Assembly: GCA_937907245.1 (NCBI GenBank)
Contig: CALCUM010000002.1
Span: forward strand, 372,001 to 436,000
From: an uncultured Rhodobiaceae bacterium
GTDB lineage: Bacteria > Pseudomonadota > Alphaproteobacteria > RS24
Direction: 5' to 3'
Length of the DNA stretch: 64,000 nucleotides
Shown one piece after another: positions 1-64,000 of the stretch. Under the pieces are notes generated by a model. It was given only the letters and a program-made list of their open reading frames with translations. It ran no database searches and was not told the DNA's origin. How positions within the stretch are numbered: the first letter of the stretch is position 1; every line of letters starts with the position of its first letter. Position numbers and translations under genes: made by a program.

Positions 1-316
1 AAACTTGCCCTTGGTTGAGCCCAAGCGGTTTTTCGCATAGCACAGCTTTACCCGCAGCCAGCGCTTTATGGCTCCAAGCCACATGGCTGTCATGGGGGGT
101 GGCAATATAGACGGCATCAATGTCTTGGCGCGCAAGCAGTGCGTCATAATCGGATGGTGTGCCGCCATGGGTGTCGCAAAAAGCCTGCGCTTTATTTTTG
201 TCGCGGCTGGCGACGCCAGCTAAAACGCCTGTGTGGCTGTGGGGTAAGTCAGTAGCAAATTGCGTAGCAATGCTGCCAGTGGCAAGAATGCCCCAGCGGA
301 TTTTCGATGATGACAC
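1..316 (-). CDS. Gfo/Idh/MocA-family oxidoreductase, N-terminal part (runs off left edge)
   Basis: Only the first 105 codons are inside the window; the 3' end lies beyond position 1. The GTG start at 316-314 is chosen because an AAGGAG ribosome binding site lies at 328-323, six bases upstream. The visible part is the NAD(P)-binding Rossmann half: a glycine motif GILATGSIA at residues 9-17, the family signature YIATPHDSH at 70-78 and the conserved CEKPLG at 94-99, whose Lys-Pro pair contacts the cofactor. Family members oxidise or reduce sugars, inositols or related alcohols; the substrate cannot be read from this half. It starts 15 bases after the P450 stop codon, so the two are probably cotranscribed. 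Confidence 0.9.
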
Positions 317-331
317 AGGTAACTCCTTCGT

Positions 332-1579
332 TTAACGACGAGTTACTTTTACAATCATTTCTGAGTAGCCGTTAACAAAATGTGAGCTGACGCGAACAGG
401 GTCTTTCACGATTTCAATTTTCTCAAATTTCTCGATAATTTGTTGCCAAAGAATGCGCAGCTGAAGCTCCGCAACGCGCAGCCCCATGCACCGGTGAATG
501 CCAAACCCAAAAGACAAATGGCTTTTGCCGTTCGGGCGGTCGAACTTCACCACACGCGGGTCTTCAAACACATCTTCATCATGGTTTCCCGAATAATACC
601 ACATGACAACTTTATCGCCTTTTTTGATGGTCTTGCCGTGCATCTCCACATCTTCTAGCGCGGTGCGCCGCATGTGCGACAGGGGGGTCTGCCAACGAAT
701 AACTTCAGCCACCATAGTATCGATCAGCGTTGGGTCTTCCCATAATTTGGCGAATTCGTCCGGATATTGGTTCCAAGCATTAATGCTGGCTGACATAGAG
801 TTGCGCGTTGTGTCGTTGCCGCCCACAATCAGCAAAATCAAATTTCCGAGGAAATTCATCGGGTCCATGTCTTTGGTGTTTGGGTCGCGAGCTAGCATCG
901 AAACAAGGTCAAAGTTCGGCGCGCCATTAGCGCGGCTCTCGCGTAATTTGGTGAAATATTCGAGGCATTCCATTAGGCCTTCGACACGCTTTTCATGGCC
1001 TGGAAAATGGTCGGCCCCCTCCGTGGAGGTGGCAATGTCAGACCAATAGGTAAGCAGGTGGCGTTCTTCGAAAGGAAAGTCGAAGAGGGTCGCCAACATT
1101 TGTGTCGTCAGTTCGATAGAAACAGTATCGACCCAGTTGAACGCTTCGCCTTCGGGCAAACTGTCAAGAATATCGCTTGTGCGTTGTGCGATGGTTTCTT
1201 TGAAGCTATCGAGGGCAGGCGGCGAGGCAATGGGCTGCACGGACTTGCGGATAGGCGCATGGTCGGGTTGGTCTTTCGTGATGAAAGCAGAAATCTCGAC
1301 GCCTTCGACGGGCGGGCGAACAATATTATCATCAATTTGAATGCCGCCGAATTGGTCAGAAGACGAAAACCGCTTGTGGTCTGTGTCAATGGCTATGCAA
1401 TCTTCGTAGCGGGTAATCGACCACATGGGGCCAAAGGTCGGGTCATCGAAAAAATGAACTGGGTCCTTTTCGCGTAAGCGTTTGAAGAGGTCTAAGACAT
1501 TTTCATCGGTATATAGCTCGGGCCGAGCTGGGTTGATTTCGTCCAGCGGAATGTCGTCTGTTTTAATTGCCTGGCTCAT
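332..1579 (-). CDS. Cytochrome P450, CYP153-like (alkane/fatty-acid terminal hydroxylase type)
   Basis: A soluble bacterial P450 of 415 residues. Diagnostic elements are the I-helix oxygen-activation motif GGNDTTRN (253-260), the K-helix ExxR at 292-295, and the heme loop FGFGIHRCMG (357-366) with Cys364 as the probable heme thiolate. The I-helix and heme-loop wording (GGNDTTRNSM, then AELQLRILW) resembles CYP153 enzymes, which hydroxylate the terminal carbon of n-alkanes and fatty acids using ferredoxin and ferredoxin reductase. No redox partner gene is adjacent, so electrons must come from elsewhere. The ATG is preceded by GGGAGAG (1590-1584). It lies downstream of a desaturase and upstream of an oxidoreductase, consistent with an oxidation pathway. 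The P450 call is certain; CYP153 membership is likely but rests on motif recall. Confidence 0.93.
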   Translation of the reverse strand: MSQAIKTDDIPLDEINPARPELYTDENVLDLFKRLREKDPVHFFDDPTFGPMWSITRYEDCIAIDTDHKRFSSSDQFGGIQIDDNIVRPPVEGVEISAFITKDQPDHAPIRKSVQPIASPPALDSFKETIAQRTSDILDSLPEGEAFNWVDTVSIELTTQMLATLFDFPFEERHLLTYWSDIATSTEGADHFPGHEKRVEGLMECLEYFTKLRESRANGAPNFDLVSMLARDPNTKDMDPMNFLGNLILLIVGGNDTTRNSMSASINAWNQYPDEFAKLWEDPTLIDTMVAEVIRWQTPLSHMRRTALEDVEMHGKTIKKGDKVVMWYYSGNHDEDVFEDPRVVKFDRPNGKSHLSFGFGIHRCMGLRVAELQLRILWQQIIEKFEKIEIVKDPVRVSSHFVNGYSEMIVKVTRR

Positions 1580-1599
1580 GCGTCTCTCCCAATCTGCAA

Positions 1600-1624
1600 A
1601 ACCTTAATCATGAATATTAAGGTT
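1600..1624. promoter_or_regulatory. Inverted repeat (9-bp arms, 7-bp spacer) upstream of the P450
   Basis: The arms AACCTTAAT (1600-1608) and ATTAAGGTT (1616-1624) are perfect reverse complements separated by seven bases. The element lies 21-45 bases ahead of the P450 ATG and between it and the desaturase stop codon. Its size and AT-rich arms suit a dimeric repressor or activator site. In the minus direction it is followed by a short T run, so a weak terminator of the desaturase transcript is the alternative. The symmetry is observed; the function is inferred. Confidence 0.45.
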
Positions 1625-1671
1625 GCCTAAATTAGGGCGCCAGCGCAAGGCGCAAGTGCATAAATATCGAC

Positions 1672-2547
1672 TTACACCAAGGGGCTTTTTCGGGCCTGCA
1701 AGACGGGGTAAAGCTCGCGCAAAGCGGCCGGTGTTTTGTCCAGCGGAATGCGAGGATGCAAATGATGCACAATATGCGCCGTCATGCCCAATGAGCTCCA
1801 AACGCCGCCCCAGCTTTTAAAGGCACGTGTATCTTTATAACGCCCCACTTGATTGCCCGGAAAATGCGGCAACCAAGACAGATAGACCCGAATGTAAATC
1901 ACCGCCATTTTCAACGGCAACCACCACAATAAAACCGCTTCCAAGGCTTTGCCGTGATAGGCGCAGACGAATAATATGGCCATATGCAGCAGCGAAATGC
2001 CCACTTGCTCTAGGAGGGCGCGCTCGGTTTCTGGCGTTCCAATGCGCGCCAAGCAACGACGATAGCTGGCGGCGCCTTCCGAACCGGGCTGAAAAGACTT
2101 AATGTTCGTCCAAATATTGCCGAGCAAGGTTTTGCTATTGTTGAATATTTGGTCAGGGTCGAGGCCCGGCTTATTGGTATGTTTATGATGCTCCAAATGC
2201 GTCAGGCGCAAAGCGCGATAGCCATAGGCAAGAGGCAGCACAGAAATATGGCCAATGGCTTCGTTTAGCCAACGCAGTTTTTGGCCTGGGCGAGCATAAA
2301 TGTCATGCTGCGCTTCATGGCTTGGCAAATACGACAAGGTGATATTGACGAGGGCAATGGGAAAGGCAATCCACAACGGCACCATGCCGGTCATCACCAG
2401 CGGCCAAAGCGCCAACCAGCAAGTGATATTCAAGATCGGCCAAATGACCATCGGAATGGAGAGTTTATCCATATATTTGCGCGCAATATCGCGTTCTATC
2501 CGAATAAGCTCAGTTTCGTTCAATTTACTTAGATCGTTCGTGTTCAT
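1672..2547 (-). CDS. Fatty acid desaturase / membrane di-iron hydroxylase
   Basis: An integral-membrane di-iron enzyme of 291 residues. The three histidine boxes that bind the irons are present: HEAQH (about 77-81), HLEHHKH (117-123) and HIVHH (258-262), separated by hydrophobic spans as in the desaturase/beta-carotene hydroxylase/alkane monooxygenase superfamily. I chose the ATG at 2547 because it forms an ATGA overlap with the stop of the upstream small gene and has AGGAAG six bases ahead; in-frame ATGs at 2568 and 2553 are alternatives. The family inserts double bonds or hydroxyl groups in acyl chains or carotenoids; the substrate cannot be decided here. Neighbours are metY upstream and a CYP153-like P450 downstream, all on one strand. 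Confidence 0.88.
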   Translation of the reverse strand: MNTNDLSKLNETELIRIERDIARKYMDKLSIPMVIWPILNITCWLALWPLVMTGMVPLWIAFPIALVNITLSYLPSHEAQHDIYARPGQKLRWLNEAIGHISVLPLAYGYRALRLTHLEHHKHTNKPGLDPDQIFNNSKTLLGNIWTNIKSFQPGSEGAASYRRCLARIGTPETERALLEQVGISLLHMAILFVCAYHGKALEAVLLWWLPLKMAVIYIRVYLSWLPHFPGNQVGRYKDTRAFKSWGGVWSSLGMTAHIVHHLHPRIPLDKTPAALRELYPVLQARKSPLV

Positions 2548-2756
2548 ATCCATCTTCCTGTTTTCCATGCTACCAGCCCGTATAGACCCCCAAATATCAT
2601 GCAGGCGCCGTAAATGTGGCTGGTCTCGGCTGTAATGGGTAGGGGGAAATAGCTGTTAAGCGGCGTGCGAAAATAAATCTCGGCCAAAACGGGCCCAAGA
2701 AATCCAATGCCAAACCACACGGGCATTAAGTCGAGAATTTTTTCGATGATCCCCAT
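2544..2756 (-). CDS. Small two-helix membrane protein of unknown function
   Basis: A 70-residue protein not recognised as a named family. It has two hydrophobic segments, roughly residues 8-28 and 45-63, separated by a polar loop with several prolines and ending in basic KTGRWI. It starts two bases after the metY stop and its own TGA overlaps the desaturase ATG in an ATGA junction, so translation of the desaturase is probably coupled to it. The tight packing on both sides supports a real gene. It could be a partner or stabilising subunit of the desaturase, but that is inference. Confidence 0.6.
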   Translation of the reverse strand: MGIIEKILDLMPVWFGIGFLGPVLAEIYFRTPLNSYFPLPITAETSHIYGACMIFGGLYGLVAWKTGRWI

Positions 2757-2758
2757 GC

Positions 2759-4045
2759 CTATACTTTCGAGAGGGCCTGCGAGATATCCGCGATGATATC
2801 ATCGATATGTTCAATGCCAATCGACAAACGCACATAGCCCGGGGTGACACCGGAAGCGATTTGGTCTTCGGCTGAGAGCTGGCTGTGCGTTGTGCTGGCG
2901 GGGTGAATGGCCAGCGAGCGCGCATCGCCAATATTGGCCACGTGATACAGCAGCTCCAAATTATCGATGAATTTCTTACCGGCTTCCATGCCGCCTTCCA
3001 GCTCAAATCCCATGAGAGCGCCATAGCCACCGTTCATGACTGCATCGGCACGGGCGCGCATTTCGCCATCCATTAACGATGGGTGAATGACTTTGGTCAC
3101 GCCTTTTTGGTCACTCAGCCAGGCCGCAACTTGATTGGCATTTTCACAATGCGCCTTCATTCGCAGGGCTAGCGTTTCCATGCCTTGCAAAAACATGAAG
3201 GCGTTGAACGGAGACATGGCAGCGCCCATGTCTCGCAGCAAGGTGGTGCGGGCTTTCAAAATATAGGCAATGGGGCCCAGTGGTTTGGCAGCTTCGCTCC
3301 AAACCGCGCCATGATAAGATGGATCTGGCGAGTTGAGCATAGGCTGGCGATCGCCGGCCGCTTCCCAATCAAAATTGCCGCCATCGACAATCACGCCGCC
3401 GATAGAAGTGCCATGGCCGCCGATATATTTGGTGGTCGAATAGACCACAATTGCCGCGCCATGGTCGAACGGACGGCATAGCGTTGGTGCGGCCGTATTG
3501 TCCATAATTAGAGGGATATTATGGGCGCGCCCAATGTCAGCCACTTGTTGGATTGGGAAAACATGGAGTTTCGGGTTTGGCAAAGTCTCGGCATAAAACG
3601 CGCGGGTTTTATCATCGACGGCATCGGCGAAAGATTGCGGATGGGTCGGATCGGCAAAGCGCACTTCAATGCCCATGTCTTTCATTGTATTGGCAAAGAG
3701 GTTCCATGTGCCGCCATAGAGGTCGGTGGAAGACACGATGTTGTCGCCCGCGCGCGCAATGTTTTGAATGGCCATCGTCGACGCTGTTTGGCCAGAGGCC
3801 ACGCCCAAGGCAGCCGCACCACCTTCTAGGGCCGCAATGCGCTGCTCCAAAACATCGGTGGTTGGGTTTTGCAATCGGGTGTAAATATTGCCCAGTTCAG
3901 AAAGGGAAAACAGGCTAGCCGCATGGTCGGTATCGTTGAACTGATAGCTAGTGGTCTGGTGAATGGGCACAGCTACCGATCCTGTTGTGGGGTCGGCTCT
4001 CCAGCCTGCGTGCAGGACTAAGGTTTCTGTTTTCATATCGGACAT
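2759..4045 (-). CDS. metY: O-acetylhomoserine sulfhydrylase / aminocarboxypropyltransferase
   Basis: A PLP-dependent enzyme of the Cys/Met metabolism family, 428 residues, matching the usual MetY length. It makes homocysteine (or methionine) from O-acetylhomoserine and sulfide (or methanethiol) in the cytoplasm. The PLP lysine is Lys206 in YSTTKYIGGHG, and the cofactor aspartate is Asp182 in MDNTAAPTL; the N-terminal ETLVLHAGWRADPTTGSVAVP is typical. The ATG at 4045 has AAGGAAG upstream. It heads the minus-strand group that continues into the small membrane protein and desaturase, an unusual partnership for a methionine gene. Met-biosynthesis genes are often riboswitch-controlled in this class, but I could not fit a SAM riboswitch consensus in the leader. 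Confidence 0.93.
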   Translation of the reverse strand: MSDMKTETLVLHAGWRADPTTGSVAVPIHQTTSYQFNDTDHAASLFSLSELGNIYTRLQNPTTDVLEQRIAALEGGAAALGVASGQTASTMAIQNIARAGDNIVSSTDLYGGTWNLFANTMKDMGIEVRFADPTHPQSFADAVDDKTRAFYAETLPNPKLHVFPIQQVADIGRAHNIPLIMDNTAAPTLCRPFDHGAAIVVYSTTKYIGGHGTSIGGVIVDGGNFDWEAAGDRQPMLNSPDPSYHGAVWSEAAKPLGPIAYILKARTTLLRDMGAAMSPFNAFMFLQGMETLALRMKAHCENANQVAAWLSDQKGVTKVIHPSLMDGEMRARADAVMNGGYGALMGFELEGGMEAGKKFIDNLELLYHVANIGDARSLAIHPASTTHSQLSAEDQIASGVTPGYVRLSIGIEHIDDIIADISQALSKV

Positions 4046-4280
4046 AAAGCTTCCTTACTAAATGGCAACGCGTGTTGCTTTGGGCACAAAAGCCAGCCTC
4101 CTCCTATCAACGGAGAACCCAGCATTACTGGGACGAAAAACTAACATGGTTTTGAGGAAAGGCAAATAATTTGGTGTATTTAGCTTGCTTGCCTCTTGCC
4201 AAATATTCTATCCTTTTTTCAACCGCACGTTTTGGGCGTGTCGATCTGGCGAAATTTTCCCGCCAGCACAGGAATTAGAC
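4046..4280. promoter_or_regulatory. Divergent intergenic region metY / ppx with leader hairpins
   Basis: This 235-base gap separates divergent genes and must hold promoters for both. On the metY side the leader can form a hairpin with arms CCCAG/CTGGG (4118-4132), a short CTCC/GGAG hairpin next to it, and a GCAAC/GTTGC hairpin (4065-4078) just ahead of the metY ribosome binding site. These could be an attenuation or riboswitch-like leader, but no known class was matched. No other gene is seen. Confidence 0.35.
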
Positions 4281-5489
4281 ATGCAAGATTCAGACATGCA
4301 GGGCAGAGACATGCAGGGTAGAGACAGCTCCAAAGATAGCGCGTCCTCTGCCTCTCAAAAGCCTGATTTTGAAACCAAGGGCGCGCCATCCTCAAGAAAC
4401 AACTCTGGCTCCCGGAGAAAATCCGGTCAACGGCCGCAAAAAACGCGCCTTTATGCCGCTGTCGATTTGGGTACAAATAATTGCCGCCTGCTCATCGTCG
4501 AGCGCTCGGGCGGGCTTGGGTTTCGGGTGCGAGATAGTTTCTCGCGCATCGTCCGTCTTGGCGAAGGACTAGAGGCCAGCGGCGAATTATCCGAAGCGGC
4601 GATGGAGCGAACGCTTGCAGCTTTGCGAATTGCGGCCAGCAAAATTAGGCGTGCCAATGTCGTGCGTCTGCGTTGTGTGGCGACCGAGGCGTGTCGCGGA
4701 GCCAGCAATGGCGCCGCTTTTATCGAGCGCGTGCGCAAAGAAACCGGATTGCGGATGGAAATTATCGATGGCCAAGCCGAAGCCGAATTGGCCGCGATTG
4801 GCTGCGGTTCTTTGTTTGATGAAAATGTCGATGATATTATTTTATATGATATCGGTGGCGGCAGCACAGAGATAAGCCGTATGTCGCGGCAAAATTCGGC
4901 GTCGCCACAAAACAATGATTTCTTCAAATTGATAGACAGCGACAGCGTGCCGCTTGGCGTGGTGCGGCTCTCGGAGCGCCACGCGGGCCCGGGGCCACAT
5001 GAACATGGCTATGAAGGCATGTTGGAAGAGAGCGAAACCCGCTTAAAGGCCTTTATGGACCGTCAATCCGATATGGTGGATATGAGCCGCGTGCAAATTA
5101 TCGGCACGTCGGGCACGGTCACCACTTTGGCGGCGGTGCAATTGGGGCTCGCGCGCTATGATCGCAATGTCGTCGATGGCTGCACCATATCGGCGGAAAA
5201 TGTTACGAAGGTGATTGGTAATCTGCGTAATATGAGCCGCGACCAATTGGCCGAGAATCCTTGCATTGGCGCCCAGCGCGCCGATTTAGTGCTGTCTGGC
5301 TGTGCGGTTTTAGAGGCCATTCATACGCGCTGGCCGGTAGCGAAAGTTTCGGTCGCAGATCGTGGGTTACGCGAAGGCCTATTGCTGCGTATGATAAAGA
5401 AAGATATGCGTCGGAGCCGACGAAACCGTGGCAACCGAGGGCGAAACCGCCCCAGCGCGCAAACAGGTTCTGAAAACGGCAGCGCCTAA
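4281..5489 (+). CDS. Ppx/GppA family phosphatase (exopolyphosphatase / pppGpp hydrolase)
   Basis: An ASKHA-fold phosphatase of 402 residues from the ATG at 4281, which has AGGA seven bases upstream; a longer upstream reading frame lacks such a site. The ATPase-like phosphate motifs are clear: AVDLGTNNCRLLIVE near residue 60, the DIGGGSTE loop near 190, and GTSGTVTTLAAVQLG near 280. The family removes terminal phosphate from polyphosphate or pppGpp. The N-terminal 50 residues are low-complexity and polar, with a DMQGR pentapeptide repeated in tandem, and the C-terminus is very basic (RRSRRNRGNRGRNR), suggesting nucleic-acid or polyanion contact. It is followed 14 bases later by rlmE, a common pairing in Alphaproteobacteria. 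A second paralog sits beside ppk at 50785. Confidence 0.9.
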   Translation: MQDSDMQGRDMQGRDSSKDSASSASQKPDFETKGAPSSRNNSGSRRKSGQRPQKTRLYAAVDLGTNNCRLLIVERSGGLGFRVRDSFSRIVRLGEGLEASGELSEAAMERTLAALRIAASKIRRANVVRLRCVATEACRGASNGAAFIERVRKETGLRMEIIDGQAEAELAAIGCGSLFDENVDDIILYDIGGGSTEISRMSRQNSASPQNNDFFKLIDSDSVPLGVVRLSERHAGPGPHEHGYEGMLEESETRLKAFMDRQSDMVDMSRVQIIGTSGTVTTLAAVQLGLARYDRNVVDGCTISAENVTKVIGNLRNMSRDQLAENPCIGAQRADLVLSGCAVLEAIHTRWPVAKVSVADRGLREGLLLRMIKKDMRRSRRNRGNRGRNRPSAQTGSENGSA

Positions 5490-5503
5490 AAGGGATAAGT
5501 GAA

Positions 5504-6241
5504 ATGACGGATAAAAAAGGGCCGGGCGTTGGCGATGGACAAAGGCGCGGCGACCGAATGCGTGAGCGGGTGAAAACCGCTAGGGGGCGCAAGCTCTCCT
5601 CGACGCGCTGGCTGGAACGCCAACTCAATGACCCTTATGTGGCGGCCGCCAAATCAGATGGCTATCGCTCTCGTGCCGCTTATAAAATTATTGAAATGGA
5701 TGACCGCTTTAAGTTCTTCAAGCCGGGCGCTTGTGTCATCGACCTTGGCTGCGCGCCAGGTGGCTGGGCGCAAGTGGCGGCACAACGTGTGGGAGCTTTG
5801 AAAAACAAAGGCTTTGTGGCTGCCATTGATTTGCAAGACATGGAGCCGCTGCAAGGGGTGGAGTTTTTGCAACTCGATTTCCTCGAAGATAGCGCGCCGC
5901 AAAAAGTTCGTGAGCTGGCGGGTCGACGTGCCGATGTGGTGATATCCGATATGGCGGCGGCGGTTACGGGGCATCGCCAAACCGACCATTTACGTACGAT
6001 GGCTCTGGCCGAAACGGCCGCTTGGTTTGCTTTTGAAGCGCTGAAACCAGGCGGGGCTTTTTGCGCAAAAGTGTTCCAAGGCGGCGCCTCGCGGGAGCTT
6101 TTGGATGAGCTGAAAAAACGCTTTCGCCAAGTCTATCATATGAAGCCAAAAGCCAGCCGCAAAGAATCGGTAGAACTCTATGTCATCGCGATGGATTTTA
6201 AGGGCGAGCCGGTAGAGGCTTATCCACCGGAAAATGGCTGA
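5504..6241 (+). CDS. rlmE: 23S rRNA 2'-O-ribose methyltransferase RlmE (FtsJ)
   Basis: SAM-dependent methyltransferase of 245 residues that methylates a uridine ribose of 23S rRNA (U2552 in E. coli) late in 50S assembly. The SAM-binding motif VIDLGCAPGGWAQVA lies near residue 80. The K-D-K-E catalytic tetrad of the family can be placed: Lys in RSRAAYKIIE, Asp in VISDMAAAVTG, Lys in FCAKVFQGG and Glu in ESVELYVIA. About 30 basic N-terminal residues precede the core. It sits 14 bases after the ppx/gppA gene in an apparent two-gene operon. The next gene, guaB, has its own 94-base leader. Confidence 0.95.
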   Translation: MTDKKGPGVGDGQRRGDRMRERVKTARGRKLSSTRWLERQLNDPYVAAAKSDGYRSRAAYKIIEMDDRFKFFKPGACVIDLGCAPGGWAQVAAQRVGALKNKGFVAAIDLQDMEPLQGVEFLQLDFLEDSAPQKVRELAGRRADVVISDMAAAVTGHRQTDHLRTMALAETAAWFAFEALKPGGAFCAKVFQGGASRELLDELKKRFRQVYHMKPKASRKESVELYVIAMDFKGEPVEAYPPENG

Positions 6242-6332
6242 TTTTTGCGGGGGTAAGATATTTTTTGCCACAAGCCGTAAATAAGTGATACATGAACTCG
6301 TCAAATGCACCTCCAGACCCAAGAGGATTTGA

Positions 6333-7798
<1,466 letters not shown>

Positions 7799-7799
<1 letters not shown>

Positions 7800-9046
7800 T
7801 GCGGCCCGCCGCACGCCTGCAGGCTCTTTCTGATTTGCTCAACACCGTCATGGTGGACGCGACCCCTGCCGACCGCATTATGCAAAACTGGGGTCGGCAA
7901 AACCGTTATGCGGGCTCGAAAGACCGGCGGGATATCTCCAACCGATTGTTCGCAATTTTGCGTAACTACGGCTCGCTAACCGTGCGGCTGCAAGATGATG
8001 ATGCTTTGCTGGTAAGCCTTTTGGCCACCATTCAGCTAGAAGGCGAAACGCCAGAAGCTGCCTTGGCCTTGGCCGATGGCAGCGCTCATGCGCCGCAACC
8101 TCTAGATGAGGAGAGCTTAGAAAAGCTCACCCAAGCCCTCGAGCGCGATGTGTCGCAAGATAAGGCGGGGCACTATTCAGTGCCAGATTGGCTGCTGGGC
8201 GATATCGAAGCCCAATTGGGCGACGATACAGAGGCTGTGCTGCTGGCCATGCGCGAGCGGGCGCCAGTAGATGTTCGGGTGAACTTACTCAAAACCGATC
8301 GCGAGGGCGCGATGGCGGCCTTGCAAGAGGAGGGCTTTGAGCCCGTGCCGCACGCCCATGTGGAAACCGCTTTGCGCTTTGAAGGCACCCCGCGTTTGGT
8401 CGATAGCGAGGCCTTCAAGCAAGGCCTGATTGAGGTGCAAGATGCGGGCGCGCAATGGGTGGCGCAAGTTTGTGACGCTCAGCCTGGCCAAACCGTGATG
8501 GATTTTTGTGCGGGCGCAGGCGGCAAAGCTTTGGCGCTGGCCGCGCAAATGGAAAACCAAGGTGTGCTGCTGGTGCATGACGCGATTGCCGGACGGATGA
8601 ACGGCCAACGCCCAAGAGCCAAACGCGCGGGCGTGGATATTTTGCAAATTGTAAAGCCTGCGCAAGTGCTGGACTTTACCGAAGGCTGCGATTTAGTGGT
8701 CGCCGATGTGCCATGCAGCGGCACAGGTCGCTGGCGCCGTTCGCCAGAAACCAAATGGCGGTTGACGCCAGAAGATTTGGCAGAGCTGCATCAGATGCAG
8801 GCAGATATTTTGACGGAAAGTGCCTTGCTGGTGCAGCCGGGCGGGCGTTTGGTGTATATCACGTGCTCTATTTTGGCGTCGGAGAACGGCCAACAGATCG
8901 ACAAGTTTTTGCAAGAAACCCCGGGTTTTCAGTTGTCGGAAACGGTTTTGCCATTTGGGCAAAAGGGGCAAATGCAATTGCATCCGATGAACAGCGATAC
9001 GGATGGCTTATATTGTGCGGTCTTGCAAAATGTTTCCACCAGTTGA
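7799..9046 (+). CDS. RsmB/NOP-family RNA m5C methyltransferase
   Basis: SAM-dependent cytosine-5 RNA methyltransferase of 415 residues. The catalytic core has the SAM motif MDFCAGAGGKAL (234-245), the catalytic motif ADVPCSGTG with Cys306, and TCSI with Cys356; the two cysteines are the pair used by this superfamily for attack and product release. The N-terminal 150 residues are helical and probably NusB-like RNA-binding. It uses a GTG start that overlaps the guaB stop by one base (TAGTG), so it is translationally coupled. It may be RsmB (16S C967) but substrate identity within the family is not certain from sequence alone. Confidence 0.9.
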
Positions 9047-9083
9047 GCCAAGTTGAGCTAAGATAAAACATCTTCTAAATTCT

Positions 9084-9590
9084 ATGAGACAGCTTATGAC
9101 CCTATCCTTTTCCAGTTTTCGTTTAGCCCTCGGGTTCACCGTCGGGCTTAGCTTGGCGAGCCTCAGCCCTGCGGCGGCTATTTCCGATAGCTATCGCAGC
9201 TTATCGGCGCGCCTTGTCACCCAGGCTGAGCAGAAATTAGCGGCCAATAAGGCAGCGCAAGCGGACGAATTGCTGAACCTGGCTTTGACGGCAAACCCCG
9301 GAAATGCGCGCGCCTATGTGGTGAAGGGGCAAGCGCAAAGCAAGCTCGATAATCAAGAAGAAGCGCTTCGTCTCATCAGCGTAGGCTTGGATATTGAACC
9401 CGGTGATTTGGTTGCCTTGCGCTTACAAGGCGATGCGGCGCTGGCGCTTGAGGACATTGAGCAGGCTGAAAAATCTCTCTCTGTTTTGCGTCGTTTATGT
9501 GCGGCGCCTTGCCAATCTGCCAATGAACTTGCGGCCTCTATTGCGAACAGCGATATCGCCAAGACAGATAGCCCTAAAAAGGACAAATAA
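9084..9590 (+). CDS. Exported tetratricopeptide repeat protein
   Basis: A 168-residue protein with a signal peptide (hydrophobic stretch followed by SPAAA-I at about residue 30) and two to three TPR units between residues 45 and 140, for example [19 protein letters not shown] and the following [15 protein letters not shown]. The C-terminus is polar and lysine-rich. The start may be the ATG at 9084 or at 9096. Its stop overlaps the guaA start by one base (TAATG). TPR proteins scaffold protein interactions; this one should act in the periplasm, but no specific partner can be named. Its position inside a guanine-nucleotide operon looks organisational rather than functional. Confidence 0.75.
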
Positions 9591-11134
9591 TGGATCGTAT
9601 TTTAATTGTAGATTTCGGCTCGCAAGTTACGCAGCTGATTGCGCGGCGCGTTCGAGAGAGCGGTGTTTATTGCGAAATTGCGCCGTTTAATGCAGCCGAA
9701 AAAGCTTTTGCGGCGATGAACCCCAGCGCGGTTATTTTATCGGGTGGGCCCAATTCGGTGGCCGACATAGATACGCCGCGCGCGCCCGAGAGCCTTCTGG
9801 CTTCGGGATTGCCAATTTTGGGTATTTGCTATGGCCAGCAGACGCTTTGTGCGCAATTGGGCGGCTCGGTTGAAAAATCTGACGAGCAAGAATTCGGCCG
9901 CGCCATGCTGGACATCAAAACCGCCTCGCCTCTGTTTGATGGCGTAGGGCAGGCTGGCGATAGCGTGCAAGTTTGGATGAGTCATGGCGATCGCGTAAGC
10001 CAATTGCCAGAGGGCTTCGAGATTATCGGCACCTCTGAAAATGCGCCTTATGCGGCGATTGCCAATGAAGCGAAGAAAATTTACGCCGTGCAGTTTCATC
10101 CCGAAGTGGTGCATACGCCAGATGGCGCCAAAATGCTGCAAAACTTCACCCATAAAATTGCCGGTTGCCATGGCGACTGGACTATGGCGGCGTTTCGCGA
10201 AAAAGCCATCGCCGACATCCGCGCCCAAGTGGGCGAGGGCCGCGTGATTTGCGGACTGTCTGGCGGCGTTGATAGCTCGGTCGTGGCGGTGCTTTTGCAC
10301 GAAGCGATTGGCGACCAATTAACCTGCGTCTACGTTGACACGGGCATGATGCGGGCTGGCGAAAGCGAAGAAGTGGTGACGCTATTCCGCGATCATTTCA
10401 ACATTAAGCTGGTGCATAATAATGCGGCTGAGTTGTTTCGCGGCAAATTAGAGGGCGTCTCTGACCCAGAGCAAAAGCGCAAAATCATTGGTGGCACATT
10501 TATTGATGTGTTTGAAAAAGAAGCCAAAGCCGCAGGCGGAGCCGACTTTTTGGCACAAGGCACGTTGTATCCAGATGTTATCGAAAGCGTCTCGTTTACC
10601 GGCGGGCCGAGTGTGACGATTAAAAGTCACCATAATGTGGGCGGCTTGCCTGAGCGGATGAACATGAGTTTGGTCGAGCCTGTGCGCGAATTATTCAAGG
10701 ATGAAGTGCGCGCGCTGGGCCAAGAGTTAGGTCTACCTGAGGCCTTTGTTGGGCGCCATCCGTTTCCGGGCCCTGGCCTTGCCATTCGTATTCCGGGCGA
10801 AATTACTGGCGAGAAACTGGATATTTTACGAAAAGCCGATACGGTTTATCTCGATGAAATTCGCAAACAAGGCCTCTACGACGAAATTTGGCAGGCTTTC
10901 GCGGTGCTTCTGCCTGTTCGCACGGTGGGTGTGATGGGCGACAGCCGGACGTATGACTATGTTTGCGCGCTGCGTGCCGTAACATCAACAGATGGCATGA
11001 CGGCCGATTACTATCCTTTCACGCATGAGTTTTTAGGCCGCGTATCGACGCGCATCATCAACGAAGTGCGGGGCATCAACCGCGTGGTCTACGACATTAC
11101 ATCAAAACCTCCGGGCACGATTGAGTGGGAATAA
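9590..11134 (+). CDS. guaA: GMP synthase (glutamine-hydrolysing)
   Basis: Converts XMP to GMP using glutamine and ATP; cytoplasmic dimer. The 514-residue protein has a class I glutamine amidotransferase domain (residues 1-200; nucleophile Cys80 in GICYGQQ, with His in FHPEVVHT), an ATP pyrophosphatase domain with the P-loop SGGVDSSVV near 225, and the C-terminal dimerisation domain ending in KPPGTIEWE, the usual GuaA terminus. It is the last gene of the guaB-rsmB-TPR-guaA unit and overlaps its upstream neighbour by one base. Confidence 0.97.
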
Positions 11135-11568
11135 AACAGGAAACCCAGGGCGGGCTTACAAAAACCGAACCCACCAAGCAGCAGTTGGAAGCGCTCGCGC
11201 AAATTGTGGCGCGCGGAGACGATGGCCCGTTTACCATGGTCAATATCATCCGATATAAACACCAAGCCGAATATCCGGCCGAAATGAACGCGCCCGCTCG
11301 AACGGGTCGCGAGGCTTATGCTGAATATGGCGCGATTGTGGGGCCGCTAATTTTTGCGCTAGGTGGCTCGGTGGCGTTTCGCCAAGAGGTGGAGCTGGGG
11401 TTTGTGGGCGATAGTGATGCCGATGAAGTGATTATTATTCATTACCCGTCGCGCCAAGCCTATCTCGATATGTTTCATAGCGACGCCTACCAAGAAGCCA
11501 TTGTGCATCGCAAGGCGGGGCTGGTATACCGAAGCCTGTTTGCGTGTTCTGCGCCATCCCCTGAATAG
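11125..11568 (+). CDS. DUF1330-family protein (dimeric alpha/beta barrel)
   Basis: A 147-residue protein with a ferredoxin-like alpha/beta core typical of DUF1330: [12 protein letters not shown], then VAFRQEVEL, then [17 protein letters not shown] and a final [15 protein letters not shown] segment. DUF1330 has no agreed biochemical role. No ATG occurs before residue 38; the GTG at 11125 overlaps the guaA end by ten bases and has no clear ribosome binding site, so the true start may be a later TTG near residue 22. It opens a run of small accessory genes downstream of guaA. Confidence 0.75.
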
Positions 11569-11586
11569 TCAAAGTGAGAGTTTTAT

Positions 11587-11910
11587 ATGTCCCAAGAGCT
11601 AGAGTTTCAAAACGTATCGGTGGCCCGCGAGGCCAATGTTTATTTTGATGGTAAAGTAACCAGCCGGACAATTGTTTTGGCCGATGGTAGCCAAAAAACG
11701 CTCGGTGTTATGCTGCCAGGCGAGTATGAATTTGGCACACAAGCCGCAGAGGAAATGGATATTTCTTCCGGCGAGCTGGACGTGCTTTTGCCCGGTGCTG
11801 ACGACTGGCTGAGCATTCGCCAAGCGCATGTGTTTCATGTGCCAGCGGAGGCTAGCTTTAAGGTGAGGGTGCTTAGCATCACCCATTATTGCTGCACTTA
11901 TTTGAGCTAA
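11587..11910 (+). CDS. ppnP: Pyrimidine/purine nucleoside phosphorylase PpnP
   Basis: A 107-residue single-domain cupin of the PpnP (formerly DUF1255/YaiE) family, which in E. coli cleaves many nucleosides with phosphate to base and ribose-1-phosphate. Family hallmarks are visible: an NVYFDGKVTSRTI beta-strand pair near residues 18-30, KTLGVMLPGEYEFGT (37-51), and the C-terminal FHVPAEASFKVRV strand. It lies 18 bases after the DUF1330 gene. A nucleoside salvage role fits its place behind the guanine nucleotide genes, although no direct link is shown. Confidence 0.88.
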   Translation: MSQELEFQNVSVAREANVYFDGKVTSRTIVLADGSQKTLGVMLPGEYEFGTQAAEEMDISSGELDVLLPGADDWLSIRQAHVFHVPAEASFKVRVLSITHYCCTYLS

Positions 11911-11945
11911 AATTTGGCCTACGGGCTAGGAAAGCAGAGGTGGAT

Positions 11946-12296
11946 ATGAGTTTTTTTGTCGTGAAAATTTTCATCTCAGCGCTGGCCATCGCGGGCATTT
12001 CGGAAGTCGCCAAACATAGCGATAAATTCGGGGGCATGATTGCCGCTCTGCCCATAACCACTTTTTTGATTGTGCTGTGGATGTGGGGCGAGGGCGCTTC
12101 GGATGCGAAAATTGCAAGCCACATGCGCTTCACTTTGTTTTTCGTTTTGCCGACTTTGCCCATGTTTTTGGCGTTTCCTTGGCTGTTGCAAAAGCTTGGT
12201 TTTGGTTTGGCCTTTGGCGCCAGCCTTGCGCTTACGGGCGGGCTGATTTATGTGTTTAATATAATTTACCAGCAATTCGGGATGCGCCTTTTTTAA
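11946..12296 (+). CDS. DUF3147-family membrane protein
   Basis: A 116-residue inner-membrane protein with four hydrophobic helices and short polar loops. The pattern FISALAIAGISEVAKHS followed by GGMIAALPITTFLIVLWM, then FTLFFVLPTLPMFLAFPWLL matches the DUF3147 layout. The start at 11946 is chosen because AGAGGTGG precedes it and the upstream in-frame residues are polar and overlap ppnP. Function is unknown; small transporter-like or channel-like roles have been guessed for the family but not shown. Confidence 0.75.
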   Translation: MSFFVVKIFISALAIAGISEVAKHSDKFGGMIAALPITTFLIVLWMWGEGASDAKIASHMRFTLFFVLPTLPMFLAFPWLLQKLGFGLAFGASLALTGGLIYVFNIIYQQFGMRLF

Positions 12297-12335
12297 CGCA
12301 CAGCAACCTATCGAACCTCAATCGGAGACAGTTTA

Positions 12336-12779
12336 ATGACTATGACAGTTTATCTATCGGGCGAAATTCATACCGATTGGCGCGACCAAATCGAACAAGG
12401 CTGCGCGAAACAAAACCTCGATGTTGTGTTCAGCTCTGCGGTAACCAACCATGAAGCCAGCGATGCGGCGGGCGATTTTTTGGGCGCCGAGGACAATAAC
12501 TTCTGGCGCGATCATAAGTCAGCCAAAGTAAATGCCATCCGCACCAAAACCCTCATTGAGCAATGCGATGTAGCGGTGGTGCGGTTTGGCGATAAATATA
12601 AACAATGGAATGCGGCTTTCGATGCGGGCTATTGCGCCGCCCTCGGCACGCCCTACATCACGTTGCACGATGCAGATATCATCCACCCGCTAAAAGAAGT
12701 AGACGCCGCCGCCATGGCTTGGGCCACGACGCCAGAGCAGGTGGTGGAATTGCTAACTTATGTTTTGACGCAAGACTAA
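12336..12779 (+). CDS. ytoQ: YtoQ-family protein (nucleoside 2-deoxyribosyltransferase-like fold)
   Basis: A 147-residue cytoplasmic protein opening with VYLSGEIHTDWR, the signature of the YtoQ family, followed by NHEASDAAGDFLG, the segment NAIRTKTLIEQCDVAVVRFG and QWNAAFDAGYCAALGTPYI. The fold resembles nucleoside 2-deoxyribosyltransferases, in which the latter region lines the nucleotide site, but YtoQ enzymes have no established reaction. GGAGA precedes the ATG; a second ATG two codons later is possible. It sits near ppnP, so a nucleoside-related role is attractive but unproven. Confidence 0.85.
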   Translation: MTMTVYLSGEIHTDWRDQIEQGCAKQNLDVVFSSAVTNHEASDAAGDFLGAEDNNFWRDHKSAKVNAIRTKTLIEQCDVAVVRFGDKYKQWNAAFDAGYCAALGTPYITLHDADIIHPLKEVDAAAMAWATTPEQVVELLTYVLTQD

Positions 12780-12787
12780 CCAAGGCG

Positions 12788-12801
12788 ACGACTTAAGTCG
12801 T
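12788..12801. promoter_or_regulatory. Perfect 14-bp palindrome ahead of the phosphatase-like gene
   Basis: ACGACTTAAGTCGT is fully self-complementary with no loop, lies 8 bases after the ytoQ stop and 33 bases before the next start codon. A loop-free palindrome is more like a protein-binding site than an RNA hairpin. No T run follows, so it is not a terminator. Function is inferred. Confidence 0.3.
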
Positions 12802-12834
12802 GCATCTCCAATAATAAAATCAAGGGGAAGGCCC

Positions 12835-13281
12835 ATGCAGCTCCGAAATTTTCATCTCCTCACGCCGCTTATCGGCACTTGCGGTCAGCCGAAGGCTGAG
12901 GATTTCGAGGGGCTGGCGAGCGAGGGGTATGAGGTTGTTATCAATCTTGCGATGCCCGATAGCGACGACGCGATTGCCAATGAGGGGCAATTGGTTAGCG
13001 CGCAGGGTATGAGTTATATTCATCTGCCCATCCCGTTCGAGGCTCCGACCGCGGCGCATTTGAGCCAATTTTGCCGTTTGATGGAAGCCCTTGAGGGGCA
13101 AAAAATTCTGGTGCATTGCCAAGTGAACGCCCGCGTTTCGGCTTTCATGTTCAAATATCTGACCCTCCTGAAGGGCGTCCGTGAGCCGCAAGCGACGACA
13201 CCTTTGCTGGCCCAATGGCTGCCGCAAATCAATGACGTTTGGCAGGGGTTTTTAGACATAAAAGCGGATGAGATTACATGA
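12835..13281 (+). CDS. Protein tyrosine phosphatase-like protein (DUF442-type)
   Basis: A 148-residue dual-specificity-phosphatase-like domain. The N-terminus TPLIGTCGQPKAEDFEGL and the strand VVINLAMPDSD match the family related to the beta-lactamase-hydrolase-like proteins. The P-loop reads VHCQVNARVSAF (93-104): Cys95 is followed by only four residues before Arg100, a CX4R spacing rather than the classical CX5R; I recall this as a conserved variant in the subfamily, but activity should not be assumed. The GAAGG-type ribosome binding site AAGGGGAAGG precedes the ATG. Its TGA overlaps the next ATG (ATGA), so it is coupled to the GFA gene. Confidence 0.8.
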   Translation: MQLRNFHLLTPLIGTCGQPKAEDFEGLASEGYEVVINLAMPDSDDAIANEGQLVSAQGMSYIHLPIPFEAPTAAHLSQFCRLMEALEGQKILVHCQVNARVSAFMFKYLTLLKGVREPQATTPLLAQWLPQINDVWQGFLDIKADEIT

Positions 13282-13643
13282 CGCGCGTGCACCTCGGCGG
13301 CTGCCATTGTGGGGCGATACGCTTTGAGGTGGCGCTCGAAGCAGCTTCGCTTGCCGAGGGGATTTACCGCTGCAATTGCTCGCTCTGCCGCAAGAAAGGC
13401 ATTGTCATGAAGCCTATGCAGGCAGAAGCTTTTCGGCTGCTGGAAGATAGCCAAACGCCGTCGGTCTATCAGTGGAATAAAAACATTGCGGCACATTATT
13501 TTTGCCAAATTTGTGGCGTCTATACCCACCATCGCCGCCGACGCGACCCAAGCCAAATTAGCGTCAATTTTGAATGTTTAGACGGCGTCGAAACCCCAGC
13601 CGCCGCGCGTATCGGTCTGGCCAAGGGCGCGGAACATGATTAG
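13278..13643 (+). CDS. GFA/CENP-V-family zinc protein
   Basis: A 121-residue zinc-binding domain of the glutathione-dependent formaldehyde-activating (GFA) family. The zinc ligands are visible: GGCHCG (8-13), CNCSLCRKKG (33-42) and CQICGVYTHHRRRRDP (about 76-91). Apart from Gfa itself, whose catalytic role is doubted, the family function is mostly unknown; a thiol or small aldehyde adduct is a common guess. It overlaps the upstream phosphatase-like gene by four bases, and the next gene starts directly after its stop, so the three are one transcript. Confidence 0.88.
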   Translation: MTRVHLGGCHCGAIRFEVALEAASLAEGIYRCNCSLCRKKGIVMKPMQAEAFRLLEDSQTPSVYQWNKNIAAHYFCQICGVYTHHRRRRDPSQISVNFECLDGVETPAAARIGLAKGAEHD

Positions 13644-14066
13644 ATGGAAATAAGAATTTTTAAGCCAGCCGACACGCAAGCCGTTATCGAGCTTTGGCAG
13701 GCCTGTGGCTTGTTGCAACCGCATAATAATCCGACACTCGATATTGAGCGTAAACTTGCCCATCAGCGCGAGCTGTTTTTCGTTGGCGAGCAGGATGGCG
13801 TAATTATGGCCTCTGCTATGTTCGGCTATGATGGGCACCGTGGCTGGGTTAACTATTTAGCCGTCGCCCCGATGCACCAAAAACAAGGCCATGCCCAAGC
13901 GATGATGCAACGTGGCGAAAGCGAGCTGGCGGCTTTGGGCTGCCCCAAGCTGAACTTGCAAGTGCGCAAAAATAATTTGGCGGCAACGAAGTTTTACCTA
14001 GCCTCTGGCTATACAGAAGACGAGGTGGTTTCCTTCGGCAAGCGGCTGATTAAAGACGCTAATTGA
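13644..14066 (+). CDS. GNAT N-acetyltransferase, YpeA-like
   Basis: A 140-residue acetyltransferase of the GNAT superfamily. The acetyl-CoA binding motif A appears as VNYLAVAPMHQKQGHAQAMM (Q/R-x-x-G/A at QKQGHA), preceded by the catalytic-core strand IMASAMFGYDGHRGW, and followed by LNLQVRKNNLAATKFYLASGY, the usual motif B. The overall pattern, including the opening WQACGLLQPHNNP, is that of the YpeA subgroup, whose acceptor is unknown. It starts on the base after the GFA stop codon and closes this accessory run. Confidence 0.88.
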   Translation: MEIRIFKPADTQAVIELWQACGLLQPHNNPTLDIERKLAHQRELFFVGEQDGVIMASAMFGYDGHRGWVNYLAVAPMHQKQGHAQAMMQRGESELAALGCPKLNLQVRKNNLAATKFYLASGYTEDEVVSFGKRLIKDAN

Positions 14067-14081
14067 AAACGGAGCCCGAGG

Positions 14082-14405
14082 CTATTTTCTTGCCGCGCAT
14101 TTATAGGCGTCAGCCTGAATTAAAGTCTTGGAATCCGAGCTGGATATATCTGTCAGCACAAAGGCGTTGCCATTCATCAGCGAAATTTGGTTTCTGAGGA
14201 TGTTTAAGGCGCCAATTCTATCATTGGCCTTATCCCAGCCACTGCCTTCAGCGGCGTCTACAACCCCCAAAAACTCGCATTCATTTGCCAAGTCGGGCAC
14301 TATTTGGCGGATAAAGCGGCCTTCGTCGCTGAGCTTTGCAACACACCCAGCCAAGGCAGCCATAGCCAGTGACAAGCCGATTAATCGTATTTTGCTATTG
14401 TTCAT
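14082..14405 (-). CDS. DUF4156-family lipoprotein
   Basis: A 107-residue protein with a lipoprotein signal: a short hydrophobic segment ending in LAGC with Cys21 as the lipidation site. The mature part carries the DUF4156-type pattern CEFLGVVDAAEGSGW followed by NDRIGALNILRNQISLMNGNAFVL. Such lipoproteins are envelope proteins of unknown function. It is transcribed opposite to both neighbours, convergent with the GNAT gene 15 bases away and divergent from panB, so it is a single-gene unit. Confidence 0.85.
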   Translation of the reverse strand: MNNSKIRLIGLSLAMAALAGCVAKLSDEGRFIRQIVPDLANECEFLGVVDAAEGSGWDKANDRIGALNILRNQISLMNGNAFVLTDISSSDSKTLIQADAYKCAARK

Positions 14406-14554
14406 TCCGCCCTACCTATTTTTTTTGATTTTTATGACAAGAGGTTGGACCAACTCTACATTTTATAAACTGCAAACGCAATTGCGCTTTGGCTTTATTT
14501 CGGCTAGTTTCCGCGACAGTTAAAGCCATCTGGCCCTTATTTATAGAGAGACTT

Positions 14555-15385
14555 ATGTCTGTTCAAAAGCGCACCCAACGCATCACTGTCCCCGAGATTA
14601 TGGCGCGAAAAAATCAGCAGCCTATCGTTTGCCTGACGTCTTATCACGCCCATACGGCGGCGCTGATTGACCCGCACGTGGATTTACTATTGGTCGGCGA
14701 CAGTCTGGGAATGGTCATGTATGGCATGGAAAACACGCTGGGCGTGACGCTGGATATGATGATTGCCCATGGCGCCGCCGTTGTGCGGGGCTCTAGCCAA
14801 GCTCTTGTGGTGGTGGATTTGCCATTTGGCACCTATGAAGAAAGCCCAGCGCAAGCGTTTCATAACGCTGCCCGCACCATGAAAGAAACCGGCTGCCAAG
14901 CGGTGAAACTAGAAGGCGGCGAGCGCATGGCGGAAACCGTGGCGCATCTCACCCAACGCGGCATTCCGGTGATGGGTCATATTGGCCTGACGCCACAAAA
15001 CGTAAATGTTATGGGCGGATTTAAAACCCAAGGCCGCACCAAAGACCAATGGCCACAGCTTGAAAAAGACGCTCATGCGCTGGCCGATGCGGGGGCTTTT
15101 TCCATCGTCCTCGAGGGTATTGCGGCGGAGCTGGCGGATAGAATTTCAGAGGCGATCGATACGCCAACCATTGGCATTGGCGCCTCAGCCGGCTGCGACG
15201 GCCAGATTTTGGTAACCGAGGACATGTTGGGCCTATCGCCGAGCGTGCCTAAATTTGTTAAAGAGTTCGCCACGCTAGGCCAACAAATCGCGACTGCGGC
15301 GGAAGCCTATGCAAACGATGTTCGGGAGCGGAAATTTCCCGAAGCGCAACATACTTATGCTATGAAAGTTAACAAGAAAGATTAG
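14555..15385 (+). CDS. panB: 3-methyl-2-oxobutanoate hydroxymethyltransferase
   Basis: Makes ketopantoate from 2-oxoisovalerate and methylene-tetrahydrofolate, the first step to pantothenate and CoA. The 276-residue barrel shows [13 protein letters not shown], the metal-binding Asp in [14 protein letters not shown] (about 45-60), [11 protein letters not shown] and [12 protein letters not shown], then GHIGLTPQ. I set the start at 14555, where AGAGAG precedes the ATG; the upstream in-frame extension is not conserved-looking. No panC is adjacent. The next gene follows after 40 bases. Confidence 0.95.
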
Positions 15386-15425
15386 GGCCCAGCGTCCATG
15401 ACCCAAAGCCAGCCGGAGACACACA

Positions 15426-16127
15426 GTGAGTGATATTTTTGATGAAGTAAGCGCCGAACTACGCCGCGATAATATGGGCGCAGCTTGGAATAAATATGGC
15501 CGCTACATCATTGGCGCTGCGGTGGCCATCGTGGTTTTAGTGGCCGCGGTGATTGCCGGTTCGAGCTATATCCGAGGCCAAGAAGAAGCGGCCTCTGTGC
15601 GCTATGACGCTTTGCTACAGACGCTTGTTGAGCTGGACACGCAAGAAAAAATAGCGCCTTTGGAGGCTTTTGCCGCTGCCGAAGACAATGGCTATGGCGC
15701 CTTGGCGCGGTTTACCGCCGCTTTGGCACATGCGGAGAAAAGCCAAACCAATTCAGCCTCTGCCGATGCAGCTATTGCGTCTTTTGATGCTCTTGCCGAT
15801 ACCTCAGGCTTGCCACACAGCTTGCGAGATTTAGCCCAATTGCAAGCCGCCATCGTTTTGTTGGATAGCAAAGGCAGCCTGCAAGAGATTGAGTTGCGCT
15901 TGGATCGTTTGCTAGACGATGGCAATGGTTTGCAGCCAATGGCGCGCGAAACCATGGCCCTCGCCTATATGACCTACGATAAGCCGCTGAAAGCGCGTGA
16001 ATTGTTTAAAGCCCAAATCGGCGATGCCCGCGTCACTAGCCTGACCCGGGAGCGTGCGAGCATTATGTTAGAAAGCCTGTCGGCGGCCCTGACGCCATCT
16101 CCTGCGGCTCCTGAAGCCCAAAAATAG
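15426..16127 (+). CDS. YfgM-like membrane-anchored TPR protein
   Basis: A 233-residue protein with a cytosolic N-terminus (MSDIFDEVSAELRRDN), one transmembrane helix (about 27-47) and a periplasmic helical-repeat domain. This is the architecture of YfgM/AncM, the periplasmic chaperone-network partner of SecYEG and PpiD. The start is GTG at 15426. It lies just ahead of bamB, the same order seen for yfgM-bamB(yfgL)-der(engA) in Gammaproteobacteria, which supports the assignment. The C-terminal tail is Ala/Pro-rich and probably disordered. Confidence 0.8.
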   Translation: MSDIFDEVSAELRRDNMGAAWNKYGRYIIGAAVAIVVLVAAVIAGSSYIRGQEEAASVRYDALLQTLVELDTQEKIAPLEAFAAAEDNGYGALARFTAALAHAEKSQTNSASADAAIASFDALADTSGLPHSLRDLAQLQAAIVLLDSKGSLQEIELRLDRLLDDGNGLQPMARETMALAYMTYDKPLKARELFKAQIGDARVTSLTRERASIMLESLSAALTPSPAAPEAQK

Positions 16128-16138
16128 GCCAGTCTACT

Positions 16139-17515
16139 ATGAAATTTCGTCAGCTCCGCTCCGTTCTTACCTCTGCCATTCTCGCTAGTGTGCTGGTTGC
16201 GTGTGGCGGTGGCGATACCCAGAAAGAAAAATTCGACGGCGATCGGATTTCGGTTTTAAACTTTGAAACGACTTTGCGTGAAGACCCGCGCCTTCGCGGT
16301 GAGCCAGTTCGTATTTTGCCACCCTTTCGCAATTCGACTTGGAACAACGCGGGCGGCTTTGCCACCAATGCCGCTTATCATCTCGAGCTAGATGGCCTAG
16401 GCGAGGGGTTTCGGGTCGATATGGTGCGTGGCAACAAAGGCCTTACGGTTTTAAAAGCACCGCCTGTGGTGGCCGATGGCAAAGTGTTTGCCTTGGGAAC
16501 CGATTTGAAAGTGGTGGCCGTAGAGGCCAAAACTGGGGCGCCTCTTTGGTCTCAATCTGTGTTGGCTACTTTCACCGAGCGTAATTTTAGCCTGTCGAGA
16601 TTTTTCAGCAGCAAAGAAAAACCAGCTCGCGTGCGCGATGGTTTCGGCGGCGGCGTGTCTTATGCGGCCGGTCGCGTTTTTGTGACCACGGGCTTTGGCG
16701 AAGTTTTGGCGCTGGATGCCGCAACGGGCGATATTATTTGGCGAGTCCAAAACCTTGTGGCGTTTTCGAATGCGCCGACCTATAGCAATGGCCGGATTTA
16801 TGTTGCCTCGCAAGACAGCCGTTTGCAGGCTTTCAATGCCGAGGACGGCACGCGCATTTGGGAACATTTAGCGATTAAAGAAGCCGCGACCATTGTGGGT
16901 GCCACCAGCGTGGCGGTGAATGAGCAAATTGTGCTGGCTGGGTTCAACTCTGGCGAAGTGGTGGCGCTTAGTCCGGTGAATGGCCAAGAGGCTTGGAACG
17001 AGACCCTAACCAGCCGCGCCACACAAATCACGCCGCTATCTCAATTGAACGCGATTGTTGGGCGTCCGGTCATTGATAGGGATCGAGCTTATGTGACCAG
17101 CCATGGCGGCCGCACAGCCGCGATTGATTTACGCAGCGGCGAACGCGTTTGGACGGCTGACGTCGGCTCCATCGAAACCCCTTGGGCGATGGGCGATTAT
17201 GTTTTGGTTATGTCTCTGGATGGAGAGCTGGTGAGCCTGTCTCGCGAGCAGGGTCGGGTGCGTTGGATTGCCAAGCTACCGGCTTATAAAAATGAAGAGA
17301 GCCGTCGCGGACGTATTCGTTGGGCGGGCCCGGTTTTAGCGAGTGGTAAAATTATTCTTGCATCGTCGGATGGTCGTTTGGCCAGCGTCGATCCTAGCAA
17401 TGGCGAAATTGGCGAGTTCGTGGACATTGGAGAACCCGTCAGCCTGACGCCCGTAATTGCCGACGGTATTTTGTATGTGTTGAGCGATGAGGGCACCCTC
17501 ATTGCCCGTAAATAG
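16139..17515 (+). CDS. bamB: Outer membrane assembly lipoprotein BamB
   Basis: A 458-residue PQQ-like beta-propeller lipoprotein of the BAM complex, which folds outer-membrane beta-barrel proteins. The lipobox LVAC puts the lipidated Cys at 22. Repeated propeller blades are readable, for example VFALGTDLKVVAVEAKTGAP, then FVTTGFGEVLALDAATGD, then YVASQDSRLQAFNAEDGT and the closing ILYVLSDEGTLIARK. It is longer than the E. coli protein (392 residues), as is common in Alphaproteobacteria. It lies 11 bases after the YfgM-like gene and 9 bases before der. Confidence 0.92.
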   Translation: MKFRQLRSVLTSAILASVLVACGGGDTQKEKFDGDRISVLNFETTLREDPRLRGEPVRILPPFRNSTWNNAGGFATNAAYHLELDGLGEGFRVDMVRGNKGLTVLKAPPVVADGKVFALGTDLKVVAVEAKTGAPLWSQSVLATFTERNFSLSRFFSSKEKPARVRDGFGGGVSYAAGRVFVTTGFGEVLALDAATGDIIWRVQNLVAFSNAPTYSNGRIYVASQDSRLQAFNAEDGTRIWEHLAIKEAATIVGATSVAVNEQIVLAGFNSGEVVALSPVNGQEAWNETLTSRATQITPLSQLNAIVGRPVIDRDRAYVTSHGGRTAAIDLRSGERVWTADVGSIETPWAMGDYVLVMSLDGELVSLSREQGRVRWIAKLPAYKNEESRRGRIRWAGPVLASGKIILASSDGRLASVDPSNGEIGEFVDIGEPVSLTPVIADGILYVLSDEGTLIARK

Positions 17516-17524
17516 GAGCGCGCT

Positions 17525-18952
17525 ATGATCGCGCCATTTGTTCTCGCCATTGTGGGGCGACCCAATGTGGGTAAATCTACGCTATTCAATCGTCTTGTTG
17601 GGCGCAAACTGGCTTTGGTCGATGACCAGCCAGGGGTCACGCGCGACCGCCGTTTTGGCGATGCGCGGCTTGGCGATTTGCGGTTTCAAATTGTCGATAC
17701 GGCGGGTTTCGAAGAGGGCAAAACAGGCTCGTTAGAAGCGCGCATGCGCGCCCAAACCGAAGCTGCCATCGGCGAAGCGGACATGGTTCTCATGCTCACC
17801 GATGCGCGCGTAGGCCTGTTGCCAGAAGATGAATTATTCGCGCGCATTTTACGAAAAGCCAATGTACCGGTTATTTTGGCGGGTAATAAATCAGAGAGCA
17901 AAGCCTCGGAAACCGGGCTGAACGAGATGTATAGTTTGGGACTGGGCGAGCCGATTGCGCTGTCGGCCGAGCATGGCCACGGCACGGATGACCTATACAC
18001 CAAAGTGCGCGACGCGATTGCGCTGCATGAAGAAGCCCATAAAGCCGACTTCGTGGAGCTAGACGAAGACGACGAGGACGCTGATTTCGACCCGGATATG
18101 CCATTTGAAGATGATCCGGATAAGCCGCTGCGCGTGGCCATTTTGGGGCGTCCGAACGCGGGCAAGTCGACGTTGATTAATTATATTCTGGGCCAAGACC
18201 GACTTTTGACGGGGCCAGAGGCGGGCATTACGCGCGATAGTATTTCGGTCAATTGGACTTGGGAAAGCCACCATGCGCCCAATGGCTCGCGCCCGATTAC
18301 GCTTTGGGATACGGCGGGTGTGCGGCGTAAATCTCGGGTTACGGAGAAGTTAGAAAAACTATCGGTGGCCGATGGTCTGCGCGCGGTAAAATTTGCCGAA
18401 GTGGTAGTTTTACTGGTCGATGCAACGACGCCATTTGACAAGCAAGACATTCAATTGGCAGATTTGATTGAGCGCGAAGGCCGCGCCCTTGTGGTGGGTA
18501 TCAATAAATGGGATTTGAAACTCGACCGCAAAGAAGTGCGCCAAACCATTAATGATGCGCTGCTCCGCACCATGCCGCGCTTGCGCGGGGTGCCGGTGAT
18601 TATGATGTCGGCGCAAACGGGCAAGGGCGTTGAGCAACTTATGCCAGCGGTACAAAAGCAATATGAGATTTGGAACGCGCGCATTGGCACGGCTAAATTG
18701 AACAAATGGCTGGGCGATGTCATCGACCGTCATCCGCCCCCTGCCGACAAGGGCCGTCCGGTTCGTCTGCGCTATATCACGCAAGCCAAAGCGCGTCCGC
18801 CAACCTTCGTCACCTTCTCCAGCCGCGGCCACGCGGTACCAGAAAGCTATCAGCGCTATCTGGCAAACAGCCTGCGCGAGACGTTTTCTTTGGATGGCGT
18901 ACCTTTGCGTATTTTTGTCCGTAAAGGCAAAAACCCTTATGAGGATAAATAG
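17525..18952 (+). CDS. der: Ribosome-assembly GTPase Der (EngA)
   Basis: A tandem GTPase of 475 residues needed for 50S subunit maturation. The first G domain has GRPNVGKST (11-19), DTAGF and NKSE; the second has GRPNAGKST (near 203), DTAGVRRKS and NKWDL; a KH-like C-terminal domain ends in RIFVRKGKNPYEDK. The first G4 motif is NKSE rather than NKxD, seen in many Der proteins. An acidic linker of about 20 residues (DEDDEDADFDPDMPFEDD) joins the G domains. The stop codon falls inside a terminator hairpin, so the panB-to-der unit ends here. Confidence 0.96.
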   Translation: MIAPFVLAIVGRPNVGKSTLFNRLVGRKLALVDDQPGVTRDRRFGDARLGDLRFQIVDTAGFEEGKTGSLEARMRAQTEAAIGEADMVLMLTDARVGLLPEDELFARILRKANVPVILAGNKSESKASETGLNEMYSLGLGEPIALSAEHGHGTDDLYTKVRDAIALHEEAHKADFVELDEDDEDADFDPDMPFEDDPDKPLRVAILGRPNAGKSTLINYILGQDRLLTGPEAGITRDSISVNWTWESHHAPNGSRPITLWDTAGVRRKSRVTEKLEKLSVADGLRAVKFAEVVVLLVDATTPFDKQDIQLADLIEREGRALVVGINKWDLKLDRKEVRQTINDALLRTMPRLRGVPVIMMSAQTGKGVEQLMPAVQKQYEIWNARIGTAKLNKWLGDVIDRHPPPADKGRPVRLRYITQAKARPPTFVTFSSRGHAVPESYQRYLANSLRETFSLDGVPLRIFVRKGKNPYEDK

Positions 18953-18963
18953 GGTTTCTTTTT
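18930..18963 (+). terminator. Rho-independent terminator overlapping the der stop codon
   Basis: The arms AAACCCT (18931-18937) and AGGGTTT (18951-18957) form a 7-bp stem with a 13-base loop, followed by CTTTTT (18958-18963). The last codons and TAG of der lie inside the hairpin. It separates the der operon from the accessory island. Confidence 0.65.
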
Positions 18964-19066
18964 CGCGATAAATTAAGTACGAAAATATATCTAAAATTAA
19001 CGCTCTTTTAGGGGTGCAGGCTGTCTTCTGTGTTTTATGAAACATGGAGTTCAAAAAAGGCAACCG

Positions 19067-19294
19067 ATGGAAATCGTTCGAAATCGGCAACGACCTCGCT
19101 GCGCCGTCTGCACTTCGTCGGCCATTGCGCTAAACGGCGCCTGCGTCTGGCACGCCATCTCGCAAACCTGGCGGGTTACCCAACCCGACCTAAACAAAGA
19201 CGCCGATGGGGCGTTGTGCCCTAGCAAGAAGAACCAAGGTTTTTACTGCCAAGACTGCGAAACATTCGTGGGCGTTAGGTTTGGGCGTCTCTAA
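19067..19294 (+). CDS. Cys-rich miniprotein, probable zinc ribbon
   Basis: A 75-residue protein not assigned to a family. Two CxxC knuckles, RCAVC near residue 12 and YCQDC near 65, plus a Cys at 26 and a His three residues on, could build one or two zinc sites. The middle reads DADGALCPSKKNQGFY. I take the ATG at 19067, which follows AAGG by six bases; an upstream in-frame ATG at 19037 is possible. It lies alone between the der terminator and the convergent membrane-protein gene whose stop is 16 bases away. Coding status is supported by the paired CxxC motifs rather than by known homology. Confidence 0.5.
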   Translation: MEIVRNRQRPRCAVCTSSAIALNGACVWHAISQTWRVTQPDLNKDADGALCPSKKNQGFYCQDCETFVGVRFGRL

Positions 19295-19309
19295 GAGGCT
19301 TTGCGAATC

Positions 19310-20515
19310 CTAGTCTGGCTTCAGTAGCTCGGTAGTCTGGGCAGGTAAGATGTTTGGGTTTGGCTCATTCGGCTTCGATCGCTTTGTCCATATTAAGTTA
19401 CTAATGAGATTATCACTCTCATGGATATCTGCCTTTCCAGGAGGAATTTTGACGTTCTCGAAAATAATATCTGTCAAGGTCTCAAGGTTTTTTGTGTCCT
19501 CTGCAGATGACGTGTCTCGGCGACTGCTGAAGCCGACATAAAGCTCCATGAGTCTCTGTCTGTAGTTGTAAGCTTCATAGAGTTGTGAGCGTCTATTTAT
19601 TTGCCTGTTGATGTGCAGAGCTACCCAAAATATTGGCGATAAGAAGGTAATTCGACCGACCATACCGAGAAACGACAATTTGTCTCCAAATATATTCTGT
19701 TGATTGAAGTCGGCAGTGACAGATTCCCAGAAAAAATTAATGCCAAAGGTTGCAAGAATAAGGGCGGCGGAAAGTAAAAGCAGAGCTAAAAAGGAAGAAT
19801 ATAGCACTAGGCTTACTAGGAAGTTTTTATCTCGGATTGTTGCGCAAAGCCCCTTGTTTAGCCCAGTATCTTCTTGAGGGTCGTTGCCATATCTCAATTT
19901 TGAAAATCTGAATGCGGTAGCGAGTCCTGTCGCTGCTGCGCTCGGTAGTAAGCTGGTTATGTCATTTCGAGTTTTTTCGATAAATTGTTTGTGGCCACTA
20001 TTTTTGTCGTTGATTTCTAATAAAAAATTATCAATCTGTGCATTCAGCTCGATAGCAGCTTGGTTTTGTGTTTTTACACCCTGAGCAGAGGTGATGGCAG
20101 CTTGGTTTTGTGCTTCTGCGCCTTCAGCAGATTTAGCTGCGGCTTGGCTTTGTGTTTCTGCGCCTTCAGCAGATTTAGTTGCGGCTTGGCTTTGGTTTTC
20201 TGCGCCTTCAGCAGATTTAGCTGCGGTTTGGTTTTGCGCTTCTGCATTTTGGGCAGAGGCGTTGGCGTCTTGGTTTCGCGCTTCTGCATTTTGGGCAGAG
20301 GCGTTGGCGGCTTGGTTTTGCGCTTCTGCATTTTGGGCAGAAATGCTGGCGTTATTGTCCCTTGAGTCTGCATTCTGGGCCGTGAGTTTAATTTCTTCGT
20401 CTATCTTACGCACACCCTGAGCTAGGCTATCGATTGTTTTGGCTGCCTCCGCCATGCTCTCTATGTAGTCCAGCAATTCTTGCTTTTTCATTTTACTAAT
20501 TGATTTATCTAACAC
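19310..20515 (-). CDS. Repeat-containing coiled-coil membrane protein, unknown function
   Basis: A 401-residue protein, not recognised. A helical N-terminus (1-48) leads into about eight 14-residue repeats (49-160) of the form AEAQNQAANASAQN, Ala/Gln/Asn-rich and compatible with two heptads of an alanine-type coiled coil. Then come a polar segment, two hydrophobic helices (about 232-262 and 281-300) and a cytosolic-looking C-terminal helical domain with RRSQLYEAYNYRQRLMEL. The layout recalls coiled-coil membrane proteins such as DUF6161, but I cannot confirm that. The GTG start at 20515 has AGAGAGGA six bases upstream. It is 34 bases downstream of an HNH endonuclease gene and is probably cotranscribed. 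The base composition looks more AT-rich than the flanking housekeeping genes. Confidence 0.8.
   Translation of the reverse strand: MLDKSISKMKKQELLDYIESMAEAAKTIDSLAQGVRKIDEEIKLTAQNADSRDNNASISAQNAEAQNQAANASAQNAEARNQDANASAQNAEAQNQTAAKSAEGAENQSQAATKSAEGAETQSQAAAKSAEGAEAQNQAAITSAQGVKTQNQAAIELNAQIDNFLLEINDKNSGHKQFIEKTRNDITSLLPSAAATGLATAFRFSKLRYGNDPQEDTGLNKGLCATIRDKNFLVSLVLYSSFLALLLLSAALILATFGINFFWESVTADFNQQNIFGDKLSFLGMVGRITFLSPIFWVALHINRQINRRSQLYEAYNYRQRLMELYVGFSSRRDTSSAEDTKNLETLTDIIFENVKIPPGKADIHESDNLISNLIWTKRSKPNEPNPNILPAQTTELLKPD
20058..20393. repeat. 42-bp in-frame tandem repeat, seven good copies plus one degenerate
   Basis: Units begin at 20058, 20100, 20142, 20184, 20226, 20268, 20310 and 20352 (degenerate). 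Each encodes 14 residues on the minus strand. Units 2-4 share GCGCCTTCAGCAGATTTA and units 5-7 share GCATTTTGGGCAGA, so two local duplication bursts are visible. Such repeats gain and lose units by slippage or recombination while keeping frame. Confidence 0.92.
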
Positions 20516-20549
20516 GTTAAATCCTCTCTTTTTTGCTTTTGGACGATGC

Positions 20550-21206
20550 CTAACTGTGATTCAATCGGCCGTCAATTTCCTTTAAAAGATAACTGCTAAT
20601 ATCCTTTTTGCTCTTCGCATCCGCGAAATGTGCCATGCGGTGATGGTGAGCGCATAAGACGGATAGGTTCCAGATGCCATCTTCGCCGCCTTCGCAGAGC
20701 GGCACAATGTGATGCACTTCGATGTAGAATTTTCCATCGGGCTTTTTAAAGCGATTGCCACAGTCTCTAATCAAACACTCGCGGCCAAAAGTTTGTCGCG
20801 CTTCTCTCGCCCAGCCTTTATCGCGCACATAGGTTTCCATAAAATGTTCGCGTTTCTCTGGCAGGCGGACAGGCCGCATTTTAAGTTTCGTTGACCTCTC
20901 CTTTATGCCTTCCGCGCCGTCCCATAAATCCGCATCGCGCATGGCTTCTTTTTCATGCTTCAGGTAGTCAATATTTCGCAGCGTATATATTCCCTGATTG
21001 TCGACGAAACTTACTAGCTCTTCGTCCCTAAGGAATTGCAGCTGTTGGCGAACTTTAGCGGCAACATTGTTGTTCTTGGGGTGCAAGGTTTGCAAAACGT
21101 TCTGCCGCTCCGCTAAAAAATCTCGTAGTGCAAAGGTTCGGCTGCCATGGGTCTCGCAATAATCTACGACTTCCCCAAGCACCTGCTGTTTCCAAGTCTG
21201 AGCCAT
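20550..21206 (-). CDS. HNH endonuclease with N-terminal winged helix; candidate modification-dependent restriction enzyme
   Basis: A 218-residue two-domain protein. Residues 1-76 look like a winged helix: WKQQVLGEVVDYC, then HPKNNNVAAKVRQQLQFLRD (42-61) and a FVDNQGIYTL wing. This matches the C-terminal domain of Dam-replacing/DpnI-type restriction enzymes as I remember it, where it reads methylated adenine. Residues 140-195 are an HNH nuclease: CLIRDC (144-149), EVHHIVPL (163-170) with the catalytic His pair, Asn180, and CAHHHRMAH (185-193), with Cys144, Cys149, Cys185 and His188 as likely zinc ligands. No DNA methyltransferase is nearby, as expected for a modification-dependent enzyme. It starts six bases after a Cys/His miniprotein gene. 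Nuclease fold is firm; methyl-dependence is inference. Confidence 0.85.
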   Translation of the reverse strand: MAQTWKQQVLGEVVDYCETHGSRTFALRDFLAERQNVLQTLHPKNNNVAAKVRQQLQFLRDEELVSFVDNQGIYTLRNIDYLKHEKEAMRDADLWDGAEGIKERSTKLKMRPVRLPEKREHFMETYVRDKGWAREARQTFGRECLIRDCGNRFKKPDGKFYIEVHHIVPLCEGGEDGIWNLSVLCAHHHRMAHFADAKSKKDISSYLLKEIDGRLNHS

Positions 21207-21212
21207 GTCGCG

Positions 21213-21410
21213 TCAAGTATCCCCACCGCAATGCACACAAGCCACCACCTTGTCGTAATATCTTGCGGCGCTTTTTAGCGCTGTGTCGGGGGTGAGGTGG
21301 CTACCTATATCGATACGGTCTGGGTGCTTTACCAGCAGGCCGCAGCCCTCTCGATGCACTTCATAGGTGCCGTCTTCTAATGGTTTCGGGTTGATGTGGT
21401 AAAAAGACAT
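21213..21410 (-). CDS. Small Cys/His protein of a widespread uncharacterised type
   Basis: A 65-residue protein: YHINPKPLEDGTYEVHREGC, then DIGSHLTPDTALKSAARYY, then VVACVHCGG. The G-x-x-E-V-H-x-x-x-C start, the middle alanine helix beginning after a short loop, and the terminal CxxC are a pattern I recall from many small uncharacterised bacterial proteins, likely zinc-binding. AGGAAA precedes its ATG. It is the first gene of a minus-strand unit with the HNH endonuclease (6-base gap), which suggests cotranscription. No function is known. Confidence 0.65.
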   Translation of the reverse strand: MSFYHINPKPLEDGTYEVHREGCGLLVKHPDRIDIGSHLTPDTALKSAARYYDKVVACVHCGGDT

Positions 21411-21475
21411 TGGCTTTTCCTGTTCTTGTTATTTCAGGAGAGCTTGCCACTGTGCGCCCGCAAACGCCAGTGCGT

Positions 21476-22216
21476 TTATTTTTGAAATTCAATAATCTCG
21501 CCGGTACGTGTTTCCTTGGGCGATAGCAGCTCCAAGAAAAGTGGCGCTACATCGGCTGGTGTGGGCAAGGTATCTGGATCTTCGCCGGGCATGGCTTGCG
21601 CGCGCATCGCCGTGCGAATGGGGCCGGGGGAGAGCAAATTGGCGCGCAAAGCGTCGTTCGCATGCTCGTTCGCCCAAGTTTTCACGAGGGCATCTAGCGC
21701 CGCTTTGGTGGTCGCATATGTGCCCCAAAATGGGCGGCATTTATGCGCGGCGCCCGAAGTGGTGAACACCGCACGCGGCGCTTCGGCTTGCAATAAAAGC
21801 GGCTCCATGGCGCGGATGAGGCGCGCATTGGCCGTCACATTTACGGCCATGGCTTTGTCGAATTCTTTCGGGTCTATATGCGAGCTGGGGGTCATCGGCC
21901 CTAGCACGCCGGCATTGCCGATCAGCATATCTAATTTACCAAACCGCTCGTTTAGGCTAGCGCCCAAACGGTCTAGCGCCTCGCCGTCGGTTACATCCAT
22001 GGGCACGCCGGTGGCTTCGCCGCCCGCTGAGGAGATGGTGTCATATAGCTCCTCTAGGGCGCCTTGCGTGCGGGCCAGCAATAAAACATGGGCTCCGGCA
22101 GCCGCTAAACTTTGCGCCACCGCCCAGCCGATACCCCGACCTGCGCCAGTGACGAGGGCTAATTTACCTTCGAAATTATACCCGTGGGCTAAGGCGGGCG
22201 CCAATGTATCGGTCAT
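21476..22216 (-). CDS. Short-chain dehydrogenase/reductase
   Basis: A classical SDR of 246 residues: cofactor motif TGAGRGIG (24-31), GNAGVLGP in place of the usual NNAG, and the catalytic Tyr-Lys pair in GTYATTKAALD, with Ser in TTSGAAHK. Loss of the first Asn of NNAG to Gly is a minor change. The substrate is unknown. It begins two bases after the purF stop and ends the long dnaB-to-purF unit; this purF-SDR pairing recurs in Alphaproteobacteria. A weak hairpin (21448-21472) lies downstream but lacks a T run. Confidence 0.92.
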   Translation of the reverse strand: MTDTLAPALAHGYNFEGKLALVTGAGRGIGWAVAQSLAAAGAHVLLLARTQGALEELYDTISSAGGEATGVPMDVTDGEALDRLGASLNERFGKLDMLIGNAGVLGPMTPSSHIDPKEFDKAMAVNVTANARLIRAMEPLLLQAEAPRAVFTTSGAAHKCRPFWGTYATTKAALDALVKTWANEHANDALRANLLSPGPIRTAMRAQAMPGEDPDTLPTPADVAPLFLELLSPKETRTGEIIEFQK

Positions 22217-22218
22217 GG

Positions 22219-23688
22219 TTAACCTTGTTCAGATAAAAGAGAAAGCTGGTGCAAATGGTCGCCGCCATTTTGGTCGGCAAGGCCAGTTGGGTATTCGCCG
22301 GTGAAACAATGGTCGGTATATTGCGGGCGCTCGGGGTTGCGGCCATCGGGAAAGCCCATCGCCTGATACAGGCCATCGACGCTCAAGAAAGCTAGGCTGT
22401 CGGCGCCGATATATTTGCACATAGCTTCCAACGAGTGGTTGGCGGCCAACAAATGCTCTTGGCTCGGCGTATCAATGCCGTAGAAATCTGGGTGGGTAAT
22501 CGGCGGCGAGGCGATGCGCATATGCACTTCCTTGGCGCCTGCTTCGCGCATCATTTGAACAATTTTGACCGAGGTTGTGCCGCGCACAATACTGTCGTCG
22601 ATGAGAATGACCCGCTTGCCCTCCACCTGCGCGCGATTGGCATTATGCTTCAGCTTCACTGAGAAAGCCCGAATAGACTGCGTCGGCTCAATGAACGTGC
22701 GGCCAACGTAATGATTGCGAATGATGCCCAGCTCGAACGGAATTTTGGACGCTTCCCCATAACCGATAGCCGAAGGCACGCCGCTGTCTGGCACCGGAAT
22801 AACCACATCCGCTTCGACACCGCTTTCTTCCGCCAATTTGCGACCAAAAGCTTTGCGGCAGTCGTAAACGCTTTTGCCATTAATGATGCTGTCGGGGCGC
22901 GAGAAATAAATATACTCAAAAATGCACGGGCGCGGCTCAATGGGGGGGAAAGGCTTAATGCTTTCAATGCCGTCATCTGTGATGACGACAATCTCGCCGT
23001 TTTCAACTTCGCGCACAAAACTGGCGCCAATAATATCGAGGGCGCAGGTTTCGGACGCCAGAATATAGGCGCCATCCAGCTTGCCAATCACCAAAGGACG
23101 AATGCCAAGCGGGTCGCGCGCGCCGATGAGTTTTTTATTGGTCAGCACCACCAGGGCATAAGCACCTTCAATTTGAAACAGCGCATCGGTAAAGCGCGAC
23201 AAGGTGTTGACTCGTTTAGAGCGTGCCACCAATTGCAAAATGGTTTCTGTGTCCGACGTCGATTGGAAAATCGAGCCGTTTTTTACCAGCTCTTCGCGCA
23301 AAGTTAGCGCATTGGTGAGGTTGCCATTATGGGCAATGGCAAAGCCACCGCCCGTTAGGTCGGCGAAGAGTGGCTGCACATTGCGCAAAATCGTCTCGCC
23401 CGTGGTCGAGTAGCGCACATGGCCAACCGCCGAGGGTCCCAACAGATTGTCTAAAACGCGCGGCTTGGTGAAGTGGTCAGAGACCAGTCCCATGCGGCGT
23501 TCGGCGAAAAAGTTTTTGCCGTCAAAGCTCACAATACCCGCAGCTTCTTGGCCGCGATGTTGCAAAGCATGTAATCCTAAAGTGGTAAGTGCGGCCGCAT
23601 CGGGGTGTCCAAAGATGCCAAATACACCGCATTCGTCGCGTAATTTATCGGTCTTTTCGTCATAATGATAGGCGGGTAGGCGTGTCAT
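22219..23688 (-). CDS. purF: Amidophosphoribosyltransferase
   Basis: First enzyme of purine synthesis, making phosphoribosylamine from PRPP and glutamine. The 489-residue protein starts with an 18-residue leader before DECGVFGIFG; the Cys is the amidotransferase nucleophile and must become N-terminal by cleavage. The PRPP site is VILIDDSIVRGTTSVKIVQ. It belongs to the Bacillus-type PurF by leader and sequence, but the C-terminal CxxCxxC of the iron-sulfur form is reduced to one Cys in HCFTGEYPT, so a [4Fe-4S] cluster is unlikely. The start codon overlaps the cvpA stop by one base (TAATG). Confidence 0.96.
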   Translation of the reverse strand: MTRLPAYHYDEKTDKLRDECGVFGIFGHPDAAALTTLGLHALQHRGQEAAGIVSFDGKNFFAERRMGLVSDHFTKPRVLDNLLGPSAVGHVRYSTTGETILRNVQPLFADLTGGGFAIAHNGNLTNALTLREELVKNGSIFQSTSDTETILQLVARSKRVNTLSRFTDALFQIEGAYALVVLTNKKLIGARDPLGIRPLVIGKLDGAYILASETCALDIIGASFVREVENGEIVVITDDGIESIKPFPPIEPRPCIFEYIYFSRPDSIINGKSVYDCRKAFGRKLAEESGVEADVVIPVPDSGVPSAIGYGEASKIPFELGIIRNHYVGRTFIEPTQSIRAFSVKLKHNANRAQVEGKRVILIDDSIVRGTTSVKIVQMMREAGAKEVHMRIASPPITHPDFYGIDTPSQEHLLAANHSLEAMCKYIGADSLAFLSVDGLYQAMGFPDGRNPERPQYTDHCFTGEYPTGLADQNGGDHLHQLSLLSEQG

Positions 23689-24383
23689 TATTTGACCCCT
23701 TCGGTATTGCGGATAAGCCGCTCAATCGTCGATCTCTCGCCTTGTTTATAGCCCGTGTCTTTGAAGCTGTCTTGCGTTTCCTGAACAATTTTATCGACCT
23801 GTTCTTTTGCCGCATCTAGCAATACTTCTTGGCCAAATTCTTGCAAGGCCTCCACCCCATCTGCCGCCGACGTGTTGCCGATATTGATGAGGTTTAGTGG
23901 CAAACGCTCTAGGGGCACAAGCGTCACAAAGGCTTTGCTGCCGGTTTGCAGCATGGGGCGCAATTTAGCTTGGGTGATGAAGTCGGGGTGTTCGTCTTCG
24001 GGAAATACCGCGCTCATGCCCAAATAGGCCATGCAGATGATAAACCCACCGCGTGCAGCGCCAAACAAGACCCCCATGGAGCGGTCTAGGGGGCCTAGCG
24101 CGCTGCCCTTCAATTGTTTGGCTATCATGGAGCTGAGGAAGGAAAACACAATCAAGGTGGCCAAGAAAGTCACCAACATGGCGCCACCGTTCACCACCCA
24201 GTCTATTTTGATGTAATTGGCCAAAACAGGTTTTAAAGACGGGCCAAAAAAAATCGCGGCATAGCCTGCGGCCGCCCATCCCAGAATGGACAAAACCTCT
24301 TTGGTGAACCCGCGCATCAACGATAGTGATGCCGAGATAAGCAACACTGCAATGATCAGGTAATCAAGGACCAGTAATTCCAT
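23688..24383 (-). CDS. cvpA: CvpA family membrane protein
   Basis: A 231-residue inner-membrane protein with four hydrophobic helices in the first 130 residues, including LDYLIIAVLLISASLSLMRG and TKEVLSILGWAAAGYAAIFFG, then a conserved DRSMGVLFGAARGGF loop and a helical, charged C-terminal half. CvpA proteins affect envelope homeostasis and colicin V production in enterics; the mechanism is not known. It sits directly upstream of purF with a one-base overlap, the standard cvpA-purF order, and 45 bases after radA. Confidence 0.93.
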   Translation of the reverse strand: MELLVLDYLIIAVLLISASLSLMRGFTKEVLSILGWAAAGYAAIFFGPSLKPVLANYIKIDWVVNGGAMLVTFLATLIVFSFLSSMIAKQLKGSALGPLDRSMGVLFGAARGGFIICMAYLGMSAVFPEDEHPDFITQAKLRPMLQTGSKAFVTLVPLERLPLNLINIGNTSAADGVEALQEFGQEVLLDAAKEQVDKIVQETQDSFKDTGYKQGERSTIERLIRNTEGVK

Positions 24384-24428
24384 AACGAATTCCTATCATG
24401 AGTCGGGTTTCAGCGTTCCTGAGGGCGC

Positions 24429-25820
24429 CTATTCCTCGGTAGGGGTTACGCCAAAGGCCGCGATTAGGGCGCCCAAGTCGTCTATTTGTTTTATCTTTAC
24501 GCCCTTGGGTAACTCGGCATTTCCGGTCTTGGGGGCATAGGCCATTTTGAAGCCTAGTTTCTCGGCTTCCTTCAGACGCACGCCACTTTGCGTCACGGGT
24601 CTTACCGCGCCAGACAGGCTAATCTCGCCAAACACAACACTGTCTTTGGCTATTGGCTTGCCACTCAACGAGGAGATTAACGCGGCCGCTACTGCCAAAT
24701 CTGCGGCTGGCTCGTTAATGCGCATGCCGCCTGCCACATTTAAAAATACATCGCGGCCCGAAAACGACATGCCACAGCGCGCCTCCAATACGGCCAGCAC
24801 CATCGATAGGCGATTGGTATCCCAGCCAACCACCGCACGGCGCGGCGTGGCCAATGAGGAAGGGGCGGCCAAGGCTTGAATTTCAACCAATAGCGGACGC
24901 GTGCCTTCGATGCCTGCAAAAACGGCAGCCCCCGGAACATTTTCATCGCGGCCTTCAAGAAACAGCGCCGACGGGTTTTGAACTTGCATCAAGCCTGCGC
25001 CCTGCATTTCAAAGACACCCATTTCATGGGCGGGCCCAAAACGGTTTTTAATGGAGCGCAGAATACGATATTGGTCGCCCCTATCGCCCTCAAAATAAAC
25101 CACCGTATCGACCATATGCTCCAGCACACGAGGCCCCGCAATCTGCCCGTCTTTGGTAACATGACCCACCAAAATAACTGGCGTATCGGTGCGTTTGGCA
25201 AAATGAATAAGCTCTTGCCCCGCCACCCGCACTTGGCTGACTGTGCCGGGCGCAGCCTCGATGGCCGGCGACCACATGGTCTGAATGGAATCGATAACGA
25301 CGAGGGCCAATGGGCCTTCTTTTTCTAGCGTCTTGCAAATATCTGCGACATTGGTTTCGGAAGCCAATTCAACCGGTGCGTCCGAGAGACCCAGTCGTTT
25401 GGCCCGCATGCGTAATTGTGCCAAGGCTTCCTCGCCAGAAATGTAAACCACTTTGCCATCTTTTGCGGCGGCGTTTTCCCCAATCGCGGCGGCCGCTTGC
25501 AGCAATAAAGTCGACTTCCCAATGCCAGGGTCGCCGGCGATTAGCGTTGCGGAGCCCGGCACCAGCCCGCCGCCCAGCACACGGTCCAGCTCTTCAATGC
25601 CAGAGGTGCTGCGTTGTGCCGGTTCGTCTTCTCCTGCCAGCGACGAGAGGGTGATGGATTGGCCTTTGGTCTTTTTGGCTCCACGACCGATAGGCGGCGC
25701 GCTGGAGCCCGACCCTTCGACAATGCAATTCCACTCAAAGCAGGCTTCGCATTTACCAGACCATTTGGTGGTGACATTGCCGCATTTATTGCAGACATAT
25801 TCTTGGCTGGTGCGAGCCAT
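24429..25820 (-). CDS. radA: DNA repair protein RadA
   Basis: A RecA-like ATPase of 463 residues that promotes branch migration during recombination repair. Domains in order: a four-cysteine zinc finger CNKCG with CEAC (11-30), Walker A GDPGIGKST near 97, the RadA-specific KNRFG motif near 260, and a Lon-protease-like C-terminal domain (VFLNVAGGMRINEPAADLAV). It begins one base from the mlaF stop on the same strand, inside the dnaB-alr-mlaEF-radA-cvpA-purF run. Confidence 0.96.
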   Translation of the reverse strand: MARTSQEYVCNKCGNVTTKWSGKCEACFEWNCIVEGSGSSAPPIGRGAKKTKGQSITLSSLAGEDEPAQRSTSGIEELDRVLGGGLVPGSATLIAGDPGIGKSTLLLQAAAAIGENAAAKDGKVVYISGEEALAQLRMRAKRLGLSDAPVELASETNVADICKTLEKEGPLALVVIDSIQTMWSPAIEAAPGTVSQVRVAGQELIHFAKRTDTPVILVGHVTKDGQIAGPRVLEHMVDTVVYFEGDRGDQYRILRSIKNRFGPAHEMGVFEMQGAGLMQVQNPSALFLEGRDENVPGAAVFAGIEGTRPLLVEIQALAAPSSLATPRRAVVGWDTNRLSMVLAVLEARCGMSFSGRDVFLNVAGGMRINEPAADLAVAAALISSLSGKPIAKDSVVFGEISLSGAVRPVTQSGVRLKEAEKLGFKMAYAPKTGNAELPKGVKIKQIDDLGALIAAFGVTPTEE

Positions 25821-26618
25821 TTAGCTATCTAACCCCGCAATCGCGGCCTCAAGTTGCTGGCCCTCGACCTCAATAGGGCCATGGGCAAGACCGTGGATGA
25901 ATTGATGTAAGAACGGGTCTTTAGAGGCATCGAGCGCGGCTTGGTCGCCGTGCCAGATAATCTCGCCTTTATAGAGCAGAGCGGTCTTATCGGCGATGGC
26001 GCGCACACTGGTCATGTCGTGGGTAATGGTCAAAGTAGTGGCGCCTAAATCTTGCACGCAGTCTTGAATGAGGTGATTGATGACATCGGTCATAATCGGG
26101 TCGAGACCGGTTGTGGGTTCATCGAAGAAAATAATTTCTGGGCTGGAGGCAATCGCGCGGGCTAAGCCAACACGCTTATGCATGCCGCCGGATAGGGCGC
26201 CGGGAAACAAATCTAACAGCTCTTCGCCAAGCCCCACACGACGCAGAGCCTGTTTGCCGATTTGGCGCGCTTCGTCTTCGTTCATGCCCTCGTTTTGGAT
26301 GCCGCGAAAGGCAACGTTCTTCCACACGGGGAGACTGTCAAACAAGGCGCCATTTTGGAACAACATACCAATTTGCGCGTCTATGGCGCTGCGCTTTTCG
26401 CGCGCCAGACCAACGGTCTCCTGGCCATCGATGACAATCGAGCCGCTATCGGGCGTAAGAAGACCGAGAATAGACTTTAACATCACCGATTTGCCACTAC
26501 CCGATCCACCGATAACCACCATCGACTGGCCTTTTTCGATATTCAGGGTCAGGCCGCGCAGCACTTCTTTGGTGCCGAAGCGTTTATGCACGTTGGCTAG
26601 CGATATTTTATCGGTCAT
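25821..26618 (-). CDS. mlaF: Phospholipid-trafficking ABC transporter ATPase MlaF
   Basis: ATP-binding subunit of the Mla inner-membrane complex, which moves phospholipids between the inner and outer membranes. The 265-residue protein has Walker A GGSGSGKSV (about 37-45), signature LSGGMHKRVGLARAIA with the Mla-type GGMxKR wording, and Walker B IIFFDEPTTGLDP. Its ATG overlaps the mlaE stop by four bases. The periplasmic MCE subunit MlaD is encoded far away at 55961, as in many Alphaproteobacteria. Confidence 0.93.
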   Translation of the reverse strand: MTDKISLANVHKRFGTKEVLRGLTLNIEKGQSMVVIGGSGSGKSVMLKSILGLLTPDSGSIVIDGQETVGLAREKRSAIDAQIGMLFQNGALFDSLPVWKNVAFRGIQNEGMNEDEARQIGKQALRRVGLGEELLDLFPGALSGGMHKRVGLARAIASSPEIIFFDEPTTGLDPIMTDVINHLIQDCVQDLGATTLTITHDMTSVRAIADKTALLYKGEIIWHGDQAALDASKDPFLHQFIHGLAHGPIEVEGQQLEAAIAGLDS

Positions 26619-27388
26619 GATGAGAACAGCAGCGCCGTCATCAGATAGTTGGCGGCTAGAATAAGAATGCTGGCGCTAACCACGGCATTGGTGGTGGCGC
26701 GGCCCACGCCTTGCGCGCCGCCCTTGGAATGATAGCCATTATAGCAGCCCATGATGGCGATGATGAAACCAAACACGGCCGCTTTGATGAGGCCAGAGGC
26801 GACATCGTCAAATTGCAAAAAGCTGAAAGTGCGTTGCACATAAATGGCGGCGTTGAAATCAAAACTCTGCGTGCCAACCACGAAGCCGCCAAAAATGCCT
26901 AGAATATCTGCCACCAAAGCCAGCAGCGGCATGCATAGGGTGGCAGCAATCACGCGCGGCGCAACCAGGTATTTATAAGGATTGGTGGAGAGGGTGGTTA
27001 GCGCATCAATTTGTTCGGTTACCCGCATGGTGCCAATTTCGGCGGCAATGGCGGCCGATACCCGACCTGCTACCATAAGCCCGCCTAAAACAGGCCCCAG
27101 TTCACGAGTGATGCCAAGGGCTACAATGCTGGAGACGATGGCTTCGGAGTTAAATTGATTGCCGCCATAGTAAATTTGAATGGCCAGCGCGCCGCCCGTG
27201 AAAAACGAGGTGAGGGCGACAACAGGCAAAGAAAAATAGCCGATGCGCAGCATTTGTTGGCCAATCATCCGAAAATAAAACGGCGGCCGCGCGAGGGCCA
27301 TGAGCGTTTGTCCGATGAAAATGGCGAGCTGTCCCGTTTGGGCGAAAAAGCCGAGGAAAAACCGTCCTATTGTTGCCAGTGCTGCCAA
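26615..27388 (-). CDS. mlaE: Phospholipid-trafficking ABC transporter permease MlaE
   Basis: Permease of the Mla complex, 257 residues with five to six hydrophobic helices. The family core GPVLGGLMVAGRVSAAIAAEIGTM (shown here only in part as GRVSAAIAAEIGTMRVTEQ) and the region IDALTTLSTNPYKYLVAPR are unmistakable, and it ends with the conserved GAQGVGRATTNAVV. The N-terminus is amphipathic, as in MlaE. It is followed by mlaF with an ATGA overlap and preceded by alr 20 bases upstream. Confidence 0.94.
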   Translation of the reverse strand: MAALATIGRFFLGFFAQTGQLAIFIGQTLMALARPPFYFRMIGQQMLRIGYFSLPVVALTSFFTGGALAIQIYYGGNQFNSEAIVSSIVALGITRELGPVLGGLMVAGRVSAAIAAEIGTMRVTEQIDALTTLSTNPYKYLVAPRVIAATLCMPLLALVADILGIFGGFVVGTQSFDFNAAIYVQRTFSFLQFDDVASGLIKAAVFGFIIAIMGCYNGYHSKGGAQGVGRATTNAVVSASILILAANYLMTALLFSS

Positions 27389-27408
27389 AACGCTCTCCTG
27401 TGAAGTCG

Positions 27409-28530
27409 CTAGTCGCTATACACTCTCTTATAGCGGTTTCCGAGTGCCGTGAGTAGCTCATATGAGATGGTTTGCCCCTGCATGGCAAGCCGGTCTATCG
27501 GATTATTGGGGCCAAAAATTTCTACCATGTCGCCGATTTTGGCTTCGGCTCGCAAACTAGCGGGTAAATCGGTCATATCTATGGCCAGACTATCCATCGA
27601 AACGCGCCCAACTAAGGGTGTCGGGTGACCATGAAGCATGAGATGCGCCGGGCTGGGAGCGCCACTTTTGCCGCTGAAATAACGGCTCAACCCATCGCCA
27701 TAGCCGAGGCTCACAAGACCAATGGTCATCTCGCGCGAGGCCGTGAAGGTAGCGCCATAGCCAATGCTATCGCCCGCCGATAGCTGGCGGATTTGCAATA
27801 GGGGCGCGCGCAAACAAGCGACGGGGGCTAGGGCATCTTCCACCCGTCCGGTGGCCGAGCCGCCATAAACCATTGTGCCTGTCCGAACCATATCAAAATG
27901 ATAGGCCTCGCCCATCCTTACGCCACCAGAGTTGGCCAGCGAGGCGGGGGCGTTGGGCAGAAGCGATAGGGCAAAACGGAAAGCTTCTAATTGACTGGCA
28001 TTCATCGGGTGGTCGGGGGCATCGGCGCAAGCCAAATGGCTGGCGATGAGGCACAGCTCCCAGCCGTCAAACGCCGACGGCGTGTCGGCTAAATCAGCGA
28101 CTTGGGTTTGGCTCAACCCGAGGCGGTGAAACCCTGTGTCGACGAACAGGCAGGCGGGTAAGGCCGATTTGGCTTGGTTTTGGCAATAGTCTTGCCACTC
28201 TGATATTTGCTCTGGGCTTGTTAGGCAGGGGCGCAATTTATGCTCAGCAAAATCTGCCGCCGCGCCAATGGGCAGTCCGTTTAAAACGTAAATAATGGCA
28301 TCGGGCACAAGGGCTCGCAGCTCGACACCTTCTTGGGCAAGGGCTACGAAAAAATTCGTGCATCCGGCGGCGTGCAAAGTTTTGACCACGGGCTCAAGCC
28401 CCAAACCATAGGCATTGGCTTTCACGACGGCGGCTGTTTGGGCGCCTTTGGCGGCGGCTTGCATGGCATGATAATTCTGCGTCAGCGCCGCTAGGTCGAT
28501 CGTTAAAACAGCCGTGTCTGAATAAGTCAT
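27409..28530 (-). CDS. alr: Alanine racemase
   Basis: PLP-dependent enzyme of 373 residues producing D-alanine for peptidoglycan. The PLP lysine lies in VVKANAYGLG (about 36-45), the second catalytic residue Tyr in SIGYGATF, and the C-terminal strand carries GRVSMDSLAIDM. The ATG is on the base next to the dnaB stop codon, so the pair is probably cotranscribed. No second racemase (dadX/dadA context) is present, so this should be the biosynthetic enzyme. Confidence 0.95.
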   Translation of the reverse strand: MTYSDTAVLTIDLAALTQNYHAMQAAAKGAQTAAVVKANAYGLGLEPVVKTLHAAGCTNFFVALAQEGVELRALVPDAIIYVLNGLPIGAAADFAEHKLRPCLTSPEQISEWQDYCQNQAKSALPACLFVDTGFHRLGLSQTQVADLADTPSAFDGWELCLIASHLACADAPDHPMNASQLEAFRFALSLLPNAPASLANSGGVRMGEAYHFDMVRTGTMVYGGSATGRVEDALAPVACLRAPLLQIRQLSAGDSIGYGATFTASREMTIGLVSLGYGDGLSRYFSGKSGAPSPAHLMLHGHPTPLVGRVSMDSLAIDMTDLPASLRAEAKIGDMVEIFGPNNPIDRLAMQGQTISYELLTALGNRYKRVYSD

Positions 28531-30057
28531 CTAGTCAAAACGCTCCGGTGCGCGGTCGTCTTCCATGAGGTCGGTGAAGCGGGTGAAGCGATCTTCAAAG
28601 GCCATGCGAGCGGTGCCGACAGGGCCGTGACGGTTTTTACCGACAATCACTTCCGCCGTTCCATCTACCGCGTTCATCCGCTCTTGCCAGAGAACGAACT
28701 CTTCGGTTCCTTCCATGGGCTTTTCGCGCATCAAATAATAGGGCTCGCGATACACGAACATAACAATATCCGCATCTTGCTCAATGGAGCCAGATTCGCG
28801 CAAGTCAGAAAGCTGCGGGCGTTTATCTTCGCGCGACTCTACTTGCCGAGAGAGCTGAGATAAAGCCAGCACCGGCACGTTTAATTCTTTCGCCAAGGCT
28901 TTCAGCCCTTGGGTAATTTCACTCACTTCTTGCACGCGGCCATCGCGCTGATTGCCGGCCCGAACCAGCTGCAAGTAATCGATAACAATCAGCCCCAGCC
29001 CATGTTGGCGTTTCAAGCGCCGCGCGCGCGCCGCCAAAGTGCCCATGGGAATGGCGCCCGTGTGGTCAATGAACAAAGGCGCGTCTTGCAAGTTACGCGC
29101 CGAGTTTACCAGACGTGTATACTCATCTTCGTGGATATCGCCCTTGCGGATATTGGAAGACGAGACGCCAGCTTGCTCGGCCAGCATACGTGTCGCCAGC
29201 TGCTCGGCCGCCATCTCGAGCGAGAAGAAACCAACGACACCGCCGTCATTTACTTTAATGGAGCCGTCTGATTGGGTTTCGACATTGCCGCTTTGTTTGG
29301 CCTTCATATAGTTATGCGCGATGGTGAAGGCGATGTTGGTGGCCAGTGCGGTTTTGCCCATAGCGGGACGACCCGCCAGAATGAGCAAGTCACTGTCTTG
29401 CAAACCGCCCAGCATATCGTCCAAGCCGGTAAAGCCCGTCGAGACGCCCGATAAGTTGCCCTCGCGCTTATAGGCTTTCTCAGCCATTTCGATGGCGCCT
29501 GTCAGGGAGTGATCGAAATTCATAAAGCCCGCGTTATGCGTACCTTTTTCGGCGATGGAGTAAAGCGACTGTTCGGCTTTGTCGATTTGCATATTGGGGT
29601 TTTGGTCAATATCGCCATCATAGGCATCGGCCACCATTTCTTGCCCAACCAGAATAAGTTGACGCCGGATAGCCAGGTCGTAAATGGTTTGGCCGTATTG
29701 TTTGGCATTGGCAATGGTGGTGGCATTGGACGCCAAGCGAGCCAAATAACCGACACCGCCGAGCGCTATCAGTCCGTCATCCATCTCAAGATAGGTTTTC
29801 AGAGTTACCGGAGAAGCCAGATTACCATTGCCGATGAGCTTCGAGATGGCCTCATAAATGCGCTGATGCACGGGGTCGAAAAAATAATCCGGCTTCAGAA
29901 AATTAGCCACTTGGTCGAGCGAGTCATTATTAATCAGCAGCGCGCCCAAGAGCCCTTGTTCGGCCTCAATATTATGCGGCAGAGATTTGAAGGTCTCGTT
30001 TTCAGAGACCGTAGTGAGCACGGGGGCGGGGTTTTCGAATGTGTCTAAAGTTTCCAT
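28531..30057 (-). CDS. dnaB: Replicative DNA helicase DnaB
   Basis: Hexameric replication fork helicase of 508 residues. The N-terminal domain starts PHNIEAEQGLLGALLINND (27-45). The RecA-like domain has Walker A AGRPAMGKTALATN near 225, Walker B LIVIDYLQL and the DnaB motif DLRESGSIEQDADIV with the arginine finger region downstream. Some 26 extra N-terminal residues precede the family core. A strong terminator lies 38 bases upstream, between rplI and dnaB, so dnaB is likely to have its own promoter in the 101-base gap. Confidence 0.97.
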   Translation of the reverse strand: METLDTFENPAPVLTTVSENETFKSLPHNIEAEQGLLGALLINNDSLDQVANFLKPDYFFDPVHQRIYEAISKLIGNGNLASPVTLKTYLEMDDGLIALGGVGYLARLASNATTIANAKQYGQTIYDLAIRRQLILVGQEMVADAYDGDIDQNPNMQIDKAEQSLYSIAEKGTHNAGFMNFDHSLTGAIEMAEKAYKREGNLSGVSTGFTGLDDMLGGLQDSDLLILAGRPAMGKTALATNIAFTIAHNYMKAKQSGNVETQSDGSIKVNDGGVVGFFSLEMAAEQLATRMLAEQAGVSSSNIRKGDIHEDEYTRLVNSARNLQDAPLFIDHTGAIPMGTLAARARRLKRQHGLGLIVIDYLQLVRAGNQRDGRVQEVSEITQGLKALAKELNVPVLALSQLSRQVESREDKRPQLSDLRESGSIEQDADIVMFVYREPYYLMREKPMEGTEEFVLWQERMNAVDGTAEVIVGKNRHGPVGTARMAFEDRFTRFTDLMEDDRAPERFD

Positions 30058-30094
30058 AAAGGCGACATTAGACCATTGCTTAAAGTGAGCCAGA

Positions 30095-30135
30095 TAAAAA
30101 AAGGCCCGCCGAAAAAAAAACTTTCCGGCGAGCCT
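30095..30135 (-). terminator. Rho-independent terminator after rplI
   Basis: On the minus strand AGGCTCGCCG (30135-30126) pairs with CGGCGGGCCT (30111-30102) in a 10-bp GC-rich stem with one G-U pair; a loop carrying nine Ts and then a run of six Ts (30101-30096) follow. It lies 24 bases past the rplI stop and ends the ribosomal-protein unit. Confidence 0.88.
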
Positions 30136-30158
30136 GTTAATTACGGGGAAAACTCGAA

Positions 30159-30842
30159 TTAATCTTTCGAGGCTTCTTCCATGTCGTCTTCACTATCTGC
30201 TGTTTCTTCCGAGACTTCTTCTGTTTCGGCTTCTTCGGCAGGAGCTTCGGCAACTTCGTCGGCAGCTTCTTCTGTATCTTCTTCAGAAAGATCCGCCTTG
30301 GCGCCTTCTTCGAACACGGCATCCAAGTCCATCGTGTCTTCATCTTCTTGCTGCTCGCCTGTCACATCTTCACCGGCGGCTTGGCGCTCGGCTTCATCTA
30401 GTGTGCGGGCTACGTTGACGATGACACTCGAGGTAACCTCAGGGTGCAAATTAACGGCAACTGTGTGCAGACCAAGATTTTTGATCGGCTGGCTCAAGAC
30501 CACCTGATTGCGGGCCGTGTCAAAACCACCTTCGCTCAGCAAATCAGAAATGTCACGCGGGGAGACAGAACCGTATAGCTGGCCGGTGTCGCCAGACGAA
30601 CGAATGACCACGAAAGTCTGTCCGTCGAGTTTGGCGTTGACGGCTTCGGCATCTTGTTTGCGTTCCAAATTGCGGGCTTCTAATTGCGCGCGGTCTTGTT
30701 CGAAACGTTCGAGATTTGATTTATTGGCGCGAAGGGCTTTGCCCTGTGGAAGTAGGAAATTACGAGCATAGCCGTCTTTTACAGTTACGACGTCGCCCAT
30801 TTGGCCTAGCTTTGCAATGCGCTCTAGCAATACAACTTGCAT
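30159..30842 (-). CDS. rplI: 50S ribosomal protein L9 with long acidic C-terminal tail
   Basis: L9 binds 23S rRNA near the L1 stalk. The N-terminal domain [19 protein letters not shown] and the following [15 protein letters not shown] are standard, and the C-terminal domain ends near residue 150 ([10 protein letters not shown]-like strand). About 75 further residues are highly acidic (clusters of Glu/Asp with Ala, e.g. [20 protein letters not shown]), making the protein 227 residues against 149 in E. coli. Acidic L9 tails are known in Alphaproteobacteria but this is long. It is the last gene of rpsF-rpsR-DUF2232-rplI. Confidence 0.95.
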
Positions 30843-30847
30843 GGTAG

Positions 30848-31798
30848 TTACTCCTTGTCCCCAGTAGAATTAGACGGCTTGTCAGGGTGTTTTCGCAAGC
30901 CTCGGAAATCGAGGCGGGCATCCAACAGTCCCATTAGGCTGACGGGGATACTCACCCAGGCCATCACGAAAAGTAAGAAATAGAGCGTCGCCAAAAGCAG
31001 CACACGCCCGTTCCAGTTGCGGGAGATAGCATGAATAATGGCTAAACCCAATAAAAAATACGCTGCCAACACCACAGCCGCCAAAGCGGCAGCGAGCGTC
31101 GAGACCCATCCATCGGTCACCAAAGACAGGCTCAAGAGCCCCGCGAAGACCAGCGCCAAGCCTGGCGGTAAGGTTAGGGTCTGGTAATCATTGGCTGGGC
31201 GGAGGTTTTTGCCTTGTTTTACCAATAGGCTTTGGGCGGCTTGGGCATTGCCCAGTACCAATAAGGGCCAAGTTGCGAAACTGGCAATGAGCATTAAATT
31301 GGCCAAATGCAGAAACTCTTCTGGCGACGATATTTGATACACACTCGTTAACATGCTGCTAAGGCCGGCCGAGCCCATGAGAGCATTGGCCAGCGACTGC
31401 GGTAGACCCGCCGATCCGCTGAGCATGAAAAAAGCCGCAAGCGTTCCCAAAGCGCTAATCGCTAAGTTGAGCAAAATAAGATTTCGTAAAGGATAGAAAA
31501 CAAACGTCGGCGCATCGCCTTCTTTGGCTACCTGCGCGCGCGACAACAGGGCTTGGCGAACTAAGATATAAGTCGGCAATAAAAATACGATGAGAAAGGT
31601 AATGGCCAACGGTGGGCCCAAAATGACGCTAGCTATCAATAGGGTCACGACGGCCACCATGGCGGCTTGGCTGGCGCCATAGGCCAGCCCAACATAAGCC
31701 ATGGGTAGGGCGGCGAAGGGCAAAGTAAAAATGGCGGCGAACAGCACAAATGCGCTGGTCGCCGCCACAATTATTCTCAATAGCAGGGCTTGCGTCAT
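30848..31798 (-). CDS. DUF2232 polytopic membrane protein
   Basis: A 316-residue inner-membrane protein with seven to eight hydrophobic helices, clustered in 8-90, 108-130, 165-185, 212-255 and 262-290. DUF2232 proteins occupy this same site between rpsR and rplI in many Alphaproteobacteria. The fold is S-component/ECF-like in some relatives, but the role is unknown. It is separated from rplI by five bases and follows rpsR by 27 bases, so it is expressed with the ribosomal genes. Confidence 0.88.
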
Positions 31799-31825
31799 AA
31801 GCTTGCCGCACTCCTGCCCAAAGGC

Positions 31826-32062
31826 TTACTGATCAACCGTATAAGGCATCAAAGACAGGAAGCGGGAGCGCTTGATAGCGCGGGCCAGCTCGCGTTGTTT
31901 CTTGGAAGAAACAGATGTGATGCGACGAGGTACGATTTTTCCGCGTTCGGAAACATAACGTTGCAGCAGTCGCGTATCTTTATAATCGATGACCGGTGCG
32001 TTGGGTCCTGAAAACGGGCAAGATTTCTTGCGGCGTCCAAATGGGCGGCGTCCTTGGCTCAT
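31826..32062 (-). CDS. rpsR: 30S ribosomal protein S18
   Basis: A 78-residue basic protein that pairs with S6 on the platform of the 30S subunit. The core [19 protein letters not shown] and the end [20 protein letters not shown] are typical of S18. The ATG overlaps the rpsF stop by four bases (ATGA), giving equal expression with its binding partner S6. Confidence 0.97.
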
Positions 32063-32511
32063 GATGCCTCTCCTTCGCTTGGTTTGCTTTCGCGGGGATT
32101 GTCGTCACGAGGGCGATCTTCACGAGGGCGGTCATCCCGGCGGCGATCTCCGCCATCTTCGCGACGCGAACCACGACGCTCGTCGCGGTTTTTGTTGCGC
32201 ATTTGAACCGAGTCATCGGCCTCATGCTCATCGACCCGCAGGGTCATGGAACGAATGATGTCATCGTTCAGGCTGATACGGCGTTCCAATTCAGCAACCG
32301 CTGCATGGCTCGCGTCAATGTTCAGCAAGGAATAATGACCTTTGCGGTTTTTCTTCACGCGGTATGCGAGTGATTTCAAACCCCAATATTCGATTTTGGT
32401 AATTTTGCCGTCATTTTCTTCCAGCACAGCCTGCATCATATCGATGAGACCTTCTACTTGCTGCGAAGAAATATCTTGGCGTGCAATAAACACGTGCTCA
32501 TATAGAGCCAT
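32059..32511 (-). CDS. rpsF: 30S ribosomal protein S6 with charged C-terminal tail
   Basis: S6 of the 30S platform, 150 residues. The first 95 residues form the ferredoxin-like core ([34 protein letters not shown]). The last 50 residues are a low-complexity Arg/Asp-rich tail with [12 protein letters not shown]-type runs, unlike the simple acidic tail of E. coli S6, which is a substrate of RimK. It heads the operon; a candidate S6:S18 binding hairpin lies directly ahead of its ribosome binding site (GAAGGAGAG). Confidence 0.96.
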
Positions 32512-32828
32512 AGCTTCTCTCCTTCATGGGTTCGGCGCCTAGCCCCTAGCGAGCCCTTATCTACCAACATATGGGAGAAGCTCACAAGTTACGCAAGAGC
32601 GAAGACACGGGATGTCGGACCATTCCTAAACCGTCTGACCATCAGAGGTTTTCATCCGTTCAGCCTTCGACCGAAACTTAATCCCACGGGTAATACTATG
32701 TCAGGCTAGGCTTGGCAAGCGCCATTTCAGGGGTAAAAATCTGTCCCCACAGCTTGCAAACACCTAGTATAAGAAGACAGGGGCATTAAGCCATAAGAGA
32801 CAACGAAAGACCAAAAGAGGGCTATTTC
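32512..32828. other. Divergent intergenic region rpsF / fabD
   Basis: A 317-base gap between the divergent rpsF and fabD genes with no credible reading frame. It should hold both promoters. Apart from the hairpin next to rpsF and an AAGAGG ribosome binding site before fabD I see no clear -35/-10 pair, tRNA or repeat. Confidence 0.6.
32528..32556 (-). promoter_or_regulatory. Candidate S6:S18 autoregulatory leader hairpin
   Basis: Just upstream of the rpsF ribosome binding site the minus-strand RNA can form an outer stem GGG/CCC, then UCG/CGA, and an inner CUAG/CUAG stem, with an unpaired GCGC including the CCG context on the 3' side. Known rpsF leaders carry a CCG-containing bulge that mimics the S6:S18 site of 16S rRNA. 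The structure is drawn by eye; the match is suggestive only. Confidence 0.35.
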
Positions 32829-33764
32829 ATGACCAAAGCATTTGTATTTCCAGGACAAGGCAGCCAGACCGTTGGCATGGGCCAAGTGTTGGCACAAACC
32901 TATCCAGAAGCCAAAGCGGTATTCGACGAAGTGGACGCCGCGCTAGGCCAAAACCTGTCCGAAATTATGTGGGACGGCCCGCAAGAAACCCTGACCCTAA
33001 CCGAAAACGCGCAGCCGGCTTTAATGGCCGTCTCCATGGCCGTGATGCGCGTGTTGCAAGCGCGTGGTCTGCAACTGGCAGATACAGCCGCATATGTGGC
33101 AGGTCATAGTTTGGGCGAATATGCAGCGCTAACGGCAGCGGGCGCTTTGCAGTTGGAGGATGCCAGTCGGCTTTTGAAGTTGCGCGGCCAAGCCATGCAG
33201 CGCGCCGTGCCAGTTGGTGTGGGCGCTATGGCGGCGCTTTTGGGATTAGAATTTTCGGTCGTCGTCGAGATAGCCAAAGAGGCCGCCTCGGAGACACAAG
33301 TTTGTGCCGCCGCCAATGATAATGCCAATGGCCAAGTGGTCATTTCTGGTCATGCGGAAGCGGTGGAACGCGCCATTGAGTTGGCGAAAACCCGTGGCGC
33401 CAAACGCGCCATGAACTTGCCCGTCAGCGCGCCATTTCATTGCTCGCTGATGCAACCCGCGGCCGATGAAATGGCCGCCGCTTTGGCGGAAACAAATATC
33501 AAGGCGCCAAGCGTGCCACTGATTGCCAATGTCACGGCGGAGGCTACGCAAGACCCCGAACTTATTCGTAACTTACTTATCGAGCAGGTAACGGGCTCTG
33601 TGCGCTGGCGCGAGAGTATGATTTGGGCGGCTAATCAGGGGGTCACAAAATTGGTCGAGATTGGCACAGGCAAAGTATTAACCGGTATGGCGCGTCGCAT
33701 CGACGAGCGTTTGTCGGCGCGGGCCTTAAACACGCCTGACGACATCCAAGATTTTGCAAATTAA
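32829..33764 (+). CDS. fabD: Malonyl-CoA:ACP transacylase
   Basis: Loads malonyl groups from CoA to acyl carrier protein for fatty acid synthesis. The 311-residue protein has FPGQGSQTVGMG (7-18), the active-site serine Ser94 in AGHSLGEYAAL, the Arg-containing RGQAMQRAVP and the catalytic His in SAPFHCSLM (about 200). AAGAGG precedes the ATG. It opens fabD-fabG-acpP-fabF-mltG-gmk, 11 bases ahead of fabG. Confidence 0.96.
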   Translation: MTKAFVFPGQGSQTVGMGQVLAQTYPEAKAVFDEVDAALGQNLSEIMWDGPQETLTLTENAQPALMAVSMAVMRVLQARGLQLADTAAYVAGHSLGEYAALTAAGALQLEDASRLLKLRGQAMQRAVPVGVGAMAALLGLEFSVVVEIAKEAASETQVCAAANDNANGQVVISGHAEAVERAIELAKTRGAKRAMNLPVSAPFHCSLMQPAADEMAAALAETNIKAPSVPLIANVTAEATQDPELIRNLLIEQVTGSVRWRESMIWAANQGVTKLVEIGTGKVLTGMARRIDERLSARALNTPDDIQDFAN

Positions 33765-33775
33765 GGGAGAGATGA

Positions 33776-34513
33776 ATGTTTGATTTAAGCGGAAAAAACG
33801 CACTGGTAACCGGCGCCTCTGGCGGCATTGGCAATCAAATTGCGCGCACGCTACACGCGGCAGGCGCTAATGTAGGGCTAGCTGGAACCCGCGAGGGCGT
33901 GCTGCAAGCCTTGGCCGATGAGCTGGGCGATGGCGCCCACGTTTTGGTGGCGGATCTATCGAGTGCTGAAGGCGCGGCTCACTTAGCTGCCAAAGCCGAA
34001 GAGGCGATGGGCGGTTTGGACATTCTGGTCAATAACGCGGGCATTACCCGAGATGGTTTGGCGATGCGCATGAAAGACGAAGATTGGGATGCCGTCTTAG
34101 AGGTCAATTTGACGTCTGGCTTTCGTCTTATTCGGGCGGCTTTGCGTGGCATGATGAAACGTCGCCATGGGCGCATTATTGGCATTACGTCGGTTGTGGG
34201 CGTGACTGGCAATCCGGGGCAGGCAAATTATGCTGCTACCAAAGCGGGCATGATTGGTATGTCGAAATCTTTGGCGCAAGAAGTGGCGAGCCGCGGCATC
34301 ACGGTAAACTGCGTGGCGCCCGGTTTTATTGCTACGCCAATGACCGATGAATTGCCCGAGGCGCAAAAAGAAGCGCTGACCCAAGCCATACCAGCCGGGC
34401 GCTTGGGCGAGGGAAATGATATCGCAGCGGCGTGTCTTTATTTAGCCAGCGATGAGGCGGCTTATGTCACCGGACAAACGCTGCATGTGAACGGCGGCAT
34501 GGCCATGATTTAG
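33776..34513 (+). CDS. fabG: 3-oxoacyl-ACP reductase
   Basis: NADPH-dependent SDR of 245 residues reducing beta-ketoacyl-ACP. Cofactor motif TGASGGIGNQIA (12-23), NNAGITRDGLAMRMK, the catalytic Ser in GITSVVGVTGNPGQANYAA, and Tyr-x-x-x-Lys in ANYAATKAG, ending in the classic GQTLHVNGGMAM. GGGAGAG precedes the ATG. A terminator-like hairpin follows, separating it from acpP. Confidence 0.96.
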   Translation: MFDLSGKNALVTGASGGIGNQIARTLHAAGANVGLAGTREGVLQALADELGDGAHVLVADLSSAEGAAHLAAKAEEAMGGLDILVNNAGITRDGLAMRMKDEDWDAVLEVNLTSGFRLIRAALRGMMKRRHGRIIGITSVVGVTGNPGQANYAATKAGMIGMSKSLAQEVASRGITVNCVAPGFIATPMTDELPEAQKEALTQAIPAGRLGEGNDIAAACLYLASDEAAYVTGQTLHVNGGMAMI

Positions 34514-34574
34514 CCCTTATTTGCGATGGGGCGAGCCATAGACATGGTGTGTAAAGGGTGATAGAGAAAACTTC

Positions 34575-34600
34575 AGGTATGGGAGTCATGCCTATTTTTT
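34575..34600 (+). terminator. Rho-independent terminator or attenuator between fabG and acpP
   Basis: AGGTATG (34575-34581) and CATGCCT (34587-34593) form a 7-bp stem with one G-U pair and a 5-base loop, followed by ATTTTTT. It could uncouple acpP, which must be made in large excess, from fabD-fabG. Confidence 0.65.
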
Positions 34601-34653
34601 GAGGAATTTGCTGCTTTTATTTAAAATATGCAGCCATTTTTAAGGAGCTTAAG

Positions 34654-34887
34654 ATGAGCGATACTGTGGAACGCGTAAAAAACATCGTAGTCGAAAACCT
34701 TGGCGTAGAAGCCGATAAAGTTACCGAAGCCGCAAGCTTCATCGATGATTTAGGCGCAGACAGCCTAGACACGGTTGAGCTGGTCATGGCTTTTGAAGAA
34801 GAGTTTGGTATCGAAATTCCTGATGACGCAGCTGAAACTATTTTGACAGTTGCCGATGCAGTGAAATTCATCGACCAGGCTTCTTAA
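34654..34887 (+). CDS. acpP: Acyl carrier protein
   Basis: A 77-residue acidic four-helix protein that carries acyl chains on phosphopantetheine. The attachment serine lies in [20 protein letters not shown] (about Ser37), the universal ACP motif. AAGGAGC sits at a good distance from the ATG. The gap of 15 bases to fabF suggests cotranscription with it. Confidence 0.98.
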
Positions 34888-34902
34888 AGAATACTGATTA
34901 GA

Positions 34903-36156
34903 ATGCGGCGCGTCGTTATTACCGGAATTGGGTCTGTAAACCCACTTGGCGAGACGATTGAGAAGAGTTGGAAGCGGCTCCTTGATGGTCACTCGGGTGC
35001 GGGGACTATTGATTATTTCGACGCGTCGGATTTGCCTTGTCAGATTGCTTGCCAAATTGACAAGGGCGAGGGCGGCTTTAACGCCGACCTCTATATGGCG
35101 CCCAAAGAACAGCGCCGCGTGGATGATTTTATTATCTACGCCATGGCCGCCTCCGATATGGCGCTCGCAGATAGCGGCTATAAAGCAGAAACCGACGAAC
35201 AACAATTCCGAACCGGCGTCCTCATTGGCGCAGGCATTGGTGGGTTGCAAGGTATCGAGGCAGGTGCCAATACCTTGCGCGACAAGGGCCCTCGTAAACT
35301 CAGCCCATTTTTTATTCCGGGCTCGCTCATCAATTTAGCGGGCGGACAAGTTTCTATTAAACATGGCCTTAAAGGCCCTAATCACGCGGTTGTGACGGCG
35401 TGTTCTACGGGTGCGCACGCCATTGGCGATGCGGCGCGCTTAATCATGTTTGACGATGCCGATGTTATGGTTGCAGGTGGCACGGAAGGCGCGATCTCGC
35501 CTTTGGGTATGGCCGGCTTTGTGGCTTGCCGTGCGATGTCTACCCATTTTAATGACACCCCAGAAAAAGCCTCGCGCCCCTATGATAAAGACCGCGATGG
35601 TTTTGTGATGGGCGAAGGCGCGGGCATTGTGGTTTTGGAAGAATATGAACACGCCAAAGCACGCGGCGCGACTATGTATGCCGAAGTGGTTGGCTACGGT
35701 TTGTCGGGCGATGCCTACCACATTACGTCGCCAGCCGAAGATGGCTCGGGCGGTTTTCGCGCTATGCAGGCCGCCTTGAAACGCTCTGGATTGGCGCCAG
35801 AAGACATTGGATATATTAACGCGCACGGCACATCGACCCCGATGGGCGACGAAATTGAATTGCGCGCGGTCGAGCGTTTGTTCGGTGGCGCTTCAGACAA
35901 TTTGGCGATGTCTTCGACCAAGTCTTCGATCGGGCATTTGCTTGGGGCTGCGGGTTCGGTCGAGGCGATTTTCTCCGTATTGGCTATGCGCGATGGCGTG
36001 GTGCCGCCAACCCTCAACCTCGAAAATCCATCGGCAGAAACCAAGCTTAATTTGGTGCCTTTAAAGGCCCAAGAAAAAAAGGTGTCCGCCGTACTTTCCA
36101 ATAGTTTTGGTTTTGGTGGAACCAATGCCTCGCTCGTATTTAAAGCGGTCGAGTAG
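34903..36156 (+). CDS. fabF: 3-oxoacyl-ACP synthase II
   Basis: Condensing enzyme that elongates acyl-ACP. The 417-residue thiolase-fold protein shows the nucleophile Cys167 in VTACSTGAHAIGDA and the two catalytic histidines in NAHGTSTPMGD (near 305) and IGHLLGAAGSVEA (near 345), with the FGFGGTNASL terminal loop. Its length and motifs fit FabF rather than FabB. The 3' end overlaps the proposed start of mltG by 32 bases. Confidence 0.96.
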   Translation: MRRVVITGIGSVNPLGETIEKSWKRLLDGHSGAGTIDYFDASDLPCQIACQIDKGEGGFNADLYMAPKEQRRVDDFIIYAMAASDMALADSGYKAETDEQQFRTGVLIGAGIGGLQGIEAGANTLRDKGPRKLSPFFIPGSLINLAGGQVSIKHGLKGPNHAVVTACSTGAHAIGDAARLIMFDDADVMVAGGTEGAISPLGMAGFVACRAMSTHFNDTPEKASRPYDKDRDGFVMGEGAGIVVLEEYEHAKARGATMYAEVVGYGLSGDAYHITSPAEDGSGGFRAMQAALKRSGLAPEDIGYINAHGTSTPMGDEIELRAVERLFGGASDNLAMSSTKSSIGHLLGAAGSVEAIFSVLAMRDGVVPPTLNLENPSAETKLNLVPLKAQEKKVSAVLSNSFGFGGTNASLVFKAVE

Positions 36157-37153
36157 CCCGATTTTGCAACCTATCTTGTTCGTTTTAAACCGGTTTCGCG
36201 CAATTTTTCTGCCAGCCGCCTTCATGGCAGTGGTGGTTTCCATTGTCGTTATAGGGCTGGTTTTTATGCCAGGGCCTCAAACTCAAGCCAAACAAATTGA
36301 GCTACCACGCGGCACCACTCTGCGCGGGGTTACGCTCAAGCTAGACGAGCAGGGCCTTTTGCGCAGCGCGGTTTTATTTCGCTTTTATGTGCGACTTCGC
36401 GGCCATGCGTCGGCTTTGAAGGCCGGCGAGTTTAACATTCCGGCCGGTGCTAATATGGAAGCCGTGCTGAAAATATTGATAGGCGGCGAGGTGATGCTGC
36501 ACGCCATTACGTTGGCGGAAGGGCTGACCAGCCAAAACATTGTGGCGCACTTGCGTGGTCTTGATTTGCTGCAAGGCGAGGTCACGGTTCCAGCCGAAGG
36601 CTCGCTTTTGCCAGAGACCTATAAAGTGGCGCGCGGTATGTCTCGGGCGAAGCTGATCGAAAAAATGATGCGAGCTCAGACGGCGGTGATAGATGAGCTG
36701 TGGCCGAAACGCCAAGACGGGCTGCCGCTTAACTCGAAACAAGAGGCCATTATTCTGGCCTCGATTGTGGAACGAGAAACGGCTATTGCGAAAGAGCGCC
36801 CATTGGTTGCGGCGGTGTTTATCAATCGGTTGAAAAAACGCATGCGGCTGCAATCAGACCCAACCATTATTTACGGGCTGGTTGGCGGGCAAGGCAAGTT
36901 GGGGCGGCCCATTCGGCGTAGCGAAATTCGCCGCCGCACGGCCTATAATACCTACCGAATTAACGGTCTGCCACCAACGCCGATTGCCAATCCAGGACGC
37001 GCTTCCATTGCCGCCGTGCTAAACCCTGCGGATAGCCCAGCACTTTATTTTGTCGCCGACGGCACGGGCGGCCATGTGTTTAGCCAAACTTTGGAAGAGC
37101 ATAATCTCAATGTGCAGCGCTGGCGCCAAATCGAAAAACAGAAAAACCGATAA
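36125..37153 (+). CDS. mltG: Endolytic murein transglycosylase MltG
   Basis: Cleaves nascent glycan strands to set their length; single-pass inner-membrane protein with a periplasmic catalytic domain. The 342-residue product has a transmembrane helix (about 25-48), a LysM-like region beginning QIELPRGTTLRGVTLKL, and the YceG core with the catalytic Glu in ILASIVERETA and LQSDPTIIYGLVG. The ATG at 36125 is chosen for its GGTGGA site; it lies inside the fabF 3' end, as does a TTG at 36107. The yicC-like gene often found between mltG and gmk is missing. Confidence 0.92.
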   Translation: MPRSYLKRSSSPILQPILFVLNRFRAIFLPAAFMAVVVSIVVIGLVFMPGPQTQAKQIELPRGTTLRGVTLKLDEQGLLRSAVLFRFYVRLRGHASALKAGEFNIPAGANMEAVLKILIGGEVMLHAITLAEGLTSQNIVAHLRGLDLLQGEVTVPAEGSLLPETYKVARGMSRAKLIEKMMRAQTAVIDELWPKRQDGLPLNSKQEAIILASIVERETAIAKERPLVAAVFINRLKKRMRLQSDPTIIYGLVGGQGKLGRPIRRSEIRRRTAYNTYRINGLPPTPIANPGRASIAAVLNPADSPALYFVADGTGGHVFSQTLEEHNLNVQRWRQIEKQKNR

Positions 37154-37196
37154 TCCTCTATAGTGAGAGTTCAAAAGTTGATTCGAGGAGCTGCTC

Positions 37197-37832
37197 ATGT
37201 CTGATGCCATCCACCGTCGCGGCCTTATGCTGGTTTTATCGTCCCCCTCGGGTGCGGGAAAAACCACTTTGGCGCGCAGCCTGTTGGCGGCAGATAGCCA
37301 TATTTCCATGTCCGTTTCCGTGACCACGCGCCAAGCGCGACCCGGCGAGATAGACGGCCAAGATTATCATTTCGTGGATACGCAAGCCTTTGGCGAAATG
37401 CGCAATCGCGGCGAATTGCTAGAGCATGCCAAAGTATTTGATAATTATTACGGTACGCCACGCGCGCCCGTAGAAGACACGCTGGGCCAAGGGCACGATA
37501 TTTTATTTGATATCGATTGGCAGGGCACACAACAATTGCAAGAAGCTGCGGCCGATGATTTGGTCAAAGTGTTTATTCTACCGCCGTCGGCTGCCGAGCT
37601 GGAAAAACGCCTGAACACGCGCGCACAAGATAGCGCTGAAGTTGTGGCCGCTCGTATGTCGAAGGCATCTGACGAGATTAGCCATTATCCAGAATATGAT
37701 TATGTCATTGTCAATGAAGATGCCGAGCAAGCGCGGGTGCAATTACAGGCTATTTTGATGGCTGAGCGCTCAAAGCGCGCGCGCCAAACAGATTTATCAG
37801 ACTTTGTGAAAGCTCTGCGAGACACTTTATAA
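37197..37832 (+). CDS. gmk: Guanylate kinase
   Basis: Phosphorylates GMP to GDP with ATP. The 211-residue protein has the P-loop LSSPSGAGKTT (14-24), the GMP-binding SVSVTTRQARPGEIDGQDY and HAKVFDNYYGTP segments, and DIDWQGTQQLQ. CGAGGAG precedes the ATG. It acts one step after guaA in guanine nucleotide synthesis. It ends convergent with the alcohol dehydrogenase gene 25 bases away. Confidence 0.96.
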   Translation: MSDAIHRRGLMLVLSSPSGAGKTTLARSLLAADSHISMSVSVTTRQARPGEIDGQDYHFVDTQAFGEMRNRGELLEHAKVFDNYYGTPRAPVEDTLGQGHDILFDIDWQGTQQLQEAAADDLVKVFILPPSAAELEKRLNTRAQDSAEVVAARMSKASDEISHYPEYDYVIVNEDAEQARVQLQAILMAERSKRARQTDLSDFVKALRDTL

Positions 37833-37857
37833 AAGCGCCTCGCAGGAATGTTTCGAC

Positions 37858-38907
37858 TTACCGGTTTTCCAGCACCACTCGGCCGATGATGTTGCCTTCG
37901 CGCAAATCATCGAGCGTTTCGCTGGCCGCACTCATGTCTCGTGTCTCCACGGGAATGGGATTGATTTTGCCCGCTTTAACAATTTCCAACATCTCGATGG
38001 TATCGGCCAAAGAGCCTGTCATGGAACCGCCAATAGACATGGCGCGGAATGGGAAATAAGGAATGGGCTGCGAGAAAGCGCCGCCAAACAGGCCGACAAT
38101 TTTCACCCCGCCGCCGCGCCGAATGGCGCCAGTGGCAAATTTCAACGATCCCTCTGCACCCACAAAATCAGCTGCACCCGCAACGCCGCCATTGGTGTCT
38201 GCGAGGAGTTGCTTCAGAGCTGCCGGATCTTTTGGATTATAAGCAGCTCGGGCGCCAGCGCCCATAGCGGCTTGCAATTTGTTCTCATCTAAATCAGCTA
38301 CCAGAGGCGTTTCATCATACATTTCCAAGGCAAACTGCAAGGCCATCATGCCCACGCCGCCCAAGCCAACGATGAGCGCAGGCTCGCCTTTGTCGCCAGT
38401 GTCGAGATATTTCAGGGCCGAATAGGCGGTGATGCCGGAGCACATATAGGTGCTGGCTAGGCCTTCGGCGATACCTTCGGCATCTAAGCAATAGCGCTCA
38501 TGCGGTACCAAGCAATGGGTCGAGAAACCGCCGGGCAGGTTAACACCAAGCGCGCGGCCATTGCACAAATGCTCGCGGCCATGGTCGCACTCATGGCATT
38601 CGCCACAGCCAATCCACGGGTAAATCACTTTGCGGGTGCCAACTTTTACATCTTTCACATCGGGGCCAATGGCGCTGACGATGCCTTCGATTTCATGACC
38701 AAGGGTAAACGGAGTTTGGCGGGCGCCGCGAACATCTAGTTTTTCGCCACCCCCCATATCAAAATGGCCATCATGGAAATGCACATCCGAATGGCAAACG
38801 CCGCAATGGGTGATTTCAATGAGAACCTCTTGGCCGCTTGGCGTTGGGGTATCGGCTTCAACGGGCGATAGGGCGGCTCCGTATTCGGTAATGGCTTGGC
38901 TTTTCAT
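37858..38907 (-). CDS. Zinc-dependent alcohol dehydrogenase (MDR family)
   Basis: A 349-residue medium-chain dehydrogenase. The catalytic zinc ligands are Cys in HCGVCHSDVH and His-Glu in LGHEIEGIV; a structural zinc site is GCGECHECDHGREHLC. The Rossmann motif VGLGGVGMMAL lies near 180. The lack of a strict GxGxxG Glu-type start leaves NAD versus NADP open. The substrate could be an alcohol or aldehyde. It is inserted between gmk and rsmA, which are neighbours in many related genomes, and starts 34 bases downstream of the rsmA stop... in the opposite sense it precedes no operon partner, so it is probably transcribed from its own promoter or read through nothing. Confidence 0.9.
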   Translation of the reverse strand: MKSQAITEYGAALSPVEADTPTPSGQEVLIEITHCGVCHSDVHFHDGHFDMGGGEKLDVRGARQTPFTLGHEIEGIVSAIGPDVKDVKVGTRKVIYPWIGCGECHECDHGREHLCNGRALGVNLPGGFSTHCLVPHERYCLDAEGIAEGLASTYMCSGITAYSALKYLDTGDKGEPALIVGLGGVGMMALQFALEMYDETPLVADLDENKLQAAMGAGARAAYNPKDPAALKQLLADTNGGVAGAADFVGAEGSLKFATGAIRRGGGVKIVGLFGGAFSQPIPYFPFRAMSIGGSMTGSLADTIEMLEIVKAGKINPIPVETRDMSAASETLDDLREGNIIGRVVLENR

Positions 38908-38940
38908 GAGGTCTCTCCCGAGGGTTGGTTTTACGTGTCG

Positions 38941-39807
38941 TTATGCGCTTGGTTTCCATAGATTAGCCAGAGCGCAGAATTGGTCAATGGTTAGCTGTTC
39001 TGCCCGCGTGGTTTCGGCAATGCCGGCGGCGGCCAAGAGAGCTTGTGGGTCAGAGCTTATCTGTTTCAAACTGGCGCGCAACATTTTCCGACGTTGGCCA
39101 AATGCCGCAGCTGTCAGCTTGCTCAAGCTCTCCGCATTGGCCTCAGCCAGAGGCTTGGCACGCGGGCGCAAATCAACAATGGCGGATGTCACTTTGGGCG
39201 GTGGCACAAATACTTGCCGGTCGACATCAAAAGCAATGCGCGCCTCGCTCAGCCATCCGGCTAAGACGCCCAAACGGCCATAATGCTTTTCGCCAGCCAA
39301 AGCGGTAATGCGTTGCGCCACTTCTTTTTGAAACATCAGGGTCATCGATAAAAACTGCGGCGCCCAGACCCCATCTCGCCAGCCAGCATCGAGCCACCCC
39401 GTAAGCAGGGGCGTGGCCACATTATACGGCAGGTTAGAGACGATGCGATAAGGCGCTTGTGTCAGGCTTTCCGGGGTTATTTTCAGCGCGTCGCCCAAAT
39501 GAATAGACAGGCGATTGGGATAGGCGGCTTGAATTTCTTTTAGTGCAGGCAAAAATCGCTCATCGGCTTCGATGACATGCACATGGGCCGCGCCCTCCAT
39601 CAATAGGCCGCGCGTAAGCCCGCCAGGGCCGGGGCCAACTTCGATGACGTCACATTGGGTCAAATCTCCCGCCTCACGGGCAATGCGGCGCGTGAGATTG
39701 AGGTCTAGAATAAAATTCTGGCCGAACTTTTTATCAGCACGAAGGCCATGCGCTTGGATGACCTCTCGCAGCGGGGGTAGTGGGTCGGAGAGGTTGGGCG
39801 GGGTCAT
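38941..39807 (-). CDS. rsmA: 16S rRNA dimethyladenosine transferase RsmA (KsgA)
   Basis: Dimethylates two adjacent adenines in helix 45 of 16S rRNA (A1518/A1519 in E. coli). The 288-residue protein shows KKFGQNFILDLNLTRR (27-42), SAM motif IEVGPGPGGLTRGLL (about 56-70) and catalytic NLPYNVATPLL (about 125-135). It follows surA after 15 bases in the same direction. In many Alphaproteobacteria pdxA separates surA from rsmA; here it is absent. Confidence 0.96.
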   Translation of the reverse strand: MTPPNLSDPLPPLREVIQAHGLRADKKFGQNFILDLNLTRRIAREAGDLTQCDVIEVGPGPGGLTRGLLMEGAAHVHVIEADERFLPALKEIQAAYPNRLSIHLGDALKITPESLTQAPYRIVSNLPYNVATPLLTGWLDAGWRDGVWAPQFLSMTLMFQKEVAQRITALAGEKHYGRLGVLAGWLSEARIAFDVDRQVFVPPPKVTSAIVDLRPRAKPLAEANAESLSKLTAAAFGQRRKMLRASLKQISSDPQALLAAAGIAETTRAEQLTIDQFCALANLWKPSA

Positions 39808-39822
39808 GAGCGATGCGCGTCT

Positions 39823-41094
39823 TTAACGATATTCAACAACAGCATCGCGTCGCAAGTCGCGCAAATGCCGTCGGGCCATCATCGCGACACGTTGCGAGAA
39901 AATATTATCGGATATTTGGTCGCGCGAGATTTCAATGCCGAGATCGTCTTTACGGTCGCAAACGGCATAAAGCTCTATGCCTTGGGCTGTGCTTATGGGA
40001 TTGGTCAAACTACCCGCCTCTAGCTCACCAACCGCATTTGCCATTTGGCGGGGCAGTTGGCGCAATTCACGCAAGCCCGTGCGCTTGGCCACGGCATTGG
40101 CTTTCTTGGCACTTTTTTGGGCGCGACGGCAGGTTTTAAAATCAGCGGCGAATTTATCTATCTTGCCAGCCTTCGTGTCTTTCTCAAAAGTCAGGCTCAA
40201 GACATCGAACTGGTTTTTGCTCGGGTCATTGCCGCCCGCGCGTTTATCGGCAAGCGCGATGATATAGAGGCCTGCATTGGTGGGTATGGGCGATGACACT
40301 TGGCCTGGCTTCATTTTTCGAACCACGCCCGCGAGGCGTTTATCTAATTGATCGGCGGTAACCCAGCCCAATTGCCCGCCACGCGCGGCGGTAGGCGCGA
40401 TGGAGAACTGACGCGCCACGGCTCCAAAATCGACGCCAGATTGCAGTTGTTTAACAATCTCGCCGGACAGTTGGGCGACTTGTTGTTCGTTCGAAAAATT
40501 ATCCAGATTGAGCAGAATTTCGCTGACCAAAAACCGCGTTTGATTTACCGCGCGGACCGCCTTGTTATATTGCTCTTCAATCTCTTGATCGCCAACTTTC
40601 ACACGACCGCCAAAACTGCGGCGAACGAATTGGTTCCAAGCCAGTTCGGCGCGCAATTGTTGTTCGAGCGAGCCGGTCTCGATATTTTTCTCTGATAAGA
40701 ATTCTTTAATGCCGTCGAGGGTCATCTTGCCTTCGGTGGCGAGAGTCTTCATGCGATTTTCGACATCTTTATTTGGGATGGATATATCGACCCGTTTGGC
40801 TTCTTGCAATTGCAGTTTCTCATCGACCAGAGAGCGAAGAACTTGGGACCGCATCCGCTCGGTCATTTCGGGCGACTTGGCAATGCCGGAAGTCGCAAAA
40901 AACAAATCGACGCGTTGGTCGACATCAAATAGCGAGATGACTTGATCATTAACGATGGCGGCAATGCCCTCCACGTCGCGCGACTGTGTCGCTTGTGCGC
41001 TGGAGGCGAGAGGACTTATTAAAAAGCCCAAGGATAAAGCTACGGTCAGGCCAATAATTTGGCGTTTCGGCAAAAGGCTCACAAAAGTTTTCAT
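39823..41094 (-). CDS. surA: Periplasmic chaperone / peptidyl-prolyl isomerase SurA
   Basis: Escorts outer-membrane proteins to the BAM complex. From the ATG at 41094 the protein has a signal peptide ([12 protein letters not shown], hydrophobic core, SSAQA cleavage) and about 423 residues. The SurA N-domain begins [19 protein letters not shown]; a parvulin domain follows around 190-285 ([31 protein letters not shown]), and a second degenerate one toward the C-terminus. A GTG at 41139 and ATG at 41127 are alternative starts without a signal advantage. Unusually, lptD does not precede it: the next gene upstream is the divergent pepA. Confidence 0.88.
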
Positions 41095-41281
41095 TTCTAG
41101 ACTCGTTTTGAGACGCGAATGCGCCATATGTATAGGCACCAGTGTTACCCTAAATGGCGCTGGACGACTAGTAATTTACGCCATAATGTTGGCATTCATA
41201 AGCGATTTCAAGCCCGCACTTTGGGCGCCTCGTCGAGCCAACACTTATCTTATCCTCTCGCTCACTTTATTGGAGAAAACT

Positions 41282-42766
41282 ATGCCTCTATCTATTTCGT
41301 TCACGAAAGACACTCTGCCAACAAAAGGCTCTGTCATCCTTACCGCCACCGAAGGCGGCAAGCTGTCTAGCTTGGGCAAGGCGCTGGATAAAACAACCGG
41401 CGGCGCGATTACCCGCGCCATTAAAATAAAAAAATTCACCGGCAAAGCGGGCGCCATGTTTGCGCTTTTGGCACCTGCCAAAACCACACTCGACCGGATT
41501 GTGGTTTTGGGGCTGGGCGATGCAAAAAAGCTGACCGCTGCCGATGCCGAGAAAATGGGCGGCACGGCACTTGGCACAGTCGAAAAAGCCGATGGCGTTA
41601 TTACGCTGATGCTAGACCCTGCGGGCAATAAAGAAGTTAGCGATGCAGATATCGCCGCGCGTGCCGCAACCGGCGCTATGCTGCGCGATTACAAGTTCGA
41701 GAAATATAAGACCAAAGGCAAAACCAAAGGCGGCCCGTCTAAATTTGTGGTGGCCACGAAAGCTATGGCGGCGGCCAAGAAAAGCTTTACCGAATTAAAA
41801 GCCGTGGCCGAAGGCACAATTTTGGCGCGTGATTTGGTCAATGAACCGGCCAATATTCTCACCCCGCCAGAATTTGCCAAACGCGCCAAAGCGCTTACCA
41901 AGCTCGGCGTGAAAGTGGAAGTATTGAGCGAAGCGCAAATGAAAAAGCTGGGCATGGGCTCGCTTTTGGGGGTCGGGCAAGGCAGTCGCCAACCGAGCCA
42001 AATGGTGGTGATGCAATGGAATGGCGCGGCAAAAACCAAACAGCCCGTTGCCTTTGTTGGCAAGGGTGTGTGCTTTGATACCGGCGGGATTTCCATTAAG
42101 CCTGCGGGCGGCATGGAAGACATGAAAGGCGACATGGGCGGCGCCGCAGCCGTGACCGGCCTGATGCACGCTTTGGCAGCGCGTAAAGCGAAAGTAAATG
42201 CGGTTGGCATTTTGGGTCTGGTAGAAAATATGCCAGACGGTGACGCGCAACGCCCAGGCGATATTGTTACCTCTATGTCGGGCCAAACCATCGAAGTTTT
42301 GAACACCGATGCGGAAGGGCGTTTGGTCTTGGCCGATGCGCTTTGGTATACGCAAAAACGTTTCAAGCCGAAATTCATGATCGACCTCGCCACGCTAACC
42401 GGAGCCATTATGGTGGCCTTGGGGCAAGATTATGCGGGGCTGTTTTCGAACGATGATAAATTGTCGGAGCAATTAACCGCCATTGGCAATGCAGAGGGCG
42501 AGAAAGTCTGGCGCATGCCGATGAACGATACGTTCGATAAAATGATCAACACGCCGAACGCCGATATGAAAAACATTGGTGGTCGTTATGCGGGCTCCTC
42601 CACGGCGGCGCAATTCTTGCAACGTTTCACCAATGATGTGCCATGGGTGCATTTGGATATTGCGGGCACGGCCATGGGCTCGCCTAAATCTTCCATCAGC
42701 CGCACTTGGGCCTCTGGTTACGGCGTGCGCTTGCTCGACCGTCTGGTGAAAGCGCATTACGAATAA
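41282..42766 (+). CDS. pepA: Leucyl aminopeptidase
   Basis: M17 cytosol aminopeptidase, 494 residues, removing N-terminal residues from peptides with two metal ions. The metal-binding and catalytic segments are [19 protein letters not shown] (near 260), [11 protein letters not shown] and [14 protein letters not shown] (near 340). GGAGAAAA precedes the ATG at 41282; a longer in-frame upstream extension overlaps surA and is not conserved-looking. Its stop overlaps the holC start by one base (TAATG). Confidence 0.95.
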
Positions 42767-43227
42767 TGAGTGAGCTACTGTTCTATCATCTGGAGCGCCA
42801 GACCCTAGAACAGGTTTTGCCAGCTCTTTTGGAGAAAACGCTTGAGCGCGGCTGGAAGGCCGTCGTTCAAGTGACCTCTGAGGCGCGGCTGGCAACTCTG
42901 GATGCGCATTTGTGGACCTATCGCGATGAGGCGTTTTTGCCCCATGCCGCCAAAGGTGATGCGCGCTTCGCGAATAATGCCGCCGAACAACCCATATGGC
43001 TAACCGACGAAGCAGAGACACCCAATGCGGCCAATGTTTTATTTCTCGTCGAGGGGGCCTCGCGCCCGGAGCTGGAGAGTTTCGAGCGCTGCGTGTTTTT
43101 ATTCGATGGCCGCGACGACGAGAGCCTTGCCCACGCCCGCCAGCAATGGGCGGGTTTGAAAGACAGTGCGCATCAGCTGACCTATTGGCAGCAGAGCGAA
43201 GACGGCAAGTGGGAACAAAAGGCCTAG
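42766..43227 (+). CDS. holC: DNA polymerase III chi subunit
   Basis: A 153-residue accessory subunit of the clamp loader that, in E. coli, binds SSB. The family pattern is clear: LLFYHLERQTLEQVLPALL, then LERGWKAVVQV, then LDAHLWTYRDEAFLPHA and PIWLTDEAETPNAANVLFLV. Translation is coupled to pepA by a one-base overlap, the standard pepA-holC order of Proteobacteria. The partner psi (HolD) is not visible here and is usually absent in Alphaproteobacteria. Confidence 0.92.
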   Translation: MSELLFYHLERQTLEQVLPALLEKTLERGWKAVVQVTSEARLATLDAHLWTYRDEAFLPHAAKGDARFANNAAEQPIWLTDEAETPNAANVLFLVEGASRPELESFERCVFLFDGRDDESLAHARQQWAGLKDSAHQLTYWQQSEDGKWEQKA

Positions 43228-43327
43228 GCGCTCTTTTCCATTGCTTGCGCTGGGCTTAAAGCTCGCCTATAAAGCGGTCAATTGAACTCAATTTTAATTC
43301 TGATTTAACCTATTTGAGGATTTACTC

Positions 43328-43750
43328 ATGGCTCTTGAGCGCACTTTTTCGATTATCAAACCCGATGCCACCAAACGCAATCTGACTGGTAAAATTATTG
43401 ACCGGTTCGAGAGCAATGGCCTGCGCATTGTTGCTTCCAAGCGTATTCACATGACCCGTGATCAAGCTGGCGAGTTTTACGGCGTCCACAAAGAACGCCC
43501 GTTCTACAATGACTTGGTAGATTTCATGATTTCTGGCCCTGTGGTCGTACAAGTGCTGGAAGGCGAAAACGCCATCGCGAAAAACCGCGAGATTATGGGC
43601 GCCACCAACCCAGCCGAAGCCGATGCAGGCACCATCCGTAAAGATTTCGCGGAAAGCATCGATGCCAATTCCGTACACGGTTCAGACGCGCCGGAAACCG
43701 CAGCCGAAGAGATTAAATTCTTCTTCGCGGATGATGAGCTGGTTGGTTAA
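43328..43750 (+). CDS. ndk: Nucleoside diphosphate kinase
   Basis: Transfers gamma-phosphate between nucleoside triphosphates and diphosphates through a phosphohistidine. The 140-residue protein begins [16 protein letters not shown]; the phosphorylated His lies in [12 protein letters not shown] (about 116-127). TGAGGA precedes the ATG. It has its own 100-base leader and ends at a strong terminator, so it is probably a single-gene unit. Confidence 0.97.
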
Positions 43751-43774
43751 TTCCAAACTGAAATGATTTTGAGA

Positions 43775-43811
43775 ATGGCGAGACAGTTTAGGCTGGGCTC
43801 GCCATTTTTTT
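43775..43811 (+). terminator. Rho-independent terminator of ndk, overlapping the purN 3' end
   Basis: ATGGCGAG (43775-43782) pairs with CTCGCCAT (43798-43805) in an 8-bp stem with a 15-base loop, followed by seven Ts. The 3' arm and T run are inside the last codons of the convergent purN gene, so one sequence serves as both coding end and terminator. Confidence 0.8.
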
Positions 43812-44381
43812 GAGCACCGCATCCAAAGCCTCTGGATAGGCGATATGTTCTTGCTGCAAAACCCGCTCGGCCAATGTGTCTGGCGTATCTTCGGGTAAAA
43901 CCGGCACTTGTTTTTGCACGATCACAGGCCCTTCATCCATTTCGGGGCGCATGTAATGGACGCTGCAACCATGCACGCTATCGCCAGCTTCTAAGGCGCG
44001 GGCATGGGTGTGGAGGCCTTTATATTTGGGCAAAAGCGAGGGATGAATATTGATAATCCGGTCGCGCCAAGCCTCGACAAAGCCAGGGCTCAATAGCCGC
44101 ATAAAACCGGCGCAGCAAATCAGCTCAATTCCGGCGCCACGCAAAGCGGCATCTAGTTCCGCGTCGAAACTTTCGCGCGTCTCAAAAAGCTTGTGGTCGA
44201 TGGCTTGATGGGCAATGCCTTGGCTGGCGCAATAGTCTAGCCCGCCTGCTTTGGGGCGATTGCTCAGCGCCAAAGCCAATTCGGCAGGCACCTGTGGTTG
44301 CGCCATATGTTCGGCAAGGGTTTTTAAATTGCTGCCCCGACCGGAGAAAAGAACCGCGACTTTGGTCGGCTGTTGTTTCAT
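43788..44381 (-). CDS. purN: Phosphoribosylglycinamide formyltransferase
   Basis: Formylates GAR with 10-formyl-THF, the third step of purine synthesis. The 197-residue protein has [15 protein letters not shown] (about 8-22), the catalytic Asn-His-Asp set with [16 protein letters not shown] (about 105-120) and [14 protein letters not shown]. The ATG at 44381 overlaps the purM stop (ATGA), so the pair is coupled; a longer upstream frame runs into purM and is not used. Confidence 0.95.
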
Positions 44382-45466
44382 GCAGATAGGGTTCCAGAAA
44401 AAGTCACCGCATCGCCCGCGCGTTGGGTAATGGTGCCAATCGGCCAAACCGTCTCGCCTTGCGCGGCCAGCAAAGCCATCACATCGTCGGCCACGTCCAT
44501 CGGCACGACCACGGCCATGCCGATGCCGCAGTTGAACGTGCGCAAAAGTTCGGCTTCTTCAATGGCGCCTGCTTTTTGTAGCCACTGGAACACGTGCGGC
44601 AATTTCCATGCCGAGAGATCTATATGCGCGGCCAAATGGTCGTCTAGCACGCGGGGCAAGTTTTCTTGAAAGCCGCCACCGGTAATATGCACGAGGCCTT
44701 TTATTGGCGCATTGGCTTTTAACACGGCCAGCACTGAGCGCACATAAATCCGCGTTGGGGTCAGCAAATCTTCGGCCAAGCTTTTGGTGTCATCGGCAGG
44801 CGAGGGGGCATCCCACGCCAGGCCTTCGGCTTCTACCAAGCGGCGCACCAAAGAAAATCCGTTTGAGTGCAAGCCATCGGAGGCGAGACCCAAAATCACG
44901 TCGCCTTGCGTAATGTCTTTTTTGGGCAAGACTTTCGTGCGCTCTACGGCACCTACCGAGAAGCCCGCCAGGTCATAATCTCCGGCCGCATACATGCCAG
45001 GCATTTCGGCTGTTTCGCCGCCGATAAGCGCGCAATTGGACTGGCGACAGCCTTGCGCGATGCCGGCAATCACATTTGTGGCGGCATCGACGTCTAATTT
45101 GCCAGAGGCGAAATAATCGAGGAAGAACAGCGGTTCTGCGCCTTGCACGATGAGGTCATTGACGCACATGGCGACCAAATCAATGCCCACGGTGTCGTGT
45201 TTATTGGCTTCAATGGCGATTTTTAATTTCGTGCCGACGCCATCATTGGCGGCCACCAAAACAGGATCTTCGAACTTGCAAGCCGCTAAATCAAACAGAC
45301 CGCCGAAGCCGCCAAGGTCGACATCGGCGCCCGTGCGCGCGGTGGATTTGGCGAGCGGTCCAATGCGTTTGACTAAATCATTGCCCGCCTCAATATCCAC
45401 GCCCGCTTGGGCATATGTCGCGCCCGCTTGGGCAAATGTTAAGGGTGTTTTGCTGGGGCCGGACAT
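44378..45466 (-). CDS. purM: Phosphoribosylformylglycinamidine cyclo-ligase
   Basis: AIR synthetase, closing the imidazole ring of purines with ATP. The 362-residue protein opens with [20 protein letters not shown] and shows [50 protein letters not shown] and [18 protein letters not shown], all classical PurM segments. It is transcribed with purN and diverges from the DUF2066 gene. Confidence 0.96.
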
Positions 45467-45603
45467 AAATCACCTCAAGGCGCGTAACAACGCAGTGGAA
45501 TCGAAAACTTGCCACAAAATAGCCTGCATCGTGGGTAATGTAACCCCGTAATTGAAACTTTAAGTGATTGCCGTGGAGGAAACTGCGCGGTAACTTGGCC
45601 GCT

Positions 45604-46797
45604 ATGAAAAAACATCTGTTTTCCAAAGTTTTATTTGTCCTGCTGGCGCTCTCTTTCGGGGGCGTGAGTTTGCAGGCGGGTGTGCAGGCGGGCAATGTTT
45701 TTGAAGTTCAAAAAATTAAAGTAGATGCCAGCGCCGCATCTACCAGCCTAGCGCGTGCAGCCGCCTTGCGCGATGGCCAAACCAAAGCGCTTTCCTTGGT
45801 TATGCGTCGCCTGACCAAGCAAGATGAATGGGAAAAATTGCCCGATATTCAGGCTTTAGATTTTGAAAATCTGGTCGAGGGCTTACGGATTTCAGACGAG
45901 AAAACGGGCCCCGGGCGCTATTTGGCGACTTTGTCAGTGCAGTTTAAACCAGCGCCTTTGCGCGAATTATTGCGCGGCGTAGGGGTGGCCATCACCGAAG
46001 TGCAAAGCCAGCCAGCCCTCTTGTTGCCAGTGTTAGAAGACCTTGAAGGCCTGCAAAGCTGGGGCGAGCATTGGTGGCGCCAAGAATGGGCCGCCTATGA
46101 TATTGACAATAGTCTGGCGCCCATGCTGCTGCCTCTGGGCGATTTAGAAGACACGGAAATTGCCAATGCGGAAGATATTCTGATCGGCGACCCTGCAAAA
46201 TTACAAAGGCTGAACGAACGCTATGGTACGGACACCGTGGTGGTGGCGCATGCGTTGGCAGATGTGGACGGGCAATTGGGCGTCACGGTTTATATTTTTG
46301 GCGCCGAGGAGAGTGATGTGATTGTGAAGACCTATCGCACCGGCAATCCGCATCCGGAAATGGGCCGCCGCGCGATTGACGAAGTGATGGGGGTTTTGGC
46401 AGCTCGTTGGAAATCTGTGGCTGCCGTGGTGTCGGACGAAAAGCAATTGCTGCAGGTGCGCGCGAGCTATGTTGGCCTAGCGGACTGGACGCGCCTATTG
46501 GATCGTTTAAACGCGGTGGATTTGGTTCGCGAGGTTAAAATTGTCGAGCTCACAAAAAATTACGCCTATGTCGACCTTGCCTACATTGGCTCGGTAACCC
46601 AGTTGGTCAGCAATTTAAACCAGAATGAACTGGTGCTTGGCGGCTCGCTAACCTCGCGCCAAGTGGCCAATGTAGAAACCGCCAGCGCCCTTGGCGTTGA
46701 AGCGCCTGTGGAGCCTTTGCCGATAGATGTTTCGCCGCAAACACAAATTCAAACGCCAGCCGTCGCCGTGCCGACTGACTTAGGAGAGACCCCATAA
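45604..46797 (+). CDS. DUF2066-domain exported protein
   Basis: A 397-residue protein with a signal peptide (MKKHLFSKVLFVLLALSFGG, cleavage near SLQA) and the DUF2066 region GQTKALSLVMRRLTKQDEW followed by PALLLPVLEDLEGLQSWGEHWWRQEW. The C-terminal 40 residues are Pro/Gln-rich. Function is unknown. It lies divergent from purM and directly upstream of perM and hdaA, a conserved neighbourhood in Alphaproteobacteria. The start at 45604 was chosen for its signal peptide; the only good ribosome binding site, GGAGGA at 45575, lies 23 bases upstream and would also suit a TTG start. Confidence 0.82.
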   Translation: MKKHLFSKVLFVLLALSFGGVSLQAGVQAGNVFEVQKIKVDASAASTSLARAAALRDGQTKALSLVMRRLTKQDEWEKLPDIQALDFENLVEGLRISDEKTGPGRYLATLSVQFKPAPLRELLRGVGVAITEVQSQPALLLPVLEDLEGLQSWGEHWWRQEWAAYDIDNSLAPMLLPLGDLEDTEIANAEDILIGDPAKLQRLNERYGTDTVVVAHALADVDGQLGVTVYIFGAEESDVIVKTYRTGNPHPEMGRRAIDEVMGVLAARWKSVAAVVSDEKQLLQVRASYVGLADWTRLLDRLNAVDLVREVKIVELTKNYAYVDLAYIGSVTQLVSNLNQNELVLGGSLTSRQVANVETASALGVEAPVEPLPIDVSPQTQIQTPAVAVPTDLGETP

Positions 46798-47834
46798 TGC
46801 CCATTCGTTTGTCTCATGTGCTTTTGATAATGGCTTTTGGCTTATCGATTTATCTTTTGGCGGCTCTCTCGTCGATTTTATTGCCGTTTGTTTTGGGCTT
46901 CGCGCTGGCTTATTTCCTCGATCCTGTGGCCGACCGATTAGAGGCCCTAGGGATGCGCCGTAGTTTGGCCACAGCGACGGTGACATTTTCCGTGGGCCTG
47001 GTTGTCCTGATAGCTTTAACCCTAGGCCTGCCTTTGATGACCGCCCAAATTAGCCTCTTAATTAGCGCTTTGCCGTCTTACATCGCCGATGTGCAAAATT
47101 GGATGATGGCGGAAAATCTAACCGCTGGGCAATCGCAAATGGTTAGCTCATTAGGCGAGAGCCTGCGCGGGGGACTGCAAAATACGGCTTCTAGCTTATT
47201 GTTCACAGGGCTTTCCTTGCTCAATATTTTGAGCCTTCTCATCATCACCCCTATTGTGGCGGTCTATATGTTGAACGATTGGGATCGCATGATTGCCCGC
47301 ATGAATGCGCTGCTGCCCGATGAGCAGAGCGCGACCATTCGCGAGCTAGCGCGCCAAATAGATACGACATTGGGCGGTTTTGCTCGGGGTCAGATTATGG
47401 TGTGCATGGCGCTGGGCTTAATTTATGCGGTGGGTCTGTCTTTGGTGGGTTTGCAGGGCGGCATTTTTGTTGGCTTGCTGGCTGGGCTGGTAAGCTTTGT
47501 GCCTTATGTGGGCGCGGCTTTTGGTTTGCTTCTCGCGGGTGCTTTGGGGCTGGGGCAATTTGGTTTCGAATGGTCAAGTCTCGGGCAAATTGGGCTGGTG
47601 TTTCTTGTCGGGCAATTTATCGAAGGCAATGTTTTAACCCCTCGCTGGGTCGGCGATCGGGTGCAATTACATCCGGTTTGGATAATGTTTGCTTTGCTGG
47701 CCATGGGTACTTTATTTGGATTTTTAGGATTGCTTTTGGCAGTTCCGATTGCCGCAATTCTAGGGGTTTTAGTCCGCTATGGCGTGACCCTATACCAGCG
47801 GGATTACGTCTCTGGCTCGGCGCGCGATGACTAA
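46797..47834 (+). CDS. AI-2E/PerM family transporter
   Basis: A 345-residue inner-membrane protein with about eight hydrophobic helices. The family region SLVGLQGGIFVGLLAGLVSF-PYVGA and the C-terminal GNVLTPRWVGDRVQLHPVWI segment mark the AI-2E/PerM exporter family (TqsA, YhhQ/PerM type). Substrates differ within the family. Its ATG overlaps the DUF2066 stop by one base, and it overlaps hdaA by eight bases, so the three are one transcript. Confidence 0.88.
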   Translation: MPIRLSHVLLIMAFGLSIYLLAALSSILLPFVLGFALAYFLDPVADRLEALGMRRSLATATVTFSVGLVVLIALTLGLPLMTAQISLLISALPSYIADVQNWMMAENLTAGQSQMVSSLGESLRGGLQNTASSLLFTGLSLLNILSLLIITPIVAVYMLNDWDRMIARMNALLPDEQSATIRELARQIDTTLGGFARGQIMVCMALGLIYAVGLSLVGLQGGIFVGLLAGLVSFVPYVGAAFGLLLAGALGLGQFGFEWSSLGQIGLVFLVGQFIEGNVLTPRWVGDRVQLHPVWIMFALLAMGTLFGFLGLLLAVPIAAILGVLVRYGVTLYQRDYVSGSARDD

Positions 47835-48561
47835 ACAATTAGTGTTTGATTTACCCCAGCGCACGGCTTTGGGGCGCGATGCGTTTTTGGTAACCGATAG
47901 TAATGCAGAAGCGGTGAGCGTCATCGATGGCGTGGCCGCATGGGATGCCCCAGTGCAATGGCTATTCGGCCCGCGGGGATGCGGCAAAAGCCATTTGGCC
48001 TCTGTGTTGGCCAATCAAGTGTCCGTCATCTCGGTTGATGCCGCCGAATTGAACGAGGCTCTGGTCGCCGATTTTATCGGCTCTCCCTCTGTGCAAGATG
48101 TGTCTGCGCAAGCTGCGTTCGGGGCGGGGGATGCAGTGGTTCTCATCGACGCGCTTGAGGACTTGCCAAAGGCGGCGGAAGAGGCGCTGTTTCATTTGCT
48201 CAATCATGCCAAAAATAGCGGTGCCAAATTATTGCTATTGTCTAGAATTCCTGCGGCACAAATGGATTTGCACTTGCCGGATTTAAGCTCACGCCTAAAA
48301 GCGATACCTGCGGTGGCGATGCACCTACCCGATGATGAGTTGATGAGTGGCCTATTGGCCAAATTATTTGCCGACCGACAAGTGCGAATAGAGCCGCGCG
48401 TCATTGATTATTTACTGCCTCGCATCGAGCGCAATTATTCGGCGATGGGCGATATCGTGGTACATATCGACCAAACCGCCTTGTCTGAGAAGCGCTCGAT
48501 TACCGTGCCGCTGGTGGCTCAAGTATTGGACGCCATAGCGCTAGACAAAAATTTCGGGTAA
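47827..48561 (+). CDS. hdaA: HdaA, regulatory inactivator of DnaA (Hda-like AAA+ protein)
   Basis: A 244-residue DnaA-related ATPase. The N-terminal QLVFDLP (4-10) fits the beta-clamp-binding motif used by Hda to dock on the sliding clamp and trigger DnaA-ATP hydrolysis. The P-loop is [13 protein letters not shown] (about 46-58) and Walker B is [12 protein letters not shown]. There is no DNA-binding domain IV, which separates it from DnaA. It lies between perM and ppk as in other Alphaproteobacteria. Confidence 0.9.
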
Positions 48562-48569
48562 ACTGGCTT

Positions 48570-50753
48570 ATGTCCAACAAATTGAAAACATTAACAGAAT
48601 TAGGTGCCAAGCCGAACGAAGTCGCAGAGCAATGTCTGGGGTTTTCGCGCGGGGAAAGGTTCATCAATCGCGAGCTGTCATGGTTGGCATTTAACCAGCG
48701 TGTGCTGGAAGAAGCCAGCAATCCCAATCACCCGGTGATGGAACGGCTGCGGTTTTTGTCTATTTCTGCCAGTAATCTGGACGAGTTTTTTATGGTGCGC
48801 GTGGCTGGTTTGGTGGGGCAGACCAAGGCGGGCGTCGATGTGGAGAGCCAAGATGGCCTAACGCCAGCACAGCAATTAAAAGAAGTGGCCGATCGCTCCA
48901 ACGCCCTCATGGCGACCCAGCAAGATGTGTGGCAAACGCTGGTTGCGGAAATGCGCGACTTGCAATTTTATGTGCGCGACACAGACGAATTATCGCCAGA
49001 GCAGTTAAGCTGGTTGCAAGACTATTTTCTCGATCACGTTTTGCCGGTGCTGACGCCTTTAGCAATTGACCCCGCGCATCCGTTTCCATTTGTTCCGAAT
49101 TTGGGCATGGCCTTGGCCTTGCAGTTGGCGCGCTTGAGTGACGCCAATCCGATGAACGCTTTGCTGCTCATCCCGCAACAGCTAGACCGCTTTATCCGAC
49201 TGCCCTCCGAGGCGGGTAAAGAGGTTAATTTCGTTCGTCTAGAAACCCTCATTTCGACTTTTATCGAACGCACATTTCCGGGCTATGAAGTTTTGGGGCA
49301 AGGCATGTTTCGGGTTATTCGCGATAGTGATATCGAGGTCGAGGAAGAGGCGGAAGACTTGGTGCAATTGTTTGAAAGCGCGCTCAAGCGGCGACGGCGA
49401 GGCTCCGTTATTCGCCTGAAGCTGGATAGCCAAATGCCCGATAATTTGAAAAAGCTCGTGCAAAAAGAACTCCACGTCGATAGCCGCGGTATGGTGGTGG
49501 TCGATGGTCTTGTGGGTTTGGCCCAAACTGCGGAGCTTTATGCGCATAGTGCGCGTGAGCATAAATTCCCGCCATTTGCGGCGCGCTTCCCCGAGCGTAT
49601 TCGGGAGCATGGCGGCGATTGTTTTTCGGCCATTGGCCAGAAAGATATCCTCGTCCATCACCCCTATGAGAGCTTTGATGTGGTGGTGCAATTTTTGCGC
49701 CAAGCCGCGCTCGACCCAGATGTGGTGGCGATCAAACAAACCTTATATCGCACGACAGAAGATAGCCCGATTGTGAAAGCGCTCATCGAGGCGGCGGAGG
49801 CGGGCAAGTCTGTCACCGCGCTGGTGGAGCTAAAAGCGCGCTTTGATGAGGCGGCGAACATTCGGCTGGCCCGCGATATGGAGCGTGCGGGCGTGCAAGT
49901 GGTTTACGGATTTTTGCAGCTAAAGACGCATGCGAAAGTAAGCCTGGTGATGCGCCGCGAGGCCGATACCATTCGCACCTATGTGCATTTGGGCACGGGT
50001 AATTATCATCCGCAAAACGCCAAAACCTATACGGATTTATCTTTGTTTACCTGCGACCGCGAGATTGCCGCGGATGCGTCGCAAGTGTTTAACTTTTTCA
50101 CGGGCTATGCAGAACCAAAAGACCTGAAGAAATTGGCCATGTCGCCCCTAACCTTGCGCAGCACTTTGATGGCGCACATACAAGATGAAATGGACCATGC
50201 GGCAGCCGGGCGTCCGGCGAGCATTTGGGCGAAGATGAATTCTCTGGTCGACCCGTTCGTGATTGATGCCCTCTACGAGGCGTCGCAAGCAGGGGTGCAA
50301 ATTGACCTTGTGGTGCGCGGCATCTGCTGTTTGCGGGCGGGGGTAAAAGGGCTGTCGGAAAACATCCGAGTGAAAAGCATCATCGGGCGGTTTTTGGAAC
50401 ACTCCCGAATTGTTTGCTTTGGCGGTGGAAACGCCTTGCCATCGACACGGGCGAAAGTGTTCTTTTCATCGGCCGATTGGATGCCGCGCAATCTCAATCG
50501 TCGTGTGGAAATTCTCACCCCGATTTTAAATCCAACCGTTCACGCCCAAGTGTTGGAACAAATTATGGTCACCAACCTTGGAGACAATCAGCAGAGCTGG
50601 TTGATGCAAGATGATGGACAATATCTTCGCGCCAGTTTGGCACAAGGCGAAGAGCCGATGAACGCACATGCCTATTTTATGACCAACCCGAGCCTGTCTG
50701 GCCGAGGTAAATCATTTGATAACGCCAGCGATGTAGGAGGCGCCAAGGCTTGA
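48570..50753 (+). CDS. ppk: Polyphosphate kinase 1
   Basis: Reversibly makes polyphosphate from ATP. The 727-residue protein has the PPK1 N-terminal domain ([19 protein letters not shown]), the head domain, and two PLD-like catalytic domains. The autophosphorylated His lies in [13 protein letters not shown] (near 456), followed by the nucleotide-contact loop [15 protein letters not shown]. The length is typical. It starts eight bases after hdaA and is followed 31 bases later by a Ppx/GppA phosphatase, the classical ppk-ppx pair. Confidence 0.97.
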
Positions 50754-50784
50754 AGAATTTTGAACAAACAGGCAAGCTCATCCG

Positions 50785-52338
50785 ATGACTGGGAGCTATA
50801 CCGATAAATACGCCAAGGCGTTATCGAAATTAGGAACTCTGCCGCCCGACGCGCCGCAAGGTGTTTTGGATATTGGCTCCAACTCAGTGCGTTTGGTTGG
50901 CTATAGCGGCTCGGCCAGAACTTTGCTTCCGATTTATAATGAGCGCGCTTTTTGCCGCCTCGGCGATGCGGTGGCGGCCAGCGGGTCTATTGATGACCAG
51001 CCCCGCGAAAAGGCTTTGGAAACGTTTCGCCGGTTTCGGGCGATTGCCGAGCAATTGGGTATCGAAAACTTAGCGGCTTTTGCCACGGCTGCCGTGCGCG
51101 AAGCCGATAATCGCGATGAATTTATTGCTGAGGCGGAAGCCTGCCTTGGGCATAAAATTCGGGTGTTGAGCGGGGAGGAAGAAGCCCTTTTTTCCGCCGA
51201 CGGGGTAATGCTCGGCATACCGGGCGCAGATGGCATTGTCGCCGATTTAGGTGGCGGTAGCTTAGAGCTTGCGCGAATTTGTGATGGGCAGGTGCAGCAT
51301 TGGGCCAGTTTGCCTTTAGGCGTATTGGCCTTGGAGCGCGCTAGCGGCAATGATTTGCAGGTCATGTCTGGGCTTATCGAGACGGCGCTTGGCACATTGG
51401 GCTGGTTGCGAGGCGGGCGCGATTTACCAATTTATGTTGTCGGGGGCACTTGGCGCGCCATGGCTAAATTGCACATGCAGACCATCGATTATCCGCTAGA
51501 GGTGCTGCATCAATATGAAATGAGCCCGCGAGAGATAGAGCTATTTTGTGCGCGCTTATCTCAGCAAGATGTGGCGGCGGAACAACTATTGGCGCAAGGC
51601 CCAGATAATCGTCGAAAAGACTTGCCGGCGGCGGCGTTAGTTTTGCTCAGGCTGATGGCGCTTGTGCAGCCAAATAATCTCATCGTTTCTGCGAATGCCG
51701 TGCGCGAGGGTTTTTTATATGCTGAGCTGAAAACTAAATATCGCAGCCTCGATCCTCTGTTGATGGCTTGTGAAGAAATGGGCAGCCGCCTGTGCAAGGC
51801 CGAGGCCTATGGACATGAGTTGGCGGTTTGGACGGATGGCCTCTATCGCCATGCGGAGCCCGATGTTTTTTCGCTCGATGAAATAAACCGATTGCGCGAG
51901 GCGTCCTGTTTAATCTCCGATTTGGCGTGGTCTAGCCATTCGTCTTTCCGCGCGGCCACGATAAGCCAAACGGTATTGACGGCGCCTTTCGTGGGTGTTT
52001 CGCATAAAGCGCGTGTGTTCATGGCACATGCTTTGTCGTTTCGCCACAAGGTAGGGGATGCCAATAGGGGGGTCGGTGAGCTAAAGCTATCGACGAAAGA
52101 TGCTGATTTAGCTCGTGCCTTAGGACTTAGTTTGCGCCTAGCGCATTCTCTTTCGGCTTCCCTGCCTGGGGCTTTGTCGCAGACAAAATTAAAAGCGGGG
52201 CGCAACAAATTGAAACTGACTTTATCGCCTGCGCTGAAAAACCTGAACGCGCCGATTATCGATAAACGTCTTGGCGCTGTCGCCCAAGTTTTAGGGCTAG
52301 AACCGGAGCTTAAATTTGGCGACGTAGAAGCGGATTAA
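50785..52338 (+). CDS. ppx: Exopolyphosphatase (Ppx/GppA family)
   Basis: A 517-residue ASKHA phosphatase that degrades polyphosphate (or pppGpp). The motifs are VLDIGSNSVRLVGYSG (about 27-42), ATAAVREADNRDEF near 110, VADLGGGSLELARI near 152 and YVVGGTWRAMAKLHM near 213. The C-terminal 200 residues form the longer helical HD-like domain of Ppx. It follows ppk, which supports exopolyphosphatase over GppA. Its stop overlaps the end of rnd by four bases on the opposite strand. A shorter paralog lies at 4281. Confidence 0.92.
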   Translation: MTGSYTDKYAKALSKLGTLPPDAPQGVLDIGSNSVRLVGYSGSARTLLPIYNERAFCRLGDAVAASGSIDDQPREKALETFRRFRAIAEQLGIENLAAFATAAVREADNRDEFIAEAEACLGHKIRVLSGEEEALFSADGVMLGIPGADGIVADLGGGSLELARICDGQVQHWASLPLGVLALERASGNDLQVMSGLIETALGTLGWLRGGRDLPIYVVGGTWRAMAKLHMQTIDYPLEVLHQYEMSPREIELFCARLSQQDVAAEQLLAQGPDNRRKDLPAAALVLLRLMALVQPNNLIVSANAVREGFLYAELKTKYRSLDPLLMACEEMGSRLCKAEAYGHELAVWTDGLYRHAEPDVFSLDEINRLREASCLISDLAWSSHSSFRAATISQTVLTAPFVGVSHKARVFMAHALSFRHKVGDANRGVGELKLSTKDADLARALGLSLRLAHSLSASLPGALSQTKLKAGRNKLKLTLSPALKNLNAPIIDKRLGAVAQVLGLEPELKFGDVEAD

Positions 52339-53486
52339 TCTCTAGAGACGAGAATAACCGCATCGTCTTGCGAGGCGAGCGCTAGTTTGCCAGCCTTTAA
52401 GTCCAAAGCATATTGACCAAAGATGTCGTGCCGCCATCCGTGTAGCGCGGCAACATCTGGTTCGCTATCGCTCGCGATACGCTCAAGGTCGGCGACATTA
52501 GCGATAAGTTTTGGCGCCACACCGGTCTCTTCGCTGCGCTGCTTTAAAAGCACTTTCAGCAAATCGACCAGAGGGCCAATGCCTTGTCGGTTAACGCTCG
52601 GGGCGGGCACATCGGGAAGTTCTTCTGCCAGTCTTTTTTTGCCGCGCGCCACGGCTTCCAGCAGCGGCTCGGCATGGCGTGAGTTTTCATAGCCGCGCTG
52701 CACAGCGCGCAATCGGCTCAAGGCTTTTTTGTCTTTCGGGGCTTGCAGGGCCAGCTCGCGAATGGCGTCATCTTTTAAAATACGATTGCGCGGCACATCG
52801 CGTGCTTGCGCTTCGGTTTCACGCCAAGCTGCCACTTCCACCAGCACCCCTAAAACATGGGGGCGACGGTCTTGCATTTTAAGCCGCTTCCAAGCGTTTT
52901 CTGGGCGCTGGATGTAAATTTCGGGGTCGGATAGTAAATTGCTCTCTTCTTCCAACCAGCCACGACGCCCGTTTTCAGCCAGCTGTGCTTCTAAAATTTC
53001 ATAAGCATCGCGCAGATGTGTCACATCAGCTTGGGCATAGGTCAGTTGTGCCTCGCTTAACGGGCGTTGGCTCCAATCGGTGAAGCGACTGCCTTTATCA
53101 ATTTTTCCGCCGGAGGTTTTCTTAATCAGAGTCTCATAGCCAACCGCATCGCCGAATCCACAGACCATGGCGGCGATTTGCGTGTCGAAAAGCGGCGTAG
53201 GAATAATATCGGCCGCTTTATGAAAAATCTCAACGTCTTGGCGGCATCCATGCATGACTTTTATCACGTCTGGATTAACCAAAAGGTCATAAAAGGGTTG
53301 TAAATCAATGCCTTCAGCTAGGGGGTCAATCATTGCCTCGACGCCGTCGCCGGCAGCTTGTATGAGGCATAATTTTGGCCAGAAGGTGGTTTCGCGCAAG
53401 AATTCCGTATCGACAGTGATATATCGTTGGGTGGAAAGCTTGGAACAGAGCGCCACGAGGGCGTCATTTGTGGTAATTAAATTCAT
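52335..53486 (-). CDS. rnd: Ribonuclease D
   Basis: A 3'-5' exoribonuclease for tRNA 3'-end trimming. The 383-residue protein has the DEDDy exonuclease domain: VDTEFLRETTFWPKLCLIQ (Asp-Glu near 23), VMHGCRQDVEIF near 80 and AQADVTHLRDAYEIL near 153 with the Tyr-type fourth motif. HRDC domains follow (about 210-290). It is convergent with ppx and divergent from aspS. Confidence 0.95.
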   Translation of the reverse strand: MNLITTNDALVALCSKLSTQRYITVDTEFLRETTFWPKLCLIQAAGDGVEAMIDPLAEGIDLQPFYDLLVNPDVIKVMHGCRQDVEIFHKAADIIPTPLFDTQIAAMVCGFGDAVGYETLIKKTSGGKIDKGSRFTDWSQRPLSEAQLTYAQADVTHLRDAYEILEAQLAENGRRGWLEEESNLLSDPEIYIQRPENAWKRLKMQDRRPHVLGVLVEVAAWRETEAQARDVPRNRILKDDAIRELALQAPKDKKALSRLRAVQRGYENSRHAEPLLEAVARGKKRLAEELPDVPAPSVNRQGIGPLVDLLKVLLKQRSEETGVAPKLIANVADLERIASDSEPDVAALHGWRHDIFGQYALDLKAGKLALASQDDAVILVSRD

Positions 53487-53652
53487 GTCACGTTTTATAC
53501 GTCAGTTGGCTGCATTTGTCGCCTAGGAAACGAAAGCGCTATGCAAGGGGGCTGGCATCTTGACAAATCGCCTGAAGCGGTGTGTTTAAGCTCAGGAATG
53601 AGCTAATTAGGCTTTAAAAGATCACTGGGGTCTTTGCACAAAGGAAGACATA

Positions 53653-55455
53653 ATGCACGAGTATCGTAGCCATAATTGCGGGGCCTTGCGCGCCGAGAAC
53701 CTAGACCAAACCGTCCGCCTATCGGGCTGGGTGCATCGCAAGCGCGACCACGGTGGCTTGTTGTTTATTGACTTGCGCGATCACTTTGGTTTGACGCAAT
53801 TGGTTATCGAACCTTCCAGCCCGTTTTTTGCTGTAGCCGAAGCCGCGCGCGCCGAGAGCGTATTGCGCGCTGAAGGCAAAGTGGTGGCCCGCGATGCCGA
53901 TGCCAAAAACCCCAATCTGCCAACTGGCGATGTTGAAATTTATGTTTCCAAATTAGAAGTTCTCTCGGAAGCAGGCGATTTACCATTGCCTGTGTTTGGT
54001 GAGCCAGACTATCCAGAAGACATTCGCCTGCGCTATCGCTTCCTAGATTTGCGCCGCGATACTTTGCACAGCAATATTGTACTGCGCTCGGATATCATCG
54101 CTTGGCTGCGTCGTCGTATGACAGACGATGGTTTTCGCGAATATCAGACCCCTATTCTGACGGCGTCTAGCCCAGAAGGCGCGCGCGACTTTTTGGTGCC
54201 ATCGCGCACTCATCCGGGGCGTTTTTATGCGCTGCCACAAGCTCCACAACAGTTTAAGCAAATGCTGATGGTGGCGGGCTTTGACCGTTATTTCCAAATC
54301 GCGCCATGCTTTCGAGATGAAGATGCGCGCGCCGACCGTTCGCCAGGCGAGTTTTACCAGCTCGACCTAGAGATGAGTTTCGTTACGCAAGAAGACGTGT
54401 TCCAAGCCGTAGAGCCTGTGTTGCATGATGTGTTTGTCGAATTTGGCAAAGGCAAACGCGTGACCGAAACCTTCCCGCGCATTCCCTATGCTGAAGCGAT
54501 GCAAAAATATGGCTCGGATAAACCAGATTTGCGTATCCCGATTGAAATGGAAGATGTCACCTCCAGTTTTGCGGGCTCTGGCTTTAAAATTTTTGCTGGC
54601 ATGATTGAGAAAAACGACAAGGTTCGCGTTTGGGCCATCCCGGCTAAAACCGGCGGTAGCCGTGCGTTTTGTGACCGGATGAACTCTTGGGCACAAGGCG
54701 AAGGCCAACCTGGCCTTGGCTATATTTTCTTCCGCGATGGCGAAGGTGCAGGCCCCTTGGCGAAAAACATTGGTGCCGAGCGCACCGAGCAAATTCGTAC
54801 CCAATTGGGCCTCGAAGATGGCGACGCCGTATTCTTCTGTGCGGGCGTACCAAGAGAGTTTGCTGAGTTTGCAGGGCGCGCGCGTAATCGTGTCGGCACG
54901 GAGCTTGACCTCATAGATCGCGATCAATTCGCCTTCTGCTGGATTGTTGATTTCCCAATGTATGAAATCGACGAGACGACAGGCAAGCTGGACTTCTCGC
55001 ACAATCCTTTTTCGATGCCGCAAGGTGGTATGGAAGCTTTGGAGACGATGGATCCTCTGGATATCAAGGGCTATCAATATGACATTGTTTGCAATGGCAT
55101 TGAGCTGTCGTCGGGCGCCATTCGGAATCACAAGCCAGAGATTATGCTAAAAGCGTTTGAGCTGGCTGGCTATGATGATGCTGTGGTGGAACAAGAATTT
55201 GGTGGCATGTTGAACGCCTTCCGCTTTGGCGCACCGCCCCATGGTGGCATTGCTCCGGGCGTCGACCGGATTGTGATGATGTTGGCCGAACAAGAGAATT
55301 TGCGCGAAGTGGTGGCCTTTCCAATGAACCAGCAAGCCGAAGATTTGCTGATGCAAGCGCCAAGCCCTGTGTCTAACGCGCAACTTCGCGAGCTGCACAT
55401 TCGTTTGAATTTGCCCGCGCCAACGCCAGAGGGCAAGGCGGGAGATAGCGAGTAA
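53653..55455 (+). CDS. aspS: Aspartate-tRNA ligase
   Basis: Class II tRNA synthetase of 600 residues, the bacterial type with an N-terminal OB fold ([20 protein letters not shown]), the class II core (motif 2 [21 protein letters not shown], quoted in part), a GAD insert domain and motif 3 [21 protein letters not shown] precedes the ATG. A TTGACA at 53560 with TGTTTA 17 bases later is a weak candidate promoter in the 166-base divergent gap with rnd. Whether it is discriminating or also charges tRNA-Asn cannot be told here. Confidence 0.96.
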
Positions 55456-55535
55456 GACAGTTCAGACAGGGCGTCTTTTACTCGTGTTTTTTAAGGCGGC
55501 TTGGTTTATGCTAATGCCAAATGGAGTGAAACTAG

Positions 55536-55925
55536 ATGATGGTTTTTCTAAAAACGATTTTTACGTGGTGGCATCACCAAACCTTTGGCACTTGGCTGAC
55601 TACATGGCGCCGTGGCGAATTGGTGGGCGTGGATGAACAAGGTAATTGCTATTACATCGACAAAAAAGCGGCCTCGATTAACGGTAAAACGCGCCGCTGG
55701 GTGATTTACAATGGCGACATTGAAACCTCTCGCGTGCCGGCTGAATGGCACGGCTGGCTGCACTATACGGTCGATGAAACGCCAGATGTCGCCAATATGA
55801 CAAAACGCGATTGGATGCAGCCGCACCAAATGAATATGACTGGCACCAAAGATGCCCATAAGCCAGCCGGTCCCGCAGATGCGGCGTCTTATGCGGAAGG
55901 TTACAATGCTTGGAAGCCTGAATAA
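55536..55925 (+). CDS. NDUFA12-like NADH:ubiquinone oxidoreductase subunit
   Basis: A 129-residue supernumerary complex I subunit shared by Alphaproteobacteria and mitochondria (NDUFA12/B17.2). The pattern TWWHHQTFGTWLTTWRRGELVGVDEQGN, quoted in part as TWRRGELVGVDEQGN, then YYIDKK, RRWVIYNGDIETSRVPAEWHGWLHY (in part WVIYNG, VPAEWHGWLHY), is diagnostic. It binds at the peripheral arm near NDUFS6 and affects assembly. It lies between aspS and mlaD, away from the nuo genes, as is usual. Confidence 0.93.
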   Translation: MMVFLKTIFTWWHHQTFGTWLTTWRRGELVGVDEQGNCYYIDKKAASINGKTRRWVIYNGDIETSRVPAEWHGWLHYTVDETPDVANMTKRDWMQPHQMNMTGTKDAHKPAGPADAASYAEGYNAWKPE

Positions 55926-55960
55926 AAACCCGGTAATGGGTCGCTCGTAAAGGAAATGGC

Positions 55961-56431
55961 ATGAAAGATAATCTCGTTGAAACTCTGGTAGGGGCGGCCG
56001 TTCTGGTTATCGCCACTTTGTTTATTGTCTATGGCTATTCTGTCACCGAAGCGGATAGCGGCGAGGGCTATGCCTTGAACGCCCAGTTCGACCGTGTGGA
56101 TGGGCTGACCGTGGGCAGCGATGTGCGCATGTCTGGCATTAAAGTGGGCACCGTAACGGGCCTATCGCTCGACCCTGAAAGCTATTACGCAGTTGCTAAG
56201 TTCAGCATTTCTGGCGATGTCGAATTGCCCGATGACTCGAGCGCAAAAATTACCAGCGAAGGTCTTTTGGGCGGCAATTATGTATCTTTGTCTCCCGGCG
56301 GGAGCGAAGACATGTTGGCCGCTGGCGATGAAATTCTCTACACGCAAGGCTCTGTCGATTTAATTGGTTTGGTTAGCCAAGCCTTGTTCAGCGCAGGCGA
56401 TGAGGAAAGTGCTGAGGGCACGTCTAAATAG
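55961..56431 (+). CDS. mlaD: Phospholipid-binding MCE protein MlaD
   Basis: A 156-residue inner-membrane-anchored periplasmic protein. An N-terminal helix (about 7-27) is followed by one MCE domain: FDRVDGLTVGSDVRMSGIKVG (in part VDGLTVGSDVRMSGIKVG), then TSEGLLGGNYVSLSPGG. MlaD forms a hexamer with MlaF and MlaE encoded at 25821-27388 and passes phospholipid. AAAGGA precedes the ATG. The 3' end overlaps the DUF2155 gene. Confidence 0.93.
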   Translation: MKDNLVETLVGAAVLVIATLFIVYGYSVTEADSGEGYALNAQFDRVDGLTVGSDVRMSGIKVGTVTGLSLDPESYYAVAKFSISGDVELPDDSSAKITSEGLLGGNYVSLSPGGSEDMLAAGDEILYTQGSVDLIGLVSQALFSAGDEESAEGTSK

Positions 56432-57062
56432 AGTGCGCCAGACCACGTCACATCGTTTTGCTTTAAGGCTTGCCGGCGTTGCGCTTTTGGTGATGGGGTT
56501 TACATTTAGCCCCCTTGAGGCCCAAGTATTCGATGATAAAATGATGCCGCCAACCCTGTTGGTGCCACCTCCGCCAACGGACCAAGAGCTTGCGTCGGAT
56601 ACGGCCGAGGAAGATTTCTTTGCTGACGAAGGCTCGCAGAACGATACGAGTTTGTCGGTTTTCATTGTGCCAACGCTGGAGGTTCCCGCCCAAGGGGATG
56701 CCGACACAAAAGATCGGCCGATGCGAATTGGTACGTTTTCTTTGCTACATAAAGTGACCGCTAAAGTGCGCGATATTAAGTTGCGCGCAGGAGAAGAAGT
56801 GACCATCGGCGCGCTGACTTTGACCATGCAAGATTGCATCTCGACGCCGCCGGAAGAGCCGCCCGAAACCAAATCATTTTTGCAAGTTTCTGAGTTCAAA
56901 AACGGCGCCGATCGAAGCCTGTTTAGTGGTTGGATGTTTGCTTCTAGCCCCGGTATTCACGCGTTGGAACACGCGGTTTATGACCTATGGCCCTTGTCGT
57001 GCAAAACGGAAGATGGGATGATTTTCACCGGTGACATTCTTCCACCGACGCGAACGAATTAA
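56400..57062 (+). CDS. DUF2155-domain protein
   Basis: A 220-residue exported protein: hydrophobic segment RLAGVALLVMGFTFSPLEAQ near residue 40, an acidic Pro-rich linker, and the DUF2155 core KVTAKVRDIKLRAGEEVTIG, TMQDC and FSGWMFASSPGIHALEHAVYD-type segment with WPLSC (in part FSGWMFASSPGIHALEHAVY). The start is uncertain: ATG 56400 overlaps mlaD by 32 bases and GTG 56433 follows its stop. Function is unknown; the mlaD-DUF2155 pairing recurs across Alphaproteobacteria, suggesting an envelope lipid role. It ends overlapping the accC stop on the other strand. Confidence 0.85.
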   Translation: MRKVLRARLNRVRQTTSHRFALRLAGVALLVMGFTFSPLEAQVFDDKMMPPTLLVPPPPTDQELASDTAEEDFFADEGSQNDTSLSVFIVPTLEVPAQGDADTKDRPMRIGTFSLLHKVTAKVRDIKLRAGEEVTIGALTLTMQDCISTPPEEPPETKSFLQVSEFKNGADRSLFSGWMFASSPGIHALEHAVYDLWPLSCKTEDGMIFTGDILPPTRTN

Positions 57063-58408
57063 TCCGCTTCTTTCATCCCCAAAAACACTTCCAGCCAATG
57101 GATGTCATAATTGGCTTTGCGGAAGTCTTCGTTCGGCAGCAGTTTTTCAAATAGCGGAATTGTTGTCTCTACACCATCAATGGCAAATTCACCCAAAGCC
57201 CGCTCTAGGCGCATTAAACAGGCCTCGCGGGTTTCGGCATGCACAATCAATTTGCCAATCAGACTGTCGTAATAGGGCGGAATAGAATAGCCGGAATAAA
57301 TCGCGCTATCCATCCGCACCCCTAGGCCACCTGGCGCATGATAGGTCTGTATTTTACCGGGTGACGGAGTGAAGGTTTCTGGATTTTCGGCGTTGATACG
57401 ACACTCGATGGCATGGCCAGAGAATTTTACATCGTCTTGGGTAAAACTCAATTTCTCGCCTTGCGCCACGCGAATTTGCTCGCGCACCAAATCAATTCCC
57501 GTAATGGCTTCGGTAACCGGATGCTCGACCTGAAGGCGGGTGTTCATTTCGATGAAATAAAACTCGCCGTTTTCATATAGAAATTCTACCGTGCCGACGC
57601 CGCGATAGCTCATGCCGACCATAGCGTCGGTTACGATTTTACCAATTTTGGCGCGCGCGGCGTCATCTAAAACCGTGGAAGGCGCTTCTTCTAATACTTT
57701 CTGGTGTCGGCGTTGTAGCGAGCAATCCCGCTCGCCCAAATGCACGGCATTGCCATGCGTATCGCAGGCCACTTGAATTTCAATATGGCGCGGTTTGCCG
57801 AGGTATTTCTCAATATATACCGCATCATCGCCAAAGGCCGCTTTGGCTTCCGAGCGGGCTGTGGTGAAGGCTTCTTCGATGTCGTCTTCGGTGAGCGCAA
57901 TTTTCATGCCGCGTCCACCGCCGCCAGAGGCTGCCTTTACCAAAACAGGAAAGCCCATTTCGGCGCCCACGGCGCGGGCTTCTTCTGCCGTTTTTACTTC
58001 GCCATCTGAGCCGGGCACGACGGGGATGCCAAGCTCAATGGCTTTGGCTTTGGCTGCAATTTTATCGCCCATCAGATTGATGTGTTCCGCCGTTGGGCCG
58101 ATAAAGGTAATATTATGTTCTTCTAAAATTTGCGCGAATTTGGCGTTTTCAGACAAGAAGCCATAGCCCGGATGCACCGCATCGGCGCCGGTAATTTCGC
58201 AAGCTGCGATAATGGCTGGAATGCTTAAATAACTATTGGCGGCAGACGGCGGGCCAATGCACACGCTTTCATCTGCCAAGCGCACGTGCATGGCGGTGTC
58301 ATCGGCGGTGGAATGCACGGCGACAGAGGGAATGCCCATTTCGCGGCAGGCACGGATAACCCGCAAAGCAATTTCGCCCCGATTGGCAATCAGAATTTTG
58401 CTGACCAT
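57059..58408 (-). CDS. accC: Acetyl-CoA carboxylase, biotin carboxylase subunit
   Basis: ATP-grasp enzyme that carboxylates biotin on AccB with bicarbonate. The 449-residue protein starts VSKILIANRGEIALRVIRA; the glycine-rich ATP loop is KAASGGGGRGMK near 158 and the catalytic segment is HLGERDCSLQRRHQKVLEEAP (in part ERDCSLQRRHQK). It is preceded by accB with a 3-base gap, the usual accBC order. Confidence 0.97.
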   Translation of the reverse strand: MVSKILIANRGEIALRVIRACREMGIPSVAVHSTADDTAMHVRLADESVCIGPPSAANSYLSIPAIIAACEITGADAVHPGYGFLSENAKFAQILEEHNITFIGPTAEHINLMGDKIAAKAKAIELGIPVVPGSDGEVKTAEEARAVGAEMGFPVLVKAASGGGGRGMKIALTEDDIEEAFTTARSEAKAAFGDDAVYIEKYLGKPRHIEIQVACDTHGNAVHLGERDCSLQRRHQKVLEEAPSTVLDDAARAKIGKIVTDAMVGMSYRGVGTVEFLYENGEFYFIEMNTRLQVEHPVTEAITGIDLVREQIRVAQGEKLSFTQDDVKFSGHAIECRINAENPETFTPSPGKIQTYHAPGGLGVRMDSAIYSGYSIPPYYDSLIGKLIVHAETREACLMRLERALGEFAIDGVETTIPLFEKLLPNEDFRKANYDIHWLEVFLGMKEAD

Positions 58409-58411
58409 GGG

Positions 58412-58864
58412 TTACTCGATAACCATCAGCACTTCGTCAAACTCGACAGGCTGTTCATTGCCAACGATAATCTGAGTGACTTTGCCGGACTTGGTGGCCG
58501 CAATCGGGTTCATGGTTTTCATCGCTTCAACGATAAGAAGGGTCTGGCCTTCGCTCACGCTGTCGCCGACTTTAACAAAATTAGCCGCACCAGGCTCTGG
58601 CGATAGATAGGCGGTGCCGACCATCGGTGATTTTAACGCGCCAGCTAGCTCGCCAACGGGAGCTGCAGGCGTGGAGGCTTCGGCGGCAGGGGCTGCGACC
58701 GGTGCTGCGGCGACGGGCGCGGGAACCACCGCATTGACGGCTACGCCTTGGCGGGCCACCCGAATACGAACTTCGCCAGTTTCAACTTCAATCTCACTTA
58801 GGCCTGTGTCGGCCAACAAATCAGCAAGTTCTTTGATTGTCTTTTTATCTGGTAATTTGGCCAT
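58412..58864 (-). CDS. accB: Biotin carboxyl carrier protein of acetyl-CoA carboxylase
   Basis: A 150-residue protein whose C-terminal biotinyl domain carries the biotin lysine Lys116 in EAMKTMNPI. The N-terminal helix segment (KTIKELADLLADTGLSEIEV) and an Ala/Pro-rich linker (about 45-75) are typical. It provides malonyl-CoA precursors to the Fab enzymes encoded at 32829-36156. It starts 21 bases after aroQ and ends three bases before accC. Confidence 0.97.
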   Translation of the reverse strand: MAKLPDKKTIKELADLLADTGLSEIEVETGEVRIRVARQGVAVNAVVPAPVAAAPVAAPAAEASTPAAPVGELAGALKSPMVGTAYLSPEPGAANFVKVGDSVSEGQTLLIVEAMKTMNPIAATKSGKVTQIIVGNEQPVEFDEVLMVIE

Positions 58865-58885
58865 GGGATCCTCTTATGGCTAGAT

Positions 58886-59329
58886 TTACAGCGAGCTTAA
58901 ACGAGTTGCGAGCGCGTCGATAGCCATTTCATAGCCTTGCGCGCCGAGCCCACAAATGACCCCAGCCGCCACGCCAGAAACATAGGAGTGGTGGCGAAAT
59001 TCTTCGCGGGCGAAAATATTAGATAAATGCACTTCCATAATCGGCGCAGGCACTGCCTGCAAGGCATCGAGAATGGCCACGGAAGTATGCGAATAAGCGC
59101 CGGCATTGATAACCAGGCCAGCCGCAGTTTCGCGCGCTTGCTGAATGAGGTTGACCAGCTCGCCTTCATCATTGCTTTGAAAGCACTGGGCGCTGAGACC
59201 ATGGGTTTTGGCACGCGCCACGCACATGGCTTCGATATCCGCCAAAGTGGTGGTGCCATAAATGTCTGGCTCGCGGGTGCCGAGCAAGTTTAAATTTGGG
59301 CCATTAATAATCGTGATTGCCTGAGCCAT
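58886..59329 (-). CDS. aroQ: 3-dehydroquinate dehydratase, type II
   Basis: Shikimate-pathway enzyme of 147 residues. The signature [21 protein letters not shown] (in part [18 protein letters not shown]) holds the catalytic Tyr, [14 protein letters not shown] the Asn and [18 protein letters not shown] the catalytic His. It heads the aroQ-accB-accC transcript, a common alphaproteobacterial order. Its start is 161 bases from divergent thiS; that gap shows no TPP riboswitch. Confidence 0.96.
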
Positions 59330-59490
59330 CGACGCTGGTTTCCTTTAAACGACATTATTACTCTGTTTTGGGTAGCTGAGATTTCAAAAAAGTGCAAGTT
59401 TTTCAACAGTCTTAATTCATTTGAGAGGGGCAGGGGGCTTGCGCTTAGGGCGCCAGATTTGCATTATCAGGACAGCTTTGGAGAGCCCAG

Positions 59491-59691
59491 ATGAAAATAT
59501 TTGTTAATGGCGAAGAACACGCCTTTGAAGCCCCTTTGTATGTGGCTGATTTATTGAACCAATTGGGCTTGCCACGGACAAAAATTGCCGTGGAGCATAA
59601 TCTAGAAATTGTCGTGAAATCAGCTTATGAAACACATGAGCTTGGCGATGGCGACCGAGTGGAAATAGTCCATTTTATTGGCGGAGGGTGA
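59491..59691 (+). CDS. thiS: Sulfur carrier protein ThiS
   Basis: A 66-residue ubiquitin-like protein ending in the Gly-Gly that is adenylated and thiocarboxylated to supply sulfur for the thiazole of thiamine. The fold is readable from [13 protein letters not shown], then [10 protein letters not shown], then [25 protein letters not shown] lies upstream of the ATG. It is coupled to thiG, starting one base after its stop. No thiF, thiO or thiE is in view. Confidence 0.93.
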
Positions 59692-59692
59692 G

Positions 59693-60487
59693 ATGAGCGC
59701 AAGCAAAACAGACAAATCAGAGGATGGGTTGGTCATTGCGGGGCGTCATTTTTCTTCGCGTCTTATTGTCGGCACTGGAAAATATAAAGACTATGCCGAA
59801 AACGCCGCCGCGGCTGAGGCCGCAGGGGCCGAGATTGTTACCGTGGCCGTGCGCCGCGTTAACCTGACCGATACGAAGGCGCCTATGCTGGTCGATTATA
59901 TCGACCCGAAGAAATTCACTTATTTGCCGAATACCGCGGGTTGTTTTACCGGCGAAGATGCCGTGCGTACTTTGCGTTTGGCGCGCGAGGCGGGCGGTTG
60001 GAGTTTGGTGAAGCTGGAGGTTTTGGGCGACGAGAAAACTCTCTATCCGAACATGATAGAGACGCTTCGCTCGGCTGAGCTGCTCATCAAAGAAGGTTTC
60101 GAAGTGATGGTCTATTGCAGCGATGACCCGATTATGGCCAAAGAGCTGGAAGACATGGGCTGTTGCGCCATCATGCCGCTGGCCGCTCCCATTGGTTCGG
60201 GTTTGGGGATTCAAAATCCGGTAAACATTCGGTTGATTATCGAGCAGGCCAAAGTGCCTGTGCTGGTAGATGCGGGTGTGGGGACGGCATCCGATGCGGC
60301 CATTGCTATGGAGCTGGGCTGCGATGGCGTGTTGATGAACACGGCGATTGCCGAAGCGAAAAACCCGTTATTGATGGCCGAAGCCATGAAAAACGCGGTT
60401 ATTGCGGGTCGCCAAGCCTATTTGGCCGGGCGCATGGGCAAGCGCCTGTACGCCGACCCAAGTTCGCCTTTGGCAGGCCTTATTTAG
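59693..60487 (+). CDS. thiG: Thiazole synthase ThiG
   Basis: Forms the thiazole phosphate of thiamine from DXP, dehydroglycine and ThiS-thiocarboxylate. The 264-residue barrel has [13 protein letters not shown] (about 25-37), [26 protein letters not shown] with the DXP Schiff-base Lys, and [21 protein letters not shown] (in part [18 protein letters not shown]). The start is ATG 59693, behind GGAGGGTGAG; an upstream in-frame start lies inside thiS. It converges on the DsbA-like gene one base away. Confidence 0.96.
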
Positions 60488-60488
60488 C

Positions 60489-61229
60489 TTAATTCACTAG
60501 CTCTTCGCGGGCCGTAGCAATGGCAGTCGCGAAGTCTGCGGCCTCGAGAGCGCCCGGGTAGAGCGCGCCATTAATGATGAATGCGGGCGTGCCCTTAATG
60601 CCAAGGCGTTCGGCTAATTTGCTCGTGTCTTCGATGGCTTTGGCAATGTCTTTCGAGTTGGACTTTTTGGCGATGGCTTTGGGCGAGAGGTTCAACTCGG
60701 TCAGCGTTTTATCAATCACTGTCTGGTTAACCGAGCCCTGATGGGTCATCAATTTTGTATGATAGCTCAAAAAAGTAAGCGGGTCGTCGAGTGCCAGCGC
60801 CGTTTTGGCAGCCAGGCGCGAGCTGGGGCTTAAAATAGGCAGCTCTTTGAAGACCAATCGTACGTCCTCATTTTCATCCAGCGTTTGCATCAAAGGCGCC
60901 AAAGCGCGTTTGCAATAGCCGCAATTATAATCAAAAAACTCGACAATGGTAATCGGAGCGTCGGCAGGGCCGAGCGAGAAATCGCCGGCCGTGCGATACA
61001 AGGCATCGGCATTATCCTCTAGGGTTTGCGCCATGCGCTGTTGTTCTTTTTCTTGGTAATGAGCCTGCATATTGTCTAGCGCGTCGCCAAGCTTCTCTGG
61101 GTTTGCCACAAAATAGTCGGCAATCAGTTTCTCAATGGCTTTTTCTTGCTCGGCACTAAATGGGGCGGCCTGAAGGGGCGCCGCAAAGACGAGGCCAGCC
61201 ATCATCAAAATAACACTTACAAATCGCAT
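60489..61229 (-). CDS. DsbA-family thiol:disulfide oxidoreductase
   Basis: A 246-residue periplasmic thioredoxin-fold protein: signal peptide (MRFVSVILMMAGLVFAAPLQ-A), an N-terminal helical region, the redox motif CGYC (103-106) in FFDYNCGYCKRAL, and the cis-proline loop GTPAF near 213. It resembles the Com1/DsbA-like oxidoreductases of Rhodospirillales and others with an N-terminal extension. Whether it oxidises or isomerises disulfides is not clear. It starts 11 bases after the M48 protease stop. Confidence 0.88.
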   Translation of the reverse strand: MRFVSVILMMAGLVFAAPLQAAPFSAEQEKAIEKLIADYFVANPEKLGDALDNMQAHYQEKEQQRMAQTLEDNADALYRTAGDFSLGPADAPITIVEFFDYNCGYCKRALAPLMQTLDENEDVRLVFKELPILSPSSRLAAKTALALDDPLTFLSYHTKLMTHQGSVNQTVIDKTLTELNLSPKAIAKKSNSKDIAKAIEDTSKLAERLGIKGTPAFIINGALYPGALEAADFATAIATAREELVN

Positions 61230-61240
61230 TTTTGTTTCCT

Positions 61241-62614
61241 TTACCGAGAGCCCGGTTTGTCCGGACCGCTGATTATATCTATCGTTCGAATATACTCGAC
61301 CGAACCTTTTTCCAACCCTTTAGCCGCGCGCCTAGCATGGCGTTTGGCTTCGCGGCTGCCCAGAGCCGCATGATATTCGGCCAAAGCATATTGCGCCAAG
61401 GCGGTTTCGCCCAATTGTCCGTAGCCTTTTGACATTTGAAGATAGGCGGTCGGATTGCTGGGGTCGAGGCGTAGGGCTTTTTTCAAATTACGCACCGCCT
61501 GCTGATTAATCGCGTCATGCGCACGGCCACCTAATTGACCAACGCCTAATTGGCAAGACGCCAAGCCAATCAGTAATAGGGGTTCATCGGGTTGCAGTTC
61601 AACCGATTTTTTATAGGGGGCAATGCCCTTTTGGGCTTGTCCTGTCTCATAATAAATCTGCCCTTTTAGTTCATAAAGCCAAGGGTTATCGGGGAATTCA
61701 GCCAGCAAACCATCGACGATTCGTACGGCTTCATCGCGCAAGCCTTGCCGGTATAAAGCGATGCCGCGGGCATAGCGGGCAGGCGCACTGTCATCATTGC
61801 GGTAGCGGCGCAGCGTAACATTCGGGCGATCGAGAAAGCCGTAGATTTTGCCTTGCGCCATTTTATGTCGAAATATCAAGTCATCCGCGTCTCGAACATC
61901 TTGGTAGGGCGAGCCTTCTGCTCCCGCTCGATAGGCATTCACCCGGTCGCGAGACATTGGGTGAGAGCGCGCATAGGGGTCTTGATAGGCTTCGGAGAGT
62001 ATTTCTTGGTTGGCCAATGTATCCATCATACCAATAATGCCTTGGGGCGATTGGCCTGTGGCGTCCAGCAACTCAAGGGCGACATTGTCGGCCGCGGCCT
62101 CTTGCCCTCGGTTGTAGGTGAGGTAATTGCGCAGCGCGAGTTGCTGACTACCGGTAATCAGCGCGATGCCAATGTCGCCTGCGCCAGCCAAAATAGACCC
62201 CAGTCCCAAAATTGTGCCGATGATGGCCGGGCCTTGTGATTTAGAAAGAGCTTCGCTGCCGCGTGCCAAATGCCCGCCGGTAATATGGCCTATCTCATGC
62301 GCCAAAACGCCGATGACCATATTCGGTTCTTCGGCCTCCAAAATAAGTCCCGTATGGATGAACATATTCTGGCCATTGGTTACAAAGGCGTTCAAGCGCT
62401 TATCGCTGATAACGGCAACGCCAATTCGCTTGGGCTCTAGGTCGGCCGCTATCAAAAGCGGGCGGCTGTAATCGCGCAATAGCCTCTCAATTTCCGCATC
62501 TCGCACCACCCCTTGCGCTTTGGCCGACGAGAGCGGCAGCCAAAGCGAGCAAGCAAGCAATAGGCCAGCAAGCCAGAGCCTGCGGGCCGGAAGGGGAGAT
62601 AACCAGCGTTTCAT
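61241..62614 (-). CDS. M48 family metalloprotease with TPR domain (BepA/YfgC-like)
   Basis: A 457-residue exported zinc protease. A signal peptide (KRWLSPLPARRLWLAGLL, cleavage near SSAKA) leads to the protease domain with HEIGH (about 106-110) and the third ligand region RGQEAAADNVALELLD, then a TPR domain (YELKGQIYYETGQAQKG; NPTAYLQMSKGYGQLG). BepA degrades or assists stalled outer-membrane proteins such as LptD. The ATG at 62614 is chosen for its signal peptide; a frame start at 62671 would overlap rne. Confidence 0.85.
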   Translation of the reverse strand: MKRWLSPLPARRLWLAGLLLACSLWLPLSSAKAQGVVRDAEIERLLRDYSRPLLIAADLEPKRIGVAVISDKRLNAFVTNGQNMFIHTGLILEAEEPNMVIGVLAHEIGHITGGHLARGSEALSKSQGPAIIGTILGLGSILAGAGDIGIALITGSQQLALRNYLTYNRGQEAAADNVALELLDATGQSPQGIIGMMDTLANQEILSEAYQDPYARSHPMSRDRVNAYRAGAEGSPYQDVRDADDLIFRHKMAQGKIYGFLDRPNVTLRRYRNDDSAPARYARGIALYRQGLRDEAVRIVDGLLAEFPDNPWLYELKGQIYYETGQAQKGIAPYKKSVELQPDEPLLLIGLASCQLGVGQLGGRAHDAINQQAVRNLKKALRLDPSNPTAYLQMSKGYGQLGETALAQYALAEYHAALGSREAKRHARRAAKGLEKGSVEYIRTIDIISGPDKPGSR

Positions 62615-62655
62615 CTTATAACACTGCGTGGCGAATGCGGCCTTAATGCGGCCGC

Positions 62656-64000
62656 TTACCGTCGCCACCAACCTTTGCGTTTGTCGGCACCGTCTGCTTC
62701 TGGTGCTTGTTCGCTGGTCTCCGGTGCCGCTTCGGTAGCCACTTCCGTAGCCATTTCTTTAGGCGCTTCTTCGACTGGCGTCTCGGTTGCGGCTTCTTCT
62801 GCAGCGGCAGCCTTGGTTTTCTTCGGGGCTTTTGGTGCCGCTTTTTTGCGCGGCTTGGCGGGGGCTTTTTCAGCCACAACTTCTTCAGCTACAACTTCTT
62901 CAGAGGAGACGGGTTCGGCAAGAACGTCTGCTGACGCTTCCGCCGCGGCAGGTTCTTCTGAAGGCGCTGCGTCCGGAGCCGCTTCGTCCGGAGCCGGTTC
63001 GTCGGCGGAGGAAACCTCTAGAACGATTTTCTGAGGCGCCTCGGATGTGCCTTCAGGGGCTTCGCTATCGCTGGTCGGGGCTTCGCTATTGTTGTCCTCG
63101 GTTGCGGAATTATTTTCGCCATCTTCTGGGCGACGACGATTGCGTCCACCGCGACGACCGCGACGACGGCGCCGTTTTGGCTTATCCTCATCGTCATCGC
63201 CACTGGTTTCCCCGAAGGTTTGTGCTTCAGCACTGGTTTCTTCATCATCGGAAGTGTTGGGCTTGGTTTCTTGAGGCTCACGCGAGCCAGCGTTAGAGGC
63301 TTCGCCTTCGTTCGTTTCACTCTCGTCTGCGTCGGAGCGACGACGATTGCGGCCTCCGCGACGACGACGACGTTTTTTATTGCCATCGCCATCTTCGAGG
63401 CCAGCCGTTGGGTCGCCTTCCATGCGCGAGGCGCCGGAGCTTTCCGATTGGTCTGGCAGCGTGATGGCCATTTCCATGGAGGTCAGCTCGGCATCAATGT
63501 TGATGGCCACGGTGACGCCCGTGCGGGTTTCAATGTCGGTGAGCTGCGCGCGTTTTTGATTCAGCAGATAGACCGCAACATCTTGCGGCAGATGGGCCAC
63601 CAATTCGCCATGGTTAAATTTCGCGGCACTCTCATCGATTTGGCGCAAAACATGCAAGGCGCGGCTCTCTACCGAGCGCACCATGCCGGAGCCATTACAA
63701 TGCACACAAGTTTCGCTACTGCCTTCGAGAACGCCAGCGCGCATACGTTGGCGCGACATTTCCATTAGACCAAATGAGCTAATGCGACCGACTTGAATGC
63801 GGGCACGATCGCTTTTCAGCGCTTCTTTCATCCTGCGTTCAACGGCCCGATTGTTGCGGTTTTCATCCATGTCGATGAAATCGATTACCAGCAAGCCAGC
63901 CAAATCGCGCAAACGCGCTTGGCGAGCCACTTCAACAGCGGCCTCTAGGTTGGTGTTCAACGCGGTTTTCTCAATCGATTGCTCGCGGGTAGATTTGCCC
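62656..64000 (-). CDS. rne: Ribonuclease E, C-terminal part (5' end beyond the right edge)
   Basis: About 447 residues are in the window; the frame stays open to position 64000, so the N-terminus is off the edge. The visible catalytic part has GKSTREQSIEKTALNTNLEA, the metal-binding Asp in DFIDM, the second metal Asp region DRARIQVGRISSFGLMEMS (in part QVGRISSFGLMEMS) and the zinc-link CVHC in ETCVHCNGSGMV. After about residue 190 it becomes a disordered scaffold: alternating Glu-rich and Arg-rich blocks (KKRRRRRGGRNRRR), an Ala/Glu region and the terminal KGWWRR typical of alphaproteobacterial RNase E. It initiates mRNA decay on the inner membrane. It lies just upstream of the M48 protease. 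Confidence 0.95.
   Translation of the reverse strand, partial: GKSTREQSIEKTALNTNLEAAVEVARQARLRDLAGLLVIDFIDMDENRNNRAVERRMKEALKSDRARIQVGRISSFGLMEMSRQRMRAGVLEGSSETCVHCNGSGMVRSVESRALHVLRQIDESAAKFNHGELVAHLPQDVAVYLLNQKRAQLTDIETRTGVTVAINIDAELTSMEMAITLPDQSESSGASRMEGDPTAGLEDGDGNKKRRRRRGGRNRRRSDADESETNEGEASNAGSREPQETKPNTSDDEETSAEAQTFGETSGDDDEDKPKRRRRRGRRGGRNRRRPEDGENNSATEDNNSEAPTSDSEAPEGTSEAPQKIVLEVSSADEPAPDEAAPDAAPSEEPAAAEASADVLAEPVSSEEVVAEEVVAEKAPAKPRKKAAPKAPKKTKAAAAEEAATETPVEEAPKEMATEVATEAAPETSEQAPEADGADKRKGWWRR

What the first reader, a model, noticed from the sequence alone, without database searches (positions are those of the whole stretch)
20550..21206. HNH nuclease fused to a DpnI-type winged helix: possible new modification-dependent restriction enzyme
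The first 76 residues resemble the C-terminal winged helix of DpnI and Dam-replacing proteins (KVRQQLQFLRD followed by a short wing), which in DpnI reads N6-methyladenine. Here it precedes a zinc-supported HNH nuclease instead of a PD-(D/E)XK domain, and there is no methyltransferase gene beside it. That combination suggests a type IV-like enzyme cutting methylated DNA with a different nuclease core. The HNH motifs are seen; the methyl-sensing role is inferred.
Basis: partly seen in the sequence, partly recalled or inferred. Interest (0 to 1): 0.8.

Follow-up and report, generated by a model that had tools for sequence, protein, structure and literature searches.

The report
Bacterial enzyme cutting adenine-methylated DNA
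This bacterial gene encodes a small DNA-cutting enzyme that joins the methyl-adenine reader of the restriction enzyme DpnI to an McrA-like HNH cutter; it very probably destroys incoming DNA carrying the common GATC methyl mark, and it is a new bacterial member of an enzyme type already described in 2023-2024.

Summary
Window 20550-21206 (minus strand) encodes 218 residues: a DpnI-type winged helix (wH; Pfam DpnI_C, residues 5-74, E 2e-13) followed by a zinc-type HNH nuclease (residues 148-193). No methyltransferase gene lies beside it. Every wH and HNH residue shown by mutation to matter in DpnI or HHPV4I is conserved (K51, R53, Q54, Q57; H166, N180, H189). The model's winged helix overlays DpnI at 2.0 A.

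Helbrecht et al. 2024 described and tested wH-HNH endonucleases as 6mA-dependent type IV enzymes; Lu et al. 2023 showed that HHPV4I without its SRA domain cuts Gm6ATC DNA.

Added here: (1) a bacterial subfamily with an McrA-like nuclease half, unlike HHPV4I's HNH_2; (2) in beta- and gammaproteobacterial relatives the gene lies among broken pieces of a DpnII-like methyltransferase and its PD-(D/E)XK partner, the same pair that follows the Gm6ATC-cutting gene drg in Neisseria; (3) in the host genus it occupies a restriction/defence-gene exchange site.

Cleavage itself is untested.

The parts
20550..21206 (-). Gene for the wH-HNH endonuclease, 218 aa
   Evidence: ORF; Pfam DpnI_C + HNH; 14 full-length relatives in alignment A1
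20985..21194 (-). DpnI-type winged helix, residues 5-74; predicted reader of 6mA in GATC
   Evidence: Pfam; AF2 pLDDT 76-92 in 10-residue means over residues 1-70; Foldseek DpnI 4kyw 2.0 A over 77 columns, 34% identity
21024..21065 (-). Recognition helix, residues 48-61 (VAAKVRQQLQFLRD), with K51, R53, Q54, Q57
   Evidence: Aligned to DpnI K229/R231/Q235 (chain numbering offset by 3) and HHPV4I K197/R199/Q200; helix 48-61 in the model
20628..20777 (-). McrA-like HNH nuclease core, residues 144-193: catalytic H166, N180, H189; likely zinc ligands C144, C149, C185, H188
   Evidence: A1 profile against EcoKMcrA E 2e-13
21213..21410 (-). 65-aa ORF just upstream, conserved at this site in the genus, also in a genome without the nuclease; probably part of the host site, not of the enzyme
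   Evidence: only a sub-cut-off DUF6233 match
19310..20515 (-). 401-aa ORF 35 bp downstream, with a long NAEAQNQ-type repeat and hydrophobic stretches; found at this site only in this genome, role unknown, not needed for the proposed mechanism
   Evidence: no Pfam family

Best explanation
A stand-alone, modification-dependent (type IV) restriction endonuclease of the wH-HNH kind. The N-terminal winged helix binds fully methylated Gm6ATC, fitting both adenine methyl groups against one helix (K51, R53, Q54, Q57), without base flipping. The C-terminal McrA-like HNH domain then cuts the DNA some bases away from the site. The host has no recognisable Dam-type GATC methyltransferase, so its own DNA is spared while Dam-methylated phage or plasmid DNA is destroyed. 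Its own CcrM mark (GANTC) is predicted to be invisible, because it never places methyl groups on both adenines of one ApT step. Shown here: the domains, conserved residues, stand-alone status and exchange context. Inferred: methyl dependence, GATC specificity, cutting distance and defence role.
For: Pfam DpnI_C and HNH above cut-off. R53 and Q57 are invariant in all 15 relatives, K51 and Q54 in 12 of 15; H166, N180 and H189 are invariant and match the HHPV4I residues whose mutation abolishes cutting (PMC10101028). HHPV4I without its SRA domain, i.e. wH plus HNH, still cuts Gm6ATC DNA and aligns at 34% identity over 188 columns. The wH model matches DpnI. No Dam over the curated cut-off, no N6_Mtase, one CcrM and one divergent D12 enzyme in the host. 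In relatives L005 and L008 the gene follows a truncated methyltransferase 51% identical to M2 of LlaDCHI, a DpnII isoschizomer (GATC); L005, L008, L010 and L018 carry remnants of a PD-(D/E)XK nuclease after it. Both pieces match the genes following drg at the N. gonorrhoeae NgoAXI (GATC) locus (63% and 56%). In the host genus the same site holds a type II R-M pair, an AIPR gene, a PD-(D/E)XK gene, or nothing.
Against: No cleavage, binding or methylome data. The nuclease half belongs to a different HNH subfamily from HHPV4I, and the published wH-HNH representative SruGXI lacks the GATC motif, so function is transferred across subfamilies. The D12 methyltransferase (L021) has unknown specificity. 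The model is only moderate overall (mean pLDDT 70; domain arrangement and the 92-117 linker unreliable). The broken R-M context is seen in distant relatives (46-50% identity), not in this genome.
Confidence: 0.82

Rival explanations
1. A modification-dependent endonuclease with a different target: 6mA in another context or another base modification.
For: Helbrecht et al. state that only about 10% of wH fusions carry the full GATC/6mA motif and that targets of the others are unknown. Relatives L011, L014 and L016 have T-x-R-R-x-x-Q instead of K-x-R-Q-x-x-Q, so specificity varies in the family.
Against: This protein has the full DpnI/HHPV4I motif K-x-R-Q-x-x-Q, and some relatives with the same motif lie in a broken GATC-type R-M cassette.
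Confidence: 0.1
2. An ordinary type II-like nuclease protected by a separate host methyltransferase (CcrM or the D12 enzyme) rather than needing methylation.
For: Two adenine methyltransferase genes exist elsewhere in the genome; L012 has an N6_N4 methyltransferase about 1 kb downstream of its wH-HNH gene and L007 one about 3 kb upstream.
Against: The methyltransferases here are 91 and 294 kb away; CcrM is a core alphaproteobacterial gene; most relatives have no neighbouring methyltransferase, and where a GATC-type one adjoins it is truncated. The wH motif reads methylated, not unmethylated, DNA in both tested precedents.
Confidence: 0.04
3. A domesticated or regulatory DNA-binding protein with little nuclease activity.
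For: Degraded copies exist in relatives (L013, L017/L058, L020, L027), so the gene is often lost.
Against: All catalytic and zinc residues are intact here and invariant in 15 members; patchy presence at a defence exchange site fits restriction better.
Confidence: 0.04

Closest known systems
wH-HNH endonucleases (SruGXI, HpaD253I, HhaH883I, HspR68I; Helbrecht et al. 2024, PMC11037411)
   Same: Same architecture without PUA domain, similar size (224-283 aa against 218), stand-alone genes; several show Dam-dependent toxicity in E. coli.
   Different: All tested examples below 300 aa are haloarchaeal; SruGXI lacks the full GATC motif that this one has. Their sequences were not compared directly here.
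HHPV4I / HhiV4I (SRA/PUA-wH-HNH; Lu et al. 2023, PMC10101028)
   Same: 34% identical over wH and HNH; all six residues mutated in HHPV4I are conserved; wH+HNH alone suffices for Gm6ATC cutting.
   Different: HHPV4I has an extra N-terminal SRA-like domain, an HNH_2-family nuclease and a viral origin; here there is no SRA and an McrA-like HNH.
DpnI and Drg/NmeBII (PD-(D/E)XK-wH)
   Same: Homologous winged helix with the same K/R/Q reader residues; the Drg locus carries the same broken methyltransferase and nuclease as some relatives of this gene.
   Different: Nuclease core is PD-(D/E)XK and lies N-terminal; DpnI cuts inside the site with a second methyl-reading pocket (W138) in the catalytic domain.
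EcoKMcrA (NEco-HNH, PDB 6ghc)
   Same: Closest solved relative of the HNH half (A1 profile E 2e-13).
   Different: Reader is NEco for modified cytosine; no DpnI-type wH.

Membership tests
wH-HNH type IV endonucleases | N-terminal DpnI_C winged helix | tested here: met
   Pfam E 2e-13; Foldseek to DpnI 2.0 A over 77 columns
wH-HNH type IV endonucleases | C-terminal HNH with catalytic H, N, H | tested here: met
   Pfam HNH 27.1 bits against cut-off 21.4; H166/N180/H189
wH-HNH type IV endonucleases | No PUA-superfamily domain | tested here: met
   Only 4 residues precede the wH; no such Pfam match
wH-HNH type IV endonucleases | 6mA/GATC reader motif equivalent to DpnI K229, R231, Q235 | tested here: met
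   K51, R53, Q57
wH-HNH type IV endonucleases | Stand-alone, no cognate methyltransferase next to it | tested here: met
   cytosine methyltransferases not searched
wH-HNH type IV endonucleases | 6mA-dependent cleavage or Dam-dependent toxicity | not testable with these tools
   Needs protein or cells
PUA/SRA-wH-HNH (HHPV4I) | N-terminal SRA/PUA domain | tested here: not met
   218 aa, wH begins at residue 5
PUA/SRA-wH-HNH (HHPV4I) | HNH_2 (PF13391) nuclease | tested here: not met
   14.3 bits, below cut-off 21, while HHPV4I scores 50.2
DpnI/Drg (PD-(D/E)XK-wH) | PD-(D/E)XK catalytic domain | tested here: not met
   Catalytic half is HNH
EcoKMcrA | NEco 5mC reader domain | tested here: not met
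   N-terminal half is DpnI_C; EcoKMcrA matches by sequence only residues 113-203
IscB | RuvC + HNH RNA-guided architecture | tested here: not met
   Only the HNH stretch matches, 21.5 bits against cut-off 175

The most novel reading that the evidence does not exclude
A bacterial wH plus McrA-HNH subfamily, built separately from the haloarchaeal HNH_2 type, has in beta/gammaproteobacterial lineages taken over the same GATC R-M cassette that Drg sits in, leaving its methyltransferase and nuclease broken. Two unrelated nuclease cores carrying one methyl reader would then be exchangeable at one cassette, turning a GATC-protecting host into one that destroys GATC-methylated DNA.
Probability: 0.4. 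Interest if true: 0.5.

Novelty: new member of a known kind. Interest (0 to 1): 0.36.

Why it matters
It extends 6mA-dependent wH-HNH restriction, tested so far almost only with haloarchaeal enzymes, to a bacterial subfamily with a different HNH core and the complete GATC motif. The link with broken GATC methyltransferases gives genetic support for the inferred specificity and a testable picture of how R-M cassettes flip into methyl-targeting ones. Practically, it is a candidate small reagent for Gm6ATC DNA.

Tried and rejected
Aromatic pocket in the wH: not applicable, since DpnI's wH uses an alpha-helix and W138 belongs to the catalytic domain. GATC avoidance as evidence: GATC is the most under-represented 4-bp palindrome in the window (observed/expected 0.35), but avoidance is similarly strong in genus and family members without the gene (0.2-0.66), so it says nothing about this enzyme. 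The 401-aa downstream ORF as a partner: absent at this site in the two other carrier species. The D12 methyltransferase as a cognate: 91 kb away, Dam model 58.1 bits against cut-off 114.85, only 24% identical to a GATC D12 enzyme and without its FNVPYG stretch; specificity stays unknown. Phage origin: only HHPV4 among phage records covers most of the query, viral contigs gave only short HNH matches, no plasmid record covers 80%. Haloarchaeal plasmid hits fetched as wH-HNH comparators had HNH_2 but no DpnI_C match. IscB and Cas8-HNH matches are limited to the HNH core. In one search the first list of query residues was printed from a gapped row and is wrong; only the alignment-based lines were used.

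Full report
Observation. The minus-strand ORF 20550..21206 encodes 218 residues. Pfam finds DpnI_C at 5-74 (2e-13) and HNH at 148-193, both over their curated cut-offs. PADLOC splits it the same way: methyl-directed type IV enzyme for the C-terminal half, methyl-directed type II enzyme (the DpnI kind) for the N-terminal half. Against solved structures the two halves match EcoKMcrA and DpnI separately, and a profile of 15 relatives strengthens both (2e-13 and 2.4e-8).

Family. A genome scan gave 19 loci, 14 with full-length relatives, in Alpha-, Beta- and Gammaproteobacteria, Planctomycetota, Ignavibacteria, Neomarinimicrobiota and Zixibacteria, at 40-72% identity. All 15 aligned members match Pfam HNH and 13 match DpnI_C. 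In an even draw of 385 genomes of the class only 2 carry it, the host included; in the host genus 3 of 12 do. It is a rare, patchy accessory gene.

Residues. DpnI K229, R231 and Q235 fall on K51, R53 and Q57 (the PDB chain count runs 3 ahead of DpnI numbering). HHPV4I K197, R199, Q200 and H296, N310, H319, each needed for full activity (PMC10101028), fall on K51, R53, Q54 and H166, N180, H189. C144, C149, C185 and H188 are invariant, consistent with zinc support. Three relatives (L011, L014, L016) have T and R at the K51 and Q54 positions, so the family is likely to have more than one target.

Structure. AlphaFold2 on 15 sequences gives a confident winged helix (10-residue means 76-92 over residues 1-70) but a weak linker and HNH loop, overall pLDDT 70. 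Foldseek returns DpnI (2.0 A over 77 columns, 34% identity) and EcoKMcrA. In DpnI the wH reads both methyls with an alpha-helix; the aromatic pocket belongs to the catalytic domain (PMC4117772).

Self-avoidance. The genome has CcrM, one D12 methyltransferase well below the Dam cut-off and no N6_Mtase. GANTC methylation never puts methyls on both adenines of one ApT step (inference from the site), and close methyl-methyl approach is special to the one-nucleotide stagger (PMC4117772). A reader of doubly methylated ApT should therefore ignore CcrM marks. Whether the D12 enzyme touches GATC is unknown.

Host locus. Between a conserved SDR gene and der, species of this genus carry alternatives: this enzyme in three; a type II R-M pair (DUF6996/DUF6997 nuclease plus N6_N4 methyltransferase) in G001; an AIPR gene in G005; a PD-(D/E)XK (PDDEXK_11) gene in G004; short gaps in five. 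Such exchange supports a restriction or defence role.

Broken R-M context in relatives. In Methyloglobulus (L005) and a Methylophilaceae MAG (L008) the wH-HNH gene begins right after a truncated methyltransferase; the two remnants are 66% identical to each other and 51% identical to M2 of the GATC system LlaDCHI on pSRQ700. Behind the gene in L005, L008, L010 and L018 lie pieces of a PD-(D/E)XK nuclease. The only plasmid-collection records that match both pieces are two N. gonorrhoeae replicons, where they directly follow a DpnI-like ORF. This is the drg/NgoAXI locus: Drg cuts GmeATC and is followed by a DpnIIB-like enzyme (PMC4269198), NgoAXI is assigned GATC, and its downstream methyltransferase is disrupted (PMC6789123). 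Identities are 63% for the methyltransferase and 56% for the nuclease. A Gm6ATC-cutting enzyme should not coexist with an active GATC methyltransferase, so a broken one beside both nuclease types is what shared specificity predicts. Caveats: these are MAG contigs, few in number, and the remnant's own specificity was not measured.

Known or new. Helbrecht et al. 2024 (PMC11037411) named wH-HNH endonucleases, tested several for Dam-dependent toxicity and found that 87% of wH fusion genes have no nearby methyltransferase. HHPV4I works without its SRA domain. The protein is therefore a new member of a known kind. Its distinguishing marks are the McrA-like HNH core, against HNH_2 in HHPV4I, the bacterial spread and the cassette context.

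Verdict. Real, function well predicted, architecture already published; interest moderate, mainly for the cassette takeover and the host exchange site.

Noticed in passing
window 18953-21475 and loci L048-L057: The der-SDR interval is an exchange site for restriction/defence genes in this genus: wH-HNH, a type II R-M pair, AIPR, PDDEXK_11, or empty.
   Followed up: partly
L005:5444-7220, L008:405-1813, L010:334-1615, L018:297-1034, L084:1434-3693: Remnants of one DpnIIB-like methyltransferase and PD-(D/E)XK nuclease flank wH-HNH genes in methylotrophs and other beta/gammaproteobacteria and follow drg in Neisseria gonorrhoeae.
   Followed up: yes
whole window; loci L062-L080: GATC (observed/expected about 0.2-0.5 in the genus) and GANTC (about 0.2-0.5) are strongly avoided, whether or not the nuclease gene is present.
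   Followed up: partly
19310-20515 (-): 401-aa ORF with a long NAEAQNQ-type repeat and hydrophobic stretches, lower GC (0.446), no Pfam family, seen at this site only in this genome.
   Followed up: partly
21213-21410 (-): Conserved 65-aa ORF at the exchange site, with only a sub-cut-off DUF6233 match.
   Followed up: no
L021 (G000:C2:482863-486585): Divergent D12 adenine methyltransferase overlapping a 302-aa ORF of no known family: possibly an undescribed type II R-M pair.
   Followed up: partly
L017/L058, L013, L020, L027: Internally deleted or split copies of the wH-HNH gene; the one in G018 lies at a different site and its HNH is fused in frame to another ORF.
   Followed up: partly
L011, L014, L016: Relatives with T-x-R-R-x-x-Q in the recognition helix in place of K-x-R-Q-x-x-Q, suggesting a different target.
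   Followed up: no
L083: Halosegnis plasmid HNH_2 protein with an MTaX1 domain, next to a gene annotated as DNA adenine methylase on the opposite strand.
   Followed up: no
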